Shown: positions 1-64,000 of the stretch, piece after piece
Position numbering within the stretch: the stretch's first letter is position 1
Layout: every line of letters begins with the position of its first letter
Assembly (NCBI GenBank): GCA_025359945.1
Contig: JANYDD010000085.1
Location: 1 to 64,000 of the forward strand
DNA from: Bdellovibrio sp.
GTDB taxonomy: Bacteria; Bdellovibrionota; Bdellovibrionia; Bdellovibrionales; Bdellovibrionaceae
Direction: 5' to 3'
Length of the DNA stretch: 64,000 bases
Position numbers and translations under genes: made by a program
The notes under the pieces: generated by a model
Databases searched by the model: none
What the model was told of the DNA's origin: nothing
Seen by the model: the letters and a program-made list of their open reading frames with translations, nothing else

Positions 1-52
1 TTGGCTGGATTTGTAAATATAGAAGACTTAGCAAAGACTACGAACACTTCAC

Positions 53-68
53 CGATTCAAGTGAATCG
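53..68. repeat. short perfect inverted repeat upstream of the first gene
   Basis: A 7-bp arm CGATTCA is followed by 2 bases and its exact complement TGAATCG. It lies about 135 bases upstream of the exported zincin gene, in the only non-coding stretch at the left edge. It could be an operator or a small hairpin; nothing else supports a function. Confidence 0.25.
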
Positions 69-201
69 ATGATTTATATCGCCATGATACAGCTCATGCT
101 GCACAGACTTGCTCGACACAACACTTCTTAAACACGCTCTAACGTAAGCAAATAAACTAGACTGTTGGGTCCAGGCGAATGTTTGCTAAGCTAAAGTTTG
201 A

Positions 202-1185
202 ATGCGATCTAGAAACCTTTATTTTTTCGTTTTAATTATGATTGGCCAATTGCCGACGTGGGCCCAATCTCAAAACGCGAGCAACGTCATTAACGTTGAG
301 ATTTCAAAAGTGCTTACGGTACTGAACTTATTGAATGCCGGCAACTACTGCCAAAATAGACGCATTTCAGAATTTCCCAGCGAACTTGAACTTCCACGGT
401 TTGACATATCCTTTCGAGATACGAACTTGTGTGATGGTAAAATGAATTTTAGAAAAATCTGTAATATTGCTACCGATTCTTGTTGGCGCAGAACCGGGAG
501 TGATGCTTGCTGGAAGCCATCCGTTGAAAGATTTCGAGACGTTAGCTTTGCAAAAAACGTTTACGAAAACCTTGCTCAGCTTTTTGAAAAAGTAACCCAA
601 AAAGAGCCATTTCTCTCCACTTGCTGTGGCCAAGATACCGATTGTAGGACGAGTTTTTCTAATACTAAGCTGAAAATCATTAAAGGACTTACGTTAAATG
701 ACCAAACCGCCCACTATGATGTACTTCAAAAAACAGTCCGAATGTCTGAAGGCAAGGTCTTGGGAATGCAAAGTGTAGAAGGCTTGGAACGTGTGGTGCT
801 ACATGAGCTTGGACATGCTTGCCAATTCAGCCAAAAGCCGGACATTGGAAACCACTTTGATCTTTCCTATTGCAGTCGCAGATTAGCCTCGGATCCCATT
901 TTCGATTCAAAAGTCGGGGCCACTATCCGGGCGTGTACTGAGAAGTCACATAAAAAAGCGGCCGAGGAAAGTGGCGGGGAAGTCTGCTTAGGAGGTTGGA
1001 TGAGCGAAGCCTTTGCAGATTTGATTTTTGCGAAACACATCGATTCCATCACAGTATTTGCATGGACCTGCGTGGGCGACACGGATGTGCGTCATGGGCC
1101 CTCCGCTGCTCATATGGATTGCTGGCTGCAAGATCCTAAAAACCAACAACTGCTTTGCGAATCAAAACCCAGAGAAACAAAATGA
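202..1185 (+). CDS. secreted zinc metallopeptidase-like protein (gluzincin type)
   Basis: The N-terminus (residues 1-22, ending near TWA-QS) looks like a Sec signal peptide. A zincin motif HELGH lies at residues 201-205, and SEAFAD at about 268-273 supplies a plausible third zinc ligand (Glu269), the gluzincin arrangement. About 15 cysteines suggest a disulfide-rich exported protein. I do not recognise a named family, and the substrate is unknown; cell-wall or prey protein degradation would be a guess. The start is the first ATG of the frame and has no clear Shine-Dalgarno site. The stop overlaps the start of the next gene by 4 bp (ATGA), implying translational coupling. A second secreted zincin of a different subtype lies near 51 kb. 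Confidence 0.65.
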   Translation: MRSRNLYFFVLIMIGQLPTWAQSQNASNVINVEISKVLTVLNLLNAGNYCQNRRISEFPSELELPRFDISFRDTNLCDGKMNFRKICNIATDSCWRRTGSDACWKPSVERFRDVSFAKNVYENLAQLFEKVTQKEPFLSTCCGQDTDCRTSFSNTKLKIIKGLTLNDQTAHYDVLQKTVRMSEGKVLGMQSVEGLERVVLHELGHACQFSQKPDIGNHFDLSYCSRRLASDPIFDSKVGATIRACTEKSHKKAAEESGGEVCLGGWMSEAFADLIFAKHIDSITVFAWTCVGDTDVRHGPSAAHMDCWLQDPKNQQLLCESKPRETK

Positions 1186-1619
1186 AATTCTGTTTTATAC
1201 TATCCCTAATGACTGCCAACTTCGCATTTTCTGCAACGACAATTAGTTTAAAATCCGTGGATTATCAAAAAGTCGTCCACGAAATCAATCTGACTTTCAC
1301 CGACAGCAAAGCATGCAGGTTGGCTGGCAAAATGAAAATCGAACCACAGCCAACTTCGCGGCAGTGCCAAGAATGGTCGACGCTTTCTAACGACGCCATA
1401 AAAGAAATGAAAAGCCCGTCCCGTGGCGAAACGCCTTTGCAGCAGTCCACCGTCGACGAGCCCATCTACCAATTTTCCTATCAAAACAAAACTCTGTGGC
1501 TAGATCTAAAAGCCCCTGAAGAGTGCGATCTTGAACGCGATGGAACCCTGAACTGCAAACCCAATCAACTGACCGCTGCAGAAAAGCTGCTACTGGAACT
1601 TCGCCCGTACTTTCGGTGA
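1182..1619 (+). CDS. small exported protein coupled to the zincin gene
   Basis: This 145-residue protein begins with a clear signal peptide (MKFCFILSLMTANFAFSA). I chose the ATG at 1182 rather than an in-frame ATG at 1155, because it forms an ATGA overlap with the preceding stop and places the signal peptide at the N-terminus. The mature part is polar, has four or five cysteines (for example in SRQCQEW and PEECDLE) and no recognised domain. Its tight coupling to the upstream peptidase gene suggests a partner, inhibitor or substrate of that enzyme, which is inference from position only. Confidence 0.6.
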   Translation: MKFCFILSLMTANFAFSATTISLKSVDYQKVVHEINLTFTDSKACRLAGKMKIEPQPTSRQCQEWSTLSNDAIKEMKSPSRGETPLQQSTVDEPIYQFSYQNKTLWLDLKAPEECDLERDGTLNCKPNQLTAAEKLLLELRPYFR

Positions 1620-1666
1620 AAACTAGATTTTCTGGCCCAACTGAAACCTTGCTGGAACGCTGGCTT

Positions 1667-2704
1667 TCATAAACAGCCGTTCAACACAAGATTTTTTAAA
1701 TAGATATGGGTTTGGGAATCTTTTTGGAATGAAAATAAAAGTTTTTGTGAATTTTCGTCGTAGCTGGGGTGAGAGAACTGGCCCTCTTTCGACGACAGCA
1801 AAATCTTCTGGCAGTTTTTTTCTCCGTCCCAAAAAATAATTTGTGCTTGGCGATTGGTTTTGTCCGCCGTTTCAAAAATAAGCTGCCGGTTTTGCGTCGA
1901 CAGAACAAAGAAACTTCGAACTACAAAATTCCATTTATTCAAACTAGCCCAGTCCTGCTGCAAACCTTGAGGTCCCCGAGACCCGCCGGTCACTTTGGCC
2001 ATCAATTCGGTTTGCCCATCATGCACAATCAAGGCCGAAGTCTGATTTTTAAAGACCCAAAACCCTAAAACGGGATAAGGCAGCGAATTTTCTACGATGC
2101 TTGTCTTTTGATTTTTCCAAGATAACTTTTGAACCTGAGCTACATTGTCGGTCTTTTGTTGTAAAAAATAAACTTCTTCGCGAGATTTTGAATCCGCCCA
2201 AAGCTGGCCGTCAAAGCCTTGATGAAAGGTCATCCGCTGAGGCGGTATATTTTTAGCTTGGGTTAAGTAAACTTCGGTAAAAAGTCGTTTGTCCTCGGGC
2301 CCGCCCTCTGGATTCCGCGGATACAGCGATCTAGGCGATTCTTTATCTTCGTCGGTCGTCGACACAAACAGAAATGTTTTTTCCTGCACCGGCAAAACTT
2401 GAATTGTTTCACCATCACTAAACTGAAGACGCTTTTCTTTTTGGGTTTTTAAATCGAATGAATAAATTTGAGAATTATTATGCAGACTTCGTCCGCGCGA
2501 CAAAAAATAAATTAAATCAGAACCCTCTAAGCGAATTGGGTATTCGTTTTGACCAACCCACGTGACTTGAGTTCCAAACTGCGGATCCTCGCGCAAACCC
2601 ACAACCCGCGCCAAGGGCACTGTCGGCGCTGAATGACAAGCATTGATTAGAAAAGCCAACACCAGTGGCGCGACTGTCGGAATTGTCTTTAGAATTTTTT
2701 GCAC
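1667..2704 (-). other. possible internally started lipoprotein within the mutY frame
   Basis: Within the mutY reading frame, a GTG at 2704 (right after an in-frame TTG) would start a protein with N-terminus MQKILKTIP followed by a hydrophobic stretch and the lipobox-like FLINAC (Cys codon at 2638-2636), a near-textbook lipoprotein signal. The remainder resembles a periplasmic TolB/PD40-type propeller (repeated SxD..IYFL-like strands). No strong Shine-Dalgarno site precedes it. If used, this start would yield a free lipoprotein from the same frame. Confidence 0.4.
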
Positions 2705-3676
2705 CAAATTTGTGGGGCTTCGTTTTTTCCATTCGGAAGCCGGCAGCCAAACCCAATCTTTTTTATTTTTTCTTGAGCTTTGAATCTTTGCCAACGAATT
2801 CCCAAAAGTGACAAAAATTTTATATTTAGTAATCGAGTGAACGAAATTAAATTTTTTGGGCTGCGCTTTCAGTTTTTTAAATTCTCCGGGTAGGATCCAC
2901 TGATTTTTTAAAAACGGGGCTTGCTTATTTTCTGTGAATGCCAAAGTTTTATTTTTCCATTTTAATTCAGCCTGCCAGTGCCAAATCTCGACCGGCGATT
3001 TTGCTTTCTTTATGGGAAAGTCATCCATCGATTTTGTTTGCAATGCGTAGCAATTTGAATTCCATGGACAAACTAAACAGGCCGGTCGCTTAGGCGTGCA
3101 AATCGTCGAACCCAAATCCATCAGCGCTTGATTCAGATCTCTTGCCGAAAAACCTTTGACCAATTGATCTGCGAAGTCTTGAAAATAGTCTCGGCCCCGA
3201 GTTGTCCAAGCGGGCACAACAGCGCCCTTCCATCGGCTTAAAACACGAATCACATTGCCGTCGACCACCCCAACATTTTGGTCAAAAGCAATGCTGGCGA
3301 CAGCGCGTGCCGTGTAGGGCCCAAATCCTGGCAAGGGTAAAAGCTGCTGAAAAGTTTCTGGAAAATGGGCAAGCCGGTTGAGTGCCACAGCAGATTTATG
3401 TAAATTTCGGGCTCTGGAATAATAGCCCAAACCGGACCAGACTTCGTAGACGTCTTCTATAGAAGACGTTGCCAAACTTTCTAAGTCGGGAAATTTTTTT
3501 ACAAAGCGATCAAAATAAGGCCGCACGGCTTGTACTGTCGTCTGCTGAAGCATCACTTCTGAAATCCAAATCAAATACGGATCGCGAGATCCTCGCCACG
3601 GCATTTCACGCGGGTTTTGAAAATACCATTCCAAGAGTTTCATGGTTAGTGAACTAAGCTTTAATTTTTTGACCAT
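1667..3676 (-). CDS. mutY: MutY adenine glycosylase fused in frame to a beta-propeller lipoprotein
   Basis: Counting from the upstream ATG at 3697, residues 20-330 are a complete MutY. The catalytic Glu is in SEVMLQQT, a helix-hairpin-helix segment is around LPGFGPYTA, Asp is in VVDGNVIRV, the [4Fe-4S] ligands are C200, C207, C210 and C216, and a NUDIX-like C-domain ends near residue 336. MutY removes adenine opposite 8-oxoguanine. The frame then continues without a stop through a lipoprotein-like signal (LVLAFLINAC, Cys354) into about 320 residues with TolB/PD40-like strands. The ATG at 3676 has GGTGGA upstream and is preferred over 3697. Normal MutY is about 350 residues. Either this is a true fusion with a membrane segment, or two genes have lost the separating stop. 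Confidence 0.85.
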   Translation of the reverse strand: MVKKLKLSSLTMKLLEWYFQNPREMPWRGSRDPYLIWISEVMLQQTTVQAVRPYFDRFVKKFPDLESLATSSIEDVYEVWSGLGYYSRARNLHKSAVALNRLAHFPETFQQLLPLPGFGPYTARAVASIAFDQNVGVVDGNVIRVLSRWKGAVVPAWTTRGRDYFQDFADQLVKGFSARDLNQALMDLGSTICTPKRPACLVCPWNSNCYALQTKSMDDFPIKKAKSPVEIWHWQAELKWKNKTLAFTENKQAPFLKNQWILPGEFKKLKAQPKKFNFVHSITKYKIFVTFGNSLAKIQSSRKNKKDWVWLPASEWKKRSPTNLVQKILKTIPTVAPLVLAFLINACHSAPTVPLARVVGLREDPQFGTQVTWVGQNEYPIRLEGSDLIYFLSRGRSLHNNSQIYSFDLKTQKEKRLQFSDGETIQVLPVQEKTFLFVSTTDEDKESPRSLYPRNPEGGPEDKRLFTEVYLTQAKNIPPQRMTFHQGFDGQLWADSKSREEVYFLQQKTDNVAQVQKLSWKNQKTSIVENSLPYPVLGFWVFKNQTSALIVHDGQTELMAKVTGGSRGPQGLQQDWASLNKWNFVVRSFFVLSTQNRQLIFETADKTNRQAQIIFWDGEKNCQKILLSSKEGQFSHPSYDENSQKLLFSFQKDSQTHIYLKNLVLNGCL

Positions 3677-3726
3677 AATTATTTGTCCACCCGGCATTGA
3701 TTTCTGTCAAAAGCAATTGATCCATT

Positions 3727-3750
3727 GGCCAAGAGAAAAGCTGCTTGGCC
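3727..3750. repeat. inverted repeat between divergent mutY and speB
   Basis: GGCCAAG is followed 10 bases later by CTTGGCC, a 7-bp perfect inverted repeat in the 200-bp divergent intergenic region. It may be an operator or a hairpin in either leader. The rest of this gap is AT-rich, and I see no confident promoter pair in it. Confidence 0.3.
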
Positions 3751-3893
3751 GGGATACTTCATCGTTTTTAATAATTAGATCAATTCCATTGAATAATTTC
3801 AGAAAAAGTAAAAAACTAAAGTTCGATATGCGCCAGACAATGTTTGGTTGAGGCTAATGGTTCAGCTAAAAACGTGAGGGGTCAGTTGACTGT

Positions 3894-4829
3894 ATGAAAT
3901 CAAAAAAATCTTTCCTTCCGTTAAGCGGACGAGAATTTCCACGGTTTTCAGCGATTAAAACTTTTTTCAGATTGCCGCAAGCACAAGTCTCGGAAAACTT
4001 TGACGTGGCTTTGATGGGAATTCCATTTGACGGAGGGACCTCCTACCGACCCGGCGCCCGATTTGCCCCTTCGCAAGTGCGCGAGGCCTCAAGCCTTGGT
4101 CGAAGTTTTCATCTTGAGCAAAATATCTCGATTTTTGAAAAATTCAGTTGCGCTGATATTGGCGATTGTTCGGTGGTTCCAATTGATTTGGCAAAATCCT
4201 ATCAAAAAATTGAAAAAACGGCCGGTCAGGTTCTAGAGACAAAGAAAAAACTTTTTTCGTGCGGCGGAGACCATTCGATCACGCTTCCACTTTTACGCGC
4301 TTTCAAAAAAAAATATAAAAAACCTCTTCGCCTGATCCACTTTGATGCGCACTTGGACACATACCCTGCAGCTTGGGACTGCGAATATCATCACGGAGCC
4401 TTTGCACGCCACGCGATTGACGAAGGACTGATCGACTCCAAGTCATCGCTGCAGATCGGAATCCGCGGGCCCTTGGCCGCCGCCAGTGACCTTAGCTTTT
4501 CGAAAAAACATCAACTTCCATTTTGGTCAGTGCACGATCTGCGAAGCAAAAATTTGAAAGATCTTTTAAAGAAATTAAAATGGGACGATCGACCCACCTA
4601 CATTACCTTCGATGTCGACTGTCTTGATCCCGCGTTTGCGCCTGGGACCGGAACCCCGGTCGTCGGAGGACTAACCACCTATGAAACTCAAAGAATTCTG
4701 CAGACCTTGCCAATAAAAAATTTAGTGGGGGGAGACGTGGTCGAAGTTTGCCCCGCTTACGACGTTTCTCAAATCACATCGCTAGCAGCTGTCGACGTCC
4801 TATTCCAAATGCTCTGCCGCCTGGATTAA
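3894..4829 (+). CDS. speB: agmatinase / arginase-family ureohydrolase
   Basis: This 311-residue protein has all the binuclear manganese motifs of the ureohydrolase family in order: GGDHSIT, HFDAHLDTY and FDVDCLDPAFAPGTGTP. Length and the agmatinase-like spacing (substrate loop YHHGAFARHA) fit SpeB, which converts agmatine to putrescine and urea. Arginase, guanidinobutyrase and formimidoylglutamase are alternatives that cannot be excluded by motif. GAGGGG lies about 12 bases upstream of the ATG. It stands alone, divergent from mutY and convergent with the next gene, with no polyamine genes adjacent. Confidence 0.88.
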   Translation: MKSKKSFLPLSGREFPRFSAIKTFFRLPQAQVSENFDVALMGIPFDGGTSYRPGARFAPSQVREASSLGRSFHLEQNISIFEKFSCADIGDCSVVPIDLAKSYQKIEKTAGQVLETKKKLFSCGGDHSITLPLLRAFKKKYKKPLRLIHFDAHLDTYPAAWDCEYHHGAFARHAIDEGLIDSKSSLQIGIRGPLAAASDLSFSKKHQLPFWSVHDLRSKNLKDLLKKLKWDDRPTYITFDVDCLDPAFAPGTGTPVVGGLTTYETQRILQTLPIKNLVGGDVVEVCPAYDVSQITSLAAVDVLFQMLCRLD

Positions 4830-4868
4830 CAAGGACTAGGCGGCCAGTGGGAATTCAACTCTGCTTTT

Positions 4869-6029
4869 TTACGCGGCTTTTTCTGCGATCAGTTTGTAGC
4901 CGCATTCTCCGCAGAATTTGGCGGTGGCAATGGCTTCGGCTTGGCACTGGGGACATTTTGTTTCGCTGCCGGATTTTTTCTTTTTGGCTTCCTCTTCGTT
5001 GATATCCACGAAACCTTTTTCATTCCACTTTTCGATTTCTTTCAGGATTTTCCAAATTTTTAAAGTTGTTTGCCATTCTCGAATTTCAAACTGAAACGCA
5101 ACAGACCCATCGGCTCGGGTGGCGCGTTTAGCGAAAACACCACGGCCTTCTAGAATCGTAAAATGCCCATTGTTCAAGACCAAATTTAAATCGTCTTTAA
5201 AAGACTCTAAAACTTTAGCGTAATCCAGCGTCACCACTCCAAATCGGTCCGCGGGCACAGTTTCGCCAAGCTTTAGAAAATGATCCAATAAATTGTACGA
5301 AGTCGCATCGGGTTTTAAAATATCGCCCTTACCACCTTTAAAATAGTGATACTGATAGAATTCAAAAAAGGCTTCGATTGTGGATAAATCAAAAAAAGTG
5401 ACTTTGTGAATTTCGTCAGGACCTTCGGGATCATCGATCGGTTTTCCCATGATATAGGTGGCCATTTTCATTTTCACCAACACATTAACTGCTTGCTCTA
5501 GCCGGCGGGGGGATTCGGTAAAAATGCGTTGGCCGTATTGCTTCATCATCACCCAGTCGATGGTGCGGCGCTGAGGATCTTTTTCATCTTTATCTGCCTT
5601 ATGGTTGGCTGCGTGATAAATAGTTCCAAATATTTTTGCCACTTGGTCTTCAGGACAAGGGCTAGAATCTTTTTCCATCTTCTGTTTTTTAATTTCGTTA
5701 GAAGAAACTTTCAGGCGATCGATCAAAGATTTTATTAAAAGTTTCAAAAACTGAGGCGCAGATTCAACCTGAGCTTTGGCAGCATCCAAAGGAAATTCCA
5801 TGTATTTAGTTTCGGTCGTCGCATAAATTGAAAACGGATGAACTCCCACCCCAGCAAGTGCCAGTTCGCCCAAAACTTGGGAAGATCCGATCGGAAAAAT
5901 ATCAATATTTTTTTTATTTCGATTCAAACAAACGCTGGCGCCACCGGACTGCACCAAAATCAAAGAGGCTATTTTGTCGCCCTCTTTAATTAAAAACTCG
6001 CCTTTTTTTGCTACTTTTGCCTGAGACAT
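4869..6029 (-). CDS. cyclic-nucleotide-binding-domain protein with C-terminal zinc ribbon
   Basis: Residues 1-110 (from the ATG at 6029, which has GAAGGA 5 bases upstream) resemble a cNMP-binding beta barrel of the Crp/Fnr type: GEFLIKEGD, then GSSQVLGELAL. No Crp-type helix-turn-helix is obvious. The middle 200 residues are unrecognised but predicted globular. The C-terminus carries a four-cysteine zinc ribbon (CPQCQ...CGECGYKL). The arrangement suggests a cytoplasmic cyclic-nucleotide sensor acting through protein contacts rather than a classical transcription factor. It lies downstream of the NtrC-type regulator on the same strand, separated from it by a long inverted repeat. Confidence 0.7.
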   Translation of the reverse strand: MSQAKVAKKGEFLIKEGDKIASLILVQSGGASVCLNRNKKNIDIFPIGSSQVLGELALAGVGVHPFSIYATTETKYMEFPLDAAKAQVESAPQFLKLLIKSLIDRLKVSSNEIKKQKMEKDSSPCPEDQVAKIFGTIYHAANHKADKDEKDPQRRTIDWVMMKQYGQRIFTESPRRLEQAVNVLVKMKMATYIMGKPIDDPEGPDEIHKVTFFDLSTIEAFFEFYQYHYFKGGKGDILKPDATSYNLLDHFLKLGETVPADRFGVVTLDYAKVLESFKDDLNLVLNNGHFTILEGRGVFAKRATRADGSVAFQFEIREWQTTLKIWKILKEIEKWNEKGFVDINEEEAKKKKSGSETKCPQCQAEAIATAKFCGECGYKLIAEKAA

Positions 6030-6109
6030 AAGTTCCTTCGAAGGGCTATGGACCCTGCAAATCACTTATCGTCAGGAAAATAAAAAGCTAAACAGCGAAA
6101 AAGGCTAAA

Positions 6110-6234
6110 GGCCCGTCCGGGAATAAACTAGTCGTTGGTGCGCGGTGGATTTGGGATCTTATCCGGAAGTGACGACAACGAAGACATGATTGGAAAGACC
6201 AAGCACAAACGACTAGTCTATTCCTGGACCGGCC
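6110..6234. repeat. long imperfect inverted repeat (two 32-bp arms) abutting a stop codon
   Basis: The arm at 6110-6141 matches the reverse complement of 6203-6234 at 28 of 32 positions, with a 61-base centre. The right arm ends exactly at the stop codon (6235-6237) of the regulator gene on the minus strand. In minus-strand RNA this would be a large hairpin followed by a U-rich stretch, so it may act as a terminator/attenuator or a structured RNA. A degenerate miniature transposable element is the alternative. A CTA lies near both ends, but no clean target duplication is evident. Confidence 0.75.
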
Positions 6235-7707
6235 CTAGTTGAAAACTTCTGTACCGTTCAAATCGTCATGTTCTGGATCGTCACGGTCTGGATCGTCATG
6301 GCGATCGTGCTTGTCATTGGCAGGTCGAAGACCTTTTTTCTTTATTTTCTCGACCAAGGTCGTACGATTCAGACGCAGTAAAATCGCGGCCTGATTTCGA
6401 TTCCACCCCGTCTTTTCCAATGCCCGCAGGATCAAAGCGTTTTCAAATTGATCAACCGCAGTATTAAAGTCTAGCCCGTCCTCGGGCAAAGACTCTGAAA
6501 TATTCTCGACTTTTAAAATCATCGGCCCTTGAATTAAATATTTTGGCGGCAAATCAGAAACTTCAATTCGCCCAGCGCCTTTTAGAATCGAAATTCGCTC
6601 AATTAAATTTTCAAGTTCTCGAATATTTCCCGGCCAGGGGTAAATCTGCAAATGTTCAACCGCCTGTGGAGAAATTCCAGCAAGCTTGCGTCCCTTAGTT
6701 TTATTCATCACGTCGATAAAATGCGCTAGCAATAAAGGAATATCTGACTTGCGATCTCTTAATGCCGGGACCTGAATGGGGATAACGTTCAGTCGATAAA
6801 ATAAATCTTCACGAAACTGGCTTTGCTTGACTAGCTCTTCCAAGTTTTTGTTGGTGGCCGTGATCACTCGAACATTGGTTTGCAAACTTTTTGTTCCGCC
6901 CACGGGCTCGTAAACTTTTTCTTGCAAGACCCTTAGCAGTTTTACTTGCAGCGCGGGCTCAAGATCCCCGATTTCGTCCAAAAATAAAGTTCCGCCGTCG
7001 GCAAGCTCAAACCTGCCGACGCGGTTTTGAATTGCACCGGTGAAGGCACCTTTGACATGTCCAAAAAGCTCGCTTTCTAAAAGTTCTGAAGGTATTGCTC
7101 CACAATTGATGGCAACAAAGGCTTTGCGTGCTCGCGGTGAATTGTAATGAATCGCGCGGGCGATAAGCTCCTTACCCGTGCCGCTTTCGCCCGACACCAA
7201 GATTGTAGCATCTGAATCAGCGACTCGACAAACAAGGTCCAAAACTGCTTTGATGGAATCGCTTTGACCAATGATTTGCTCAAAATGATATTTTTTTTGA
7301 AGCTCGGTGCGCAGCTGATCGTTTTCTTGTTCTAGCTTTCGTTGATTCAAAGATCGATCGACTAGCGTCAGAAGCTCGTCCAAATTAAAGGGCTTGGTGA
7401 CAAAATGAAAAGCCCCTTTTTGGGTGGCGCGAATGGCAGATTCAATAGTTCCAAACCCCGTCAAAATCAAAACCTCACACTGTGGGTGCAGCGTTTTGAT
7501 AAAGGTCATCAGTTCGATGCCATCTCCGTCGGGTAAATTCAAATCAATAACGGCTAAGTCCAACGGAGTTTCAGACTGCACTAAGCTTTTGGCTTCTTCT
7601 TGCCGGCTGGCCGTTATCACTTGAAAGTTTTTTTTCTCTAATGCCTTGAAGAGGCTCATTCGAAGTGTAGAGTCATCATCAACAACCAGAGCTCGAGCTA
7701 TTCGCAT
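6235..7707 (-). CDS. sigma-54-dependent NtrC-family response regulator
   Basis: The domain order is receiver (residues 5-120; acidic DDD, phospho-acceptor Asp55 in [11 protein letters not shown], Lys in TKPFN), AAA+ ATPase (140-380; Walker A GESGTGKE, sigma-54 contact loop [15 protein letters not shown]) and a Fis-type helix-turn-helix (about 420-465, [16 protein letters not shown]). It should activate sigma-54 promoters when phosphorylated. The start has AAGGAAG upstream. An Asp/His-rich tail follows the HTH and is built from a 15-bp DNA repeat. It lies 121 bases downstream of a kinase-like gene with no ATPase domain, so its phosphate donor may be encoded elsewhere. Confidence 0.93.
6260..6304. 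repeat. three tandem 15-bp units at the 3' end of the regulator gene
   Basis: Three adjacent 15-base units share the core ATCGTCA(T/C)G (starting at 6260, 6275 and 6290). They encode five-residue repeats [10 protein letters not shown] and HDDLN at the regulator's C-terminus, after the Fis-type HTH. Slippage at such repeats could vary the length of the acidic tail without a frameshift. Confidence 0.7.
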
Positions 7708-7828
7708 GAAACTTCCTTCCTTGGCAGTTTTCCACGGGCCACATTAATAGGCCTCAATGACCATTCTACAAAGGTTTTGACGGGACTGTCAAAATTTCCA
7801 CATCAATACTGGCCCAAAGCCGCGATCA

Positions 7829-9205
7829 TCAGGGCTTGTCGCGGGATACTTGCAAAAGATTCTGAGTTCTTTCTTGGCATTTTTTAATGGCTTTTTCCAT
7901 TTCTTGAAGATCTTCAAAGATAGGGTCCTGGGGACCAAAATCCATTTTCAAAAGCTGGACGTAATTTAGAATTCCACCCAGGGGGTTATTCAGCTCGTGC
8001 GCGATACTACTGCCAATGGCGCCAAGCTCGGCCAGCTGTGATTTTTCCATAATTTTTTTCTCGATCTGTACCTTTTGAGAAACATCCTGGTAGTGATGAA
8101 CGAAACTTTTTTGTGAGGCCTTACTTTGAATTTGATGAGAAAAGACATCGAAAAATTCGGATTCATTTTGAATCCGAAAAATTTTTCCTTGCTGACAACC
8201 CACGCAGGGTTTGCCGCGATTGAAAAAAACCGCAAAACATTTTTTACCCGCTAAATCACGAGCACTTTTTTTTACTTTATTCTGAAAAGCCTGATTGCTT
8301 TGTAAAATATCAAAATCCTGATTGAGCAGGATCAAAGGATCTGAAACAGAATTAAAAGTAGTCTCCCATTGTTCCTTAATTTGTTCTGATTGTTTGATTT
8401 TATTCAGTCGATCCACCGAAAGTGAGATCACTTCAGAAACTCGATTTAAAAAATCAATATCACTTCTTTGAAATGGCTGATCTGTTTTGCGAAAGAAAAA
8501 AACCTGACCAAAAATATCTTTTTCTTGGGCACGGGTCAGCGGAGTTCTACAGAAAGAAAGCACTGTTTTATTTTTGATTTGCTCGTAAAAGACAGTGTCC
8601 TGAGGGTAAAAAAGAATCCGCAAATGATCTATCTGAAGGGCCTGCGTTAAAACCTGGCACAATTCGGCTTCCATCTGCGAAAGTTGAACCGCACGTTGGG
8701 ACACGATCAGGGCTTGCTTCAAAGCTTCCCATTTTTTTTGCGCCAAATGAGTTCGTTGCTTGGCTTCGATTAAAAATTTTTGTCTTTTCTCGACCCGGTC
8801 TTCTAAATCTAAATACAATTTTTCCAATTGTATTTTTTGGCTTTGAACTAACTTTTCCAATTCGATTCTTTGCCTTTGATTTTGCACCTCGTTTAATGCC
8901 CACAAAAGATGTCCCGTTTTTAAATCCTGCTTTTGCAACACAAGTGAAGGAGCATACCTAGCAATCTGCTGATATGAAACCTGGTGATCCCCCACCAACA
9001 AAATAAAAACTAGCCTAGGATTTGTCGCACGCAAGCTTTGAAAAGTGGATTCAAACTGACTGTCTGAAAAAGTTGAATTGTCGGCGACTAAAACTTGGAT
9101 TTCGGGGGCCTTGGCTTCCAGAATTTTCAAGTCTTGAATCTGGTCGAAAGTAATCTCGAATTCGGGATCTGGTTCGACGCGAAAAAAAACACCCTGAGAA
9201 ATCAA
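7829..9205 (-). CDS. histidine-kinase-like protein ending after the HisKA domain (no ATPase)
   Basis: Visible parts: a receiver-like fold without clear active-site residues (1-110), a coiled coil (110-160), a GAF-like region (175-265), a PAS domain (about 280-375, with a CVGC pair at 334-337) and a HisKA helix pair with His403 in SSIAHELNNPLGG. The protein stops 55 residues after the His. No HATPase N, G1 or G2 box exists here or in the 121-base gap after it. It may be a phosphotransfer/dimerisation protein served by another kinase, or a truncated relic. The start is poor: TTG 9205 leaves the first receiver strand outside, and a CTG at 9232 would overlap the upstream stop. Confidence 0.75.
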   Translation of the reverse strand: MISQGVFFRVEPDPEFEITFDQIQDLKILEAKAPEIQVLVADNSTFSDSQFESTFQSLRATNPRLVFILLVGDHQVSYQQIARYAPSLVLQKQDLKTGHLLWALNEVQNQRQRIELEKLVQSQKIQLEKLYLDLEDRVEKRQKFLIEAKQRTHLAQKKWEALKQALIVSQRAVQLSQMEAELCQVLTQALQIDHLRILFYPQDTVFYEQIKNKTVLSFCRTPLTRAQEKDIFGQVFFFRKTDQPFQRSDIDFLNRVSEVISLSVDRLNKIKQSEQIKEQWETTFNSVSDPLILLNQDFDILQSNQAFQNKVKKSARDLAGKKCFAVFFNRGKPCVGCQQGKIFRIQNESEFFDVFSHQIQSKASQKSFVHHYQDVSQKVQIEKKIMEKSQLAELGAIGSSIAHELNNPLGGILNYVQLLKMDFGPQDPIFEDLQEMEKAIKKCQERTQNLLQVSRDKP

Positions 9206-9228
9206 TTGCGCCGGTGATTTGGACGAAA

Positions 9229-9912
9229 TCAGAACAAACTCACTTTGAGATCAAGAATTTTTTGCAGACCGGGTTTAAAAATGGGCCAGACTGTTTCTAA
9301 ATCACTGTCCCTTTGGGCCTCGATACATATCACCGAAGTTTGATGGACCAACCAGCCATACTGACCCAAGGATCCAGGTGTTGGGTAACCAATGTCCTCT
9401 TTTGCCTGGTATGGAGTTTCTTCGGCCAAGATTTGCGCTGCCGTTTTGCCGGGATGACCCGTGTAAACAACGCAAGGGTCGTAGGAGTGAAAATGAACAA
9501 TCAAACTGGGTTTGCTATCAGCGATCAACTTCGTTAGCGATTGCACTTCGGGCTCGCTGCCGGGACTTGGCCCGGGAAAATAGCGTTGCTTTTTGAATTC
9601 AGCCGTCCAATCCGGAGTCGGAAAATTTCGATTAAGATCAATGCCTCGATCGTTTGTTCTTTCGTTTCTTAAAAATCCGTCAACGTTGAGACACGGAATC
9701 AAAATCCATGGTCTTCGCGGCCCCTGGTCGCGGGTGGATTTTAAAAATTCCAAAAACTGTTCAGCCAACACCACGCCTTCAGGTTCATCACCGTGCACGC
9801 CTCCAACAAAAAGAAGCGGACGCTCTGCGGTGTTACTCGCTTTCAATTCCGAGGCATAAAGTTCTATAGGTCTGCCCTTGCGGGTCGTCCCCCAATTGGG
9901 TTGAAAGTTCAT
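9229..9912 (-). CDS. M14-family zinc carboxypeptidase (MpaA-like murein peptide amidase)
   Basis: The M14 fold is recognised from the zinc ligands in GVHGDEPEG (HxxE), the substrate-binding PCLNVDG..R..NDRGIDLNRNFP, and the third ligand in VHFHSYDP. A C-terminal Glu in VICIEAQRD fits the catalytic Glu. Short length (about 227 residues) and closeness to GlmU/GlmS/AmpG suggest a cytoplasmic MpaA-type enzyme that trims recycled peptidoglycan peptides. The frame is open to a TTG at 9960, which would add a hydrophobic but uncharged leader. I favour the ATG at 9912, though neither start has a good Shine-Dalgarno site. Confidence 0.78.
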   Translation of the reverse strand: MNFQPNWGTTRKGRPIELYASELKASNTAERPLLFVGGVHGDEPEGVVLAEQFLEFLKSTRDQGPRRPWILIPCLNVDGFLRNERTNDRGIDLNRNFPTPDWTAEFKKQRYFPGPSPGSEPEVQSLTKLIADSKPSLIVHFHSYDPCVVYTGHPGKTAAQILAEETPYQAKEDIGYPTPGSLGQYGWLVHQTSVICIEAQRDSDLETVWPIFKPGLQKILDLKVSLF

Positions 9913-9969
9913 CTGAAGATCATGGACAAAAATTAACGCTAACACAAATAAAAAAGGCAAAAGAAAATA

Positions 9970-11358
9970 GTGAAACCCCTTTCAGTAATTATTTTAGCAG
10001 CAGGAAAAGGAACTAGGATGGGTTCCCCATTGCCCAAAGTTTTGCATCCTGTCGCTGGCAAACCCATGTTGGCCCGATTGATCGAAGCCTGTCGAGAAGC
10101 TCAACTAAAAGATATTCGCGTGGTTCTTGGTCACGGCGCACATTTGGTACAAAACCTAACTGATCATTTTGGCGTGCGCCATTTTATGCAGGATCAACCC
10201 TTGGGAACCGGTGATGCCGTCAAAAGTGCGCAGCTGGATTCGATTCAAAATGATGTCTTAATTCTTAACGGCGATCACCCCCTGGTGACCTCGGCGGATA
10301 TTCTTTCATTGATCACGCAATTTCAAGACTCAGAAAATGACATGGTTGTTGTTTCCACAAAATTAAAAGACCCCAAAGATTTTGGCCGCATCGTTCGTAG
10401 CCAGGGAAAACTTCGTGCTATCGTCGAGGCCAAAGAAGCCGCACATGAAACTTTGAAAATTAACGAAGTTAATACCGGCATCTACATGGCCCGAATAGAT
10501 TTTTTAAAGGAAAATCTTCCCAAATTGTCGTCAAGAAATTCTAAAAATGAATTTTACCTCACCGATTTAGTTTCTATCGGAATAGAAAATGGCGATTCCG
10601 TCGGATGCATCGAAGCCGCGGCTCACGTTGGATTTGGCGTCAACACTCAAGCAGAACTTGCCAAAGCTTCTCGTATTGTCTTTCGGCGGAAAATTAAAAA
10701 ACTGATGGAGCAAGGTGTTTTAATTTTGGACCCTAAAAATACTTATATCGAAGACAACGTCTCGATCGGCGCGGGCAGCGTGATTTACCCTTCGGTTTTT
10801 TTGCGGGGGACGACGCGTATTGGAACTCTGACTGCGATCGAGCCTTTTTGTTATTTGATTGATTGTGAAATTGCAGACCAAGTTTTGATTCGCGCCAATT
10901 CTTATCTTGAGAAATGTTCGGTAAAGGCTAGGGCTCAAATCGGTCCCTTCACAAGACTAAGACCCGAAACTCAGATCGGCGAAGAAGCCCATGTGGGTAA
11001 TTTTGTGGAAATGAAGAAAGTGAAATTTGGGAAAAAATCTAAAGCAGGTCATCTGTCTTATTTGGGCGACGCCGAGATCGGCGAAGAAACCAATATCGGC
11101 TGCGGAACGATCACGTGCAATTACGCCCCCGATAAAAATAAATATAAAACTAAAATTGGGGACCGCGTTTTCGTCGGTAGTGATTCGCAACTGATTGCAC
11201 CCATAGAAATTGGCAATGATGTGGTTGTGGCTTCTGGATCAACGCTGACTAAATCAGTTCCTGATGGTGCCTTGGCAATTGCCAGGAGCGTGCAAACCAA
11301 TAAAGAAAATTACGCAAAAAAATTTAAAAAACCCTCGCTGAGCGACGGTGGCGAGTAA
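9970..11358 (+). CDS. glmU: bifunctional UDP-GlcNAc synthesis enzyme GlmU
   Basis: The N-terminal uridylyltransferase domain (1-230) has ILAAGKGTRM, LGHGAH and LNGDHPL. The C-terminal left-handed beta-helix (about 250-455) has hexapeptide repeats and the acetyltransferase His region (VEMKKVKFG, GHLSYLGDAEIG, NIGCGTITCNYD-like). It converts glucosamine-1-phosphate to UDP-GlcNAc for peptidoglycan and LPS. The length of 462 is typical. The start is GTG, giving MKPLSVIILAAG. It is followed 4 bases later by glmS, the first enzyme of the same pathway, so the two form an operon. Confidence 0.97.
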   Translation: MKPLSVIILAAGKGTRMGSPLPKVLHPVAGKPMLARLIEACREAQLKDIRVVLGHGAHLVQNLTDHFGVRHFMQDQPLGTGDAVKSAQLDSIQNDVLILNGDHPLVTSADILSLITQFQDSENDMVVVSTKLKDPKDFGRIVRSQGKLRAIVEAKEAAHETLKINEVNTGIYMARIDFLKENLPKLSSRNSKNEFYLTDLVSIGIENGDSVGCIEAAAHVGFGVNTQAELAKASRIVFRRKIKKLMEQGVLILDPKNTYIEDNVSIGAGSVIYPSVFLRGTTRIGTLTAIEPFCYLIDCEIADQVLIRANSYLEKCSVKARAQIGPFTRLRPETQIGEEAHVGNFVEMKKVKFGKKSKAGHLSYLGDAEIGEETNIGCGTITCNYAPDKNKYKTKIGDRVFVGSDSQLIAPIEIGNDVVVASGSTLTKSVPDGALAIARSVQTNKENYAKKFKKPSLSDGGE

Positions 11359-11362
11359 TTTT

Positions 11363-13165
11363 ATGTGTGGTATCGTTGGCTATTTAGGACCTCAAAATCC
11401 CAAAGATATTATTCTTCAAGGATTAAAAAAACTTGAGTACCGCGGCTACGATAGCGCCGGAGTGGCCATTTTAGATCACGGCATTTTTAAGCGCGTCCGT
11501 GCCGAAGGAAAGCTCGTTAACCTTGAAAAAAAACTTGTTGATGAAAAATTCGAAGGTCATTTAGGAATTGGCCACACCCGATGGGCCACACATGGCGTGC
11601 CTTCCGAAAGAAATGCGCATCCTCATCAAGTCGATGGCATTAGCCTTGTTCATAACGGCATTATCGAAAACTATCTTGAAATCAGAGAAGACCTTTTAAA
11701 AATGGGCGCCCTGCTGACCAGCGAAACGGATTCGGAATTGGTGGCTCATTTAGTGGCTCTTGAAATTAAAAAAACCAAAGATTTATTTTTGGCCGTGAAG
11801 TCTATTTTATTGCGATTGCGCGGAGCTTTTTCAATTGTTGTGATTTGGGATCAAAAACCAAAGGAAATGATTGCGTTTAAAGATGGCCCACCGCTGATCG
11901 TCGGACTGGGGCCAGAGGAAACTTTTATCGTCAGCGACGTCCAGGCAGCCATTGCCCACACTTCTGAATTTGTCTATTTAGAGGATCGCGAAGTCGTATG
12001 GATCCAAAATAAAGAAGTGAGGTTTTTTGATGATCAGGGGAATGAAGTCAAAAAAGCGCCGGTTCACGTCGCCTGGTCTGAAGACCAAATGGATAAGATG
12101 GGTTTTCCCCACTACATGCTGAAAGAAATCTACGAGCAGCCTCGCGCCATTGCTCATGCCATCAAAGAAACATTTCAAATCCCCGCGGATTTTGAGTCTC
12201 AGTTTGATCAAGTCCAAAAAATTACAATCGTCGCCTGCGGAACCAGTTATTACGCGGCTTTGATGGGAAAATATTATTTCGAAAAATTAGCGCGCATTCC
12301 TTGCGAAGTCGATGTTGCTAGTGAATTCAGATATCGCAATCCGCTGATTAAAAAAAATGATTTGGTCATTGCGATTTCTCAAAGTGGCGAAACGGCGGAT
12401 ACACTTTCGGCGGCAAGGTTAGGAAAATCCAAAGGTGCCCTGCTGCTTTCAATTTGTAACGTGAAAAATTCTTCATTGGATCGAGAATCCCATATTCAGA
12501 TGTATATGAATTCCGGAATCGAAGTGGGAGTAGCCAGCACCAAAGCCTTTACTTGCAGTTTAGCTTTGCTAAATGTCTTGGCACTAAGGCTTGGCCTGTA
12601 CCGCAATCAAATTCAAAAACCTGAATTCAAAGAGCAAGAAGAAGCTTTGAAAGCCCTGCCCAGTCAGGTCGAAGCCATCTTGTCTTACGATAAGTATTTT
12701 CTCGAGGCCTCGGATGCGTTCAAAGAGTTCAAAGGTTTTTTGTACATGGGTCGAGGGGTTTCGTATCCCATCGCTATGGAAGGCGCCTTAAAGATGAAAG
12801 AGCTTGCGTATCTTCACGCCGAGGGCTACCCCGCGGGCGAAATGAAGCACGGACCGCTTGCATTGGTCGACGCCAATATAGCGGTGGTGATGATTCTTCC
12901 TTTGGATGAACATTTTGAAAAATCGCTCAGTAATCTTGAAGAAGCCAAAGCTCGCGGCGGTAAAATAATTTCTCTAAGTACTGGTCACCAACCAAAGCTT
13001 AAAAAAATCAGCGATAGATATCTAAGTCTTCCCAAAGCCCATTGGTCGACAAACCCAATTCTATCGGTCATCCCTTTGCAACTGATGGCGTACCACTTGG
13101 CAGATTCTTTAGGCCATGATGTAGATCAACCCAGAAATTTAGCTAAATCAGTGACTGTCGAATAG
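11363..13165 (+). CDS. glmS: glutamine-fructose-6-phosphate aminotransferase GlmS
   Basis: The start is the ATG at 11363, giving Met-Cys-Gly-Ile-Val, where Cys2 becomes the N-terminal nucleophile of the glutaminase domain; an ATG 15 bases upstream would bury it. The glutaminase domain (1-240) has GHTRWATHG. Two SIS isomerase domains follow (280-600) with GTSYYA, SQSGETADT and the C-terminal NLAKSVTVE. It makes glucosamine-6-phosphate from fructose-6-phosphate and glutamine. There is no room for a glmS ribozyme leader, since glmU ends 4 bases upstream. The 3' end overlaps the convergent kinase gene by 23 bp. Confidence 0.97.
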   Translation: MCGIVGYLGPQNPKDIILQGLKKLEYRGYDSAGVAILDHGIFKRVRAEGKLVNLEKKLVDEKFEGHLGIGHTRWATHGVPSERNAHPHQVDGISLVHNGIIENYLEIREDLLKMGALLTSETDSELVAHLVALEIKKTKDLFLAVKSILLRLRGAFSIVVIWDQKPKEMIAFKDGPPLIVGLGPEETFIVSDVQAAIAHTSEFVYLEDREVVWIQNKEVRFFDDQGNEVKKAPVHVAWSEDQMDKMGFPHYMLKEIYEQPRAIAHAIKETFQIPADFESQFDQVQKITIVACGTSYYAALMGKYYFEKLARIPCEVDVASEFRYRNPLIKKNDLVIAISQSGETADTLSAARLGKSKGALLLSICNVKNSSLDRESHIQMYMNSGIEVGVASTKAFTCSLALLNVLALRLGLYRNQIQKPEFKEQEEALKALPSQVEAILSYDKYFLEASDAFKEFKGFLYMGRGVSYPIAMEGALKMKELAYLHAEGYPAGEMKHGPLALVDANIAVVMILPLDEHFEKSLSNLEEAKARGGKIISLSTGHQPKLKKISDRYLSLPKAHWSTNPILSVIPLQLMAYHLADSLGHDVDQPRNLAKSVTVE

Positions 13166-14339
13166 GAAGCTTCAAGGAAAACCGGTTGTAGGGTTGATCC
13201 GATTCGTAGGCAAGTTGCCCACCGTGTTTAGCGGCGATCTCTTGAGAAATACTTAAACCCAAACCCGTGCCTCGATCTGCCGGCTTTGTGGTGAAAAACG
13301 GCTTCATCATTTCACTTGCTACTATGGGATCAATCTTTTCGCCCGAATCCGTCACATACAAAATGACCCAATCAGAATCTTTCCGAAAGCTTAAGCGAAT
13401 CCAGCGATGAGGTTTGGTCTCGATGGCATCAAACGAATTTTGCAATAGATTCAGTAAAATCTGGCTTAATTGCACCGGCTGACAACTGATTTGAACCTGT
13501 GGGATTTCCTCGACCTGAAATAAAATTTGATGAGCCCTGAATTTTTCATTGGTGATATTAACGACGTCGTCACAAATTGATTTTAAACTGACGTTCACCA
13601 AGGGATCGCTTTCTCCGTTTCGTGATAAACTTCGAAGACCCTTGGTGATTCGAGCAATTCGATCCGTCGTAGATTCCATTTTTGAGATACATTCCAATAG
13701 ATTTTCTTTATTTGGCTGGTCTTTCTCTACCAGCTTTCTCATTTGGTCCAGGCGACCCAAAATAATCGTCAACGGGTTATTGATTTCATGAGCCACCTGG
13801 CCGGACAGTTGACCCAGTGTCACCATTTTAGCATTGTAAACGGTGCGGGCCCTTTCCATTTCTAACATTTCGCAGGCTAATTTAACCTCGGTGATATCTT
13901 CGACAACGCCAATAATCTCGATGGGCACACCGTTGTTGTCTCGGCGAAACACTTGGCTGCGATCAACTAACCAAGCAACTTGGCCGTTTTTTTTTATTGC
14001 TCGAAATTCTAAAACATGAATTTTTTCATCGGGTGCAAAAGTGTAGCTTTGGATGACATCTAAAATCTTGCTCAGGTCATGGGGATGAATGGTTTGGATA
14101 AAAATAGAAGACCCCATGGCCTGGATCTCTTCGTTGGTGTAACCCAGAACATCGAAAACCCGGCGATTAAAAAAAATATTTTCGTTTTCACGAATGTTAA
14201 ATACGTAAATCAAGTTTGGAAGTGCCGACGCAATTTTGCGGTAGAATTCTGGATCTTCGATCTGGCTTTGCTGCCGGTAGCGAGTTTTTTGAAGTTGTTT
14301 GGCCACCCAATCTGAAATTAAATTTTGGCTGCTGTCCAA
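13143..14339 (-). CDS. PAS-domain sensor histidine kinase
   Basis: A PAS/PAC module (30-160; FYRKIASALPNLIYVF to GVVEDITEVK) is followed by HisKA (His184 in GQVAHEINNPL) and a HATPase domain with an N box (LLNLLQNSFDAIE) and G boxes (VTDSGE, GTGLGLSIS). No transmembrane segments are visible, so it is a cytoplasmic kinase. The start is TTG with GGAGGA 5 bases upstream. It is divergent from a pseudo-receiver/PilZ gene across a 98-bp gap, making that protein a candidate partner, and it converges with glmS. It is also a candidate phosphate donor for the ATPase-less protein at 7.8-9.2 kb. Confidence 0.92.
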   Translation of the reverse strand: MDSSQNLISDWVAKQLQKTRYRQQSQIEDPEFYRKIASALPNLIYVFNIRENENIFFNRRVFDVLGYTNEEIQAMGSSIFIQTIHPHDLSKILDVIQSYTFAPDEKIHVLEFRAIKKNGQVAWLVDRSQVFRRDNNGVPIEIIGVVEDITEVKLACEMLEMERARTVYNAKMVTLGQLSGQVAHEINNPLTIILGRLDQMRKLVEKDQPNKENLLECISKMESTTDRIARITKGLRSLSRNGESDPLVNVSLKSICDDVVNITNEKFRAHQILFQVEEIPQVQISCQPVQLSQILLNLLQNSFDAIETKPHRWIRLSFRKDSDWVILYVTDSGEKIDPIVASEMMKPFFTTKPADRGTGLGLSISQEIAAKHGGQLAYESDQPYNRFSLKLPIRQSLI

Positions 14340-14401
14340 ACGGTCCTCCAGTCGAAAGTCCAGTCAGACTGCTAGCTTTCCCGTGGAAAATTGTCAAATA
14401 G

Positions 14402-14431
14402 TTGAAATTACTTTGAAAAAAATCTGATACT
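14402..14431 (+). promoter_or_regulatory. candidate promoter giving a leaderless transcript
   Basis: TTGAAA (14402-14407), an 18-base spacer and GATACT (14426-14431) resemble a sigma-70 promoter. The expected start site falls at or next to the ATG at 14438, and that gene has no Shine-Dalgarno sequence, so the message could be leaderless. The -10 match is only 4 of 6. Confidence 0.3.
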
Positions 14432-14437
14432 GTTTGT

Positions 14438-16369
14438 ATGCGGTTTGTTCTGATTCTCGAGGACGAGGAAAAATTTAAAAAAGAAGTTTGCGAAGCTTTG
14501 ATGGACATCGACCCCAAACTTCAGATCAGGGTGTTTACGTCTGCCCGAGAATTTGCTGCGTGGATTAAACTGGTCATGGAAAAAGGGCCCGAAAGCCTAA
14601 AATCCGCCGGTCAAACCCCTGAGGGGATCACCCAACAAGTTTTAAACGAAGAAGAACATGTGGTTTCATTGATCATTTCTAAAGTAGAGTTCTTTGGAAA
14701 AGAGCAAATGAGTCTTTTGAAAAAAACTCAGAAACTTTTTCTAGAGCGCAAACTTTCAAAACCCGAAGACCCTTGTTCTTTTGTCCTGACCAAATTCGAA
14801 GAAGCCGTCGAAAATATTAAAAGCCTTAAAGAACCCATTCTCAGCAACGTGATTTATAAACCCTTCGATCGCTTAATCCTAAAACAGCATTTGACGTCGG
14901 CGGTCGATGGGCGCCACAAACCTTCTAAGTTTTTTATCGCCAATCAAAAGACAACCTCCGTGATAGAAATGGTCAAAGAAGTCCCCATGCTGTCGCTTTC
15001 TGAAGTGGGATTTACCACCCAGTCCGATCGTGCCATCACTTTGGGAACGGTCGCGAAATACTACGGCCCAGATTTTATCGCCGGCCAACTGGCCTCGGTA
15101 GTTGCAAAGGTCATCAAATGCGATGTTGATCCCAGCGATAGCAAAAAAATGATCGTTGGAATGCAATTCTTCGCGCTTGATTCCGAACAATTCAAAAACA
15201 TCAGAAGGATCGTTCACGACAAAGCCCACAAAGAAATCCCCTATCATTGGGTGGAAAGTAAGCCTCCTAAAAAACTAAATCTAGTGGTGATCGACGACGA
15301 GCCCGATATCGTTCAAGCTTTTTTAGAAAATAAATTTTCTGACTTTCAGTTGGTGGCCTATCCCACGTACACTGAATTTTTAGTCGACCTGGACCCAAAA
15401 TCATTTCAAGGCGAAGAAGCCGAAAAGCCCGAAAAAGCATTTTCACAAGCCGAAGTCGAGTTGGAAATGGATATTACCGGTGCGACCATCAATTCTATCA
15501 CCAAAGTCAAAGATGAAAAAATCACTGTCTTTGGTTTGGAAGAAAAAGACTTTGTGGGTAAAACAAATTGGATTTTCAATCATCTGGATAAAGACAATTT
15601 GAATGCTTGGAAAGCATGGATCAAAAAACAAGATTCCGCTTTAGTCTTAAAATTTAAAAATAAGCAGCATAATTTTTTTGTACGCACGCTTTCTTTTTTG
15701 AAAGAAGAAAAAAAAATCAAAGTGAAGTTTACAGAACTGAATGCGGCCGAGAAAATAAAATTTTTGCAAGATCACTCGAAACTGCCGCGGCAAATTGATT
15801 TGTTTATCATTCATCAAAAATATTTCGAAGGGGCCCCTACGGACCGGTGGCTGAAGGTCGAGGAAATTCTTGCGAAAAGAAATGAAATCACCACAAAAAT
15901 TCCGCTGTTGATATTGAGCGCTAAGAAGTTATCGGACGGAGAAAAACTTGAAATGGCGGGGTTCTCCTCGGATATTGCGTTCAAACCTTTGGATCGATTA
16001 GCGTTCAACCAAAAAGTTCACCTTTTGTGCCCCGAGCTTAAGTTAATTGATGCAATTGCTTTAAGAACAGTCCTTAGGCCTCAAACGATAAAATCCGCAA
16101 ATCCAGTAAAAATCGAAGAAATTTCCGAGGCTGGCTTAGTTATGGCTTACAACCGTGCCCTAGAAACTGGATCTTTCCGTCAGTTTGTTTTGTGGGCCCC
16201 GTTAGAGGCCTCGGCGCCGGAACTTGTAGCCAACTGTAATTTTGTTGAAGAGATCGAGAAAGAGAACTTTAAAATTCACTTCGTTTTTTTCGCGGTTACC
16301 GATCATTCCCTTAAAAGGGTCAGGCTTTGGATTATGGACAACTATATTCAGTCCAAGGAAAAAGGCTAG
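14438..16369 (+). CDS. pseudo-receiver / PilZ-like / split pseudo-receiver protein
   Basis: Residues 3-150 look like a receiver (VLILEDE; Lys141 in YKPFD), but the strand that should carry the phospho-acceptor reads LIISKVEF. Residues 185-265 resemble a PilZ c-di-GMP domain (LSLSEVGF, then GMQFFALDSEQ), although the N-terminal RxxxR signature is not clear. Residues 280-530 form a second receiver (VVIDDEPD; AFKPLD) with about 110 inserted residues and FIIHQ where the Asp is expected. Both receivers therefore appear unphosphorylatable. A short tail follows. It is probably a signalling adaptor linked to the divergent PAS kinase or to c-di-GMP. The domain calls beyond the receivers are tentative. 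Confidence 0.65.
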   Translation: MRFVLILEDEEKFKKEVCEALMDIDPKLQIRVFTSAREFAAWIKLVMEKGPESLKSAGQTPEGITQQVLNEEEHVVSLIISKVEFFGKEQMSLLKKTQKLFLERKLSKPEDPCSFVLTKFEEAVENIKSLKEPILSNVIYKPFDRLILKQHLTSAVDGRHKPSKFFIANQKTTSVIEMVKEVPMLSLSEVGFTTQSDRAITLGTVAKYYGPDFIAGQLASVVAKVIKCDVDPSDSKKMIVGMQFFALDSEQFKNIRRIVHDKAHKEIPYHWVESKPPKKLNLVVIDDEPDIVQAFLENKFSDFQLVAYPTYTEFLVDLDPKSFQGEEAEKPEKAFSQAEVELEMDITGATINSITKVKDEKITVFGLEEKDFVGKTNWIFNHLDKDNLNAWKAWIKKQDSALVLKFKNKQHNFFVRTLSFLKEEKKIKVKFTELNAAEKIKFLQDHSKLPRQIDLFIIHQKYFEGAPTDRWLKVEEILAKRNEITTKIPLLILSAKKLSDGEKLEMAGFSSDIAFKPLDRLAFNQKVHLLCPELKLIDAIALRTVLRPQTIKSANPVKIEEISEAGLVMAYNRALETGSFRQFVLWAPLEASAPELVANCNFVEEIEKENFKIHFVFFAVTDHSLKRVRLWIMDNYIQSKEKG

Positions 16370-17616
16370 TTCGACGATCGCTCGGCTTGGCGACGCAAGT
16401 AAATCGCTAAAGCAATTCCCGGCAACGCCATCAACGAGCAAGTATAAAAAAACATCTCCCAATTCATCGCGCGAACCATCTTGCCTGAAAAACCCGAAAG
16501 AAAATTTCGCCCCAGCGAAGCCACGCTGACTAATAATGCATACTGGGTGGCCGTAAATTTTTTATTAGTCAGAGAAGAAATAAATGCCAGAAAAGCGGCG
16601 GTTCCCATCCCGCTTGAAACATCTTCAAAGGCCACGGTCACACCAAGGGCCCACCGCTGAGGCCCGGTATGAACTAACAACGCAAAAAATGCAGTCGATA
16701 GGCTTTGTAAAATTCCGCAAAAAACCAGCGAAAAGAAAGTTCCCATTTTTAACAGGATATACCCGCCAATGCCCAGGCCAACCAGTGAACTGATCAAACC
16801 CATAGTTTTTGCGATAAAACCAATGTCTTGATCCGTAAAATGCATATCTACGTAAAATTTATTTAACAATGCCCCCGACATCGCATCACCCAGTTTAAAA
16901 GAAAAAATAAAAAACAATATAAGCCAGGCTTGGGGGCGATAAAAAAATTCTTGAAAAGGTTCAATCAACGCCGCTCGCAATGTTCTGGGAGTCGATTCAA
17001 TAAAAGGCTCGGGCACCAGATAAGTAGCAACCATTCCAACTAGCATTAGAAAGGCCAAAATAAAATAAAGCTTATTGTAAGTCAGTCCAGCAAAAGAACT
17101 GCCCACTAAGCCAATCCCCACCCCGCCCGAGATTAACATCGCAACACGATAACCATAAGTGGAAAAAGAAGATCCTAGACCTAGTTCGTGTTCGGGCAAA
17201 AACTCTCGTCGGTAAGCATCGACCACGATGTCCTGAGTCGAGCTAAAAAATGAAATCAAGACGCTGATAAAACCCATTTCCCACAAAGATGTCACCGGAT
17301 TAAACAAACTCAAAAATATGAGCAGAATAAATAGACTGACTTGGGTGAACAGCATCCAGCTTTTTCTTCTGCCCCATTTGGTTAAAGCATAGCGATCCAC
17401 CAAAGGAGCCCACAAAAATTTCAGCGAGTAACTTAAGCCCACCCAACTAAAGTACCCGATAGTCTCGACAGGAACGCCTTCGCGAGCCATCCAGTTCTTT
17501 AAAGTTCCGCCAATCAAAAGAAACGGAAGCCCACTGGAAAATCCCAAAAGTGTAATAAAGAAAAGTCTTTTAACAGTATCTTTGGTCAGTCTAGGTTTTT
17601 TAGCAGAACTCATCAT
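16366..17616 (-). CDS. ampG: AmpG-type muropeptide permease (MFS)
   Basis: About 12 hydrophobic segments, with the AmpG signature near the N-terminus (GFSSGLPFLLIGGTL, then a WAPLVDRY loop and KWGRRKSW). The family imports GlcNAc-anhydro-muropeptides across the inner membrane for cell-wall recycling and beta-lactamase signalling. Its nearness to GlmU, GlmS and an MpaA-like amidase supports that role. Two adjacent Met codons (17616, 17613) are possible starts. The 3' end overlaps the convergent pseudo-receiver gene by 4 bp. Confidence 0.88.
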   Translation of the reverse strand: MMSSAKKPRLTKDTVKRLFFITLLGFSSGLPFLLIGGTLKNWMAREGVPVETIGYFSWVGLSYSLKFLWAPLVDRYALTKWGRRKSWMLFTQVSLFILLIFLSLFNPVTSLWEMGFISVLISFFSSTQDIVVDAYRREFLPEHELGLGSSFSTYGYRVAMLISGGVGIGLVGSSFAGLTYNKLYFILAFLMLVGMVATYLVPEPFIESTPRTLRAALIEPFQEFFYRPQAWLILFFIFSFKLGDAMSGALLNKFYVDMHFTDQDIGFIAKTMGLISSLVGLGIGGYILLKMGTFFSLVFCGILQSLSTAFFALLVHTGPQRWALGVTVAFEDVSSGMGTAAFLAFISSLTNKKFTATQYALLVSVASLGRNFLSGFSGKMVRAMNWEMFFYTCSLMALPGIALAIYLRRQAERSSN

Positions 17617-17716
17617 GATTAACTTTAAAGGGAATCGATGTTAGCAAGCAATCAGCTTTTTATCCGTATTGCCGTCAGAACTTTTGAAATGCAAAATAAG
17701 TAGTAACGGAGAAAGC

Positions 17717-18085
17717 TTGCTCTTAAAGTTCAGTTACCTTTTTTTACTGAGTGGATTTTTGAATTGCGCTTGGGCCCAAACGCAATCGCCCACCACAGAT
17801 CAACAAAAACTTCAGTCTTTGGTAGAAGCCTGCACCAGCGCTAAAACAAAAGACCCGGTGTGCGAATACATCGTGACATTAAAACAAATTGGCGATGACT
17901 CGATCGAGGCCATCAAACAATACGTCAAACTTGGTCCCTATCAGTATTACGCGCTGACTGCTTTGAATTTCGCTTTAACAGGCCGTCTGAGATTTAAGAC
18001 TGATTCAATTTTTTCAGATAAGGGTTCGTATATCTTTGACTATAAAAAAGACGAAATTTTTTTTATTTACCAACTTGATTTTTAA
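17717..18085 (+). CDS. small exported protein of unknown function
   Basis: The frame is open from 17669, but a TTG at 17717 preceded by GGAGAA gives an N-terminus MLLKFSYLFLLSG ending in CAWA-QT, a good signal peptide; I prefer it. The mature part of about 100 residues has a Cys pair (EACTSAK, DPVCEY) and an aromatic C-terminus (GSYIFDYKKDEIFFIYQLDF), ending in Phe as many outer-membrane or autotransported strands do. No family is recognised. It is divergent from ampG and convergent with the adenosine-deaminase-like gene. Confidence 0.55.
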   Translation: MLLKFSYLFLLSGFLNCAWAQTQSPTTDQQKLQSLVEACTSAKTKDPVCEYIVTLKQIGDDSIEAIKQYVKLGPYQYYALTALNFALTGRLRFKTDSIFSDKGSYIFDYKKDEIFFIYQLDF

Positions 18086-18211
18086 AGCTGAGTGGCTATT
18101 TCTGAATAGTCTTTTGGGAGCGAATTAAATCCAAATTTGGGCCAAAATAAAATCAAGCCCGAACCTGCAGCGTTAATTGTTTTTCAAAAAAGTTTTTAGA
18201 CTCCAGATGCA

Positions 18212-19849
18212 CTAGCTTGGCCTGGACACAATCTTTCGCATTTTCCACAAGAGATGAGAAATATAAGGACGCCTGGTTTCCCCGGTGGTCACCATAAGAA
18301 GTTTGGTAATTTTTAAATCTAGTGGATCTGTCAGCAAGACGATCAGCATTTCTTGTAAAAAATTGGTGTTCAAAGCGATATGATTGTCAGTCCCCACCGC
18401 CAACTGAACATTTTTTTTCTCCCACCATGAAAAAGGATGGTCTTTGTATTCTTTCAATTGACCAGTCAATTTGTTATTTGAAGACGGCAACGAAACCAAA
18501 GTTACGTCTTTTTGGATAAGTCTATTAAGAACATCGTGCTGGTAATGCTCTACTTCTCGGGCGGTATGAAATTTTGCTTTTACAAAAAGAACTTGCTCTT
18601 CATCGGTCAACTTTTGTCCGCGCAAAAGTTTTTCGAGTGTGGCTTTAGAGGGGCCCCAATCAAGCTCGCTCAATTCGCGAAAATCGGGATCTTTTTCAGT
18701 CACTGCTATCCCTTGGTCATTTTTTTGAATTACGTTTTGATAAAGCCTGTGAAAATAAAAATTAGGATTGATCCCAAGGCTAAGTCCATGCTCTAGGGTG
18801 TCGATATGCCAAATATTCATCGCGTTGTCGACGGCCTGAATTCCCTTTTTCAGTGTTAAAAAAGTTTCGCCGTGATGGGACCTGATTTTAAAGCCGCGAT
18901 ACTGAAGCTTTCTAAAACCTTTTTGGTAAATCGCAAAATGCTCTTTGCGATAAAGCTCGTTTTCGTTCCCTACAGTGTCGACGTCCGTAATCACCGGCTG
19001 CAAATAAGGATACTTGTCTACCAAAGAAATCAAGTCGTTCACCTGAGCCTCAAAGGCCTCTTTTTTATTTGAAAATTTAGAGGCGTCGAAGAAGTCTTTT
19101 TCCTTTCTAAAAGAGGGCGACAATATAAATTTAAAATCGGGATTTTCAGTTTGAAACTTTCTAAAGCCATCGAACAAGCCCAGCACAACGTCTTCGCTGG
19201 TGACTTGATCGGCCCCAGGAATTTGATCTGATGAATTGGTAGAAGCCCTAGACAAAGTAAACTTCAATCGAATTTGGCCCACATTAAACTTTTGATAAAG
19301 TTCTTGAGCCAAGTGGTACGCGCTATCGGCATGGGATTGTCGGTCGACCAAAATCAATTTGGTGAGAAAAAGAATTTTTAAATATGTTTCAAACCCTTCA
19401 GTTTCTTTAATCCGAATTAAGCGATCGACATCCTCGATAGAATTGATGGGCCAGCTTCCAGGACCATAAACTTCTGTAATTTTCTTTTGATAAAGGGCCT
19501 TTTGCGGACCCTCGATCAAGGGTTTTAATTTGGGATAAATAAAATCGGCGGTTAGTGCGCCCGTCAGATGGATATGCTCTTCTTTATATTTCATGGGGAA
19601 GATTTGGAAAAACTGCATCAAGGCCTGGCTGACCGGGTGTTGAAGCAGGGATTGAATCGAGCGCTGATCGATCGAATACAGCGACAACGCTTCAATGTAA
19701 TCATTAAATAGCCCAAGGGATTCTGGCGATTTTTTTAGTTCGGGTGAATTGACTAATAATTTTAAAGTGTCTTTCAGCGAGATGCCGTTAGTTTCAGAAA
19801 TAATTTGAATCAGATGCCACAGTAATTTTTTTTGATGAGGATTTTTCAT
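18212..19849 (-). CDS. adenosine deaminase-like metal-dependent hydrolase
   Basis: The amidohydrolase metal site is visible: EHIHLTGAL (His92, His94), RSHHGETF (His and catalytic Glu), DTLEHGLSLG and VGTDNH, where the metal Asp is kept but the usual second Asp of the TDDP motif is Asn. SLPSSNNKLTGQL matches the PSSN motif of adenosine deaminases. At 545 residues it is about 200 longer than bacterial Add, with a roughly 85-residue helical N-terminal extension. Purine or modified-purine deamination is likely, but the substrate is uncertain. Nucleoside salvage genes near 59-62 kb give a metabolic context. Confidence 0.78.
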   Translation of the reverse strand: MKNPHQKKLLWHLIQIISETNGISLKDTLKLLVNSPELKKSPESLGLFNDYIEALSLYSIDQRSIQSLLQHPVSQALMQFFQIFPMKYKEEHIHLTGALTADFIYPKLKPLIEGPQKALYQKKITEVYGPGSWPINSIEDVDRLIRIKETEGFETYLKILFLTKLILVDRQSHADSAYHLAQELYQKFNVGQIRLKFTLSRASTNSSDQIPGADQVTSEDVVLGLFDGFRKFQTENPDFKFILSPSFRKEKDFFDASKFSNKKEAFEAQVNDLISLVDKYPYLQPVITDVDTVGNENELYRKEHFAIYQKGFRKLQYRGFKIRSHHGETFLTLKKGIQAVDNAMNIWHIDTLEHGLSLGINPNFYFHRLYQNVIQKNDQGIAVTEKDPDFRELSELDWGPSKATLEKLLRGQKLTDEEQVLFVKAKFHTAREVEHYQHDVLNRLIQKDVTLVSLPSSNNKLTGQLKEYKDHPFSWWEKKNVQLAVGTDNHIALNTNFLQEMLIVLLTDPLDLKITKLLMVTTGETRRPYISHLLWKMRKIVSRPS

Positions 19850-19913
19850 TCTTGGATATTAAGGATCCAAAAGATCATCGGCAATCAGTTATTGTTGTCA
19901 GCAGAAAGATATT

Positions 19914-20459
19914 TTAGCCTGTTTTTAGCCGCAAGTACTGCAGCCAATTCTGGGGATAAACGTTTCTCTCGGTTTGAAAATCTAAAGTGGGCAACCAGCT
20001 GGGAATTTCAGGCTGTTTCAGCAAGGGCATATTAGCTACATGAGGCGTTCGATTGGCTTTTCTTTGATTACAATAACGGCAGGCCGCCACGACATTAGTC
20101 CAAGACTTTGGACCAGATTTTGAAGCGGGAATAATGTGGTCCAGGGTCAATTGCTTGTTCGAGAATTTTTTCGCGCAGTACTGGCAAGTGAAGTTATCCC
20201 GGATGTAAACGTTTTCTCGGCAAAAACGAACAACACCGTAAGATTTCGGACGGACGTAACTTTTCAGACGAAGCACGCTAGGGATTTGGAATGAGGAACT
20301 AACGGATCTGGCAAAAATACTGTGATATTCGATGACGTCCACTTTGTTTTGAAACCACAGGACAAGCGCTTTCTGCCAGGTCACGATTTTCATAGGCTCG
20401 TAACTTGAATTGAGTAAAAGGCATCTGGCGCTCACGAAGGCTTTAGAGCTACTCTTCAT
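19914..20459 (-). CDS. HNH endonuclease-family protein
   Basis: The HNH motif spans residues 95-145: CQYCAKKF, LTLDHIIPASKSG, TNVVAACRYCNQRKANR, with two CxxC zinc pairs and the DHI core. The N-terminal part (LLLNSSYEPMKIVTWQKAL) is typical of a widely conserved stand-alone HNH family of about 180 residues. Its physiological role is not established, and DNA nicking or repair is possible. No restriction or phage genes are adjacent, so a defence role is not supported here. Confidence 0.88.
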   Translation of the reverse strand: MKSSSKAFVSARCLLLNSSYEPMKIVTWQKALVLWFQNKVDVIEYHSIFARSVSSSFQIPSVLRLKSYVRPKSYGVVRFCRENVYIRDNFTCQYCAKKFSNKQLTLDHIIPASKSGPKSWTNVVAACRYCNQRKANRTPHVANMPLLKQPEIPSWLPTLDFQTERNVYPQNWLQYLRLKTG

Positions 20460-20620
20460 TACCTTTATTATGACTAGTTTTCCGAAAGCGAATCAAGAGC
20501 CTCGTTTTTAGATAGAACATAAAAATAATTTATCGACGGTACCCGGGGAAGAAGAGGGGGATTTCTTAACATTTGTTCTTTTTCGCGACGGATTTCGGAG
20601 AGGTCTCATTTTGAAACCGT

Positions 20621-20649
20621 TGGACAATTTATTCCCATTTTGATATTTT
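20621..20649 (+). promoter_or_regulatory. candidate promoter of the RRM protein gene
   Basis: TGGACA (20621-20626), a 17-base spacer and TATTTT (20644-20649) would give a leader of about 70 bases before the ATG at 20726. The leader includes AAAGGA 6 bases before the start. The matches are 5 of 6 and 4 of 6; the assignment is tentative. Confidence 0.35.
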
Positions 20650-20725
20650 TGGGTCGAAACGTCCGTAATCAGTGAGCTAGATTTTTGTCATGCCCTCTGA
20701 TCGGCTCAAGAGCGAAAGGAAAATC

Positions 20726-21043
20726 ATGAACAAAAAGCTCTATATCGGTAACCTTCCCTACTCGGTCAATGACTCGATGTTGGGAGAGAAGTTTGCAAGC
20801 ATTGGTCCAGTGGCCTCTGCAAAAGTAATCACTGACCGGGACTCTGGTCGCAGCAAAGGATTTGGATTTGTCGAAATGGAATCCGAAGACGACGCCCAAC
20901 AAGCCATTGAAAAAATGAATGGCGTTGATATGGACGGAAGGCAAATCAGCGTTTCTGAAGCTAGACCTCCTGCTCCTCGAGATTCTCGCGGTGGCGGCGG
21001 CGGTGGTGGATTTCGCGGCGGCGGCGGACGAGGTCCTCGCTAG
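20726..21043 (+). CDS. glycine-rich RNA-binding protein (RRM type)
   Basis: Residues 1-80 form one RNA recognition motif with RNP2 LYIGNL and RNP1 KGFGFVEM. The C-terminus is an Arg-Gly-rich tail (GGGGGGGFRGGGG). Total length is 105 residues, the usual size of bacterial Rbp proteins. I chose the ATG at 20726, which has AAAGGA upstream, over the frame's first ATG at 20690. Such proteins are often cold-induced and bind single-stranded RNA. It is a single-gene unit with a strong terminator after it. Confidence 0.92.
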   Translation: MNKKLYIGNLPYSVNDSMLGEKFASIGPVASAKVITDRDSGRSKGFGFVEMESEDDAQQAIEKMNGVDMDGRQISVSEARPPAPRDSRGGGGGGGFRGGGGRGPR

Positions 21044-21075
21044 TCTCTTCAAGCTAAAAAAATATTTAGAATTAC

Positions 21076-21105
21076 AAAGCCGGCTGTTCAACAAGCCGGC
21101 TTTTT
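21076..21105 (+). terminator. intrinsic terminator of the RRM gene
   Basis: Arms AAAGCCGGCT (21076-21085) and AGCCGGCTTT (21094-21103) are perfect complements around the 8-base loop GTTCAACA, followed by Ts. It lies 33 bases after the stop codon. Confidence 0.92.
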
Positions 21106-21196
21106 CTGACCGGATAGACAAAGATAAATTTTGCGTACACGCTAGAAGTGACGATTTACCGTGATCACGGGTGGCGTAATAAACAAAAGTGAAATA

Positions 21197-21832
21197 ATGA
21201 ATTTTTTAAATGCCCGGGTACGAAACTTTGTAATTATTTCTTTACTTCCATTTTTGCTATCGACACCCGCATCGGCCACCTTGCTTCAAAAAAAAGTGAT
21301 TTTATTTTTAGGCGATTCTATCACTGAAGGTTTAGGAGTTTCAAAAGACGACGCCTATCCGGCATTGGTCGAAAAAAAATTAAATAAAACAGGTTGGCAA
21401 GGCAAAGTCATTAATGCGGGATTTAGCGGGGCTACCTCTGCATCCGGAGTTTCCAGGCTGAAATGGCAATTAAAAAATAAACCCGATCTGCTGTTTTTGG
21501 CGCTGGGTGCAAACGATGGGCTAAGGGGCCTAGAAATCACATCAACCCAAAAAAACTTAATCGATACTATTTCGTTAGCAAAAAAAGAGAAAATTGAAAT
21601 TATCTTAGCAGGGATGCAAATGCCACCAAATTATGGAGCGCGATTCACTGAAGATTTTAAACAAATGTTTGTCAGCGTCGCCCGAGAGCAAAAAATTCAT
21701 TTTTTTCCTTTTTTGCTGGAAGGGGTCGCAGCAGATAAAAAGCTCAATCAAGCTGATGGCATTCACCCCAATGAAAAAGGACATCAGGTAATCGCTGAAA
21801 ATGTTTTTAACGCCTTGAAAGGATTCCCTTGA
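21197..21832 (+). CDS. tesA: TesA-like GDSL esterase / lysophospholipase
   Basis: The GDSL/SGNH blocks are all present: FLGDSITEG (Ser), NAGFSGAT (Gly), LGANDGLRG (Asn) and DGIHPNEKGH (Asp, His). A signal peptide covers about residues 1-30 (FVIISLLPFLLSTPASA), so the enzyme is periplasmic. I chose the ATG at 21197, since an earlier ATG at 21161 would bury the signal. Family members hydrolyse acyl-thioesters and lysophospholipids. Its stop overlaps the next gene's TTG start, and the following ABC pair reproduces the tesA-ybbA-ybbP association known from enterobacteria. Confidence 0.9.
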   Translation: MNFLNARVRNFVIISLLPFLLSTPASATLLQKKVILFLGDSITEGLGVSKDDAYPALVEKKLNKTGWQGKVINAGFSGATSASGVSRLKWQLKNKPDLLFLALGANDGLRGLEITSTQKNLIDTISLAKKEKIEIILAGMQMPPNYGARFTEDFKQMFVSVAREQKIHFFPFLLEGVAADKKLNQADGIHPNEKGHQVIAENVFNALKGFP

Positions 21833-22488
21833 GTCTTCAAATTCAAAATCTGTCAAAGTCGTATCCGGGACCCCTTCGCATTCTAAATCACTTGAACCTG
21901 CAAATGAGCACAGGCGAATCCGTCGCCATTGTTGGCCAATCTGGCAGTGGCAAATCCACTTTTTTGTCTCTGTTAGCCGGGCTGGATCGCCCTGATCACG
22001 GACTTATTCAAATCGATGGCCAAGAAGTAAATCTATTAAATGAATCCGAAATGACCGCTTTTCGTGGGCGAAAAATAGGAATTATTTTTCAGCAGTTTCA
22101 TTTGCTGCCGCATTTGACCGCCATAGAAAACGTGATGTTGCCATTGGAAATTCAAAATCGAAAAGAAATCTTCGCCACCGCACAAGACGTATTAAGCTCC
22201 GTCGGTCTGTCCCATCGCTTATCTCATTTGCCGGCACAAATGAGCGGCGGTGAATGCCAGCGCGTCGCCATGGCCAGGGCTCTAGTTATTAGCCCTAGTT
22301 TGCTCTTGGCCGACGAACCCAGCGGTAGTTTGGATGTTGAAACCGGACAAAATATTATGGATTTATTTTTTAAAACGATTCAAGAAAAAAAAATAACCAC
22401 CTGTTTAGTGACCCATAGTTTAGAGCTTGCGGCCAAATGTAATCGGCGGTTTAGCCTGACCAAAGGGTCGCTGGTCGAGATCCCATAG
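21829..22488 (+). CDS. ybbA: ABC transporter ATP-binding protein (YbbA/LolD-like)
   Basis: Walker [10 protein letters not shown], signature [14 protein letters not shown], Walker B LLADEPSG and switch His in VTHSLEL make this a complete MacB/LolD-class ATPase of 219 residues. The start is TTG at 21829, overlapping the upstream stop by 4 bp. It pairs with the FtsX-like permease that begins 1 base after its stop. By synteny with E. coli ybbA it is a mechanotransmission-type ABC unit; the substrate or effector is unknown. Confidence 0.92.
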
Positions 22489-22489
22489 A

Positions 22490-25027
22490 ATGTCGCCATT
22501 TTTTCTTCGGTGGATTTTTCGAGAAATTAAAAACAATCAAAAGTTCACTTGGTTTTTTATTTTAATTTTATCGTTGGGGCTAACAGGCTTTTCCGTTCTA
22601 GATGTTTTCAAAAATTCTTTAGAAGTAAGCCTAAAGAACAGTTCCAAAGCTTTGTTATCCGCGGACCTGTCCGTTTCTGCAAAGCGATTCCTTTTGCCGG
22701 CAGAAATTGCGACCTTTGAAAAGCAATTTAAAACTCATTTTGAAAAAACTAGAGTTGTAGAATTTTTCTCGATGGTCTCAACCGAAAAAAATTCTCGTTT
22801 GGTGCAAATTAAAGCGATTGAACCTGGTTTTCCTTTTTATGGCGAGTTGAAGCTTAGGGAAAAAAAGCCATCTCAGTTTCGAAATAAACCCGTTGTGTGG
22901 GTGTACCCAGAACTTTTAGTTTTTCTAGATTTGAAAATTGGCGATTCGCTGCGATTGGGCGATCGAAATTTCATTATTGAAAACGTCATTGTAGACGACA
23001 CAACACAAACGTTTCGAACCGCATCTTTGGCTCCAAGAATTTACCTCTCGCGAGAAAATTTAGAGAGTTTTAGTTTGTTCCGCAAAGGCACCACGCTTTC
23101 TGAAGCTTATCTATTCAAAGCCCCCGACGAAAAAATTGATACCTTGTTTTTAAAATCCGCATCAGAAATTTTACCCGATCCCGAAATCGAAATAAAAACT
23201 TCCGAAGAAGCCGGCCAAGAGACCGGCAGAATTCTAGGTTATTTATCCGACTATTTAGGTCTGGTGGCGTTGGTAGGGTTATTTCTTTCTGGCCTAGGGT
23301 CCTCTTTTCTCTATCGCAGCTTTGTCAACTCGCGACTGAAAACGCTGGCCATCCAAAGTTCTTTGGGTCTTCAAAAAACCGCTGCTCAGTTGATTGATTT
23401 GATTCACTTAAGTTTATTAGGGTTGGTTTCAGCAGCCGCTTCGGCAGCTTTGGCATTGCTGGTATTTCCATTGATTCAAAAATTGCTGTCTGAATTTTCT
23501 CCGATTCCGGTTCAATTAACAATTGGTTTACAAACGATGGCGGTTTTGTTTTTCATGGGGCTATTTGGCAGTATGTTGATTTGTTTGCCGTATTTAATTC
23601 CTTTGCAGCGCCTTTCACCGTCCCGACTTTTTCAAGAGCAAACTCAAGTGAAGTTCAACCCAAAACCGTCTGACCTGCTATTTTATTTACCGTCGTTGGT
23701 TTGTTTTTGGGGACTTTCGATTTGGCAAAGTCATTCCTTCCAAGTGGGAATCATATTTTTTATTTCGCTTATTGGATCTTTTTTAATTTTGTGGGTTTTG
23801 GGTTTGTTTTTTCTAAGAATTCTGCAGCCCAAAAGGGAAAAAAAACTTCCCAGTCCAATCAGGCAGGCCCTTTTTTATCTCAGTCGACAAAGAAGATCTT
23901 CAAGTACTGCGTTTGTGGCACTGGCGTTGGGTGCACTTCTTATCAACATCTTGCCCCAACTGAAATCAAGTTTAGCACAAGAAATCCAGTCCCCGGAAAG
24001 TACGCAAATTCCATCGTTGTTTTTGTTTGATATTCAAGACGAACAAGTCTCACCGCTACAAGAGAAAGTAAAATCATTGGGCTTTGAAGCCAAAGATTTT
24101 TCACCCTTGATCCGGGCCCGCTTACTAGAAATCAACGACGTCGCTTTTGAAAGGGCAAATGGCAACGCTGGTTTTAACACCCGGGAACAGGAAGTAGAGC
24201 AGCGCTTTCGAAATCGGGGTTTTAATTTATCCTACCGCGAAAGACTTTTTCCCTCAGAAACTGTCATCGCCGGGGAAAATTTCTATGGCACCCCCAATAC
24301 CAGCCCATCGAAGCTTCCGCGGATTTCAGTGGAAAAGCGCTTCGCAGAACGCCTGGGTCTAAACCTAGATGATAAATTAAAATTTGATATTCAGGGTGTT
24401 GAGTTCGAAGGTCAGGTTAAAAACTTGAGATCCGTGAAATGGAATAGTTTTCAGCCTAATTTTTTTATGGTGTTCGAAGCCGGCTACTTGGAAGAAGCAC
24501 CTAAAATATTTTTAAGCTCCCTGTATCAACTGAATGACGAACAAAAAATCAAAGTTCAGCTTGAAATTGTCAGGGCCTTTCCCAACGTATCAGTCATTGA
24601 TATTGATCGCATCGTACAAAGGGTTTTGCAGATCAGCGAGAAAATGAGTTTTTCAATTCAAGCGATGGCCTTGCTAAGCGTTTTTGTCGGCTTAATTGTT
24701 TTGTTTTCAATCGCGCAGTACCAGGTGCAATCTCGAAAACAGGATTTGAACTTACTTAAAATTCTAGGCGCGCCTTCCGCTTTTTTATATCAGCAGCTGA
24801 TAGCTGAATTTTTTGTTTTGGCTTTTTTAGCTAGCCTTCTTGGGGCTGTTATCAGTCAGTTGGTGTCTTACATTTTAACTCAAGTTTTATTTGGGGGTTT
24901 GTGGACTCCAAACTGGGTTTGGCCATTGATCACGGTTTTTTTGATTGGCCTTTTTGGGGTTCTTTTGGCGGCATTAACGGCTTGGCAGGTCATGCAAGCA
25001 AAACCGCGAGACTTGATGTCCACTTGA
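22490..25027 (+). CDS. ybbP: ABC permease of the FtsX/MacB superfamily (YbbP-like)
   Basis: At 845 residues it has an N-terminal TM helix (18-38), a periplasmic MacB-like domain (about 45-245), a three-helix block (250-370), a second block (395-490), another periplasmic domain (500-690) and a final FtsX helix triplet (705-835). This duplicated layout matches YbbP. Partner of the upstream ATPase and, by context, of the TesA-like esterase. Family members couple ATP hydrolysis to periplasmic events such as lipid or lipoprotein handling; no substrate can be read from the sequence. Confidence 0.88.
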   Translation: MSPFFLRWIFREIKNNQKFTWFFILILSLGLTGFSVLDVFKNSLEVSLKNSSKALLSADLSVSAKRFLLPAEIATFEKQFKTHFEKTRVVEFFSMVSTEKNSRLVQIKAIEPGFPFYGELKLREKKPSQFRNKPVVWVYPELLVFLDLKIGDSLRLGDRNFIIENVIVDDTTQTFRTASLAPRIYLSRENLESFSLFRKGTTLSEAYLFKAPDEKIDTLFLKSASEILPDPEIEIKTSEEAGQETGRILGYLSDYLGLVALVGLFLSGLGSSFLYRSFVNSRLKTLAIQSSLGLQKTAAQLIDLIHLSLLGLVSAAASAALALLVFPLIQKLLSEFSPIPVQLTIGLQTMAVLFFMGLFGSMLICLPYLIPLQRLSPSRLFQEQTQVKFNPKPSDLLFYLPSLVCFWGLSIWQSHSFQVGIIFFISLIGSFLILWVLGLFFLRILQPKREKKLPSPIRQALFYLSRQRRSSSTAFVALALGALLINILPQLKSSLAQEIQSPESTQIPSLFLFDIQDEQVSPLQEKVKSLGFEAKDFSPLIRARLLEINDVAFERANGNAGFNTREQEVEQRFRNRGFNLSYRERLFPSETVIAGENFYGTPNTSPSKLPRISVEKRFAERLGLNLDDKLKFDIQGVEFEGQVKNLRSVKWNSFQPNFFMVFEAGYLEEAPKIFLSSLYQLNDEQKIKVQLEIVRAFPNVSVIDIDRIVQRVLQISEKMSFSIQAMALLSVFVGLIVLFSIAQYQVQSRKQDLNLLKILGAPSAFLYQQLIAEFFVLAFLASLLGAVISQLVSYILTQVLFGGLWTPNWVWPLITVFLIGLFGVLLAALTAWQVMQAKPRDLMST

Positions 25028-25043
25028 ATGATAATGAAAGGTC

Positions 25044-26000
25044 ATGATCACCCGAAGTGTAGCCAAGGCCTTGGCCCAATTAAGAATTTCAAATGTCGTA
25101 GCGATTCCGACCGAAACTGTTTACGGCCTAGCGGCTTCGATCGATAGCCTTAAAGCTCTTCGAAAAATTTTTAAAATTAAAAAAAGGCCATTTTTTGATC
25201 CCTTGATTGTTCATGTGAACGGAATTCCCGCGGCAAAAAAACTAACTCCAGATTGGTCCATCATTAGTCAAAAATTAGCGGAAACTTTTTGGCCGGGACC
25301 ATTGACCTTGGTGTTAAAAAAAAATTCTCGGGTCAATGAATTAATTACGTCGGGATTGCCTACCGTGGGTATTAGATGTCCCCAACACGTGATGACGTTG
25401 AAACTTTTAGAAATGATAGATGTCCCGCTGGCTGCCCCTAGCGCAAATCTTTTTGGAAAGACCTCACCAACCAGGGCCCAACACGTAGAACAAGAATTTA
25501 GATCTAAAAATCTGCTGGTTCTAGATGGCGGCGCATGTAAAATCGGTATCGAAAGTACGATTTTAAAAGTTGAAAAGAAAAAAAATATTTGGCTGCTAGA
25601 AATTCTTAGACCTGGAATGCTTGGCGCCGATGAAATCGATAAAGCTCTTATTAAATTGAAGAAACTTTATCAGTGGAAAAAACAAAAAATCTCTAAGAAA
25701 AAACCTCTACTGCCGCAAGCTGCAGGGATGTTAGAACACCACTATCAGCCGTCGATCCCTTTGTTTTACGTTCGCGCTTTGACCCAATATAAGGTTCCAA
25801 AAGCCAACGAAAATAAAATTGATCTGGTCTTAAGCACTAAACCCAGTCTGGCAGCAAGGCAGCTTTACCATTCGATGCGAACGTGCGCGGAATCGGGAGC
25901 AAAAAAAATTTATTTCTTCGAGCCCAAATATTTTTCCAAATCAGAATGGGCACCGATCAAAGAGCGCCTTCAAAAGGCTTCGACAAAAATAATTGGCTAA
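25044..26000 (+). CDS. threonylcarbamoyl-AMP synthase, Sua5 type
   Basis: The N-terminal YrdC domain (residues 10-200) has PTETVYGLAA, KKRPFFDPLIVHV, FWPGPLTLVL, GIRCPQH and PLAAPSANLFGKTSPT. A linker (LLPQAAGMLEHHYQP) leads into the C-terminal Sua5 domain, which separates it from the shorter TsaC. It makes the precursor for t6A37 in tRNAs that read ANN codons. GAAAGG lies upstream of the ATG. It follows the ABC permease by 16 bases and is probably co-transcribed. Confidence 0.93.
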   Translation: MITRSVAKALAQLRISNVVAIPTETVYGLAASIDSLKALRKIFKIKKRPFFDPLIVHVNGIPAAKKLTPDWSIISQKLAETFWPGPLTLVLKKNSRVNELITSGLPTVGIRCPQHVMTLKLLEMIDVPLAAPSANLFGKTSPTRAQHVEQEFRSKNLLVLDGGACKIGIESTILKVEKKKNIWLLEILRPGMLGADEIDKALIKLKKLYQWKKQKISKKKPLLPQAAGMLEHHYQPSIPLFYVRALTQYKVPKANENKIDLVLSTKPSLAARQLYHSMRTCAESGAKKIYFFEPKYFSKSEWAPIKERLQKASTKIIG

Positions 26001-26010
26001 AAGGTTTTAA

Positions 26011-27549
26011 CTAACAAGAGTTCGCACCACACTTTAGATTTTTCACGTGATGCGAGTATGAACGAGAAACAAATTTAAAATCGGTCCAAATGGCGCCTTC
26101 GGACAACGTTTGCTTCCAATGGATTGAGACTCCGAATTGGTCAATCGAAACTACCTCTGAAGGGGCCTTACTAAAGCCGTGGATTGCAGCAACCAAACTA
26201 CCGATAGTCTTTTGATAAAAAGTTGCCTCCTGCCTTACATCGGTTTTGATTCTGACTATCGAGTAACCACGCTTTTGCAAAATCAATGTTTCAACCACTT
26301 TTGAATGAACAAGAATCTTGTGCCCTTCAATATCTGTAACAAAATGGTCAGGGCCATCTAGCTGAACAATTATTTTTTCACCAATCAAAAGGTCACCAGC
26401 GATTGCCGAATCTGGAACGGGCTGACCAACCTTCACAGAAAATCCCTGCTTTTTTAGATCCTGTGACAAGTGAAACGCATGCGCCAAATCCGCCGCTGAT
26501 TTGCGGCGGTCAACGTGGGATCGAAATTTTGGGTTGAGTAGATTTAAAAGGTTTGGCGCCCAAGGTGCCCCCGCTTTAATTAAAAATCCATTTTTGAAAT
26601 GACTTAACGATGCCGCATAATTTTCTAGTTGTTCGGGATTTGCGCTATTTAATCGAATTCCCCAGATCTGGCCCAAGATGTCTTTACGATCTTGATCTTC
26701 GCCTGCAACAAAAGAAATGTGTGACTGGTTTTCCTTGACCCATGACTCGGCCATTTCAGCAATTTTATTCCAGATCGGAATTTCTGAAAGATTTCCGGAA
26801 AGAGCAAAGAAATTATTAGCGGATTCGAAAAAATAGTTTGCGGCCTGATGCCCTTGGTAATTTGCAAGCAGTTGTCGCCCCGCAAGGTCAAGAAATACTG
26901 CATTGGGAAGAAGTCTAGACGTGCGAAGCTGCTGAGACAATTTTAATAACTGGGTATTATCTAATTTAGAAACATAAGTTAAAGCCCGCGGCTGCCACGT
27001 TTTAAAAAAAGCTTCTGATGGAACGACCAAGGACAAAAGTTCCAGTGCGGCAAGGTCAACATCCATGACTGCTTTCCCGGCAGCTAAGGGCACAATTTCG
27101 GAATAAACGGCTTCGCCGATATCACGCACCAAAGAAGCGAAATGTCGCGCTTTCGAAGGTTTAATCCCAAGCGAAGAAACTAAATTCACCGCTCGAGAGA
27201 ATTCACGTAAAAATTCCACAGCTATATTAACGTCCCTTTCTGCAAGTGGTTTCTTGGCCAAAAAAATACCGTTAATGTCGTCAAAAGCATCTTTCAGATA
27301 TCTTTCTAATAGTTCCTGATCCTCCGCACTTACGCGTTGACCGTTGATAACAGAGCGAATCTCTTCCAGGCCAGCGACCATTAGTCTAGCCTTCAACACA
27401 AGCGGGTCACTAAAATCCCGGTGACTAGAAGCCCCGCACTTCAACGGCTGAATGGCAAGGCTGCTGGGATTAATCATAAATGTAAGCAAAACAGAAAATA
27501 GAATTGGGAAAATTAAACTACGAATCGCATTCAAACGCGACCTCCGCAT
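26011..27549 (-). CDS. exported protein with a C-terminal RAP-like domain
   Basis: The N-terminus has a basic start and a hydrophobic stretch (FPILFSVLLTFMI), so it is likely exported. Residues 40-370 are mostly helical repeats without a named family. Residues about 385-440 (IIVQLDGPDHF, then LILQKRGYSIVRI) closely follow the pattern of the RAP domain, a PD-(D/E)XK-related fold best known from organellar RNA-processing proteins. The call rests on pattern recognition only. A TTG at 27534 with GGAGG 6 bases upstream is an alternative start. It is convergent with the Sua5 gene (10-base gap), and a tRNA gene lies upstream. Confidence 0.65.
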   Translation of the reverse strand: MRRSRLNAIRSLIFPILFSVLLTFMINPSSLAIQPLKCGASSHRDFSDPLVLKARLMVAGLEEIRSVINGQRVSAEDQELLERYLKDAFDDINGIFLAKKPLAERDVNIAVEFLREFSRAVNLVSSLGIKPSKARHFASLVRDIGEAVYSEIVPLAAGKAVMDVDLAALELLSLVVPSEAFFKTWQPRALTYVSKLDNTQLLKLSQQLRTSRLLPNAVFLDLAGRQLLANYQGHQAANYFFESANNFFALSGNLSEIPIWNKIAEMAESWVKENQSHISFVAGEDQDRKDILGQIWGIRLNSANPEQLENYAASLSHFKNGFLIKAGAPWAPNLLNLLNPKFRSHVDRRKSAADLAHAFHLSQDLKKQGFSVKVGQPVPDSAIAGDLLIGEKIIVQLDGPDHFVTDIEGHKILVHSKVVETLILQKRGYSIVRIKTDVRQEATFYQKTIGSLVAAIHGFSKAPSEVVSIDQFGVSIHWKQTLSEGAIWTDFKFVSRSYSHHVKNLKCGANSC

Positions 27550-27635
27550 GGATCTTTGATTAATTCAAAAAAATTTTTGAAGAGCCGGAATCTACCAGAC
27601 AATCAAAGAAAGGGGGCGTTTATTTTTTAAAAAAA

Positions 27636-27711
<76 letters not shown>

Positions 27712-27771
27712 AATGGAAGGGAGATTCTTAAAGGGAATCAAGGGGTAGGAACAAGACTGAAATAGTTACAA

Positions 27772-28941
27772 TCAGATCCGAACCTGGTCAAAGGCATTTT
27801 TCAAATCTTCCAAAAGGTCTTCGATATCTTCGATACCCACGCTTAGCCGAATCAAAGAATCATCAATGCCAAGAGACGCTCGATTTTCTTTGGGGACGCT
27901 GGCGTGTGTCATGATGGCTGGGTGTTCAATCAAACTTTCTACCCCGCCCAAGCTTTCTGCCAATGCAAACACTTGAACGCTTTCTAAAAATTTGCGGGCT
28001 TCGTCCATTCCACCAGCAATGTGAAACGTAATCATTCCGCCCATTCCAGACATTTGTTCTTGCGCCAGCCGATGCTGAGGATGTGAAGCCAATCCAGGGT
28101 AAATTACTTTTTTAACTTTGGAATGACCTTCCAAAAATTTGGCAATAGTTTGCGCATTGGTTTCGTGAGCCTTCATTCGAAGCGGAAGTGTTTTTAAACT
28201 TCGCAAACACATGAATGCATCGAAGGGACTTTGAATGGCGCCCATCGAGTTGCTTAAAAAAGCCATTCGCTCGGCCAATTCTGGTTTCGACGTAACGACA
28301 GCGCCGCCAACCACGTCGCTATGCCCACCAATATATTTGGTGACCGAATGGACGACTAAATCAGCACCTAAATCCAAAGGCTTTTGAAAAAAGGGGCTCA
28401 TAAAAGTATTATCGACGGCTACCAGAATATTTTTCCGCTTAGCCACCGAGCATATCGCTGCTATATCGACCAATTTTAATGTTGGATTTGTCGGCGTTTC
28501 TAACCAGATCATCTTAGTGTTGGGCTTTAAATTTTTTTCGAAGTTCTGGACATTGGTCAAATCAACGTAAGAAAAATCCAATCCGTGATGTTGCAGAATT
28601 TTGTCAAACAGACGAAAAGTTCCACCGTACATGTCATCGCCAGCAATCACGTGATCGCCCTTTTTTAGTAAATGCAAAACAGTGGTCGTAGCCGCACACC
28701 CCGATGCAAAAGCAAATCCTTGGCTACCATTTTCTAAACTGGCTAAGCAGTCTTCAAAAGCTTTGCGGGTCGGATTTTGGGTTCGCGAATATTCATACCC
28801 CTTGTGGTGACCAGGAGATTCTTGAACGTACGTCGATGTTAAAAACACGGGCGTCATTATGGCGCCCGTGGTTGGGTCCGGTGATTGTCCTGCGTGAATG
28901 GCCCGGGTTGAAAATCCAGTAGATAATTTTTTATTCTTCAC
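27772..28941 (-). CDS. cystathionine gamma-lyase / gamma-synthase family PLP enzyme
   Basis: The Cys/Met-metabolism fold is clear: TRAIHAGQ start, YEYSRTQNPTR, GDDMYGGTFRLF, the PLP lysine in SVTKYIGGHSDVVGG, and SLGGVESLIEHPA. The length of 389 is typical. Motifs cannot separate MetB from MetC/CGL, but the cystathionine beta-synthase gene 22 bases upstream on the same strand favours gamma-lyase acting in reverse transsulfuration (cystathionine to cysteine). Confidence 0.88.
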   Translation of the reverse strand: MKNKKLSTGFSTRAIHAGQSPDPTTGAIMTPVFLTSTYVQESPGHHKGYEYSRTQNPTRKAFEDCLASLENGSQGFAFASGCAATTTVLHLLKKGDHVIAGDDMYGGTFRLFDKILQHHGLDFSYVDLTNVQNFEKNLKPNTKMIWLETPTNPTLKLVDIAAICSVAKRKNILVAVDNTFMSPFFQKPLDLGADLVVHSVTKYIGGHSDVVGGAVVTSKPELAERMAFLSNSMGAIQSPFDAFMCLRSLKTLPLRMKAHETNAQTIAKFLEGHSKVKKVIYPGLASHPQHRLAQEQMSGMGGMITFHIAGGMDEARKFLESVQVFALAESLGGVESLIEHPAIMTHASVPKENRASLGIDDSLIRLSVGIEDIEDLLEDLKNAFDQVRI

Positions 28942-28963
28942 AAAATTTTCCTTTGAAATGGCA

Positions 28964-30382
28964 TTACCAGTCGCCCAAATAATTTAAGAAATCAATCTTG
29001 GTGATAATTTGAATCTGATTTCCGTCTTTAACAAAGGCCACAAAGCCTTTCAATAGATGTTCGTTCAGGCCTGCCAAATCCAAATTGTTTTCTACAAAAA
29101 CGACGTTGCCCTTCATTAAATGAATAATGGGTTCTTCGGCCTTTAACGTTCCTTTGACCAAAGGTTCTAACAAATCTCCCTCGTCGATAACGCCAACGAT
29201 TTGGCCGTTAGAAAAAATCGGCAGCTGAGAAATCCCTGCGGCCTTCATCTTTTTGACGACTTCAGAAACTCTTTCGCCAACGTCTGCGAATATCAATGTC
29301 CCCGACTGTCCCCGCGCGTGAATCAAATCTGCAACCGTTTTTTGTCTTAATGGCGATGGTAAAAAATCATTTTCCTTCATCCAAGTGTCATTGAAAGCTT
29401 TGCTTAAATAAGCGCGACCATTATCCGGGAATAAAACTAAAATTTGAGACGGTTTGGTCAATTTCTTAGACCATTCCATCGCTGCACAAAGCGCAAGCGC
29501 CGACGACGGCCCCACACAAATTCCTTCTTTGGAGATCAAATCCCGGGTCATCAAAAAACTGGCTTTATCGCTGACCTGAACTGCCCCGTCCACATACTTA
29601 AAGTGCACATTTTCCGGAAGCATGTCTTCTCCGACGCCTTCGACTTTGTAAGGCCGCGGTGGTTCGACAACTTTTTTATGGTAATAAAGATCATACAAAA
29701 TACTTCCCACAGGATCTGCCAGAACTATTTGTATAGAGGGTTTTTGTTCTTTTAAATATTTTCCCACGCCCGAAATGGTACCGCCCGTACCGGCACCGGC
29801 CACAAACACGTCGATCTTGTCGCCCAGCTGTTGCCAAATTTCTGGGCCCGTCGTCTGGTAATGTTGAGTTGGATTGTCCGGGTTGTGATACTGATTGGTG
29901 TAAAAAGATTGCGGAGTCATTTCCACTAACTTGCGCGCTACCGATAAATAGCTTCTGGGATCTTCGGGCTCGACGGCAGTTGGGGTGATGACTACTTTGG
30001 CTCCGTAGGCCCTTAAAATAGCTCGTTTTTCCTCGCTGATTTTATCCGGCATCACAAATATTGTTTTATAACCCTTGATCGCGGCAACTAAAGCCAAACC
30101 TAAACCCGTATTTCCCGAGGTGGCTTCGATAATGGTTCCACCGGGTCGAAGATGACCGCGCTTCTCGGCCTGTTCAATAATTGAAACTGCGATGCGGTCT
30201 TTAACACTTCCGCCGGGATTAAAATATTCTAGTTTTACCCAAAAAGTGTGTTGCGTGTTGGGTAAATAATTCTGAATTATTTTTTGCAGTTTAACGATCG
30301 GAGTGTGCCCAATCGTTTGCAATAAATTTTCAAAAACTGTCGGGCGGTTGCGGTCCTGTGATTCATTAAATATTGGGTTCAT
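28964..30382 (-). CDS. cystathionine beta-synthase with CBS domain pair
   Basis: The N-terminal fold-type II PLP domain (15-325) has the lysine in GGSVKDRIA, the phosphate loop EATSGNTGLGLA and GAGTGGTISGVG. Two C-terminal CBS repeats (about 340-470) make it CBS rather than CysK. It condenses homocysteine with serine (or O-acetylserine) to cystathionine, and the next gene supplies the lyase. The CBS pair suggests adenosyl-ligand regulation. It overlaps the small upstream gene by 17 bp. Confidence 0.92.
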   Translation of the reverse strand: MNPIFNESQDRNRPTVFENLLQTIGHTPIVKLQKIIQNYLPNTQHTFWVKLEYFNPGGSVKDRIAVSIIEQAEKRGHLRPGGTIIEATSGNTGLGLALVAAIKGYKTIFVMPDKISEEKRAILRAYGAKVVITPTAVEPEDPRSYLSVARKLVEMTPQSFYTNQYHNPDNPTQHYQTTGPEIWQQLGDKIDVFVAGAGTGGTISGVGKYLKEQKPSIQIVLADPVGSILYDLYYHKKVVEPPRPYKVEGVGEDMLPENVHFKYVDGAVQVSDKASFLMTRDLISKEGICVGPSSALALCAAMEWSKKLTKPSQILVLFPDNGRAYLSKAFNDTWMKENDFLPSPLRQKTVADLIHARGQSGTLIFADVGERVSEVVKKMKAAGISQLPIFSNGQIVGVIDEGDLLEPLVKGTLKAEEPIIHLMKGNVVFVENNLDLAGLNEHLLKGFVAFVKDGNQIQIITKIDFLNYLGDW

Positions 30383-30641
30383 ATTGCGCTTTCTTTTTTA
30401 GTTTCTTTTTTGTCAGAGTCTTACAGAAAGAATTTGCATAGTTCAAGGTGGATAGCATCTGTTGGACAGGGTCAGGGTCAAAAGGGATTTTTAATTGCCC
30501 CATCAAAATTTGAACTTTTGCGTCCTTTGGGGAATCTAGTCGAAGTTCTTCGATTAAATCCACTAGCATTTCATCTAGCTCAGTCTCTGACTTAGGGTGC
30601 TCGTGAATCTCTATTATCTTTTCTTTCAGTTGGTCGTTCAT
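30366..30641 (-). CDS. small acidic-then-basic protein, unknown
   Basis: A 91-residue soluble protein with an acidic helical N-terminal half (ELDEMLVDLIEELRLD) and a lysine-rich end (TKKKLKKKAQYEPNI). No family is recognised. It overlaps the CBS gene by 17 bp and lies 13 bases after the TadC-like gene on the same strand, so it is likely co-transcribed with one or both. A start-region AAGGAAAATAAAAA precedes its ATG, supporting real translation. Confidence 0.55.
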   Translation of the reverse strand: MNDQLKEKIIEIHEHPKSETELDEMLVDLIEELRLDSPKDAKVQILMGQLKIPFDPDPVQQMLSTLNYANSFCKTLTKKKLKKKAQYEPNI

Positions 30642-30654
30642 TTTTTATTTTCCT

Positions 30655-31077
30655 TTAAAAAGCGCTCATAAATTCCCAGAACAAAGGCGCCAGCAGCAAT
30701 ATTAAATAAGCAGGAAACTGAAAGAGCAACAAAGGAATCATTAATAAATAAGGAAGCTTTCGCATATGTTGGTCGATTTCCTCAAGACAAGCTGCAGATA
30801 CTTCGCCCTCTAAACTTTGAAGTTGAGCCAAAATGCTTTCGCCCGCCAGGCCCCTTTCGATTAGTAAAATTAAACTTTGCCGGTAAATTGAATTTTGATT
30901 TTTGCTGATCAAAGACCCTTTCGTTTCCCACGTTTGAATCCAGCCCGGAATCTGCTGGGCGATTTCATCTTGAACAGACTCGTGGTATTTCTTCAAAGCC
31001 GCTTTCACCGACCAGCCCATCAGCAGATGATGCCTAAGTGATAACGTCAATCGCAGTGTAGGATTTATGTCTTCCAT
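30655..31077 (-). CDS. TadC/GspF-like pilus inner-membrane protein
   Basis: About 140 residues with a cytoplasmic helical part (LRHHLLMGWSVKAALKKY, LIERGLAGESILAQL) and two C-terminal membrane helices (LPYLLMIPLLLFQFPAYLILLLAPLF). This is the T2SSF half-domain pattern of Tad-type TadC. I prefer the ATG at 31077 over 31098, because it overlaps the upstream gene by 13 bp. It pairs with the TadB-like gene before it. No Tad ATPase is adjacent; a Flp-like pilin lies at 45-46 kb. Confidence 0.65.
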   Translation of the reverse strand: MEDINPTLRLTLSLRHHLLMGWSVKAALKKYHESVQDEIAQQIPGWIQTWETKGSLISKNQNSIYRQSLILLIERGLAGESILAQLQSLEGEVSAACLEEIDQHMRKLPYLLMIPLLLFQFPAYLILLLAPLFWEFMSAF

Positions 31078-31790
31078 TTTTGCCTGCGCCCTATCCAATT
31101 TAATCCTAAAATTCCGGCTCCAAAAAGCCCGCCCGAAAAAACAAACAGATAAGACGGAGCTTGAGTTTTTTGTTGAATTTGATAAATCAACAGCCCCAAA
31201 TACAAAATCGACATCAAAAAAGATTGAATTTTTGCGGGGGAACTGACTTGCCTCGACTTTTGGCGAAATAAAATTTCAATTTTTAAGTTTCTTCGCATTG
31301 AAGTCATTCGTTCGATGGACTGCACTTTTTCGCTTTCAATTTTAGCCAATTCCCGAAAATAAATCCCCTTGTTTGCTGAATTTTTGGAAACCGAATCTGA
31401 AGATTCGATGGTTTTTAGAAGTTCATTCGCCACTAACTGATGAACATTTGAAGTCGATTTCTGTGCCAATTCTCGCAAGCTTGATTTCAGTCCGGACCCC
31501 ATTTTCATTTTCAAAATGAGATAGTCTATCGTCACCAGCAAATCCTCGTCACTAAAGGTTTTTGGACGGTTCAGGAAATATTTTAAGCTATGAATAGAAA
31601 TGATAAAAAAAACGGTAAACAACCCTTTCGAAACAAAGCGATCAAAAAAGAAATGACACAAAAACATCAGCATAGAAACGAAAATGGTTTTTAAAATTGT
31701 TTTCGAAAAAATTTGCTGGGCTCGAAATTCGAAATCCGAAATCGACAAAAAACAAAATCCGAAAACTGTCCACAATAACGAAGCCGGCAT
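31065..31790 (-). CDS. TadB/GspF-like pilus inner-membrane protein
   Basis: A 241-residue protein with N-terminal membrane segments (LWTVFGFCFLSI; ILKTIFVSMLMFLCHF; FTVFFIISIH), a cytoplasmic T2SSF-like helical domain (LILKMKMGSGLKSSLRELAQ) and C-terminal helices (FLMSILYLGLLIYQI; YLFVFSGGLFGAGILGL). This resembles TadB of Tad/Flp pilus systems. It overlaps its TadC-like partner by 13 bp. The missing ATPase, secretin and peptidase must be elsewhere if the system is functional. Confidence 0.62.
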   Translation of the reverse strand: MPASLLWTVFGFCFLSISDFEFRAQQIFSKTILKTIFVSMLMFLCHFFFDRFVSKGLFTVFFIISIHSLKYFLNRPKTFSDEDLLVTIDYLILKMKMGSGLKSSLRELAQKSTSNVHQLVANELLKTIESSDSVSKNSANKGIYFRELAKIESEKVQSIERMTSMRRNLKIEILFRQKSRQVSSPAKIQSFLMSILYLGLLIYQIQQKTQAPSYLFVFSGGLFGAGILGLNWIGRRQKWKT

Positions 31791-31851
31791 CTTTTTAGTC
31801 TCCTTGAAAACTTAAGGTGCAAAATTCAAACAATATTTTTTAAATTTTTTG

Positions 31852-31880
31852 TTGACGTCAGTAGTCAGCTTAGGAACACT
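31852..31880 (+). promoter_or_regulatory. candidate promoter for the lysine-rich 23-mer
   Basis: TTGACG (31852-31857) is a good -35 match; 17 bases later AACACT is only a 3 of 6 match to the -10. The distance to the ATG (about 54 bases) and the strong ribosome-binding site and terminator around this tiny gene make a nearby promoter likely, but the exact boxes are uncertain. Confidence 0.35.
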
Positions 31881-31933
31881 AATAGGTGAGACAGCAAGAC
31901 GATCAACAACAACTTAGTATCCAGGAGGATCTA

Positions 31934-32005
31934 ATGGCTAAGAAAAAAGCGACAAAAAAGAAAGCTTCGAAAAAAACTTCGAAAAAAGCTTCTAAAAAGA
32001 AGTAG
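31934..32005 (+). CDS. 23-residue lysine-rich, histone-H1-tail-like protein
   Basis: The ATG at 31934 is preceded by a near-perfect AGGAGG (6 bases away) and followed by 23 codons and a stop, then a strong terminator. The peptide has 13 Lys among Ala, Ser and Thr (MAKKKATKKK...). The composition matches the C-terminal tails of bacterial H1-like DNA-binding proteins and of this genome's own L21. It is too short to fold; DNA or RNA compaction or polyanion binding is inference. The isolated unit with excellent expression signals argues that it is a real, highly expressed gene. Confidence 0.8.
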   Translation: MAKKKATKKKASKKTSKKASKKK

Positions 32006-32029
32006 TTTTTCGGAACTTTGAAGTTCTTA

Positions 32030-32061
32030 AAAAACCCCAAGTGAAAACTTGGGGTTTTTTT
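32030..32061 (+). terminator. strong intrinsic terminator after the lysine-rich gene
   Basis: A stem of AAAAACCCCAAGT and ACTTGGGGTTTTT closes on a GAAA loop and is followed by a T run. It begins 25 bases after the stop at 32005. Because the stem is A/T flanked it may work in both directions and also end the convergent barrel gene. Confidence 0.93.
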
Positions 32062-32101
32062 TTACCTTTTTCATTTAAGCAATCTTGGAAAACAAAGGCG
32101 A

Positions 32102-32821
32102 CTAAAAATAATAAAACATTCCAAACGCACCGGTTGGCGTAGCTTGAAAATCATTGGCATTCACCATCATAACAAGCTCGGCATATAAACTTGTCCCGAC
32201 GCTACGACCGTAAAGTTGCGTGTACTGGATCCCCAAAGAAGGGACCAACAGGTCTTTACCAAAAATTCCGGTTTCTTTTTCTTCATCAGTCAAAATTTTG
32301 TCAGTCAGTACAGATGGAAAAGATCTTCCCACTGGTTTTTTTTGGGTCGAGTTACTATACCAACGCGAATAACCGACCGTAAAATAAGGCGAAACCACTC
32401 GACCGCCAAATAAATACTTGTACTGAAGAGTTAGCGAACTATATCGTGGGCCTCCGCCAAAACCAATCACCGCCGAGTGATATGGGCTGTAGTTAAGCTC
32501 GGTGATCAACCCCAATAGACCCAATTGTCCGGCGGTTAAGACACCAGCACCCACACGACGTTTGGTTCGCAAAGACACGGCAGATTCAAATTCGTCGTAC
32601 TGCTCCACCGACGCCAAAGGCGCTTTTATAGATGGCGTTCGGACAGAGGTAGAGCGCAATGGTGGACTTTGGGTTTCAATTGGGACGCTTGCGCCGGCTT
32701 CAATTTCATAGGCTTTTTGCGCCTGACAAATCGAGGCCGCAGCGAAAACAAAACCGATGACGACAAGATTTTTAATTTTGGTCAAGGGCGTTTTGGTGGA
32801 TGGCGTTTTGGTCAGTGGCAT
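32102..32821 (-). CDS. predicted outer-membrane beta-barrel protein
   Basis: The signal peptide (about 20-35, FVFAAASICQA) follows a Thr/Lys/Pro repeat (TKTPSTKTPLTK) encoded by a short DNA repeat. The C-terminal 150 residues alternate polar and hydrophobic residues with many Tyr and Gly (GGGPRYSSLTLQYKYLFGG, SPYFTVGYSRWYS) and end in MFYYF, a C-terminal aromatic typical of BAM-inserted barrels. About eight strands would fit. No named family. It converges on the lysine-rich gene; the shared terminator lies between them. Confidence 0.65.
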   Translation of the reverse strand: MPLTKTPSTKTPLTKIKNLVVIGFVFAAASICQAQKAYEIEAGASVPIETQSPPLRSTSVRTPSIKAPLASVEQYDEFESAVSLRTKRRVGAGVLTAGQLGLLGLITELNYSPYHSAVIGFGGGPRYSSLTLQYKYLFGGRVVSPYFTVGYSRWYSNSTQKKPVGRSFPSVLTDKILTDEEKETGIFGKDLLVPSLGIQYTQLYGRSVGTSLYAELVMMVNANDFQATPTGAFGMFYYF

Positions 32822-33028
32822 TTTCAGTCTCCTAGCCGTTTCAAAAACAATTTAATCCAACGGGTGATCGTAGTTTTTTATTATTACTTTTATGATCCTA
32901 AACATCAAATGTTGTTTATCAGGGGTACATCAGCTTCAATAATTGAAATTTCCGTGAACTTAGAAAAATTATTTTTATTTAAAGAAAATTTTTGAAACTA
33001 AATAAAATTTAAAACTGAAAATAGACTT

Positions 33029-33055
33029 TAGAATTAACTAAAAAACCAAGGAGAG
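33029..33055 (+). promoter_or_regulatory. -10-like box and strong ribosome-binding site of the mdh operon
   Basis: TAGAAT (33029-33034) matches the -10 consensus at 5 of 6; no good -35 lies 16-18 bases upstream. AAGGAGAG follows and ends about 6 bases before the mdh ATG. The upstream 239-base gap is otherwise AT-rich, and I see no other structure in it. Confidence 0.4.
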
Positions 33056-33060
33056 AAAAA

Positions 33061-34005
33061 ATGACACATGTAAGAAAAAAAATTTCCGTCATAGGTGCAG
33101 GGTTTGTGGGCTCGACCTGCGCTCATTGGTTAGCCGCAAAAGAACTAGGCGATGTTGTGCTTCTTGACGTCAACGAAGGCGCAGCACAGGGCAAAGCACT
33201 TGATCTGTACGAGGCCTCTCCCGTCGAGCTTTTCGATGCGCGCGTCACCGGCACCAAAGACTACAAAGACACCGCTGGATCCGATGTCGTTATCATCACT
33301 GCAGGAATCCCCCGAAAACCTGGTATGAGTCGCGACGATCTGCTGGCGACAAATTCAAAAATTATGAAAGAAGTCTGTGAAGGCATTAAGAAGTTTGCTC
33401 CTGAATCGATTGTGATTGTAGTCAGCAATCCTTTGGATGCTATGGCGTTTGTCGCTAAACAGGTCACCGGATTTCCGCGCGAACGCGTGATCGGAATGGC
33501 CGGGGTCTTGGACACCGCTAGATTCAAAACTTTTGTCTCTGAAGCCGTCAATGTCAGCGTGAAGGATATACATGCCATCGTTTTAGGCGGACACGGCGAC
33601 ACAATGGTGCCGATGCCTAGACACTGTTCTGTTGGCGGAGTTCCCTTGCAAGAAATGCTTCCCAAAGAAAAAATTGACCAGATTGTTCAAAGAACCAGAC
33701 AAGGTGGCGCCGAAATCGTGAACCTTCTTAAAACAGGATCCGCTTTTTATTCGCCCTCTGCCAGTGCAGTTCAAATGGCCGAAGCCATTCTAAAAGATCA
33801 AAAGCGAATTTTACCTTGTGCCGTCGAGCTTCAAGGGGAATACGACGTCAAAAATCTGTTCGTGGGTGTTCTTTGCAAACTGGGCGGAAAAGGAATGGAA
33901 GAAGTGATCCAACTTAAACTAAATGCAGAAGAAAAAGCCGGACTTGATAACTCAATTAAAGCCGTCGAAGAATTGGTCTCAGCACTTAAAAAAATCCAGT
34001 ACTAA
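33061..34005 (+). CDS. mdh: malate dehydrogenase (LDH-like type)
   Basis: The NAD-binding GAGFVGST, an Asp in LLDVNEG (NAD preference), the substrate loop with three Arg ([12 protein letters not shown]), VSNPLDAM and the catalytic His in GGHGDTMVP identify the 314-residue LDH-like MDH. It oxidises malate to oxaloacetate in the TCA cycle. It heads a co-directional run with sucC, sucD and ndk, with gaps of 2-13 bases. Confidence 0.96.
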
Positions 34006-34018
34006 ATAAAAGGAATTT

Positions 34019-35182
34019 ATGAATATTCACGAGTATCAGGCAAAGCAGGTTCTAAAGAAATATGGCGTTCCCATTCTTAAGGGCGGAATTGCAGAAACGG
34101 CCGACGAAGCCTTGGCCATTGCGAAAAATCTGGGGGGATCAGTTTGGGTCGTCAAAGCCCAAATTCACGCCGGCGGCAGGGGAAAAGGTGGCGGAGTGAA
34201 GGTAGCCAAATCCTTGGACGAAGTAAAAATTTTGTCTCAAAAAATCATTGGTATGAATTTAATCACTCACCAAACGGGCCCCGAGGGTCGATTAGTTAAA
34301 AAAGTTTATATCGAAGAAGGCTGCCAGATCGCAAGGGAATTTTACGCTGCTTGTTTAGTTGACCGGGCCACGGGTCGCGTCGCTTTGATGGCTTCAAAAG
34401 AAGGCGGTGTTGAAATTGAAGAAGTTGCCGCCAGAAATCCCGAAGCTATTTTTCGTGTCGACATCGATCCAACGACAGGACTTCTGCCTTTTCAGGCCAG
34501 ACAAATTAGTTTTAGTTTAGGAATTCCAAGTGAATCTTTAGGAAAAGCAGTGACCTTTTTTCAAGGGCTTTATCAAGCGTTTGTTTCAGAGGACTGTTCC
34601 ACCGCCGAGATCAATCCGGTAGTGTTGACCCCGCAGGGAGATTTGATCGCGCTGGACGCAAAAATGAATTTTGATAGCAATGCACTTTATCGCCACAAGG
34701 ATATTTTAGAGTATCGGGACTTAGCAGAAGAAGATCCTGCAGAGATCGAAGCCAGTAAATTTGATCTGGCGTTTATTAAATTAGATGGAAACATTGGTTG
34801 CTTAGTCAACGGGGCAGGCCTAGCGATGGCCACTTTGGATATTATCAAATTGCACGGCGAAAGTCCGGCCAATTTTTTAGACGTCGGTGGCGGAGCTAAT
34901 AAAGAAAAAGTAACGGCGGCTTTTAAAATTATTTTGAAAGACCCCAAAGTAAAAGGGATTTTAGTCAACATTTTTGGCGGAATTATGAAATGCGATATTA
35001 TCGCCGAGGGCGTGATCTCGGCGTCAAAGGACGTTGGCCTAAAAGTGCCCTTAGTTGTTCGTTTAGAGGGAACAAATGTTGAACTAGGAAAGAAAATCTT
35101 AAAAGAAAGCGGATTGTCGATCACTCCAGCAGATGATTTAGAAGATGCTGCAAAAAAAATTGTTCAAGCAGTAAGGGGTTAA
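34019..35182 (+). CDS. sucC: succinyl-CoA synthetase beta subunit
   Basis: Starts [18 protein letters not shown] and has an ATP-grasp domain ([17 protein letters not shown]) and a C-terminal CoA-ligase domain ([26 protein letters not shown]). The 387-residue length is standard. It catalyses the substrate-level phosphorylation step succinyl-CoA to succinate with SucD. AAGGAA precedes the ATG. Downstream of mdh by 13 bases. Confidence 0.97.
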
Positions 35183-35184
35183 AT

Positions 35185-36051
35185 GTGTCTATTTTGATCA
35201 ATAAAAATACTAAAGTTATTTGCCAGGGGTTTACTGGCGCCCAAGGAACTTTTCACAGCGAACAAGCGGTAAAGTACGGAACCAAAATGGTCGGCGGAGT
35301 CACTCCGGGAAAAGGCGGCAGTTCGCATTTAAATTTGCCAGTCTTCAACACCGTCGCCGAAGCTAAAGAGCGAACAGGCTGCAATGCCTCGGTGATCTTT
35401 GTGCCTCCGCCCTACGCTGCGGATTCTATTATGGAGGCCGTCGATGCAGAATTAGATTTAGTGGTTTGCATCACCGAGGGGATACCGGTTTTAGACATGG
35501 TTAAGGTTAAAAAATTCATGTTGGGGAAAAAAACTAGGTTAGTCGGTCCTAACTGTCCGGGAGTTATCACCCCCGGCGAATGTAAAATTGGTATTATGCC
35601 CGGGCATATTCATAAACCAGGTCGCATCGGGGTCCTTTCTAGATCTGGAACCCTTACTTACGAAGCCGTTCATCAGTTGACCGCATTGGGATTGGGCCAA
35701 TCGACTTGCGTGGGAATTGGCGGCGACCCAGTCAATGGCACACAGTTTATTGATGTTCTTGAACTATTCAATCGCGATACCGGAACTGATGCCGTGATTA
35801 TGATCGGCGAAATCGGCGGGTCCGCAGAAGAAGAGGCCGCCGAATATATCAAACGTGAATTCAAAAAACCGGTGACTGCTTTTATCGCCGGAAGCTCTGC
35901 GCCTCCGGGGCGCAGAATGGGACACGCTGGTGCGATTATCAGCGGAGGCAAGGGAACAGCTCAGGCGAAATTTGACGCATTAGAAGCTGCTGGTTGCAAA
36001 ATTGCGCGAAGTCCTGCAGAACTAGGGCGCACTCTAAAATCCCAGCTTTAA
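35185..36051 (+). CDS. sucD: succinyl-CoA synthetase alpha subunit
   Basis: The CoA-binding N-terminus ([17 protein letters not shown]) and the phospho-histidine loop ([14 protein letters not shown]) identify SucD; 288 residues is normal. The start is GTG at 35185, 2 bases after the sucC stop, so translation is probably coupled. Forms the heterodimer or tetramer with SucC. Confidence 0.97.
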
Positions 36052-36063
36052 AAAGGAAGTTGA

Positions 36064-36498
36064 ATGCCAAATCAAAACACAGAAAAAACTTTTTCAATTG
36101 TAAAACCAAATGCGATGAAGAAAAACTGTTTAGGCGATATTTTATCGATGTTCGAAGCCAACGGCTTGAAAATCGCAGCCGCAAAAATCAGTTTAATTTC
36201 CACCAGCAAATGTGAAGAGTTTTATGCCGAACACAAAGCCCGACCATTTTTTCCAGAACTTGTGAAATTTATGACATCGGGACCAGTGCTTTTGCTTTGT
36301 CTTTCCGGAGAAAACGCTGTTTTGAAAAACCGCGAGATTATGGGCGCCACTGATCCCAAAAAAGCAGCTCCGGGAACGATTCGATTTAAATTTGGCGACA
36401 ACGTCGGTGAAAATGCCGTGCACGGATCAGATAGTTTAAATAGTGCCGAGCGCGAGCTTTCCCTTTTCTTTGAAAAGTCGGAAATCTGCAACCTTTAG
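36064..36498 (+). CDS. ndk: nucleoside diphosphate kinase
   Basis: EKTFSIVKPNAMKKN at the N-terminus and the active-site His in NAVHGSDS are diagnostic; 144 residues is normal. It balances NTP pools by a phospho-His mechanism. AAGGAAG precedes the ATG. One Arg/Lys difference in the Kpn region does not affect the call. Its 3' end is overlapped by the N-terminal coding region of the next gene. Confidence 0.96.
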   Translation: MPNQNTEKTFSIVKPNAMKKNCLGDILSMFEANGLKIAAAKISLISTSKCEEFYAEHKARPFFPELVKFMTSGPVLLLCLSGENAVLKNREIMGATDPKKAAPGTIRFKFGDNVGENAVHGSDSLNSAERELSLFFEKSEICNL

Positions 36499-37625
36499 AA
36501 AGCTTAGGGCCGCTGGAAATTGATAAACTAACCCTTGGTGGCTATGGCCTTGGCCGCTATCAAGGTTTAGTTGTCTTTGTTCCCTTTTCAGTGCCCGGTG
36601 ATGTTTTGGAAGTGCAAGTCACTGAAATAAAAAAAAGCCACGCCTTTGCCACAATCACCAAAATTTTAAAACCCTCTGCGGATCGAATCGAACCCGTTTG
36701 CGAAATTTTTGGTCAGTGCGGTGGTTGTACTTTTCAGAATGTAAGTTACCCTCGCCAGCTATCAGAGAAAAACCAAATTGTTTTAGATCATTTGCGAAAG
36801 TGGATTACTCCCAATACTGAGATTCAAGAGATTCAAAGTAGCCCCCAACCTTTTAATTACCGAAACAAAATTCAGTTGAAAAAAAAAGGCTCGGTGTTGG
36901 GATTTTATCGGCGCAAAACTCACGAAATTATCGACGTGCAAAAGTGTCCCATCGCCGAAGACTCTCTTAATCAAAAACTACGGGAAATTAGAAAAAAAAA
37001 TATCAAAACTGAATTTATTGAGCTGGCGTTAGACGAAAAACTAAACGCCCAAGTCATCGAAAGTAATTCCGAAGAAACCGCTTTTTCTCAAGTGAATCGC
37101 TTCGTCAATGCCACCGTGATTGAAACGCTACTGTCGTGGATCAAAGACGATCAATTTCAGGCGTGCTATGATTTGTACGCCGGATCGGGAAATTTAACTT
37201 TTCCGGTTTATCGTACGCTTTCAAAAATACCTTTCTTCGCGGTCGAAGCCAATATCTCAGCGGTAGACCAGGCCTTAGAAAAAATAAAGAAAAGTAGGCT
37301 TCCGGATTTAGATTTTTACGCGTGTTTTGTTGAACAATTTCTGGCTAGGTTTGTCTTGGAAAATCAGTCGCTGGTTATTTTGGACCCTCCAAGATCAGGA
37401 TGCGGCCCCGATGTATTACGCATTCTAAAAAACTGCAGGGCGAAGACCATTATTTACCTAAGCTGTAATCCGGCGACACTTCAGCGAGATCTGGCCGCGA
37501 TTTTAACAGCGCCGCGGCTTCGGCTTTCGAAGGTTAAAGCGTTCGATATGTTTCCGCAAACAGATCACGTCGAGACCTTGGTGAGGATTGACTCAGAATT
37601 TTCAGATGTTACCCTTGAGCAATGA
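36486..37625 (+). CDS. TrmA/RlmD-family RNA (uracil-5-)-methyltransferase with a non-standard start
   Basis: The N-terminal TRAM domain reads LTLGGYGLGRYQGLVVFVPFSVPGD..., an iron-sulfur site follows (CEIFGQCGGC), then the SAM domain (DLYAGSGNLTF) and the catalytic Cys in LSCNPATLQRDL. The family methylates U5 in rRNA or tRNA; which target is unknown. The conserved TRAM strand starts well before the first GTG (36591). Between the upstream TGA and 36591 the frame holds no ATG, GTG or TTG, only CTG at 36486 and 36513 or ATT at 36519. I give 36486, inside ndk, as the start. Confidence 0.85.
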   Translation: MQPLESLGPLEIDKLTLGGYGLGRYQGLVVFVPFSVPGDVLEVQVTEIKKSHAFATITKILKPSADRIEPVCEIFGQCGGCTFQNVSYPRQLSEKNQIVLDHLRKWITPNTEIQEIQSSPQPFNYRNKIQLKKKGSVLGFYRRKTHEIIDVQKCPIAEDSLNQKLREIRKKNIKTEFIELALDEKLNAQVIESNSEETAFSQVNRFVNATVIETLLSWIKDDQFQACYDLYAGSGNLTFPVYRTLSKIPFFAVEANISAVDQALEKIKKSRLPDLDFYACFVEQFLARFVLENQSLVILDPPRSGCGPDVLRILKNCRAKTIIYLSCNPATLQRDLAAILTAPRLRLSKVKAFDMFPQTDHVETLVRIDSEFSDVTLEQ

Positions 37626-38383
37626 GGCTCTTTCTTTTACGTGGTTTGACTCTTTCAAGTTTATTTTTGTTGGTGTCTTGCCAAGTTTTTTCACCCCGTG
37701 ATCCCGATGCAGCTGAACTTCACCTGCGGATTGGAACCTCGCAATTGCAAAGCGGATTCTATCCGCAAGCCCTAGCTTCGTTGCTTCAAGCCGAAAGTCT
37801 TGATCCCGAAAACCCAATGATTCAAAATAACTTGGGGCTTGCCTACTTAGTCCGAGAAAAATATTCGTTGGCAGAAACTCATTTGCGCCGTTCGCTAGAG
37901 CTAAAGCCTGACTACTCGGATGCAAAAAATAATTTAGGCCGATTGTTAATCGAAATGGGTCAGTATCAAACTGCGATTCAGATCCTCAATGAAGCAGAAG
38001 CCGACTTGACGTACCCAAATCCTGAAAAGCCCCAAATCAATTTAGGTATTGCGTATTTTAGTTTAAAACAGTTCAACACCGCCCAAAAATATTTCCAAAA
38101 AGCCTTAACCGTACAGCGAGACAGTTGTTTGGCGCAGAATTATTTTGGACGAACCTTTTTTGAAATTAAAAATTTTTCATTAGCGGCCGAAAATTTGGAT
38201 CGCGCCGTGGGCTATTGCAAAAAAGATCAGTTTGATGAACCCCACTATTACAGCGGATTGGCCTATTATCAAATGGGCTTGGTCGACAGAGCAACAGCAA
38301 GGCTTGAAGAGGTCGTTTCTCTTTACCCACAGGGAAAGTACAAAGTAAGGGCGCAAGAAGCACTGAAATCCATTCGAAGGTAG
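37622..38383 (+). CDS. TPR lipoprotein (PilF/NlpI-like)
   Basis: A lipoprotein signal (LSSLFLLVSC, Cys about 20) is followed by roughly six tetratricopeptide repeats over residues 30-245 (LGLAYLVREKYSLAETHLRRSLELKPD and relatives). This layout matches PilF/PilW pilotins for type IV pilus secretin assembly; NlpI-type scaffolds are the alternative. The ATG overlaps the previous stop by 4 bp. The pilT gene at 57 kb supports presence of type IV pili. Confidence 0.75.
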   Translation: MRLFLLRGLTLSSLFLLVSCQVFSPRDPDAAELHLRIGTSQLQSGFYPQALASLLQAESLDPENPMIQNNLGLAYLVREKYSLAETHLRRSLELKPDYSDAKNNLGRLLIEMGQYQTAIQILNEAEADLTYPNPEKPQINLGIAYFSLKQFNTAQKYFQKALTVQRDSCLAQNYFGRTFFEIKNFSLAAENLDRAVGYCKKDQFDEPHYYSGLAYYQMGLVDRATARLEEVVSLYPQGKYKVRAQEALKSIRR

Positions 38384-38389
38384 GAAATC

Positions 38390-39586
38390 ATGAAAAAGCT
38401 TGGTGAGTTATTAAAAAGCGAGCGCGAAAAAAAAAGACTTTCGGTCCACGAAATTGGAATCTATTTAAAGATCAGTCCAAAAATTTTGACCTCGATTGAA
38501 GACGGTGACCTGACCAAACTTCCGGCTAAAACTTTTCTGCGCGGGTTTATTCGCAGTTATGCCCAATATCTGAAGTTAAACACCGAAGAAATCATGGCGA
38601 TGTTTCAGGAAGAAATGGGTTCGACGCATCCTCCAGCTAAAGAACTTCCTAAAGAGCTGGCCAAAGAAGTTCCCAGTCCTAAGGAATCTACCAAGGATTC
38701 TACAATGGATTCTAAAATGGATTTTACCAAGGAGGCCTCGAATCCAACATCCAAAGAAACGAAAACCGAACCCAAGAGACGCGATCCCGATTTAAATGAA
38801 GAATCCTTTTCATCTAATAAAATTATATTTTCATTGGCCGCGTTAGTGTTAGTCGCTTTGATCGTCACTGTCGCAAAATTAATCGAAAAATATAATAAAG
38901 AGCGCGAAGCTAACCCGATAGCCGAGCTTCAACGAATATCACCTTTGCCGCCAAGTTCCGAAGACCCAAATTCTACCGAAGCAAAAATCCCAGTAATTTC
39001 TCCGCAAAACATCCCCGCCGAGCCCCTTCAGCCGCTGCAAAATAAAATCGAAACAAACCTTCCTCAAAATAGTCAAAATGTCCAGGTTCTGGCTGAAAAC
39101 GGAATTGAAAAAACACTAGAAAAATCCACCGAAGTTGCTATTCAAAAAAATATTGAGAAAACGTCGGAAAAATTCATCGACAAAAAAACAGATGTCCTGG
39201 CCAAAAAAGCAGCCGAAAAACCATCGGGAAAACTACCTGAAAAACCAATTGAAAAGCCCTCTGAAAAGACTTCCGAAACCGCAGTCGACAAGCCTAATGA
39301 AAAATTGATGACAGAAAAAACTCAAACCCCAAAGCCTTCGGCAAAATTAGAGAAACCTATAGAAGTTATAATTGAGGCCACAAAAGATGTTTCATTGAAT
39401 TACGATCTTGGTAACGGTAAGTTGCTGCCCTTGAACTTAGAAAAAGGACAATTTCATACTTTTAAAAGTAAATCAGAAATCCGCCTAGATGTTAACGACG
39501 CTGGCGCAATCAATGTCTTTGTCAACGGCACTAATCGAGGCGCCGCTGGAATAGCGGGCAGTTCCAAATCTCTAAATTACCCTTAA
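38390..39586 (+). CDS. RodZ-like protein: HTH, TM helix and periplasmic domain
   Basis: Residues 1-75 are a RodZ-type helix-turn-helix (LGELLKSEREKKRLSVHEIG, DLTKLPAKTFLRGFIRSYAQYL). A single TM helix lies at 144-165. A long low-complexity Pro/Glu/Lys linker with EKPxEK repeats (200-330) leads to a C-terminal beta domain like DUF4115 (DVSLNYDLGNGKLLPLNLEKGQ). RodZ links MreB to the elongasome and cell shape. The middle linker is unusually long. AGGAAA precedes the ATG, and the stop overlaps the next start by 1 base. Confidence 0.8.
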   Translation: MKKLGELLKSEREKKRLSVHEIGIYLKISPKILTSIEDGDLTKLPAKTFLRGFIRSYAQYLKLNTEEIMAMFQEEMGSTHPPAKELPKELAKEVPSPKESTKDSTMDSKMDFTKEASNPTSKETKTEPKRRDPDLNEESFSSNKIIFSLAALVLVALIVTVAKLIEKYNKEREANPIAELQRISPLPPSSEDPNSTEAKIPVISPQNIPAEPLQPLQNKIETNLPQNSQNVQVLAENGIEKTLEKSTEVAIQKNIEKTSEKFIDKKTDVLAKKAAEKPSGKLPEKPIEKPSEKTSETAVDKPNEKLMTEKTQTPKPSAKLEKPIEVIIEATKDVSLNYDLGNGKLLPLNLEKGQFHTFKSKSEIRLDVNDAGAINVFVNGTNRGAAGIAGSSKSLNYP

Positions 39587-40953
39587 TGAAATTTAGCCCT
39601 GACTGTCTTCCACAAAATCGAAAGCTTTTTTATTTCTGGGCGATGGCTTTGCTTTTAAAGCTTTTGCTGTCTGCAGTTTTACCATTGAGTTCCGATGAAT
39701 CCTATTACTGGGTTTGGTCGCAGAACTTGCGCTTGAGTTATTTTGATCATCCTCCGTTTGTTAGTTGGCTGTTCCGAATGGGAGATTTTTTTCCATTTTC
39801 TAGGTGGCCGGGTGTACTGCTGGGGCATTTCACAGTTTTTATTTGGGTGTTTTTGCTGGGCCGTGATTTTAGTCTCACCAAGCAATTGGGTCTATTTTTA
39901 TTGATGATATTTTCGCCGTTAGTGGGGTTTGGTTCGCTAATTGTAACTCCAGATATTCCAATCTTGTTTTTTTGGAGCTTAGGCATTTACTCGCTTTCAA
40001 AATATTTCCAGAAAAATTCCAGTGCTTGGCTGTGGACCTCACTTTTGGGATTATCGATTGGTTTTGGAATTGCTTCAAAATACCATATGTTTTTATTTGT
40101 TATTCTAATGACGATTTATTTAAGTGCGGAAAAAAAATGGCGCCAGATTAATCCTGTTCACTTGTTAAGCGTTTTTATTTTAGCGGTCTTAGGGTCGCTT
40201 CCAGTTTGGATTTGGAATTTTCAGAATCACTTCGCTTCTTTTTTGTTTCAGATTCATCACGGCTTAGGAGAATCTTCTTGGGACCCATTTTGGACATGGA
40301 CGTATTTGTTAGGCCAGTTCGCTTTGGTTTCACCAATTGTTTTTTATTTTGCTATCAAAGCCAAAATACCCAACCATCTGCGACCGATAATTTACTTTGG
40401 TTGGGGTCCATTTCTTTTCTTTTTTCTAACCAGCTTCCGAGGATTGGTAGAACTAAATTGGGCCACGATTGGATACCCCAGTTTATTTGTCTTGGCACTT
40501 TTAGGAAGTGAAAAAATTAAACCTTTTGTCTTAAAGGGGGCTTTTTGGAGTTTTATTTTTATATGTGTTTTTACCCACCAGTTCTATCCTTGGCTTAATA
40601 ACAGCCCCCTACGCTGGCCCGACAAAATAAATGAACTCCGAATGTATGACCCCGTCATTGCTGCTCTTCACGAGCATCCCAAACTAAAAACCCAGCGGGT
40701 TTTTGCCTCAAGTTATCAGATGGCGTCGGTCATCTGGTACCAAACTCAACAAAAAACAGATAAGATGCCACAGATGAGTCGCAGAGATTTTTTTGATGAT
40801 CTAAACGCCGAATTTCCCACTGAAAATACTTTTTATCTGATTGGCCAAGAGGGTGTGACTTTGCCAGACTGGTTTAATCCTCTAGTCCATGATATTTCTG
40901 TCTACACGCCCATTAACGAGAGGTTTAAAATTCTAAAGATCGTCAAAAAATGA
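39586..40953 (+). CDS. ArnT/PMT-type membrane glycosyltransferase
   Basis: About 11 TM helices over 455 residues. The first periplasmic loop carries SSDESYYWVWSQ and YFDHPP, the DE and HPP motif of GT39/GT83 enzymes that use polyprenyl-phosphate sugars. The acceptor is unknown: lipid A, a wall polymer or a protein. It is sandwiched in the run between the RodZ-like gene (1-bp overlap) and a PHP-like gene (4-bp overlap), suggesting envelope modification. Confidence 0.82.
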   Translation: MKFSPDCLPQNRKLFYFWAMALLLKLLLSAVLPLSSDESYYWVWSQNLRLSYFDHPPFVSWLFRMGDFFPFSRWPGVLLGHFTVFIWVFLLGRDFSLTKQLGLFLLMIFSPLVGFGSLIVTPDIPILFFWSLGIYSLSKYFQKNSSAWLWTSLLGLSIGFGIASKYHMFLFVILMTIYLSAEKKWRQINPVHLLSVFILAVLGSLPVWIWNFQNHFASFLFQIHHGLGESSWDPFWTWTYLLGQFALVSPIVFYFAIKAKIPNHLRPIIYFGWGPFLFFFLTSFRGLVELNWATIGYPSLFVLALLGSEKIKPFVLKGAFWSFIFICVFTHQFYPWLNNSPLRWPDKINELRMYDPVIAALHEHPKLKTQRVFASSYQMASVIWYQTQQKTDKMPQMSRRDFFDDLNAEFPTENTFYLIGQEGVTLPDWFNPLVHDISVYTPINERFKILKIVKK

Positions 40954-42140
40954 TCCGATATTTTTTAAGTTTTTCATTCTTAATTTTAATTTATTTTATC
41001 TACGGCTTTGCGCTTTCCCAAAAAGACCTGACCCTAGTTCCGCTGGTTTTAAAAAAAGAAAATCCAGCTAATTTCTACGATTACCGCGGGGTTTTAAATG
41101 TTCAATCCAGTCGCGGACGGGGTTTTTCCGATCCCAAGGAAATCATTGCGGAAGCTCGAAAAGCAGGAATTGATTTTTTAATTTTTACCGATGATCTAAA
41201 GGAAGCTGGCCCCAATTTAAGCGGCTATCAGGGCCCCTTGCTGGTCCTTGACGAAGTTGAAACATCCTACTTGGATATGCGTCTGATTTATTTAAATCCC
41301 CAAAGAAAAGATCTTAGGGTCCAATCCAATTTATTTTTCACCGACTTAGTGTTGCAAAATCCACCGGCCTCTGATGACTTGCTTTTTTTGGCAGATCCAC
41401 TTCGCCCCAATCCCTCGTGGAACGGAGATTTCCCGACAGGTGTGCACGGGCTTGAAATTATAAACCCCAAGCGAATGGCTGAAAACGTTTGGCGTCAGTC
41501 CAAACTGAGCGTATTCTTAAGTTTTTTAATTTATCCCTTCAATCCTCAAATTGCGTTCGCGAGACTTTTTTTGGATCCAACCGACGAGATAAATCTTTGG
41601 GATAGGATTAATTCACAAAGAAAAATGATCGGTTTTGCTGGTTCCAATGCCAATGCGAAAGCCATCCCTTTGGCTAATACCTTGGTGAAATTTCCTAGTT
41701 ATCAAAAATCCTTCGAGATTTTTTCCAACCATGTTTTGCTTGAATCTGAGTTGACCGGTCATTCTCAAAATGACGCTTCTAAAATTCTTCAAGCATTTCA
41801 AAGGGGCCAATTTTATTTTTCGTTCGATCTGGTCGGCGATCCCAAGGGTTTTGAATGCTACCTTCAGCAAAATAAGAATTACTTTCCAGGGGCGCAAGTC
41901 CATTGGAACAAGGGAACAAGAATCAGGGCCACTTTACCAGCCGAACCCCAGTTTTTTTATGAAATCGTCGTCTTTAAAAATGGCGATCGTGTTTTTACTA
42001 CGAACGAAAAAAATCTGGATTACTTGGTGAAGGGCCCCGGTAATTACCGGGTCATTGTAAGGTCAATTTTGCCATTGCCGTTCCCCGACGGAAAAAAATG
42101 GGTCACCTGGATCTACGTTAATCCCTTTTACGTGAAGTAA
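40950..42140 (+). CDS. membrane-anchored PHP-like protein with degenerate metal site
   Basis: One N-terminal TM/signal helix (IRYFLSFSFLILIYFIYGFAL) precedes a PHP-like fold. YDYRGVLNVQSSRGRG aligns with the usual HxHT..SDG metal block but lacks both His, and ARKAGIDFLIFTDDL matches the GxDxxxxTDH strand, ending DL instead of DH. Later, VLDEVETSY resembles the GxEv strand. Metal binding is probably weakened or lost, so the role may be carbohydrate or phosphoester binding. It overlaps the glycosyltransferase by 4 bp and the convergent ferredoxin gene by 23 bp. Confidence 0.6.
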   Translation: MIRYFLSFSFLILIYFIYGFALSQKDLTLVPLVLKKENPANFYDYRGVLNVQSSRGRGFSDPKEIIAEARKAGIDFLIFTDDLKEAGPNLSGYQGPLLVLDEVETSYLDMRLIYLNPQRKDLRVQSNLFFTDLVLQNPPASDDLLFLADPLRPNPSWNGDFPTGVHGLEIINPKRMAENVWRQSKLSVFLSFLIYPFNPQIAFARLFLDPTDEINLWDRINSQRKMIGFAGSNANAKAIPLANTLVKFPSYQKSFEIFSNHVLLESELTGHSQNDASKILQAFQRGQFYFSFDLVGDPKGFECYLQQNKNYFPGAQVHWNKGTRIRATLPAEPQFFYEIVVFKNGDRVFTTNEKNLDYLVKGPGNYRVIVRSILPLPFPDGKKWVTWIYVNPFYVK

Positions 42141-42408
42141 GCGGTATTTGGATCTCTAACGAGGCACATATTTCTAGCTGGCAGGATAGCCTTTCTGAAT
42201 CGCTAAAGCCTCGGTCATTGGCCATTTCATTTTCTAATTCATTTCGGGATTCTAATTTTTTTTCAGTCGCGATGACTTTCACCAAACATGTGCCACAGGT
42301 GCCGTTACCACCACAACTATTGTCGATGGAAACCTTGTTTTGTTTTAATAAGCTCAACAAGTTAACCGAGTTTTCAAAGGAAACACTAAGTCTGCTGGGT
42401 TGAATCAT
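42118..42408 (-). CDS. [2Fe-2S] plant-type ferredoxin-like protein
   Basis: The cluster motif CGGNGTCGTC (C-x5-C-x2-C) with a fourth Cys in RLSCQ fits plant-type ferredoxins. About 96 residues from the ATG at 42408; an in-frame ATG at 42444 would add 12 residues. Neither has a good Shine-Dalgarno site. It carries electrons in the cytoplasm; no reductase is adjacent. The 3' end overlaps the PHP-like gene by 23 bp (tail to tail). Confidence 0.85.
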   Translation of the reverse strand: MIQPSRLSVSFENSVNLLSLLKQNKVSIDNSCGGNGTCGTCLVKVIATEKKLESRNELENEMANDRGFSDSERLSCQLEICASLEIQIPLTSRKRD

Positions 42409-42467
42409 AACTTTATTAAAATTTTTCAAGCTTGATCGACCCATGTCTGATTTGTATCAATAAAGAT

Positions 42468-43079
42468 ATGAGATTCATAGCCTTTGACGTAGAGACCACC
42501 GGCACGGTCCCCGGAGTCGACCAAATTGTAGAAATAGGTGCTGTTCGCTTTAATAGTGAAGAGATCGAAAATGTTTACGCCACCCTGGTCAATCCAAGGA
42601 TAGCAATTCCCCCAGCAGCGTCCGCGGTAAATAAAATCACCAATGAAATGGTGATGGGAAAACCCTTTATTGAAGATCTTTTAGAATCATTCTCGGAATT
42701 TTGCGGCAATGATCCTATGGTGGCCCACAACGCTCCTTTTGACGCCCAATTCTTTAGCGCGGCTTTTAAGAAGTTCGATTACCCCACTCCGCAAGGAATT
42801 ATCCTGGACACTTTGCCGATAGCACGTAAAATTTTTCCGGGCTTACCCAATTATAAACTAGGTACCTTGATTCAATTTTTAAAAATTCAAACAAAAACAG
42901 ATTTTCATCGGGCCGAAGAGGACGCGTCCTATTGTGGGCAGATGCTTTTGCAGATGATGAAGAGAATCTCCACAAACGGTCAGGTGCCGCGCATCGAAAA
43001 TCTAGTCGCTTTAACCGGAAAACCCGAATTTCGTTTTCCTCTTATCGAAAAAAAAGCGAAACAACTTTCATTTCTTTAA
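42468..43079 (+). CDS. DnaQ-like 3'-5' exonuclease (DEDDh)
   Basis: The three Exo motifs are intact: FDVETTG (D, E), HNAPFDAQFF (D) and HRAEEDA (H, D). At 203 residues from the ATG at 42468 it is a stand-alone exonuclease, either the PolIII epsilon subunit or a DnaQ-family paralogue; it ends without a clear tau/alpha-binding tail. An upstream in-frame ATG (42432) would bury the first strand. It overlaps the convergent nadE gene by 12 bp. Confidence 0.88.
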   Translation: MRFIAFDVETTGTVPGVDQIVEIGAVRFNSEEIENVYATLVNPRIAIPPAASAVNKITNEMVMGKPFIEDLLESFSEFCGNDPMVAHNAPFDAQFFSAAFKKFDYPTPQGIILDTLPIARKIFPGLPNYKLGTLIQFLKIQTKTDFHRAEEDASYCGQMLLQMMKRISTNGQVPRIENLVALTGKPEFRFPLIEKKAKQLSFL

Positions 43080-44684
43080 ACCCGCAATCGGCCAATGGCG
43101 ACCTCGACCAAAAGACCGCTTAGATACTTTTAGAATTGGCGCTGATTGCCATCGTTTAAACTCGGTCTGACCTAAAATATTTAATAACCAAAAATCGACC
43201 GCAGATTTTGGCGTTTTAGAAGACCCAACTGTGCGTTCAATCGACGCATCAAGCACTTCATAAGGCGGCAGCGAATCTTGATCTTTTTGATTTGGTCTTA
43301 GTTCGGCGGTGGGGGGCCTATCGATAATCATTTGTGGGATCAGTTCTCTTTCCGAATTATACAATTTGGAAAGCTGAAACACTTGCGTCTTGGTAAGATC
43401 CCCAATCGGCAGTAAACCGCCGCAGGTATCTCCGTACATCGTACAAAAGCCGGTGGCTAGTTCGCTTTTATTCCCGGTGGATAGTAACAAAGAACCACTT
43501 AAATTAGAATACGCCATCAGGATCATCCCACGAATTCTAGACTGGATATTTTCATGGACCACGCCAAACTTGGCGATATTAAGGTCCTTATCCAACTGAG
43601 CTTTAATTCCACTGAAAATATTTTGAATCGCAATTTCTTGAATGGGGATATTTAAATTTTTTGCTAATTGGTTTGCCAGCTGTTGGCTAAGACCCGAGCT
43701 GAATTCACTTGGCAAAAAGAACCCTCGAACTTTGGAAGGACCCAGCGTATCGACGGCCAAACAAGCCACCAATGCCGAATCAATGCCGCCGCTTAAACCC
43801 AAATGCACTTGGTTCAACCCAGTTTTTTTACAAAAATCTCGCAAACCCAATACTAAGGCTTGGCGCAAAGCTTCGGAAGAATCTAATTTTTTAATTCGCC
43901 GTCCACCTTTTAAGGTTTCAAGATCAAAAAAATTTAAATCTTCAGAAAAAGACAAACATCTAATAAATTCTTTCCCCTTGTGATCCAGCCCAAAAGAAGA
44001 TCCATCAAAAATAATTTCATCTTGTGCTCCGACTAAGTTGACGTAAATCATTGGAGCTTTAAAGCGCGCGGCCGTCTGGGACACCAGTTCTTTCCGTACT
44101 TTTTCTTTACCCGGATAAAACGGCGACGCCGACATATTGATAACTAAATCAACTTTTTTTGTTTTCAGTTCGGTCAAGGGATTTTTTTTATACGGACTTT
44201 CTCCTTTTTGATTTGGCCAAGCCCAAATGTCTTCACAAATGGTTAGAAAAAATTTTTTGCCCTTAAAGGAAAAATAATTTTTTTCTAAACTTCCACTTTC
44301 AATAAATCGGCCTTCATCAAAAACGTCTCCGGTAGGAAGAAGTTGTTTGTGAAAGAACTTGGGCTTCTGATCGCGGACCAGAAAAGCAACTGAATTTAAA
44401 AAGGGCCTTCCTTTTATTTCTGGATTTTTGGTCATCAGCCCCACCAGAACCCCAATGCCTTGTGGAATTTTATCCGCCAGTTTTTTAAATTCCTTCATTT
44501 GACGGTCGACGATTTCGGACTGCTCAAGCAAATCAAAAGGATGATAGCCAAACAATGTGGCTTCTGGAAAAATCACGACGTCGGCATTCTTAGCTTGCGC
44601 GGATCGCACGTATTCAATTATTTTATTTCTGTTGTTCTGAAAATCTCCAAGAATGGAATTAATTTGGGCTATTGCAATTCGCAT
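43068..44684 (-). CDS. nadE: glutamine-dependent NAD+ synthetase
   Basis: The N-terminal nitrilase-type amidase (1-250) has the catalytic triad Glu (FPEATLFG), Lys (KQLLPTGDVFDE) and Cys (TICEDIWAW). The C-terminal NAD synthetase (270-530) has the PP-loop LSGGIDSALVA and STGNKSELATGF. At 538 residues it is the two-domain, glutamine-using form. It completes NAD synthesis; the NadD domain for the preceding step is in the 52-53 kb fusion. Confidence 0.95.
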   Translation of the reverse strand: MRIAIAQINSILGDFQNNRNKIIEYVRSAQAKNADVVIFPEATLFGYHPFDLLEQSEIVDRQMKEFKKLADKIPQGIGVLVGLMTKNPEIKGRPFLNSVAFLVRDQKPKFFHKQLLPTGDVFDEGRFIESGSLEKNYFSFKGKKFFLTICEDIWAWPNQKGESPYKKNPLTELKTKKVDLVINMSASPFYPGKEKVRKELVSQTAARFKAPMIYVNLVGAQDEIIFDGSSFGLDHKGKEFIRCLSFSEDLNFFDLETLKGGRRIKKLDSSEALRQALVLGLRDFCKKTGLNQVHLGLSGGIDSALVACLAVDTLGPSKVRGFFLPSEFSSGLSQQLANQLAKNLNIPIQEIAIQNIFSGIKAQLDKDLNIAKFGVVHENIQSRIRGMILMAYSNLSGSLLLSTGNKSELATGFCTMYGDTCGGLLPIGDLTKTQVFQLSKLYNSERELIPQMIIDRPPTAELRPNQKDQDSLPPYEVLDASIERTVGSSKTPKSAVDFWLLNILGQTEFKRWQSAPILKVSKRSFGRGRHWPIAGLKK

Positions 44685-44740
44685 GTAAAATTTATTTCAC
44701 AATATTAAAATTTCGACAATTTAAATACTGGGTCGGCCAG

Positions 44741-45175
44741 TTAGATGGTGTCAATTTCCAGATTCAATCGAACTGAAGAATTGGTTTTGGTTCGTTTTGA
44801 AAAACCATCTTTGTATCCATGTTGAAATTCGATTTTTTTTTCAGGGTAACGCCAGCAAAAGTAACCAGAGCCGTTATCAAAGTCCGCCATCCAGACACCT
44901 TTCGGATAAACGCCAAGCTTTTCTACCTTGTCTTGCCATTTGTCGACTTCGTTTTGAATTTGCTTTTGAAGCTCTTCTTTCAAATCGCTATTTCCGGCAG
45001 GAAGACTTAAGATCCGATGTTTCAAATCTTTAACTTTGCGATCACTTTCCAAAGTAAATCTAGAAATAACTAACAAAATTTCTTCAGCCTGCTGAAGTGA
45101 AAATACTTTAAGATCGACCCCAAATTCTGACAACTGCTGAATATGAACCACAACTGTTCCTTTGAATATTCCCAT
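44741..45175 (-). CDS. DUF2203-like protein
   Basis: 144 residues: a helical first half (LQQAEEILLVISRFTLESDRKV) with a coiled region (DLKEELQKQIQNEVDKWQDKV), then GVYPKGVWMADFDNG, FCWRYPE and HGYKDGFSKR. The last blocks follow the DUF2203 pattern (glycine, DF, CW.ge, wH...GF..R). The function of that family is unknown. A run of 10 Cs on the plus strand (10 Gs on the coding strand) lies 26 bases upstream of the ATG. Confidence 0.65.
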   Translation of the reverse strand: MGIFKGTVVVHIQQLSEFGVDLKVFSLQQAEEILLVISRFTLESDRKVKDLKHRILSLPAGNSDLKEELQKQIQNEVDKWQDKVEKLGVYPKGVWMADFDNGSGYFCWRYPEKKIEFQHGYKDGFSKRTKTNSSVRLNLEIDTI

Positions 45176-45200
45176 GGTGCAAGCAACAATACTTTTGTGG

Positions 45201-45210
45201 CCCCCCCCCC
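45201..45210. repeat. homopolymer of 10 C
   Basis: Ten consecutive Cs lie 26-35 bases upstream of the DUF2203-like start codon, in its promoter/leader region. Tracts of this length are prone to slipped-strand length change and can phase-vary transcription. Confidence 0.9.
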
Positions 45211-45314
45211 AAATTTTTTTTCGTAGAGTCCTTTGTCTTTGGAATTGGTGGAAGATTCAATAAATTATTAAGGGACTGTAAATTTGAAAAAGAGCACCGG
45301 CGTTACAAAAGTCC

Positions 45315-46142
45315 CTAGTTTTTTTCGATCGATTTTCGAATTTGCTGCGCTTGTAGACCAATGAAAAGTAGCAGAGCCATCAATATCATAATGATCAATG
45401 CGTATTTCAGAATCCGAGAAAAATCCCAAGGTTCAATTTCCACTGGCGCTTGGGAATTTCTGCCATCACTTTTTTTAACCGGAACGCCTTTTTGTTTTTG
45501 ACTGCTCTCGCTATTCTCAATTTCGGCAACCTTTTTGGCTTCACCCGATGTTTTCTTCAGTCGACGCTTCTGATTTTCAGTCAAGTTTTGAACTGGCAAA
45601 GACAATGGCAATCTAGAGGTTTGGCTGCCTTGCGTTGTTAAGTTGGAATTTCGCCCGTAGATATTTTCACTCGAACCCGTCAAGGGCGTCGAAACTGATT
45701 TTTGATTTTTGCCCGAGCCCTCGGTGGCGCCAGTCGGGCGTCCTGCAGCACCGGATGCCCCAGAACTTTTCGTCGAACCAGAAAAAGTAGATGCCGTGTA
45801 AGGTAGGTTTTGACCCCGAACTGACGCATAGTTGGAATTCCCGTTTTTGCCTCGCACAGCAGCGGGTGGTCGACCCTCGGCGAAGGAAAAGGATTCAAAG
45901 TTTTGATCACACTGGGAATCAGGGCTACTTTCTGCGCCCAATCGGGGCAGCTCGCCCTCGTCCAACAAACATTCAATGTATGAACCCATATAAATATCTA
46001 CCCACTTTTTAAGTGGTTTGAAGAGTTGAACTGATATCGTCATCACTAGACCAACGGAAACCACCACTATCAGAAGATATTCGACAAAGGCTTGTCCGGA
46101 CGATGAGAGCTGATATGATTGAAGGCGATGCGACTTAGACAT
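45315..46142 (-). CDS. Flp/TadE-like pilin with long linker and second TM helix
   Basis: Near the N-terminus, SSSG-QAFVEYLLIVVVSVGLV matches a Flp-type class IVb prepilin: cleavage after Gly16, Glu at +5, Tyr at +6 and a hydrophobic helix. Unlike 50-residue Flp pilins, it continues with about 180 Ser/Gly/Thr/Asn-rich residues and ends with another TM helix (LIIMILMALLLFIGLQA). It may be a minor pseudopilin or a membrane-tethered surface protein. TadB/TadC-like genes are 14 kb away. Its 5' end overlaps the divergent TPR gene. Confidence 0.65.
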   Translation of the reverse strand: MSKSHRLQSYQLSSSGQAFVEYLLIVVVSVGLVMTISVQLFKPLKKWVDIYMGSYIECLLDEGELPRLGAESSPDSQCDQNFESFSFAEGRPPAAVRGKNGNSNYASVRGQNLPYTASTFSGSTKSSGASGAAGRPTGATEGSGKNQKSVSTPLTGSSENIYGRNSNLTTQGSQTSRLPLSLPVQNLTENQKRRLKKTSGEAKKVAEIENSESSQKQKGVPVKKSDGRNSQAPVEIEPWDFSRILKYALIIMILMALLLFIGLQAQQIRKSIEKN

Positions 46143-47120
46143 ACTTTCATTTTTATCGGCGTGTTAACCTTCTCTCTGAACGCCAAAGTCGAAAACAACG
46201 CGGCCCCATCAAATGCGGCACCAAAGTCTAGTCCAGAAGCAGACTTCAAAAGCCAAAATTACAAAAAAGTGATCGAAACTTTAGGCCCCGACGTGGCCCG
46301 TTTGAAGCGCCCCAGCTTGTTGATGCTAGGAATTTCTTATAGCCGCAATCAACAAAGCCTGGCTTGCATTAAAACTTTAAATACTTTGGTGTCGCAAAAC
46401 CCGAAAGATTTCGAAGCTCGAACTTTGATTGCCGCCGAGTATTTGAAAATGAACAAAGACACCGAAGCTCTGGCGCAACTTAAAGAAGCCTTGGCAGATA
46501 ATCCCAAGTACGAGCCCGCTTATATGGAAACTGCAAAACTCTACGAGAAGAAAAAAAATCTGTATGAGCTTCGAATTTTGTATCAAGACATGGTTGAAAA
46601 GTTGGGCGAAAAAGCCATTTATATTGCTAAACTTTGTGAAATTTCTACCCAAGAAGGCCTGTATGAACTTTCAGAAAAGTATTGCGCTCGGGGAATTCAA
46701 ATGAACCCTAAAGAGCCTAAAAATTATATTTCGATGGGCCTTACGTTGAAAGAGCGCGGTCAAGATGACGCCGCCAAAAGGTATCTTCGCCAAGCTGCAG
46801 AATCATTCCCTCAGTCCACTGAAGCTCAGATGACTTTTGGACAGTATCTTGAAAAAGACAAAAATTTTGTCGAGGCCTTTAAGTATTACCAACGTGCAAC
46901 AATCGCTGACGCCAAGAACTTGGCCGCCTTAACTAGCTTTGGTTTGGCAGCGATTGAAATACAGAAATACGCAGAATCTTTGGAAGCCTTTCGCAAGGCC
47001 TGCAAGCTGGACCGCGGTTCCATTTTAAAAATGCGACAAGCGGCCAGCGTGCTTCGAACTTACGGCGTTTCTAAATGGTTAACCCAATTTGAAAACTCGA
47101 TTGAAAATTGCGACAAATAA
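46128..47120 (+). CDS. exported tetratricopeptide-repeat protein
   Basis: A signal peptide (MRLRHTFIFIGVLTFSLNA) precedes seven or so TPRs across residues 45-310 (for example EPAYMETAKLYEKKKNLYEL, FGQYLEKDKNFVEAFKYYQRA). I use the ATG at 46128; a TTG at 46119 is possible. It is a protein-interaction scaffold, likely periplasmic. It is divergent from the Flp-like pilin gene with overlapping 5' ends (about 15 bp), so both promoters must lie inside the partner's coding region, and co-function in pilus assembly is plausible. Confidence 0.75.
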   Translation: MRLRHTFIFIGVLTFSLNAKVENNAAPSNAAPKSSPEADFKSQNYKKVIETLGPDVARLKRPSLLMLGISYSRNQQSLACIKTLNTLVSQNPKDFEARTLIAAEYLKMNKDTEALAQLKEALADNPKYEPAYMETAKLYEKKKNLYELRILYQDMVEKLGEKAIYIAKLCEISTQEGLYELSEKYCARGIQMNPKEPKNYISMGLTLKERGQDDAAKRYLRQAAESFPQSTEAQMTFGQYLEKDKNFVEAFKYYQRATIADAKNLAALTSFGLAAIEIQKYAESLEAFRKACKLDRGSILKMRQAASVLRTYGVSKWLTQFENSIENCDK

Positions 47121-47187
47121 CTAGCGATTGAAAGAAAATCAAGCGTGGCACTTGCACGTCGCCGGTGGGGCTTTTTTAGAGTTTAAA

Positions 47188-47709
47188 CTAATTAAACAAA
47201 AATTCTTTCAATGAAGTATGAAGATTTAAAGTCAAAGTCGACCGAATATGGGGATTTGAAACCTGAATTTTTTCAAGCAACTTTGCCGGACCGGTCAGCC
47301 ACAAGACTCCGGGTGAACTTGTGGTTTTTTGCACTCGGAATTCACAAATATCCAGACCCATTTCCACTAGTATTTCCGCCTCGCTAAATAATGCCGTGAC
47401 CAAGGAAGACTCAAGCACCAAAAGGCCGTCTTGAAGTGGCCCGTTGTAGAGACTGTAATAACATTTTAAAATTTTCTCCTGGCGATCATTCAAAAAGCTA
47501 AACGACACGCCTGTTTTTTTAGATTCTTCAAAAAGGAGGGTCTGGCTAAATTCACTCGAGCCAGAAGAAATCAAAACCAAGCCACCTAAACCTAGCGAGC
47601 TGACTTCGATAATTTCGCAGTTTTGATCGCCCAATTTTTTTAAAATCTGATTTGTCAGTAAATAAATCTCGCCAGCAGATTCCGTTTGAAGAACTAAAAC
47701 ACGTTTCAC
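47188..47709 (-). CDS. unknown 173-residue protein with two similar halves
   Basis: Residues 3-51 (VLVLQTESAGEIYLLTN...) and 94-143 (GLLVLESSLVTALFSEAE...) share the order strand, Glu-Ser, helix, strand and a Gly-Leu/Val strand, as if duplicated. The pattern is reminiscent of a bacterial-microcompartment (BMC) shell fold, but I cannot claim membership, and no shell genes are nearby. It overlaps rimO by 4 bp (ATGA) and is probably translated with it. Confidence 0.55.
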   Translation of the reverse strand: MKRVLVLQTESAGEIYLLTNQILKKLGDQNCEIIEVSSLGLGGLVLISSGSSEFSQTLLFEESKKTGVSFSFLNDRQEKILKCYYSLYNGPLQDGLLVLESSLVTALFSEAEILVEMGLDICEFRVQKTTSSPGVLWLTGPAKLLEKIQVSNPHIRSTLTLNLHTSLKEFLFN

Positions 47710-49097
47710 TGAATTGACCCTTCGATATGCCCCACCAGGTCGTAATCATGGCTATCTGTAATTGTCACTTGAACAAGGTCTCCGGGCTTTGCTTGCCCAT
47801 CATTTATATAAACAACTCCATCGATATCTGGCGCCTGTTGAGACGATCGGCCCTGCAACAGAAGTTCCGTTTCCTCGGAAACACCCTCGACCAAAACTTC
47901 AATTGTTTGGCCCACAAATCGGAGATGTTTCTGGCGTGAAATTTCTTGCTGAATGCTCATTAGCGCTTCAAATCTTTGTTCTTTTATTTTCGCATCGACC
48001 TGATTTGGCATTTTTCCACCCGGCGTACTTTCTTCTGGAGAATACTGAAACGCGCCTACACGGTCAAATTTTTGATCAGCGACAAATTGAAGAAGTTCCT
48101 CGAATTGACTTTCGGTCTCGCCAGGAAATCCAACGATAAACTGAGTTCTAATTACGGCGTCCGGGATTTCAGCGCGAATATTTTTTAAAATCATTTCGAT
48201 TTCTTCGCGAGTCATTTTGCGGTTCATACTTTTAAGCATTTGGTTGTTGATATGCTGTAGAGGCATATCAAAATACTTCACTAATTTTTTTTCTGTTTTA
48301 ATAAGTTGAATCATCTCGGGCGAGATTCCGTCGGGGTACAAGTATAAAACCCGGATCCATTCAATGCCATCGACTTTAGTTAGCGCTCGAAGCAGATTGA
48401 CTGGGTTTTCTTGTTTATTTTCAGTAGGGTTTTTTCGGCGTAAATCCCAACCGAAATCAGTAAAATCATGGCTAATGACCAGAAGCTCTTTCACTCCGCC
48501 GGCGGCCAAAAGCTTGGCTTCGTGAACAATGTTTTGAATGTTTCGCGACTGAAGATTACCCCGAATGAGCGGAATCGCACAAAACGCGCAACGTTTCATA
48601 CAGCCTTCAGAAATTTTTAAATAAGCCCTATGGCGCGGTTGCGAATTGACCCGCGGAGTATTTTGCTCTTGCAGATAGGTGGGCAGGTTAAAATATTTTT
48701 TTTGCAAATCTCCAAGTTCATTTTTTTTTAAAATCTGCGCGATGTTTTGAAATTCACCAGACCCCACAAAAAGATCAGCTTCTGGAAACCCTTCTACTAA
48801 ATCGTCCTTATATCTTTGAGTCAGGCAACCAGCGACTACTAATTTTTGGACATTGCCGGACTTTTTTAAATCCGCCATTTCCAAAATTTTTGAAATCGAT
48901 TCTTTTTTACTGTCCTCGATAAAACCACAGGTATTTACGATCACGGTGTCAGCATCTTGGGGCTGATCCACAACCTGATAACCGTTCTGAAGTAAAGAAC
49001 CAGCCATCATTTCAGAATCCACTAAATTTTTAGGACAGCCAAGGCTTACGAAGTGAACTTTCTTTAGCGAATTTTCTTTACTCGGGGTTTGTCTCAT
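47706..49097 (-). CDS. rimO: ribosomal protein S12 methylthiotransferase RimO
   Basis: The UPF0004 domain has three cluster cysteines (SLGCPKNLVDSE, NTCGFIEDSK, AGCLTQRY). The radical-SAM domain has CMKRCAFCAIP, and a C-terminal TRAM domain is present (TIEVLVEG to VQVTITDSHDYDLVG). The SLGCPKNLVDSE signature and length favour RimO over MiaB. It methylthiolates Asp88 of S12. It sits between lolA and the duplicated unknown gene, overlapping each by 4 bp. Confidence 0.95.
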   Translation of the reverse strand: MRQTPSKENSLKKVHFVSLGCPKNLVDSEMMAGSLLQNGYQVVDQPQDADTVIVNTCGFIEDSKKESISKILEMADLKKSGNVQKLVVAGCLTQRYKDDLVEGFPEADLFVGSGEFQNIAQILKKNELGDLQKKYFNLPTYLQEQNTPRVNSQPRHRAYLKISEGCMKRCAFCAIPLIRGNLQSRNIQNIVHEAKLLAAGGVKELLVISHDFTDFGWDLRRKNPTENKQENPVNLLRALTKVDGIEWIRVLYLYPDGISPEMIQLIKTEKKLVKYFDMPLQHINNQMLKSMNRKMTREEIEMILKNIRAEIPDAVIRTQFIVGFPGETESQFEELLQFVADQKFDRVGAFQYSPEESTPGGKMPNQVDAKIKEQRFEALMSIQQEISRQKHLRFVGQTIEVLVEGVSEETELLLQGRSSQQAPDIDGVVYINDGQAKPGDLVQVTITDSHDYDLVGHIEGSIQ

Positions 49098-49714
49098 AAA
49101 TCCATCACTTTAGTTTTGGGGTCTGGTTTGTATTTAAAAAGAGCCTCGTCGACCTGCGATTTCAAATTAATATTTGAAACCAAAATTTCGGTCTTATTTT
49201 TCACGTCGTCCTCGAAGGAAATGAACTTTAATTTTTGTTCTACAAATCCAACTTGTATATTTTGAACTACGGCAGGCTTTGCTTTTTGTTCTAAAAAAAA
49301 CACTTGCCCCTTTTCGCTAGTTTCTGATTTTTTAACGTTAAAAGCGCTTGAAAACTTTTTGCCCAGTAAATCGATCAAAAAAAGATTCTGCTTATTTTTT
49401 TTGGTAATCAATGACCGCGAAACCTCTAAGCTGTCTGGAAAGTCTTTGCTCGGTAATTGAATATTCCAAAGATATTTGCCATCAAAAATAATTAGCTGCG
49501 GGTCTGTGGTTCCAGATTCCAAACGAATTTTTTGGGCTCCAATAAAAATTTTCACAGTTTCATCAGCGACCTTGTTCAACACCGCCGATGTGGTCTTCTT
49601 TTGGGCCTGAATTTCAATTTGCTTAGATTTTTGCCATTCCGAAAGATTTTTTTCAAGAATCGAAAAACTCTTCGCCGAAGCCGACAGGCTTAAAAAAATA
49701 CTTATTAAAATCAT
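49094..49714 (-). CDS. lolA: LolA-like periplasmic lipoprotein carrier
   Basis: From the ATG at 49714 the protein has a signal peptide (MILISIFLSLSASA) and the LolA-type layout: an N-terminal helix, then strands such as SGTTDPQLIIFDGKYLWNI and QVDEALFKYKP at the end. Sequence similarity is weak, as usual for this family. It would move lipoproteins from the inner to the outer membrane. An earlier in-frame ATG (49738) would bury the signal. It overlaps rimO by 4 bp. A run of 9 Gs lies about 110 bases upstream. Confidence 0.72.
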   Translation of the reverse strand: MILISIFLSLSASAKSFSILEKNLSEWQKSKQIEIQAQKKTTSAVLNKVADETVKIFIGAQKIRLESGTTDPQLIIFDGKYLWNIQLPSKDFPDSLEVSRSLITKKNKQNLFLIDLLGKKFSSAFNVKKSETSEKGQVFFLEQKAKPAVVQNIQVGFVEQKLKFISFEDDVKNKTEILVSNINLKSQVDEALFKYKPDPKTKVMDL

Positions 49715-49825
49715 GGAATTTTCTACCACTGCCTGCAATTCAGAGCAATCGGATCAGTAGAAAAAACCATGTCTGAGCCTTTGTGAGACAGATATGTCCG
49801 CGTCCCAGGCGGCTCTCGCTGACAA

Positions 49826-49834
49826 GGGGGGGGG
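49826..49834. repeat. homopolymer of 9 G
   Basis: Nine consecutive Gs lie between the end of comF and the start of lolA, within the likely lolA promoter region. With the 10-C tract at 45201 it is the second long G/C homopolymer in the window, both intergenic. Confidence 0.9.
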
Positions 49835-49855
49835 CAACTTACTTACAAAAATCTT

Positions 49856-50527
49856 CTAGCCTCTTAAGGCCAAACACCAAACCTCGAAATGGTTTGGACG
49901 ACCCAAGACCTGCCAGGCCTTCAGGGCTGTCGCACCCGTGGTGACCACGTCGTCCACGAACACAATCAAGTCCTTGGGGTGTTGTTTGAAACCGTTGGAA
50001 GACCTTAGTTTTAATCGAATTTTTTGACGGTCTTTTTTGTTTTTTTTATGCTGAGGTGCGGCTTCTGTGCGAATTAGAGCGTTTTCAATCCTACTTTTAC
50101 ACAATCCATGAAGCTCCAAAGCCAATCGACCGGCATGATCGATGGCGGAATTATTCCGCGCTTTGTCCAACGAAAGGCTTGCAGGAGCTGGAACGAAAAT
50201 GACGTTCGGTGAATTTAAAAGTGCTGGCCCACCCCAAAGAATCCGCTGGTTAATAAGTCGCGTGCCTAAAATTTGAAAAGATTTCCTGGCTTGACCCCCT
50301 TTTAATTCATAAATTAGTTGATTCAAAACCGGGTTCGAGGACCTTTGCCAGTCAAATAGATAGTAAATGGGTTTTTTAAAATCATTTTGTCCCGAAGAAA
50401 ATCCCTTCGGTGATCGAGCTTTTTCTAAATAGCTGTAGCAAACCCTACACAGGTCTAGGCCACTAAGGTGAAAAAGACTGCCACATGAAAAACAGGCTTT
50501 TCCCCAACCAAAAAAATTAAATTCCAT
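49856..50527 (-). CDS. comF: ComF-family phosphoribosyltransferase-like protein
   Basis: The N-terminal zinc finger (CFSCGS, LCRVCY) is followed by a PRTase domain with the PRPP loop FVDDVVTTGAT at about 190. Length of 223 residues from the ATG at 50527. ComF proteins act in DNA uptake and transformation; the gene may support DNA import together with type IV pili (pilT at 57 kb). A Met two codons upstream is possible. Confidence 0.88.
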   Translation of the reverse strand: MEFNFFGWGKACFSCGSLFHLSGLDLCRVCYSYLEKARSPKGFSSGQNDFKKPIYYLFDWQRSSNPVLNQLIYELKGGQARKSFQILGTRLINQRILWGGPALLNSPNVIFVPAPASLSLDKARNNSAIDHAGRLALELHGLCKSRIENALIRTEAAPQHKKNKKDRQKIRLKLRSSNGFKQHPKDLIVFVDDVVTTGATALKAWQVLGRPNHFEVWCLALRG

Positions 50528-50654
50528 GACCAAACTAATTTTGCAAAATTAATACTTCGGCGAATGGCTCGTAATTCAGCCCTATCTGTTGATCGGCGGA
50601 CGCGTTCCACATAAAGATTCAAAGCTTGAACATCCAAGCAGGACCAAAACTATC

Positions 50655-50683
50655 TTGACCCGTGTTCAGCACGAATCTAAAAT
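50655..50683 (+). promoter_or_regulatory. sigma-70-type promoter upstream of a secreted zincin
   Basis: TTGACC (50655-50660), an exact 17-base spacer and TAAAAT (50678-50683) match the consensus at 5 of 6 in each box. The expected start near 50690 leaves a leader of about 40 bases before the ATG at 50731. Confidence 0.72.
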
Positions 50684-50730
50684 AGGGTTGGAGCAAAGAG
50701 CCGTGGATTTTTCGCCACCGGTTTAAATTT

Positions 50731-51942
50731 ATGGTTTTTACAATTCTAAAACTGCTTCTCACCATTTCATCTTTCGGCTATAGCCGCGAGACCGCCCCTG
50801 CCCCTTCAGGACCCCTTTCGATTTCGGTGAATTTTCCTTACGTTGAAATAAAAACCGAAAGTGTTCAAGACGAAGATTGTAGCGAATTAAAAGTGGGGGC
50901 CCCCGCCAAGATTATCCGCCGAGATTTTATTTCAAGCCTTTCAGGTGTTAGTCAATCATTTCAAATTTCCCGCGACAGTGAGACCGAATTTACCGCAGAA
51001 GTGAATTTGCGTTTTAAGACCGAACTTTTAATAAACACAGAAACTGCTTTGCAGGAGGCTCAAAGTTGTTTAACGGATTTCCAGCCTTTTCTTTTGGGGC
51101 CTAACAATGAAAAACTAAAAATAAAGATTAGCAAATCGATGTATCTTAAACCTCAAGAGGTTTCGCTAGGCAAAGTTATATTGAATTCTCCCGATCAGTT
51201 CACATATCCCCTCAATTGCGGACTGGTTCTTCATGAAGTGCTACATCTGTTCGGCCTAGTTGATGAATATGATCAGAACGTTTCGACGCCTGAGTTATTG
51301 CGTCGGACAAACCGATTGGGTGATCAACTTCGTGCGAAATACGACTGCCGAGTCATCGCCAAAGAAGACTCTGTGATGAAGCTTCAAAACAATTTAATCC
51401 CAAAACTTTTGCCCACTTATACGTTCGAGGCTGACTTCTGTCAGTGCAAAGCAGTTGGAGGAGTTTGTGTCGAAAGTTTTAAAAACTTTAAGTTTAACTC
51501 GAACGCGTGCCCAAAAAATTTTAAAATTATCCACACAAATCCCGTTTCGGATTCTGCAAAAACACGCCCACCTGACGGCGAGATGGGAAAAATTTTGGAT
51601 TTGATTTTAAAAATCCGATCACTGAAAGGCGAAAGTGCTTACGCTTTCTCAAAATCTGACAATGAAATTTTAGAAAGAAATTTTACTTATCCTGAATTTA
51701 TATTTCCGCTTTCTACCAGCAAGCTGATTGCAGAAAATCCCCCGAAAATAAATTCAATTCTTAAGCCGGCGCATTTTCGCTTTATCACCAACCCCTTGTG
51801 CTTGAAAAAAAATAAAAACTATCTGACCTGTGCTAGACGGGCATACATGACTTCATTGGCCCACGGCGGAGATGTCCACGAAGGAACTCCATTCTGCCCG
51901 GCACTTCCAACCGTCTGCAACGACGATCAATGGTTGCAATAG
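50731..51942 (+). CDS. secreted metzincin-like metalloprotease
   Basis: The signal peptide spans 1-18. The motif HEVLHLFGLVD at 168-178 fits HExxHxxGxxD, the metzincin form with Asp as third zinc ligand known from snapalysin-type enzymes. About 10 cysteines (for example FCQCKAVGGVC) suggest disulfides outside the cytoplasm. Family not otherwise recognised. A good promoter lies 47 bases upstream, so it is an independent unit; the comF gene is divergent and rlmH convergent. Its substrate, possibly host or prey protein, is unknown. Confidence 0.72.
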   Translation: MVFTILKLLLTISSFGYSRETAPAPSGPLSISVNFPYVEIKTESVQDEDCSELKVGAPAKIIRRDFISSLSGVSQSFQISRDSETEFTAEVNLRFKTELLINTETALQEAQSCLTDFQPFLLGPNNEKLKIKISKSMYLKPQEVSLGKVILNSPDQFTYPLNCGLVLHEVLHLFGLVDEYDQNVSTPELLRRTNRLGDQLRAKYDCRVIAKEDSVMKLQNNLIPKLLPTYTFEADFCQCKAVGGVCVESFKNFKFNSNACPKNFKIIHTNPVSDSAKTRPPDGEMGKILDLILKIRSLKGESAYAFSKSDNEILERNFTYPEFIFPLSTSKLIAENPPKINSILKPAHFRFITNPLCLKKNKNYLTCARRAYMTSLAHGGDVHEGTPFCPALPTVCNDDQWLQ

Positions 51943-51951
51943 CGCTTCAAT

Positions 51952-52425
51952 CTATTCGTTATGGTAATTTCGATTTTTGATAATCATTAGGCTTCGGTAT
52001 ATTTGTTCTAAAATTACTATCTGCACAACCAAATGATTCATTGTCAAACTTGAAACCTTCCACAACTCTTGAGCTCGCTGTTTCACCTGGGGATCAACGC
52101 CGTATGCACCGCCAACCAGAAACAAGACCCGCTGGAAGTGGCTCTTTTGAAAATAACTTTCAAACTTTTCTTTAAATTTCATCGTGTCCAGATCCTGAGC
52201 CCGTTCATCGAAGACAATCAGTGCGTCGTTGGGCTTTAGGTATTGAAAGAAAGAATCCCGCTCGCTAGCCAGTTTTAGTTCCTTGGTGTCGCGGGAAATC
52301 TTTTTGGACTTTAGGACGACTGATTCAAGCGGCAACAAATGATTTATTTTTTCCAAGAATTCTTTTTTGGCATCTAAAAACCATGGGTCTTTCGCCGAAT
52401 CAAAAGTAAGAAGCTGAAACTTCAT
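51952..52425 (-). CDS. rlmH: 23S rRNA (pseudouridine1915-N3)-methyltransferase RlmH
   Basis: 157 residues of SPOUT fold with FLVGGAYGVD (SAM knot) and the conserved end MNHLVVQIVILEQIYRS..NRNYH-NE. I use the ATG at 52425; the frame is open much further upstream, but family length and the gene boundary 8 bases after the NadD-RsfS stop fix the start. It methylates pseudouridine 1915 in 70S ribosomes. Confidence 0.95.
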   Translation of the reverse strand: MKFQLLTFDSAKDPWFLDAKKEFLEKINHLLPLESVVLKSKKISRDTKELKLASERDSFFQYLKPNDALIVFDERAQDLDTMKFKEKFESYFQKSHFQRVLFLVGGAYGVDPQVKQRAQELWKVSSLTMNHLVVQIVILEQIYRSLMIIKNRNYHNE

Positions 52426-52433
52426 TGCTATAG

Positions 52434-53465
52434 TTATGCCGTGGTTTTTGGTGTCGCGGCATCGACTAGGTGTAAATCCTGGCCCTTTGACCACAATTTT
52501 TCTAACGAATACTCGCGCCGAACAAAGTCGTAAAAAATATGTACAATTGTCACACCATAATCCAGCAGAACCCAACGACCTTCTTCACGACCTTCAATAC
52601 TTTGAGGGTAAAGTCCGTATTCTTCTTTGACTGCCAATGATAAATTTTCGCTTAAAGAAATCGCGTGGCGATTGCTGGTCCCCGAGGCCAATATAGTAAA
52701 ATCACAAGGGGCTGTGACTGATCTTAAATCAAATCCTTGAACGTTGATGGCTTTTTTATCAAATAAAACCTGGCCACAAAATCGGGTAAATGCTTCGTAG
52801 TCGCCAATTTGTTGGTCAAACGAGGCATAAATTTTTTCGTTTTTAACGTATTGAATGACGTCGTAGGTTAAAAACGCATCCACGTTCCTTCCTGCCCGCA
52901 AATTTTTTCTCAGCTGAGTTGCGGAAATATCAAGATCTTGCAATTGCAAAAACTCAATACCGCGACCACTTTTTAATAAAATTTGGTTGAACTGAATGTC
53001 GTGAATTTGCTTTTGCCAAAAGTCCGAAAATTCTTCTTTCTCTTTAGGAAAATCAAATCCAGGCCTAGACGTAAAAACTATATTTACTTTTTCTAGCAGT
53101 TCCTCTGGCCGTTTCCATTTTTCAATTTCGTCTAATTTGTCGATCCCTAAAATCAGAAAGATCTCATCGGATTTGAACTTCGTGAGATATTCTTCCACTG
53201 TTTCGATCGTGTAAGTGACGCCACCCCGCCGGACCTCTTGATCATCGATCGAAAATCGCTCGCCCATTCCCAGCAAACTCTTTTCAGTCATTTGAAGACG
53301 TTGATTGGGCGTCGGACCCTCGACTTGAGATTTCAATGGGTTTTGCGCCGTTGGAATAAAGTAAATATGTTCAAATCCCAATTTCTTCTGAACCGTCATC
53401 GCTAAATTCAAATGACCTTGATGAGGAGGATTAAAACTTCCGCCAAAGAGACCAATTTTTTTCAT
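52434..53465 (-). CDS. nadD: NadD-RsfS fusion: nicotinate-nucleotide adenylyltransferase plus ribosome silencing factor
   Basis: Residues 1-212 are NadD (GLFGGSFNPPHQGHL; DISATQLRKNLRAG), which adenylylates NaMN. Residues about 215-335 are RsfS/Iojap (KAINVQGFDLRS, CDFTILASGTSNRHAISL, EGRWVLLDYGVTIVHIF), which binds L14 and blocks subunit joining. These genes are often neighbours in bacteria; here they are one 343-residue frame with no internal stop, joined by about 5 residues. AGGAAA precedes the ATG. It is flanked by rlmH and obg, completing a ribosome-assembly cluster. Confidence 0.93.
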   Translation of the reverse strand: MKKIGLFGGSFNPPHQGHLNLAMTVQKKLGFEHIYFIPTAQNPLKSQVEGPTPNQRLQMTEKSLLGMGERFSIDDQEVRRGGVTYTIETVEEYLTKFKSDEIFLILGIDKLDEIEKWKRPEELLEKVNIVFTSRPGFDFPKEKEEFSDFWQKQIHDIQFNQILLKSGRGIEFLQLQDLDISATQLRKNLRAGRNVDAFLTYDVIQYVKNEKIYASFDQQIGDYEAFTRFCGQVLFDKKAINVQGFDLRSVTAPCDFTILASGTSNRHAISLSENLSLAVKEEYGLYPQSIEGREEGRWVLLDYGVTIVHIFYDFVRREYSLEKLWSKGQDLHLVDAATPKTTA

Positions 53466-53486
53466 CGTTTTCTTTTCCTCTTTAGT

Positions 53487-54527
53487 TTAGGCTTTTTGGT
53501 TAGCTTCAGCAGACAGTTTGTTTTTCAATACAAATAAAAGTTCTTTAAGGTTTTTTCCAGTCACCGCCGAGATCGACATAGGTTGAATTTCAGTTTTCTG
53601 CGCAAACTTATTTTGTACTTTTTCAAGATCTTCTGAAGACAGAGTTTCAATTTTATTAAAAACAACAATTTGTTGCCGACTAGACAAGGGGTGAAATCCT
53701 TCTTTTCCTTGATAAGTTTCGTCATACATTTTCAGTTCGTGATTAATTTCCTGATAAGAATCCCAAGGATCCTGCCCAGACATTCCGGACACATCGATCA
53801 GATGAACAAATACTCGGGTGCGCTCGATATGTTTCAAAAACTGAATTCCTAAACCCACGCCCAAATGGGCTCCGGGGATTAGGCCTGGAATATCCGCAAC
53901 CACGAACGAAGTTTCATCATCCATGCGCACAACACCCAACTGAGGAGTTAATGTCGTAAACGGATAATCAGCAATCTTGGGTTTAGCCGCCGAAATTCTT
54001 GAAATCAGCGTCGATTTTCCGGCGTTGGGAAATCCGATAATTCCAACATCAGCGATCAGCTTTAGCTCTAAAATGAGTTCAAGCTCTTGGCCTTCTTCAC
54101 CGGGCTGGGCGTTTTCTGGCGCTTGGTTGACACTATTTTTAAAAAACGTGTTTCCTTTTCCACCACGACCACCTTTTAGAAGAACAATCTCTTGATGATC
54201 GGTAAGATCCGCAATGACCTGCTGGGATTCTTTAAGCTTAATCAAAGTCCCTCGAGGAACTTTTAAAACTAGTGGCTGTCCATCGGCTCCGCTGCGATTT
54301 TGTTTGGCGCCGGGATGCCCGTTCTCTGCCGAGTAGGTTTTTCGGTCGCGAAAATCAATCAGCGTATTTGAATTGGGCGAGGTCTGAAAAATGATATCCC
54401 CGCCCTTGCCGCCGTCGCCACCATCGGGTCCGCCGCGAGCCACCATGGCTTCTCGACGGAAGCTGACCCACCCTGTGCCTCCGTGTCCGGAGACCACTTT
54501 GATTTCAAGCTCATCAACAAATTTCAA
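53487..54527 (-). CDS. obg: GTPase Obg/CgtA
   Basis: The glycine-rich Obg fold (1-158; GGDGGKGGDIIF, KGGRGGKGN) is followed by the G domain (160-330) with GFPNAGKSTL, DIPGLIPGA, NKIE and SAVTGKN. It lacks the long OCT domain and is 346 residues. The start is TTG. It monitors 50S assembly and stress. A terminator (54601-54626) separates it from rpmA upstream, so it may have its own promoter. Confidence 0.96.
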   Translation of the reverse strand: MKFVDELEIKVVSGHGGTGWVSFRREAMVARGGPDGGDGGKGGDIIFQTSPNSNTLIDFRDRKTYSAENGHPGAKQNRSGADGQPLVLKVPRGTLIKLKESQQVIADLTDHQEIVLLKGGRGGKGNTFFKNSVNQAPENAQPGEEGQELELILELKLIADVGIIGFPNAGKSTLISRISAAKPKIADYPFTTLTPQLGVVRMDDETSFVVADIPGLIPGAHLGVGLGIQFLKHIERTRVFVHLIDVSGMSGQDPWDSYQEINHELKMYDETYQGKEGFHPLSSRQQIVVFNKIETLSSEDLEKVQNKFAQKTEIQPMSISAVTGKNLKELLFVLKNKLSAEANQKA

Positions 54528-54600
54528 AATATTCTCTCTGGCTAAAGATCATTAAGAAGGCCTTATATTACAGTTCTTTGTGTTACCGCCAGCAAAAATA

Positions 54601-54626
54601 AAAAAGGGGTTGAATAACCCCTTTTT
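54601..54626. terminator. intrinsic terminator between rpmA and obg (possibly bidirectional)
   Basis: AAAAAGGGGTT and AACCCCTTTTT are perfect arms around the 4-base loop GAAT, with A and T runs on both sides. On the minus strand it ends the rplU-rpmA transcript, 27 bases after the L27 stop codon. Confidence 0.93.
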
Positions 54627-54653
54627 CTTCAATTCAAGCTTTGGCTGTGGAGA

Positions 54654-54929
54654 CTAAGCAGCGATGGGTGCTTTGTTCTCGGGATAAACACTGATTTTAA
54701 ATTTTTCTTTTTGATAGCGCTCAAATTTTACATGACCTTCGACAATCGCATAAATTGTATGATCACGACCAATTTTTACGTTGTTCCCAACGTGAAATTT
54801 GGTGCCTCGTTGTCTGACGATAATGGTTCCGGCCTTAACTAATTGGCCGCCAAAACGCTTAACGCCTAATCGTTTACTCTGTGAATCTCTGCCGTTCTTG
54901 GTACTACCACCAGCTTTTTTACTTGCCAT
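54654..54929 (-). CDS. rpmA: 50S ribosomal protein L27
   Basis: [26 protein letters not shown] is the L27 signature; 91 residues is typical. There is no N-terminal cleavage extension of the Firmicutes type, so the N-terminus can enter the peptidyl transferase centre directly. AAGGAG precedes the ATG. Downstream of rplU by 24 bases. Confidence 0.97.
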
Positions 54930-54953
54930 AACTATTCACTCCTTGAAGTTTTC

Positions 54954-55556
54954 TTAAGTTGTTTTCTTAGTTGTTTTTTTAGCGGCAGACTTGGAAGCCA
55001 ACGCTTTGACTGCCGTTTTTTTAGTTGTCTTCGCTTTTTTGGCTGCAAGCTTGGGCCCTTTTTTAACAGCTTTTTTAGGGGCTGTTTTAGTTTTTGCCTT
55101 TGATGCAGTTTTTTTGTTCTCAGTACCCTCGACCGTTTCAGTGGTGTCTGATTCAGCAAAAGAGCGAGCAAAAATTTTATCCATTCTTAACTGATCGACG
55201 TCTTTAACTTGCGCCTGAGTTTCCGTTTCAGCGATTTTACTTCCCATAGAAATAGACTTCACAAAAAGTTCAGTAAATGGCTGACGATGAGTTTTAAATT
55301 TTCGATAACCTTGTCGTCTCTTCTTTTTAAAAATAATGACTTTTCGGTCTCGAGTTTGTTTGGTCACTACGACAGTGACTTTGGCATTGGGCACAATCGG
55401 CTTTCCAACCGTTGAGTCCGCCGCAGGGTCACCAATCATCAAAACTTCGGTCAAATCGAATTCTGCACCCAATTCTTGAGCTATTTTTTCGACTCGGATA
55501 ATATCTCCGGGCTGAACTTTGTACTGTTTTCCACCCGTTTTAACTACTGCAAACAT
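54954..55556 (-). CDS. rplU: 50S ribosomal protein L21 with long lysine-rich C-terminal tail
   Basis: From the ATG at 55556 (GGAGG upstream) residues 1-103 are L21 (MFAVVKTGGKQYKVQPGD; KKKRRQGYRKFKTHRQPFT). About 95 extra residues follow, first acidic (ESDTTETVEGTENKK), then a Lys/Ala/Thr-rich stretch (KAKTKTAPKKAVKKGPK...KKTTKKTT). Normal L21 is about 100 residues. The tail resembles H1-like and eukaryotic-style ribosomal extensions and could bind rRNA or nucleoid DNA. A Met 17 codons upstream is not used by this logic. Confidence 0.95.
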   Translation of the reverse strand: MFAVVKTGGKQYKVQPGDIIRVEKIAQELGAEFDLTEVLMIGDPAADSTVGKPIVPNAKVTVVVTKQTRDRKVIIFKKKRRQGYRKFKTHRQPFTELFVKSISMGSKIAETETQAQVKDVDQLRMDKIFARSFAESDTTETVEGTENKKTASKAKTKTAPKKAVKKGPKLAAKKAKTTKKTAVKALASKSAAKKTTKKTT

Positions 55557-55611
55557 TCGCGACCTCCAATCTGTGAGGTTGTGCCAGTCTGGACAGGTTT
55601 TTGTCAACCTT

Positions 55612-57135
55612 TCAGATCATAAACACTTCATACTGTTCGATGTGATAATGGGTTTCGGCTTTGAAGTTTACCGGCTGCCCGATTTTGTTTTCAACAAACG
55701 CTAGGTTTTCACTCTCAACTTCGTAGATCCAGTCGATCACTTCGGAATGACAATGCACGAAAATCTTGACCTTACGATTGTCCAAGTGGGACCACTCCCT
55801 TTCCAGGCCTCGGAAAATTTCTAATGCGACCGTCGATTTCTTTTTGATGTAGGCTTTTCCGTCACAATAACGGCAGGGTTCGCAAAGGGTTTTCACCAAA
55901 CTTGGGCTAATGCGTTTGCGGGTCATCTCGACCAGCCCCAGTGTGGACATCGAGATCACGTTGGTTTTAGCCCGGTCTTTTTTAAGCTCGTCGTTTAATA
56001 GCGCCATGACTTTTTCTCGGTGGCCCTCTTTGGTCATGTCGATAAAGTCGATAATAACGATCCCGCCACAATTACGAATCCGAAGTTGATGGGCGATCTC
56101 TTTAACGGATTCTAAATTGGTCTTCAAAATGGTTTCGTCTAAGTCCTTTTTGCCCACGTATTTTCCGGTATTGACGTCAACCACAACCAGGGCTTCGGCC
56201 TCGTCGATGACGATGTAGCCACCTGACTTTAGCCAAATTTTTCGATCGATGGACCGCGAGATTTCAAGCTCGATGTCGTATAGGTCAAAAAGCGGCTTTT
56301 TATCCTGATACAACATCACGTTTTGTTTATATTTTGGCATCAGCTGGTTAATAAATTTGATAATTCTTTTGTGAGCTTCCAGATCGTCCACATAGACCGC
56401 GGTGACGTCTTCGCTTAAAAGATCGCGCAGTGCACGCAGTTCCACATCAAGTTCGGTGTGAATGGGACCGGGGGTTTTTTTCTTTTCGTAACTCTTGAAG
56501 ATTTCTTTGCTGAGGCGATCCAAGTACTCGATGTCGTTACGAAGACTTTCTTCCGAGGCCCCCTCGCCGGCGGTTCTGATAATCATGCCGCCGGGTGGGT
56601 TTAGGGCTACCACTCGTTTTCTTAGGCGTTCGCGTTCGGCATCGTCGGTAATTTTTCTTGAGATACCTAAGTGCCTGACCGTAGGTAGATAAACTATAAA
56701 TCGCCCCGGCAATGAAATATGAGTCGTTAGTCTGGCACCCTTCGTACCCAAGGGGTCTTTGGCGACTTGAACTAAAATATGTTGGCCTTCGCTGATCAAA
56801 TCCTGAATCGGAATTTGTGGCTGCTGCGGCCTGGGGTCGGTTTCCTCTAAAATAATTTCTTCGTCGGATTCATTTTCAAAGGCATTTTCGTCAAAGTCGG
56901 CGCGAATGTCGCCGACGTACAAAAAGGCTGCTTTTTCTAGACCAATGTCGACAAAGGCCGCCTGCATTCCGGGCAAAACCCGAATCACTCGGCCGCGGTG
57001 GATGGTCCCGACCAAGGTCGGTGAACTTTTACGCTCGATTTTAAGCTCGTTCAGAACGCCGCCAACGACATAGGCGACGCGGGTCTCGAAAGGGCGCACG
57101 TTGATTAAAATTTCCGATGCCAAAATCGCCCCCAC
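55612..57135 (-). CDS. rng: ribonuclease G/E family endoribonuclease
   Basis: The S1 domain (39-125), the catalytic domain with the conserved VVDVNTGKYVG, and the zinc link CEPCRYCDG are present; 507 residues without the long RNase E scaffold tail fits RNase G. The start is GTG (57135) directly before GAILASEILINV. It processes rRNA and decays mRNA. Its position upstream of rplU-rpmA-obg (55-base gap) is common. Divergent from pilT with a very short shared region. Confidence 0.93.
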   Translation of the reverse strand: MGAILASEILINVRPFETRVAYVVGGVLNELKIERKSSPTLVGTIHRGRVIRVLPGMQAAFVDIGLEKAAFLYVGDIRADFDENAFENESDEEIILEETDPRPQQPQIPIQDLISEGQHILVQVAKDPLGTKGARLTTHISLPGRFIVYLPTVRHLGISRKITDDAERERLRKRVVALNPPGGMIIRTAGEGASEESLRNDIEYLDRLSKEIFKSYEKKKTPGPIHTELDVELRALRDLLSEDVTAVYVDDLEAHKRIIKFINQLMPKYKQNVMLYQDKKPLFDLYDIELEISRSIDRKIWLKSGGYIVIDEAEALVVVDVNTGKYVGKKDLDETILKTNLESVKEIAHQLRIRNCGGIVIIDFIDMTKEGHREKVMALLNDELKKDRAKTNVISMSTLGLVEMTRKRISPSLVKTLCEPCRYCDGKAYIKKKSTVALEIFRGLEREWSHLDNRKVKIFVHCHSEVIDWIYEVESENLAFVENKIGQPVNFKAETHYHIEQYEVFMI

Positions 57136-57188
57136 TTGAACAAAATTAGGCCATTAACTTTGTGACAACTTATTCCGAACAGACTTCC

Positions 57189-58280
57189 ATGGCAAGTATC
57201 GATGAACTTCTAAAAATTATGGTCGAACAAAGTGCATCGGATCTGCACATCACCAGCGGAGCACCCCCCTATTTGCGTGTCCACGGAGCTATGACTCCGC
57301 TGCAGTTTAAGCAACTTTCCAACCAAGACGTTCAAGGAATTTTATTCGAAATCCTGAGCGAAAAACAAAAAAAAGCGTTTATTGAAAAATGGGAATTAGA
57401 TTTTGCGTATACCGCCACCGGAGTGGGTCGCTTTCGGGTGAATTTATTTATGCAAAGAAAAGGATTGGGCGCAGTTTTGCGTTTGATCCCAGAAAAAATT
57501 AAAACTACTGAAGAACTTCAGCTGCCGGCTTCTTTGCTAGATCTTATCAACGTCGACAAGGGCTTGGTTCTTGTCACGGGACCAACGGGTTCCGGAAAAT
57601 CGACGACTTTGGCGGCGCTGATCCATCATATTAATATGAACAAAGAAGCTCATATTATCACAATCGAAGATCCCATCGAGTTCGTTCATCAAAACGTGAA
57701 ATGCTTGGTGAACCAGCGTGAAGTTGGAAGCCACACTAAGAATTTTGCTAACGCACTTCGTGCAGCACTTCGTGAAGATCCAGATATTTTGCTGGTCGGC
57801 GAGCTTCGAGATTTAGAGACCATTTCTTTGGCCCTGACTGCTGCCGAAACCGGACATTTAGTTTTTGGAACCCTTCACACTAGTTCTGCGGCGAAAACCG
57901 TGGATCGAATTATTGACGTTTTTGATCAAGGTCAGCAACAGCAAATTAGGACCATGCTTTCAGAATCTTTACGCGGGGTGGTTGCACAAACTTTGTTTTC
58001 AAAAGCCGACGGCACTGGCCGGGTCGCTGCGTTTGAAATTCTTCGCAATACCAAGGCGGTCGGAAATTTAATTCGGGACAATAAAATTCACCAAATCCCA
58101 TCGCAAATTCAAGTCGGCCAAAGCAAGGGTATGATTCTTTTTGAAAAATACGTGGAAGATCTTCTCAAAAAAGGAAAGATCACCAAGGCTGACGCACAAA
58201 GCTTCTTATCGAAAGACGCTGACGAAATGGCTTCAACCGGCCCGGTGACGCCGTCTGTAGGCGCGAAAAAAGCTAGTTGA
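57189..58280 (+). CDS. pilT: type IV pilus retraction ATPase PilT
   Basis: MASIDELLKIMVEQSASDLHIT is the PilT N-terminus. Walker A GPTGSGKSTTLAAL, an Asp box, Walker B LLVGELRDLET, a His box (ETGHLVFGTLHT) and a C-terminal AIRxx-like region (RNTKAVGNLIRDNKIHQI) complete the retraction ATPase. I favour the ATG at 57189; a GTG at 57162 adds nine residues, and neither has a strong Shine-Dalgarno site. No other pil genes adjoin except the PilF-like lipoprotein at 37.6 kb. Confidence 0.95.
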   Translation: MASIDELLKIMVEQSASDLHITSGAPPYLRVHGAMTPLQFKQLSNQDVQGILFEILSEKQKKAFIEKWELDFAYTATGVGRFRVNLFMQRKGLGAVLRLIPEKIKTTEELQLPASLLDLINVDKGLVLVTGPTGSGKSTTLAALIHHINMNKEAHIITIEDPIEFVHQNVKCLVNQREVGSHTKNFANALRAALREDPDILLVGELRDLETISLALTAAETGHLVFGTLHTSSAAKTVDRIIDVFDQGQQQQIRTMLSESLRGVVAQTLFSKADGTGRVAAFEILRNTKAVGNLIRDNKIHQIPSQIQVGQSKGMILFEKYVEDLLKKGKITKADAQSFLSKDADEMASTGPVTPSVGAKKAS

Positions 58281-58292
58281 TTTTTAAAATTT

Positions 58293-58709
58293 TTAAAAAC
58301 TCCAAGAATAGGCAAAAAGCGGCGAAAATTGTTCGCCTTTTTTCGGCGAAAGTGGCGGAAGTTTGTAGCTTAGGTCCGTCGTTGGGGCCTGAGACACGTC
58401 GCTGTGATTCTGAGAAAAAATATAAACTGTGCCAGCGATCAAGCCGACTCCAAAGCCTGTGGTGATGTTACCTACTTGTTCTTGCGGTTGGCCGTAAAAA
58501 CTAAGTGTACTTAAACCCAAGATCGCACCCCCAAGGCCACACAAAAAAACCGTCGCGATATTGCGTTTAATCCCCCTAAAAGTTGAACTTTGGGTCGAGT
58601 TTTGCGCGTAAGCTTGGGGCGCAATCAGTGCGGTCGTTAGCAATAAAATAAAAACCAAAACAAACCCTTTTTTCAGAAACGACATGGTCCACTTTTTAAA
58701 TAATTTCAC
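58293..58709 (-). CDS. small membrane/exported protein, unknown
   Basis: A signal peptide or anchor covers residues 9-35 (KKGFVLVFILLLTTALIAPQAYA-QN). Two glycine-rich hydrophobic segments follow (VFLCGLGGAILGLSTLSF; TTGFGVGLIAGTVYIF), then a Pro-rich end. The double glycine-zipper helices suggest a small inner- or outer-membrane protein. No family recognised. The ATG overlaps the acylphosphatase stop by 4 bp; convergent with pilT. Confidence 0.6.
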   Translation of the reverse strand: MKLFKKWTMSFLKKGFVLVFILLLTTALIAPQAYAQNSTQSSTFRGIKRNIATVFLCGLGGAILGLSTLSFYGQPQEQVGNITTGFGVGLIAGTVYIFSQNHSDVSQAPTTDLSYKLPPLSPKKGEQFSPLFAYSWSF

Positions 58710-58990
58710 TGATTTTCTCCGTCAAAGCTAATTTGGAAAGTTGTCATATTTAAATTCTCATTTCTAGTTTGTACTTCAAGATCTTGAACTTTCGCGTGCT
58801 GGGGCCCTTTCTTTAAGACTAGGCAAAATTCATCTAGCGTCGGCTTTGGGCCGTCGACCCAAATCTCTACTTTCCCATTTTTTAGATTGCGCACTTTGCC
58901 GACAAGTTTTCTTTGCAAAGCTTCCTTGCGAGTGAAATGACGAAACCCAACACCCTGGACTTCGCCAGAGACTAAAATATATAGCGCCAT
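58706..58990 (-). CDS. acyP: acylphosphatase
   Basis: 94 residues with the substrate loop GEVQGVGFRHFTRKEA (catalytic Arg) and the Asn in KVRNLKNGKVEIWVDG. Hydrolyses acyl phosphates such as carbamoyl phosphate. Coupled to the small membrane-protein gene downstream, and divergent from deoC across 31 bases. Confidence 0.93.
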   Translation of the reverse strand: MALYILVSGEVQGVGFRHFTRKEALQRKLVGKVRNLKNGKVEIWVDGPKPTLDEFCLVLKKGPQHAKVQDLEVQTRNENLNMTTFQISFDGENQ

Positions 58991-59021
58991 CTCTAATTAT
59001 TGAATCACGAGGGAGGACAAC

Positions 59022-59768
59022 TTGCAACCCACTGGCCCGACTGCACCGACTTCACCGACTGGACCTAAGCGACCCAAAGGCCCCAATGAACCCGCCAATT
59101 TAGCAATGGCAATCGAGCACACCTTGTTGAAACCGGATGCGATTCAAAAAGACATTGAGAATTTGTGCCAAGAAGCCCTAGACCATTCGTTTTTTGGGGT
59201 TTGTTTAAATTCGTCATGGTTGCCCTTGGCAAAAAATTATTTAAGAGGGTCCAAGGTTAAGCTGGTTGCTGTTGTTGGGTTTCCCCTAGGTGTTTGCAAC
59301 ACCAAAACTAAAAATTTTGAAGCCAAGTGGTGCGTAGATCAAGGCGCTGATGAAATTGATATGGTGATTCATTTAGGCTTATTGAAAAAAAGTTCTGAAA
59401 GAGAAATTATCGATGATATCAACCAAGTCTGCATCGCCGCCCAACGCCCCGTAAAAGTCATTTTAGAAACCGGACTTCTTGAACCCAACGAAATCATACG
59501 GGCTTGCGGTTATGTCGCAAAAACCCAAAGCCGCTTTGTTAAAACCAGTACCGGGTTTTTAGGCCCTGGCGCCACTGCGGCAGCGGTGCAGTTGATGAAA
59601 AAAACTATTCAGGATTTGGTGGGTGATCAGATTTTAGTAAAGGCCAGCGGTGGGATCAAAAATCGTGCGCAAGCGTTAGAAATGATCGAAGCCGGCGCTA
59701 GTCGTTTGGGAACTTCGCGTAGTGTTGCGATTGTGCAAGACAAATCCAGCACGGCAGACTCATACTAG
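59022..59768 (+). CDS. deoC: deoxyribose-phosphate aldolase
   Basis: The TIM barrel carries EIDMVIHLG, the Schiff-base Lys in FVKTSTGF and the second Lys in LVKASGGIK. It splits deoxyribose-5-phosphate into glyceraldehyde-3-phosphate and acetaldehyde. The start is TTG with a strong GGAGG upstream. An unusual 25-residue N-terminal extension rich in Pro, Thr and Gly (PTGPTAPTSPTGPKRPKGP) precedes the barrel. It leads the salvage run deoC-deoA-punA. Confidence 0.95.
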   Translation: MQPTGPTAPTSPTGPKRPKGPNEPANLAMAIEHTLLKPDAIQKDIENLCQEALDHSFFGVCLNSSWLPLAKNYLRGSKVKLVAVVGFPLGVCNTKTKNFEAKWCVDQGADEIDMVIHLGLLKKSSEREIIDDINQVCIAAQRPVKVILETGLLEPNEIIRACGYVAKTQSRFVKTSTGFLGPGATAAAVQLMKKTIQDLVGDQILVKASGGIKNRAQALEMIEAGASRLGTSRSVAIVQDKSSTADSY

Positions 59769-59772
59769 AAAA

Positions 59773-61077
59773 ATGAATTTTTTGCCCGCCGAAATGATTA
59801 AAAAAAAACGCAGTGGTAAACCTTTAACGGCCGACGAGCTTCGATTTTTTGTCTCGGGCTTTACCGAAAATGAAATTCCGGAATACCAAATGTCGGCCCT
59901 ATTGATGGCCATTTTCTTCAAAGGCTTATCGCCTAAAGAAATTTTAGATTTGACCCAAATTATGATCGATAGCGGCGAAACCGTAAAGTTTGTTGGGCCC
60001 ACGGTCGACAAACACTCGACTGGCGGAGTGGGAGATAAAACAAGTTTAATCTTAGGTCCCATCGTTGCCGCTTGCGGAATCGGTGTGCCGATGATGTCAG
60101 GAAGAAGCCTAGGTCACACCGGGGGTACGGTGGATAAATTAGAAAGTATTCCAGGATTTTCAACTCAATTGTCTTTGCCGAAATTTAAAAAAATGGTTGA
60201 AGAAAATTTTTTAAGTTTTATTGGGCAAACGGCTGCGATTTGCCCTGCAGATAAAAAGATCTACGCCCTTCGCGACGTCACAGCTACGGTTGAAAGCATT
60301 CCTTTAATCACCGCTAGTATTATGTCAAAAAAAATTGCCGAGGGCGCGCAAGGCCTTGTCCTTGATATCAAATTTGGGTCGGGGGCCTTCTTGAAGGAAA
60401 AAAAACAGGGGCTTTTGCTTGCGAAAAACATGCTTCGAATCGGCCGTTTGTTTGGGAAAAAAATTAAAATTTATTTGACCTCGATGCAGCAGCCTCTGGG
60501 CCGATTTTGTGGAAATGCGCTAGAAATTCGCGAATGCTTGGAAATCCTGCAAAACAAACCTTTTCTTTCTTCGCGCGGGGTTGATCTCTACGCCGACACT
60601 CGTGAGCTATCATTGCAGTTGGCGGGCACAATGATTTTTTTAGGGGGCAAAAGTTCAAGCCCGAAAGCTGGCTATAAAATGGCAAAACAGGTTCTAACTT
60701 CCGGTCAAGCTTTGCAAAAATTCTTAGACATTTTAAAAATTCAAGGAGGAAGAATTGATGAGCTTCCGGTCGCAAAATTCACTACCAAGATTCAATCGGT
60801 GAAATCGGGCTTTGTACAAGGCTTTGATACCGAGGCCATCGGTTGGATTTTAGTGGGATTAAAAGCGGGACGAAAAATAATTTCGGATCCCGTCGACCCC
60901 TCCTGCGGCTTAGAGATTTTAATTAAAATGGGTGATGAGGTCAAAAAAGGTGATCTGCTTTTTGTCGTCCACCACAACGATCCCGTGTCGGCGTCAACTT
61001 TGAAGGCCTTGGTTGAAACTGTCGTTTTCGCGAAACGCCGATGCCCTAAGGATCAGTTGATCAGCAAAATACTGTAA
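59773..61077 (+). CDS. thymidine / pyrimidine-nucleoside phosphorylase
   Basis: The signature STGGVGDKTSLILGPIVA, GRSLGHTGGTVDKLESIPGF and the catalytic KIAEGAQGLVLDIKFGSGAF are all present; 434 residues. The family releases deoxyribose-1-phosphate from thymidine or deoxyuridine; DeoA versus Pdp cannot be decided by eye. I chose the ATG at 59773 (4 bases after the deoC stop) because an earlier start lies inside deoC. Confidence 0.92.
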   Translation: MNFLPAEMIKKKRSGKPLTADELRFFVSGFTENEIPEYQMSALLMAIFFKGLSPKEILDLTQIMIDSGETVKFVGPTVDKHSTGGVGDKTSLILGPIVAACGIGVPMMSGRSLGHTGGTVDKLESIPGFSTQLSLPKFKKMVEENFLSFIGQTAAICPADKKIYALRDVTATVESIPLITASIMSKKIAEGAQGLVLDIKFGSGAFLKEKKQGLLLAKNMLRIGRLFGKKIKIYLTSMQQPLGRFCGNALEIRECLEILQNKPFLSSRGVDLYADTRELSLQLAGTMIFLGGKSSSPKAGYKMAKQVLTSGQALQKFLDILKIQGGRIDELPVAKFTTKIQSVKSGFVQGFDTEAIGWILVGLKAGRKIISDPVDPSCGLEILIKMGDEVKKGDLLFVVHHNDPVSASTLKALVETVVFAKRRCPKDQLISKIL

Positions 61078-61205
61078 TTTTGGGGGACCTTTGGTTGTGG
61101 TCGACCTGCCGCCTAGCATTCGAACCCATTTTTCAGCACTTGAAAATTATCTTTTTCCGAACTCTGATATGTGAAGAAATTAATTTCGCGAAAAGGATTG
61201 CAAAA

Positions 61206-62021
61206 GTGACTCTTCAAAATCTTCAAGAAACAGTTAGCTTTTTAAAGAAACAGACAAACATCAAGCCGGACGTTGGATTAGTTTTGGGATCAGGTTTAGG
61301 CGCCTTTGTTAACGAGATTCAAATTTCAGCGCAGATCCCTTTTCAGGATATTCCACACTTTTTGCCAACAACCGTCGAAGGCCATTCCGGAAATTTGATC
61401 GTCGGTGAAATCGAGGGTAAAAAAATAATCGCTCTTCAAGGTCGAATGCATTTTTACGAGGGTCATTCGATGGAAACCGTGGCCTTTCCAACTAGGGTCA
61501 TGGCCTTGATGGGAATTGAAAAAATAGTTTTAACCAACTCTGCTGGCGGATTGATGGATCAAATGCAATCCGGAGATTTTATGATTATCGAGGATCATAT
61601 CAATCTGATGGGCGCTAACCCTTTGATGGGTCACAATTTAAAAGAACTTGGGCCCAGATTTCCTGACATGACCGAAGCTTATGATCGAAAAATGATCAGC
61701 CAGCTAGAACAAATCTGCATCCAAAATAAAATTCGCTTTCACAAAGGCGTTTATGGCGGTCTGTCTGGACCCACCTACGAAACACCTGCCGAAGTTCGCT
61801 ATCTAAAATTAATCGGTTGCCAAGCCGTGGGGATGAGCACCGTGCCCGAAACCATCGCCGCAAACCACTTGGGCCTTCGAGTTGCCGCTCTCAGCTGCAT
61901 TACCAATTTGGCCGCAGGAATCTCAAAAACAAAACTATCCCACCAAGAAGTCACCGAAACCGCCAAACGAGTCGAAAAACAATTCGCCTTACTTTTAAAA
62001 AATTTCTTGCGAGAGCTCTAG
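61206..62021 (+). CDS. punA: purine nucleoside phosphorylase (trimeric type)
   Basis: GLVLGSGLGAF, EGHSGNLIVG, GRMHFYEGHSMETV, TNSAGGL and GPTYETPAE..., plus VGMSTVPETIAANHLG near the end, mark the trimeric PNP family. The frame opens at 61080, but a GTG at 61206 with AAGGA upstream gives the usual 271 residues. With the two genes before it, it degrades deoxynucleosides to bases and sugars for carbon and salvage. The 128 bases before it contain no other gene. Confidence 0.93.
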   Translation: MTLQNLQETVSFLKKQTNIKPDVGLVLGSGLGAFVNEIQISAQIPFQDIPHFLPTTVEGHSGNLIVGEIEGKKIIALQGRMHFYEGHSMETVAFPTRVMALMGIEKIVLTNSAGGLMDQMQSGDFMIIEDHINLMGANPLMGHNLKELGPRFPDMTEAYDRKMISQLEQICIQNKIRFHKGVYGGLSGPTYETPAEVRYLKLIGCQAVGMSTVPETIAANHLGLRVAALSCITNLAAGISKTKLSHQEVTETAKRVEKQFALLLKNFLREL

Positions 62022-62026
62022 ATCCA

Positions 62027-62040
62027 GCGATTCGAATCGC
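62027..62040. repeat. 14-bp perfect palindrome before the nfeD gene
   Basis: GCGATTCGAATCGC reads the same on both strands and lies 6 bases after the punA stop, 5 bases upstream of a TTGACC hexamer (62046-62051). A perfect -35-like TTGACA follows at 62081-62086 but lacks a convincing -10. The palindrome could be an operator for a repressor or part of a weak terminator. Confidence 0.4.
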
Positions 62041-62180
62041 AAGTCTTGACCAAAATAGAGTGTCGAATAAGGTGCCAAATTTGACAAATCGTCATCTGTT
62101 TTTTTGGCCAGTGATTGAATAACCAGTAGGCATTGTCTTATCGGTTCGCTTGAGATAAAAAGATCCTGGAGGAATCGATC

Positions 62181-62633
62181 ATGGATGTTTTTTGGATCTG
62201 GCTTTGTTTAGGAATCGTCCTAGTGACACTAGAGTTTGTCACCGGCACTTTGATTTTACTTTTTTTTGGACTGGGTTCTTTTTTCGGCGGAATTTTAGCT
62301 TACGCTGTAACTCCTGAACCCTTAATTCAAATTTTAGGGTTTGTGTCTTTTAGTCTTTTTTTACTTTTTTTATTTCGAAAAAAACTCACCCTATTTAAAA
62401 AATCTACAGACGCACCCGGGGTTGATTTAGGCCAAATTTTTGTCACCACGTCGGCGATTGAACCTTTGTCTGAAGCCACCGTATCCTATCAGGGCACAGT
62501 GTGGACAGCGGTCAATTCAACCACGACTTTGATTGAGAAAGGGTCACCGGTTATCGTTCTTAGGACCGAGGGAATTAAGCTTATTGTTCAACCTTCAAAC
62601 CCGTTACCAACAGCTGAAAATTTAAATCGTTAA
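62181..62633 (+). CDS. NfeD-like membrane protein
   Basis: Two or three TM helices in residues 1-65 (WIWLCLGIVLVTLEFVTGTLILLFFGLGSF) are followed by a soluble OB-fold domain (GQIFVTTSAIEP to KLIVQPSNP). This is the short NfeD type. GGAGGA precedes the ATG. NfeD proteins partner with stomatin/SPFH proteins, and such a gene follows 18 bases downstream, so together they likely organise membrane domains. Confidence 0.87.
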   Translation: MDVFWIWLCLGIVLVTLEFVTGTLILLFFGLGSFFGGILAYAVTPEPLIQILGFVSFSLFLLFLFRKKLTLFKKSTDAPGVDLGQIFVTTSAIEPLSEATVSYQGTVWTAVNSTTTLIEKGSPVIVLRTEGIKLIVQPSNPLPTAENLNR

Positions 62634-62651
62634 AAAACCGAAAGGATAATT

Positions 62652-63605
62652 GTGGAAATTTCATTTGGACTTTTACTCATGGTCGCGGCACTTTTTTTCG
62701 CGCTTTACTCTGTGCGAATTGTACCGCAGCAAACAACTTTTATTGTTGAACGCTTGGGAAAGTTTTCTCGCATACTGAGCGCTGGCCCACATTTTATTTG
62801 GCCCTTTGTTGACCGCGTGACCTATAAGCACAGCCTGAAAGAATACGTCCTAGATATCCCAGAACAGATTTGCATCACTAAGGACAACGTTTCAGTGGCT
62901 GTCGATGGCGTGATTTTTTTTCGTGTGGTGGATCCCTACAAGGCCTCGTATGGAATTAATAATTATGCGCAGGCTATTATCCAGTTGGCCCAAACCACCC
63001 TTCGGTCTGAAATCGGCAAATTAGATTTAGACCGATCCTTTGAAGAACGCGATCGGATCAACACGGCAGTGATTATGGCGATTGAGCATGCCACTGACCC
63101 TTGGGGTGTGAAGGTACTTCGATATGAAATCAAATCGATATTGCCGGCCAAAGAAGTTCTTGAAGCTATGGAAAAACAAATGCGCGCCGAACGAGAAAAA
63201 CGCGCCAAGATCTTAGAATCCGAAGGTGACCGAGATTCAAAAATCAATCGCGCCGAGGGTTTCAAACAAGAGGCCATTAAAACTTCTGAAGCTGGAAAAA
63301 TTTCTCAGATCAATGAAGCCGAAGGAAAAGCATCTGGAATTTTGTCAGTTGCCAAAGCAACCGCCGATGGTCTGAAAGAAATTGCTGATTCGCTAAGCGC
63401 CCCTGGAGGAGACCAAGCCGCTCGCCTAAGAATCGCGGAAGAGTACATTAAAAATTACACCCAATTTGCAAAAGCCGCGAACATCGTGATTGTGCCGTCA
63501 AGCCTTTCCGAGCCGGCCTCAATCGTCGCTACGGCAATGGCCGCCTACGAAAGTCTATCCTGCAGCAAAGAAGGACAAAAGGCCAGACAGCGTCCAGACC
63601 TATAA
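62652..63605 (+). CDS. SPFH/stomatin-family membrane protein (QmcA-like)
   Basis: One N-terminal TM helix (SFGLLLMVAALFFALYSVRI) precedes the Band-7 domain (VPQQTTFIVERLGKFSRIL to AVIMAIEHATDPWGVKVLRYEI) and a charged coiled coil rich in Glu/Lys/Ala (EKQMRAEREKRAKILESEG). 317 residues. The start is GTG with AAAGGA upstream. It oligomerises into large membrane cages; the NfeD-like gene upstream is its usual partner. Confidence 0.9.
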   Translation: MEISFGLLLMVAALFFALYSVRIVPQQTTFIVERLGKFSRILSAGPHFIWPFVDRVTYKHSLKEYVLDIPEQICITKDNVSVAVDGVIFFRVVDPYKASYGINNYAQAIIQLAQTTLRSEIGKLDLDRSFEERDRINTAVIMAIEHATDPWGVKVLRYEIKSILPAKEVLEAMEKQMRAEREKRAKILESEGDRDSKINRAEGFKQEAIKTSEAGKISQINEAEGKASGILSVAKATADGLKEIADSLSAPGGDQAARLRIAEEYIKNYTQFAKAANIVIVPSSLSEPASIVATAMAAYESLSCSKEGQKARQRPDL

Positions 63606-63714
63606 GTTAACAAACTCGACTGTTTATTTTTCAAAATAGTCCGATCCAGTAACCAACATGGGGCCCTCGAGCAGTCTTAATCAATGAGACTGGGATGGTC
63701 TCTTTGAGGTGAAC

Positions 63715-64000
63715 ATGGATGTGCGACTGCTGTTTTTTCTTCTGTCGGTTTTTTCCCTCGCGGCCTGCCAAAATAATAAGACCTCTGAAACGGTCTTTCC
63801 CGAAGCCGGGCCCAAAGCTCCACAAAGTAAAATCTGCGGCCAACAAATGCTGCAAACTAGATTTTTAGTCACTTGGAATGATGGCCGTATCACCTTAGAG
63901 CGCGCCCAAGACGCCGAGGAATTTAAGAGTCAGTTTTTAGATAAAAATCTAGCCCTAATTCAACACGTAGAATTTGATAAAATTTTAAAACTTCACGAAA
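63715..64000 (+). CDS. N-terminal part of a lipoprotein gene, cut by the window edge
   Basis: The ATG at 63715 follows GAGGTG and starts a lipoprotein signal (MDVRLLFFLLSVFSLAAC, lipobox LAAC). The next 75 residues include ICGQQMLQTRFLVTWNDGRIT and DAEEFKSQFLDKNLALIQHVEFD, which could be an inhibitor/propeptide-like segment as found before subtilisin domains; that is a guess. The reading frame is still open at base 64000. Confidence 0.7.
   Translation, partial: MDVRLLFFLLSVFSLAACQNNKTSETVFPEAGPKAPQSKICGQQMLQTRFLVTWNDGRITLERAQDAEEFKSQFLDKNLALIQHVEFDKILKLHE

Follow-up and report, generated by a model that had tools for sequence, protein, structure and literature searches.

In Bdellovibrio sp., the DNA-repair enzyme MutY continues, in one open frame and without a stop, into a lipoprotein export signal and a TolB/PD40-type beta-propeller. 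The stretch of DNA analysed (64,000 nucleotides of contig JANYDD010000085.1, from here on the window) carries this in-frame architecture as a feature that we confirmed to be real and beyond chance, since its internal, positively flanked lipobox has no second example in 334 kb of the same genome, whose long open frames span about 90,800 residues, and since 10 relatives are built alike. We consider it probable that one chain is made, that its internal signal inserts and that Lgt and LspA process it before Cys354, which would yield a lipoprotein and a membrane-tailed MutY.

Results

The open frame and its MutY half

The frame lies on the minus strand at 1667..3697 and encodes 676 aa, with its stop codon at 1669-1667, its first ATG at 3697 and a second in-frame ATG, an alternative start, at 3676. 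An initial reading of the sequence alone (the sequence-only reading) had placed the fusion at 1667-3676 and had given no strand; the frame is indeed open with no stop, while the start moves to 3697 on the minus strand. The succession proposed there, a MutY end, then the LINAC lipobox and some 320 residues of TolB/PD40-like sequence, is seen directly in the 676-codon frame. Across 1667-3676 the plus strand is closed by stops throughout, and coding on that strand was rejected for this reason. The window genome is a draft assembly of 106 contigs. A protein from a relative (G009) aligns with residues 9-668 of the window frame over its full length, with no stop between, and both genomes have as neighbour a divergent agmatinase/arginase-family gene (in the window at 3894..4829, plus strand; family assigned by inspection of the translation), which makes the locus orthologous. 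Elsewhere in the window, 202-1185 (plus strand) encodes a putative zinc metallopeptidase, an exported protein that bears HELGH (HExxH).

The MutY catalytic domain (HhH-GPD; 3032..3646, minus strand) was matched by TIGR01084 (residues 18-272, E=2.4e-74), by PF00730 (2.6e-19) and by solved MutY structures (residues 17-237, best 1.6e-53), and AF2 modelled it with pLDDT mostly 85-97. Catalytic Glu47 (SEVMLQQT) and Asp146 (DGN), as well as Fe-S cysteines 200/207/210/216, are present and are invariant across 10 aligned fused proteins. At 250.4 bits, the match stays below the TIGR01084 equivalog cut-off of 286.5 bits, which is passed in only 7 of 14 control genomes; TIGR01084 is nonetheless the best-scoring family, and our assignment of the first half of the frame to MutY rests on that ranking, on motifs and on synteny, and not on the cut-off. 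The C-terminal Nudix-like domain (2678..3016, minus strand) is complete to its last helix, with strands at 237-319 and a helix at 330-338 modelled confidently by AF2, and its end aligns with relatives whose MutY terminates a few residues further on. A genome search returned the fused protein as the sole MutY, the second match being a shorter, weaker relative that is presumably endonuclease III.

Two details of the C-terminal domain may be added. The window has the motif HSITKYKIF (minus strand, about 2838-2812) where most relatives have HSITHHDIF, and some unfused relatives share the window form; this site possibly corresponds to the 8-oxoG-reading FSH loop, with Lys replacing His. The fused MutY of G044 (L023:1441-3720, plus strand) has a low-complexity Asn/Thr/Ala/Asp insertion, NTNTNTNANANANSNADADTN, directly upstream of the last helix.

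The junction and the propeller

The last MutY helix, PTNLVQKILKT (residues 328-338; 2684..2716, minus strand), is homologous to the PSSLIQKAL termini of separate MutYs, and among aligned fused proteins P328 and L331 are invariant and K334 nearly so. The proposal that the same codons serve as MutY end and as lipoprotein n-region was borne out, the helix carrying positive residues just before a hydrophobic core. This core and the lipobox (2636..2683, minus strand) read IPTVAPLVLAFLINA followed by Cys354, ending ...PLVLAFLINAC with the Cys codon at 2638-2636; the Cys is invariant in aligned fused proteins. The features of a type II signal are all found (a net charge of +5 upstream, a mean hydropathy of 2.07 and the lipobox LINAC), in an internal and not an N-terminal position, and AF2 places, at low confidence, a separate helix at 342-353 after a turn, which coincides with the hydrophobic core. 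Homologues of LspA are present in the window genome. A second LspA-like match (G000:C69:53160-53570) lies inside a 375-codon open frame and is possibly another LspA fusion.

The only candidate internal starts available in the window are TTG 2707 and GTG 2704 (2702..2707, minus strand), 22-23 residues before the lipobox Cys; the GTG named in the sequence-only reading is thus present, directly preceded by the TTG. A search for a Shine-Dalgarno sequence serving either start found nothing longer than AAG.

The mature lipoprotein (1670..2638, minus strand) is a predicted TolB/PD40-type beta-propeller, an identity that is weak from the single sequence and clear at family level. By itself the window propeller gave a weak TolB model match (4.9e-6) and no PF07676 match at E<=0.01; 32 of 41 propeller homologues match PD40 (PF07676), and the family profile built from the homologues matches solved TolB structures at 1.6e-28. 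For the propeller, the AF2 model came from a shallow alignment and cannot be relied on, with pLDDT mostly <50. The TolB equivalog TIGR02800 scored 25.7 bits, below its cut-off of 343 bits, and the true TolB of the genome is located elsewhere (C90). Two cysteines of the mature part, residues 629 and 675, are invariant across the 41 propellers, as would be expected if the domain is exported and oxidised. When 291 genomes of the phylum were searched, strong relatives of the propeller were confined to the same class.

The locus across Bdellovibrionales

Examination of 125 loci among 141 genomes of the order showed that mutY and the propeller lipoprotein form a conserved gene pair, the lipoprotein usually lying directly after mutY. 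The locus occurs in three states: (i) two genes, separate or overlapping by a few bases (typically ATGA); (ii) an out-of-frame overlap of about 55-170 nt, in which the lipoprotein starts within mutY; and (iii) an in-frame fusion without a stop. The separate or out-of-frame overlapping state is usual, and fusion is less common, being present in 11 genomes of 7 genera and 4 families (G000, the window genome, and G007, G009, G025, G044, G046, G095, G101, G135, G136 and G137; that of G025 was read from a partial contig). Unfused congeners exist for G009 (G026), G095 (G059) and G046 (G134). When mapped onto a 125-row MutY tree, the fused state calls for 7 changes, at least 2 of which are forced by strongly supported branches. 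With respect to the idea that relatives might always keep the two genes apart, the comparison cut both ways: many do, yet 10 genomes besides that of the window are fused with no stop. The distance from the last MutY helix to the lipobox Cys is 60-138 nt at fused and 56-245 nt at separate loci, so that the geometry is kept and only the frame differs.

In many relatives (L021, L025, L051, L062, L066, L089 and others) the lipoprotein begins within mutY, some 70-92 nt ahead of the mutY stop. At several of these loci (L051, L062, L066 and L089) the start is apparently an out-of-frame ATG that arises where an A precedes a conserved Trp codon, TGG; the last MutY helix would then be dual-coding with the lipoprotein n-region. 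Programmed frameshifting at the long out-of-frame overlaps was set aside, as most of them offer a credible ATG start, in many cases together with a Shine-Dalgarno sequence.

Age and constraint of the fusion

Between the fused proteins of G046 and G136, dS is 1.3-3.3, at or near saturation, while dN is about 0.12-0.28, and this low dN holds in MutY, junction and propeller alike; both halves of the fused proteins are under purifying selection. Another fused pair, G007 and G025, shares 64-66% protein identity. A frame kept over saturated distances and found alike in independent assemblies argues against both an accidental stop loss and a shared error. That the fusion is an assembly error or a very recent, functionally meaningless stop loss is therefore highly implausible: it draws on the draft state of the window genome, and it has to contend with ten other fused genomes, the saturated divergence between fused pairs and the disappearance of ATG and Shine-Dalgarno sequences from fused loci. 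The recent stop-codon loss suggested in the sequence-only reading is refuted by the 11 fused genomes in 4 families and their saturated synonymous sites.

One chain or an internal start

An ATG lies 13-42 codons before the lipobox Cys at 1 of 10 fused loci versus 69 of 82 separate ones (Fisher p=5e-6), and an ATG with a Shine-Dalgarno sequence of at least 4 bases at 0 of 10 versus 44 of 82 (p=0.001), both p-values ignoring the relatedness of the genomes and hence being optimistic. At the fused loci L023, L032 and L035, the stretch 13-42 codons before the Cys lacks any ATG, GTG or TTG with positive charge after it, and this absence, unlike the p-values, is observed directly. For comparison, lipoproteins picked by pattern in the window genome (a small sample, from 334 kb) start with ATG in 14 of 17 cases and have a Shine-Dalgarno sequence of at least 4 bases in 9 of 17. 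A single translated chain is well supported by these patterns of start signals as the best reading in general, and it is the likelier one in the window.

The alternative is a pair of in-frame overlapping genes, in which the full-length chain is made while most lipoprotein comes from TTG 2707 or GTG 2704 and would read M-(V)QKILKTIPTVAPLVLAFLINAC. The signal so formed would be canonical in length and charge, many relatives begin the lipoprotein inside mutY, albeit out of frame, and G007, G025, G046 and G136 share the TTG at the corresponding Leu, so that weak internal initiation is possible in these genomes and in the window. Yet the window has no Shine-Dalgarno sequence beyond AAG to set beside the predominant ATG starts of lipoproteins in its own genome, and with standard start codons the three fused loci that have none usable could not work in this way, which makes the overlapping pair an unlikely account. 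The suggestion of such a pair in the sequence-only reading keeps its TTG and GTG in the window; it lacks a Shine-Dalgarno sequence there and a usable standard start at L023, L032 and L035. Even internal initiation would leave MutY stopless with its signal attached: with a single mutY in the genome and no stop to end it, every MutY molecule carries the signal when it is synthesised.

Discussion

The fused locus can be understood from an old Bdellovibrionales pair, mutY and a downstream propeller lipoprotein, in which the mutY stop has been lost in several lineages. In the single-chain reading, the last MutY helix (P-x-x-L-x-x-K) runs straight into the hydrophobic core and acts as the signal's n-region, and translation, as is strongly supported, would yield one chain. 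MutY would fold on the cytoplasmic side as Sec inserts the internal signal in an N-in/C-out orientation; the conserved lipobox and the presence of LspA suggest that Cys354 would then be lipidated by Lgt and the chain cut before it by LspA. Cleavage would release a periplasmic propeller lipoprotein and leave MutY with a C-terminal membrane helix of about 15-20 residues, tethering it at least temporarily to the inner membrane. The fusion would also fix 1:1 synthesis of two proteins that are coupled via overlapping genes in relatives. More speculatively, an RseP-type intramembrane protease may later free MutY, a release made conceivable by the description of E. coli RseP as removing signal peptides from the membrane (PMC8144685).

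Whether the chain is cut is the point on which a permanent two-domain protein would differ, with an uncleaved anchor, a cytoplasmic MutY and a periplasmic propeller that senses or positions it. The joint constraint on frame and both domains over long times would fit such a protein, as would the charge pattern KKR...K before the TM segment, which suits an N-in/C-out topology. An invariant lipobox Cys would, however, be needless in an uncleaved protein, and most relatives make both proteins separately, so that a joint function is not required; we regard the permanent anchor as improbable. The conservation of the lipobox Cys in all aligned fused proteins makes a cleaved polyprotein the likelier form, and, with the two invariant mature cysteines, it suggests that the propeller still undergoes export, lipidation and cleavage. 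The membrane-tethered repair enzyme envisaged in the sequence-only reading thus survives in part, in that every MutY from the frame carries a signal helix, and gives way to the cleaved form as regards a lasting fusion. A bolder version of the polyprotein reading, in which MutY is its obligate cytoplasmic head, anchored and working at the inner membrane, in an amount and at a site linked to an envelope propeller, and in which this arrangement arose repeatedly among relatives of predatory bacteria, is doubtful, and we offer it tentatively.

The fused protein combines features of several known systems. Like MutY (TIGR01084, HhH-GPD), it has the catalytic Glu/Asp, four Fe-S cysteines and a C-terminal Nudix-like domain; unlike MutY, it has no stop past the last helix and runs into an export signal and a second protein. 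Its propeller resembles TolB in that the family profile matches solved TolB and is of PD40/TolB type, and differs in being predicted to be lipid-anchored, in showing no TolB N-terminal domain and in being distinct from the TolB on C90. The Bdellovibrio mutY-lipoprotein pair (e.g., B. bacteriovorus kdesi, L147) encodes both of these proteins, likewise with MutY first, but in two genes, typically with a 4-nt overlap (ATGA), an ATG and an AAGG-type Shine-Dalgarno sequence. FbcH of Bradyrhizobium is a cytochrome b/c1 polyprotein separable by signal peptidase, and as one frame encoding two proteins with an internal signal peptide as separator it is the closest working analogue; both of its parts are membrane or periplasmic respiratory subunits, whereas the window joins a cytoplasmic DNA-repair enzyme to a lipoprotein whose signal is of type II (LspA). 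Our literature search found no paper on MutY joined to a lipoprotein, and no precedent for an internal lipobox or for Lgt/LspA acting after a folded domain of 330 residues. Judged from its sequence, the fusion would be a signal-peptidase-separable polyprotein whose new trait is that a DNA-repair enzyme comes first.

One would not expect an exported lipoprotein to share a chain with a soluble repair enzyme of the GO (8-oxoguanine) system. If the polyprotein reading is true, (i) a type II signal can recruit its n-region from the last helix of a cytoplasmic enzyme, (ii) LspA can act as a polyprotein-splitting enzyme, and (iii) a DNA glycosylase can work while bearing a membrane tail. The occurrence of separate, out-of-frame overlapping and fused states at one orthologous locus offers a natural series from overlapping genes to fusions.

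The neighbourhood of the pair varies in one further respect. Most relatives carry a third gene behind the pair, which encodes a conserved exported protein (AAPFPVTSSSILTDP...GLF...HGF; e.g., L002:905-1441, minus strand; L147:4925-5563, plus strand), and the copy of the window genome lies elsewhere (G000:C58:38962-39468, 29% identity). In genus g3 (L014, L049, L056, L078, L079, L085, L091, L093, L099 and L100) there is no propeller after mutY, and the gene of the third exported protein follows mutY directly.
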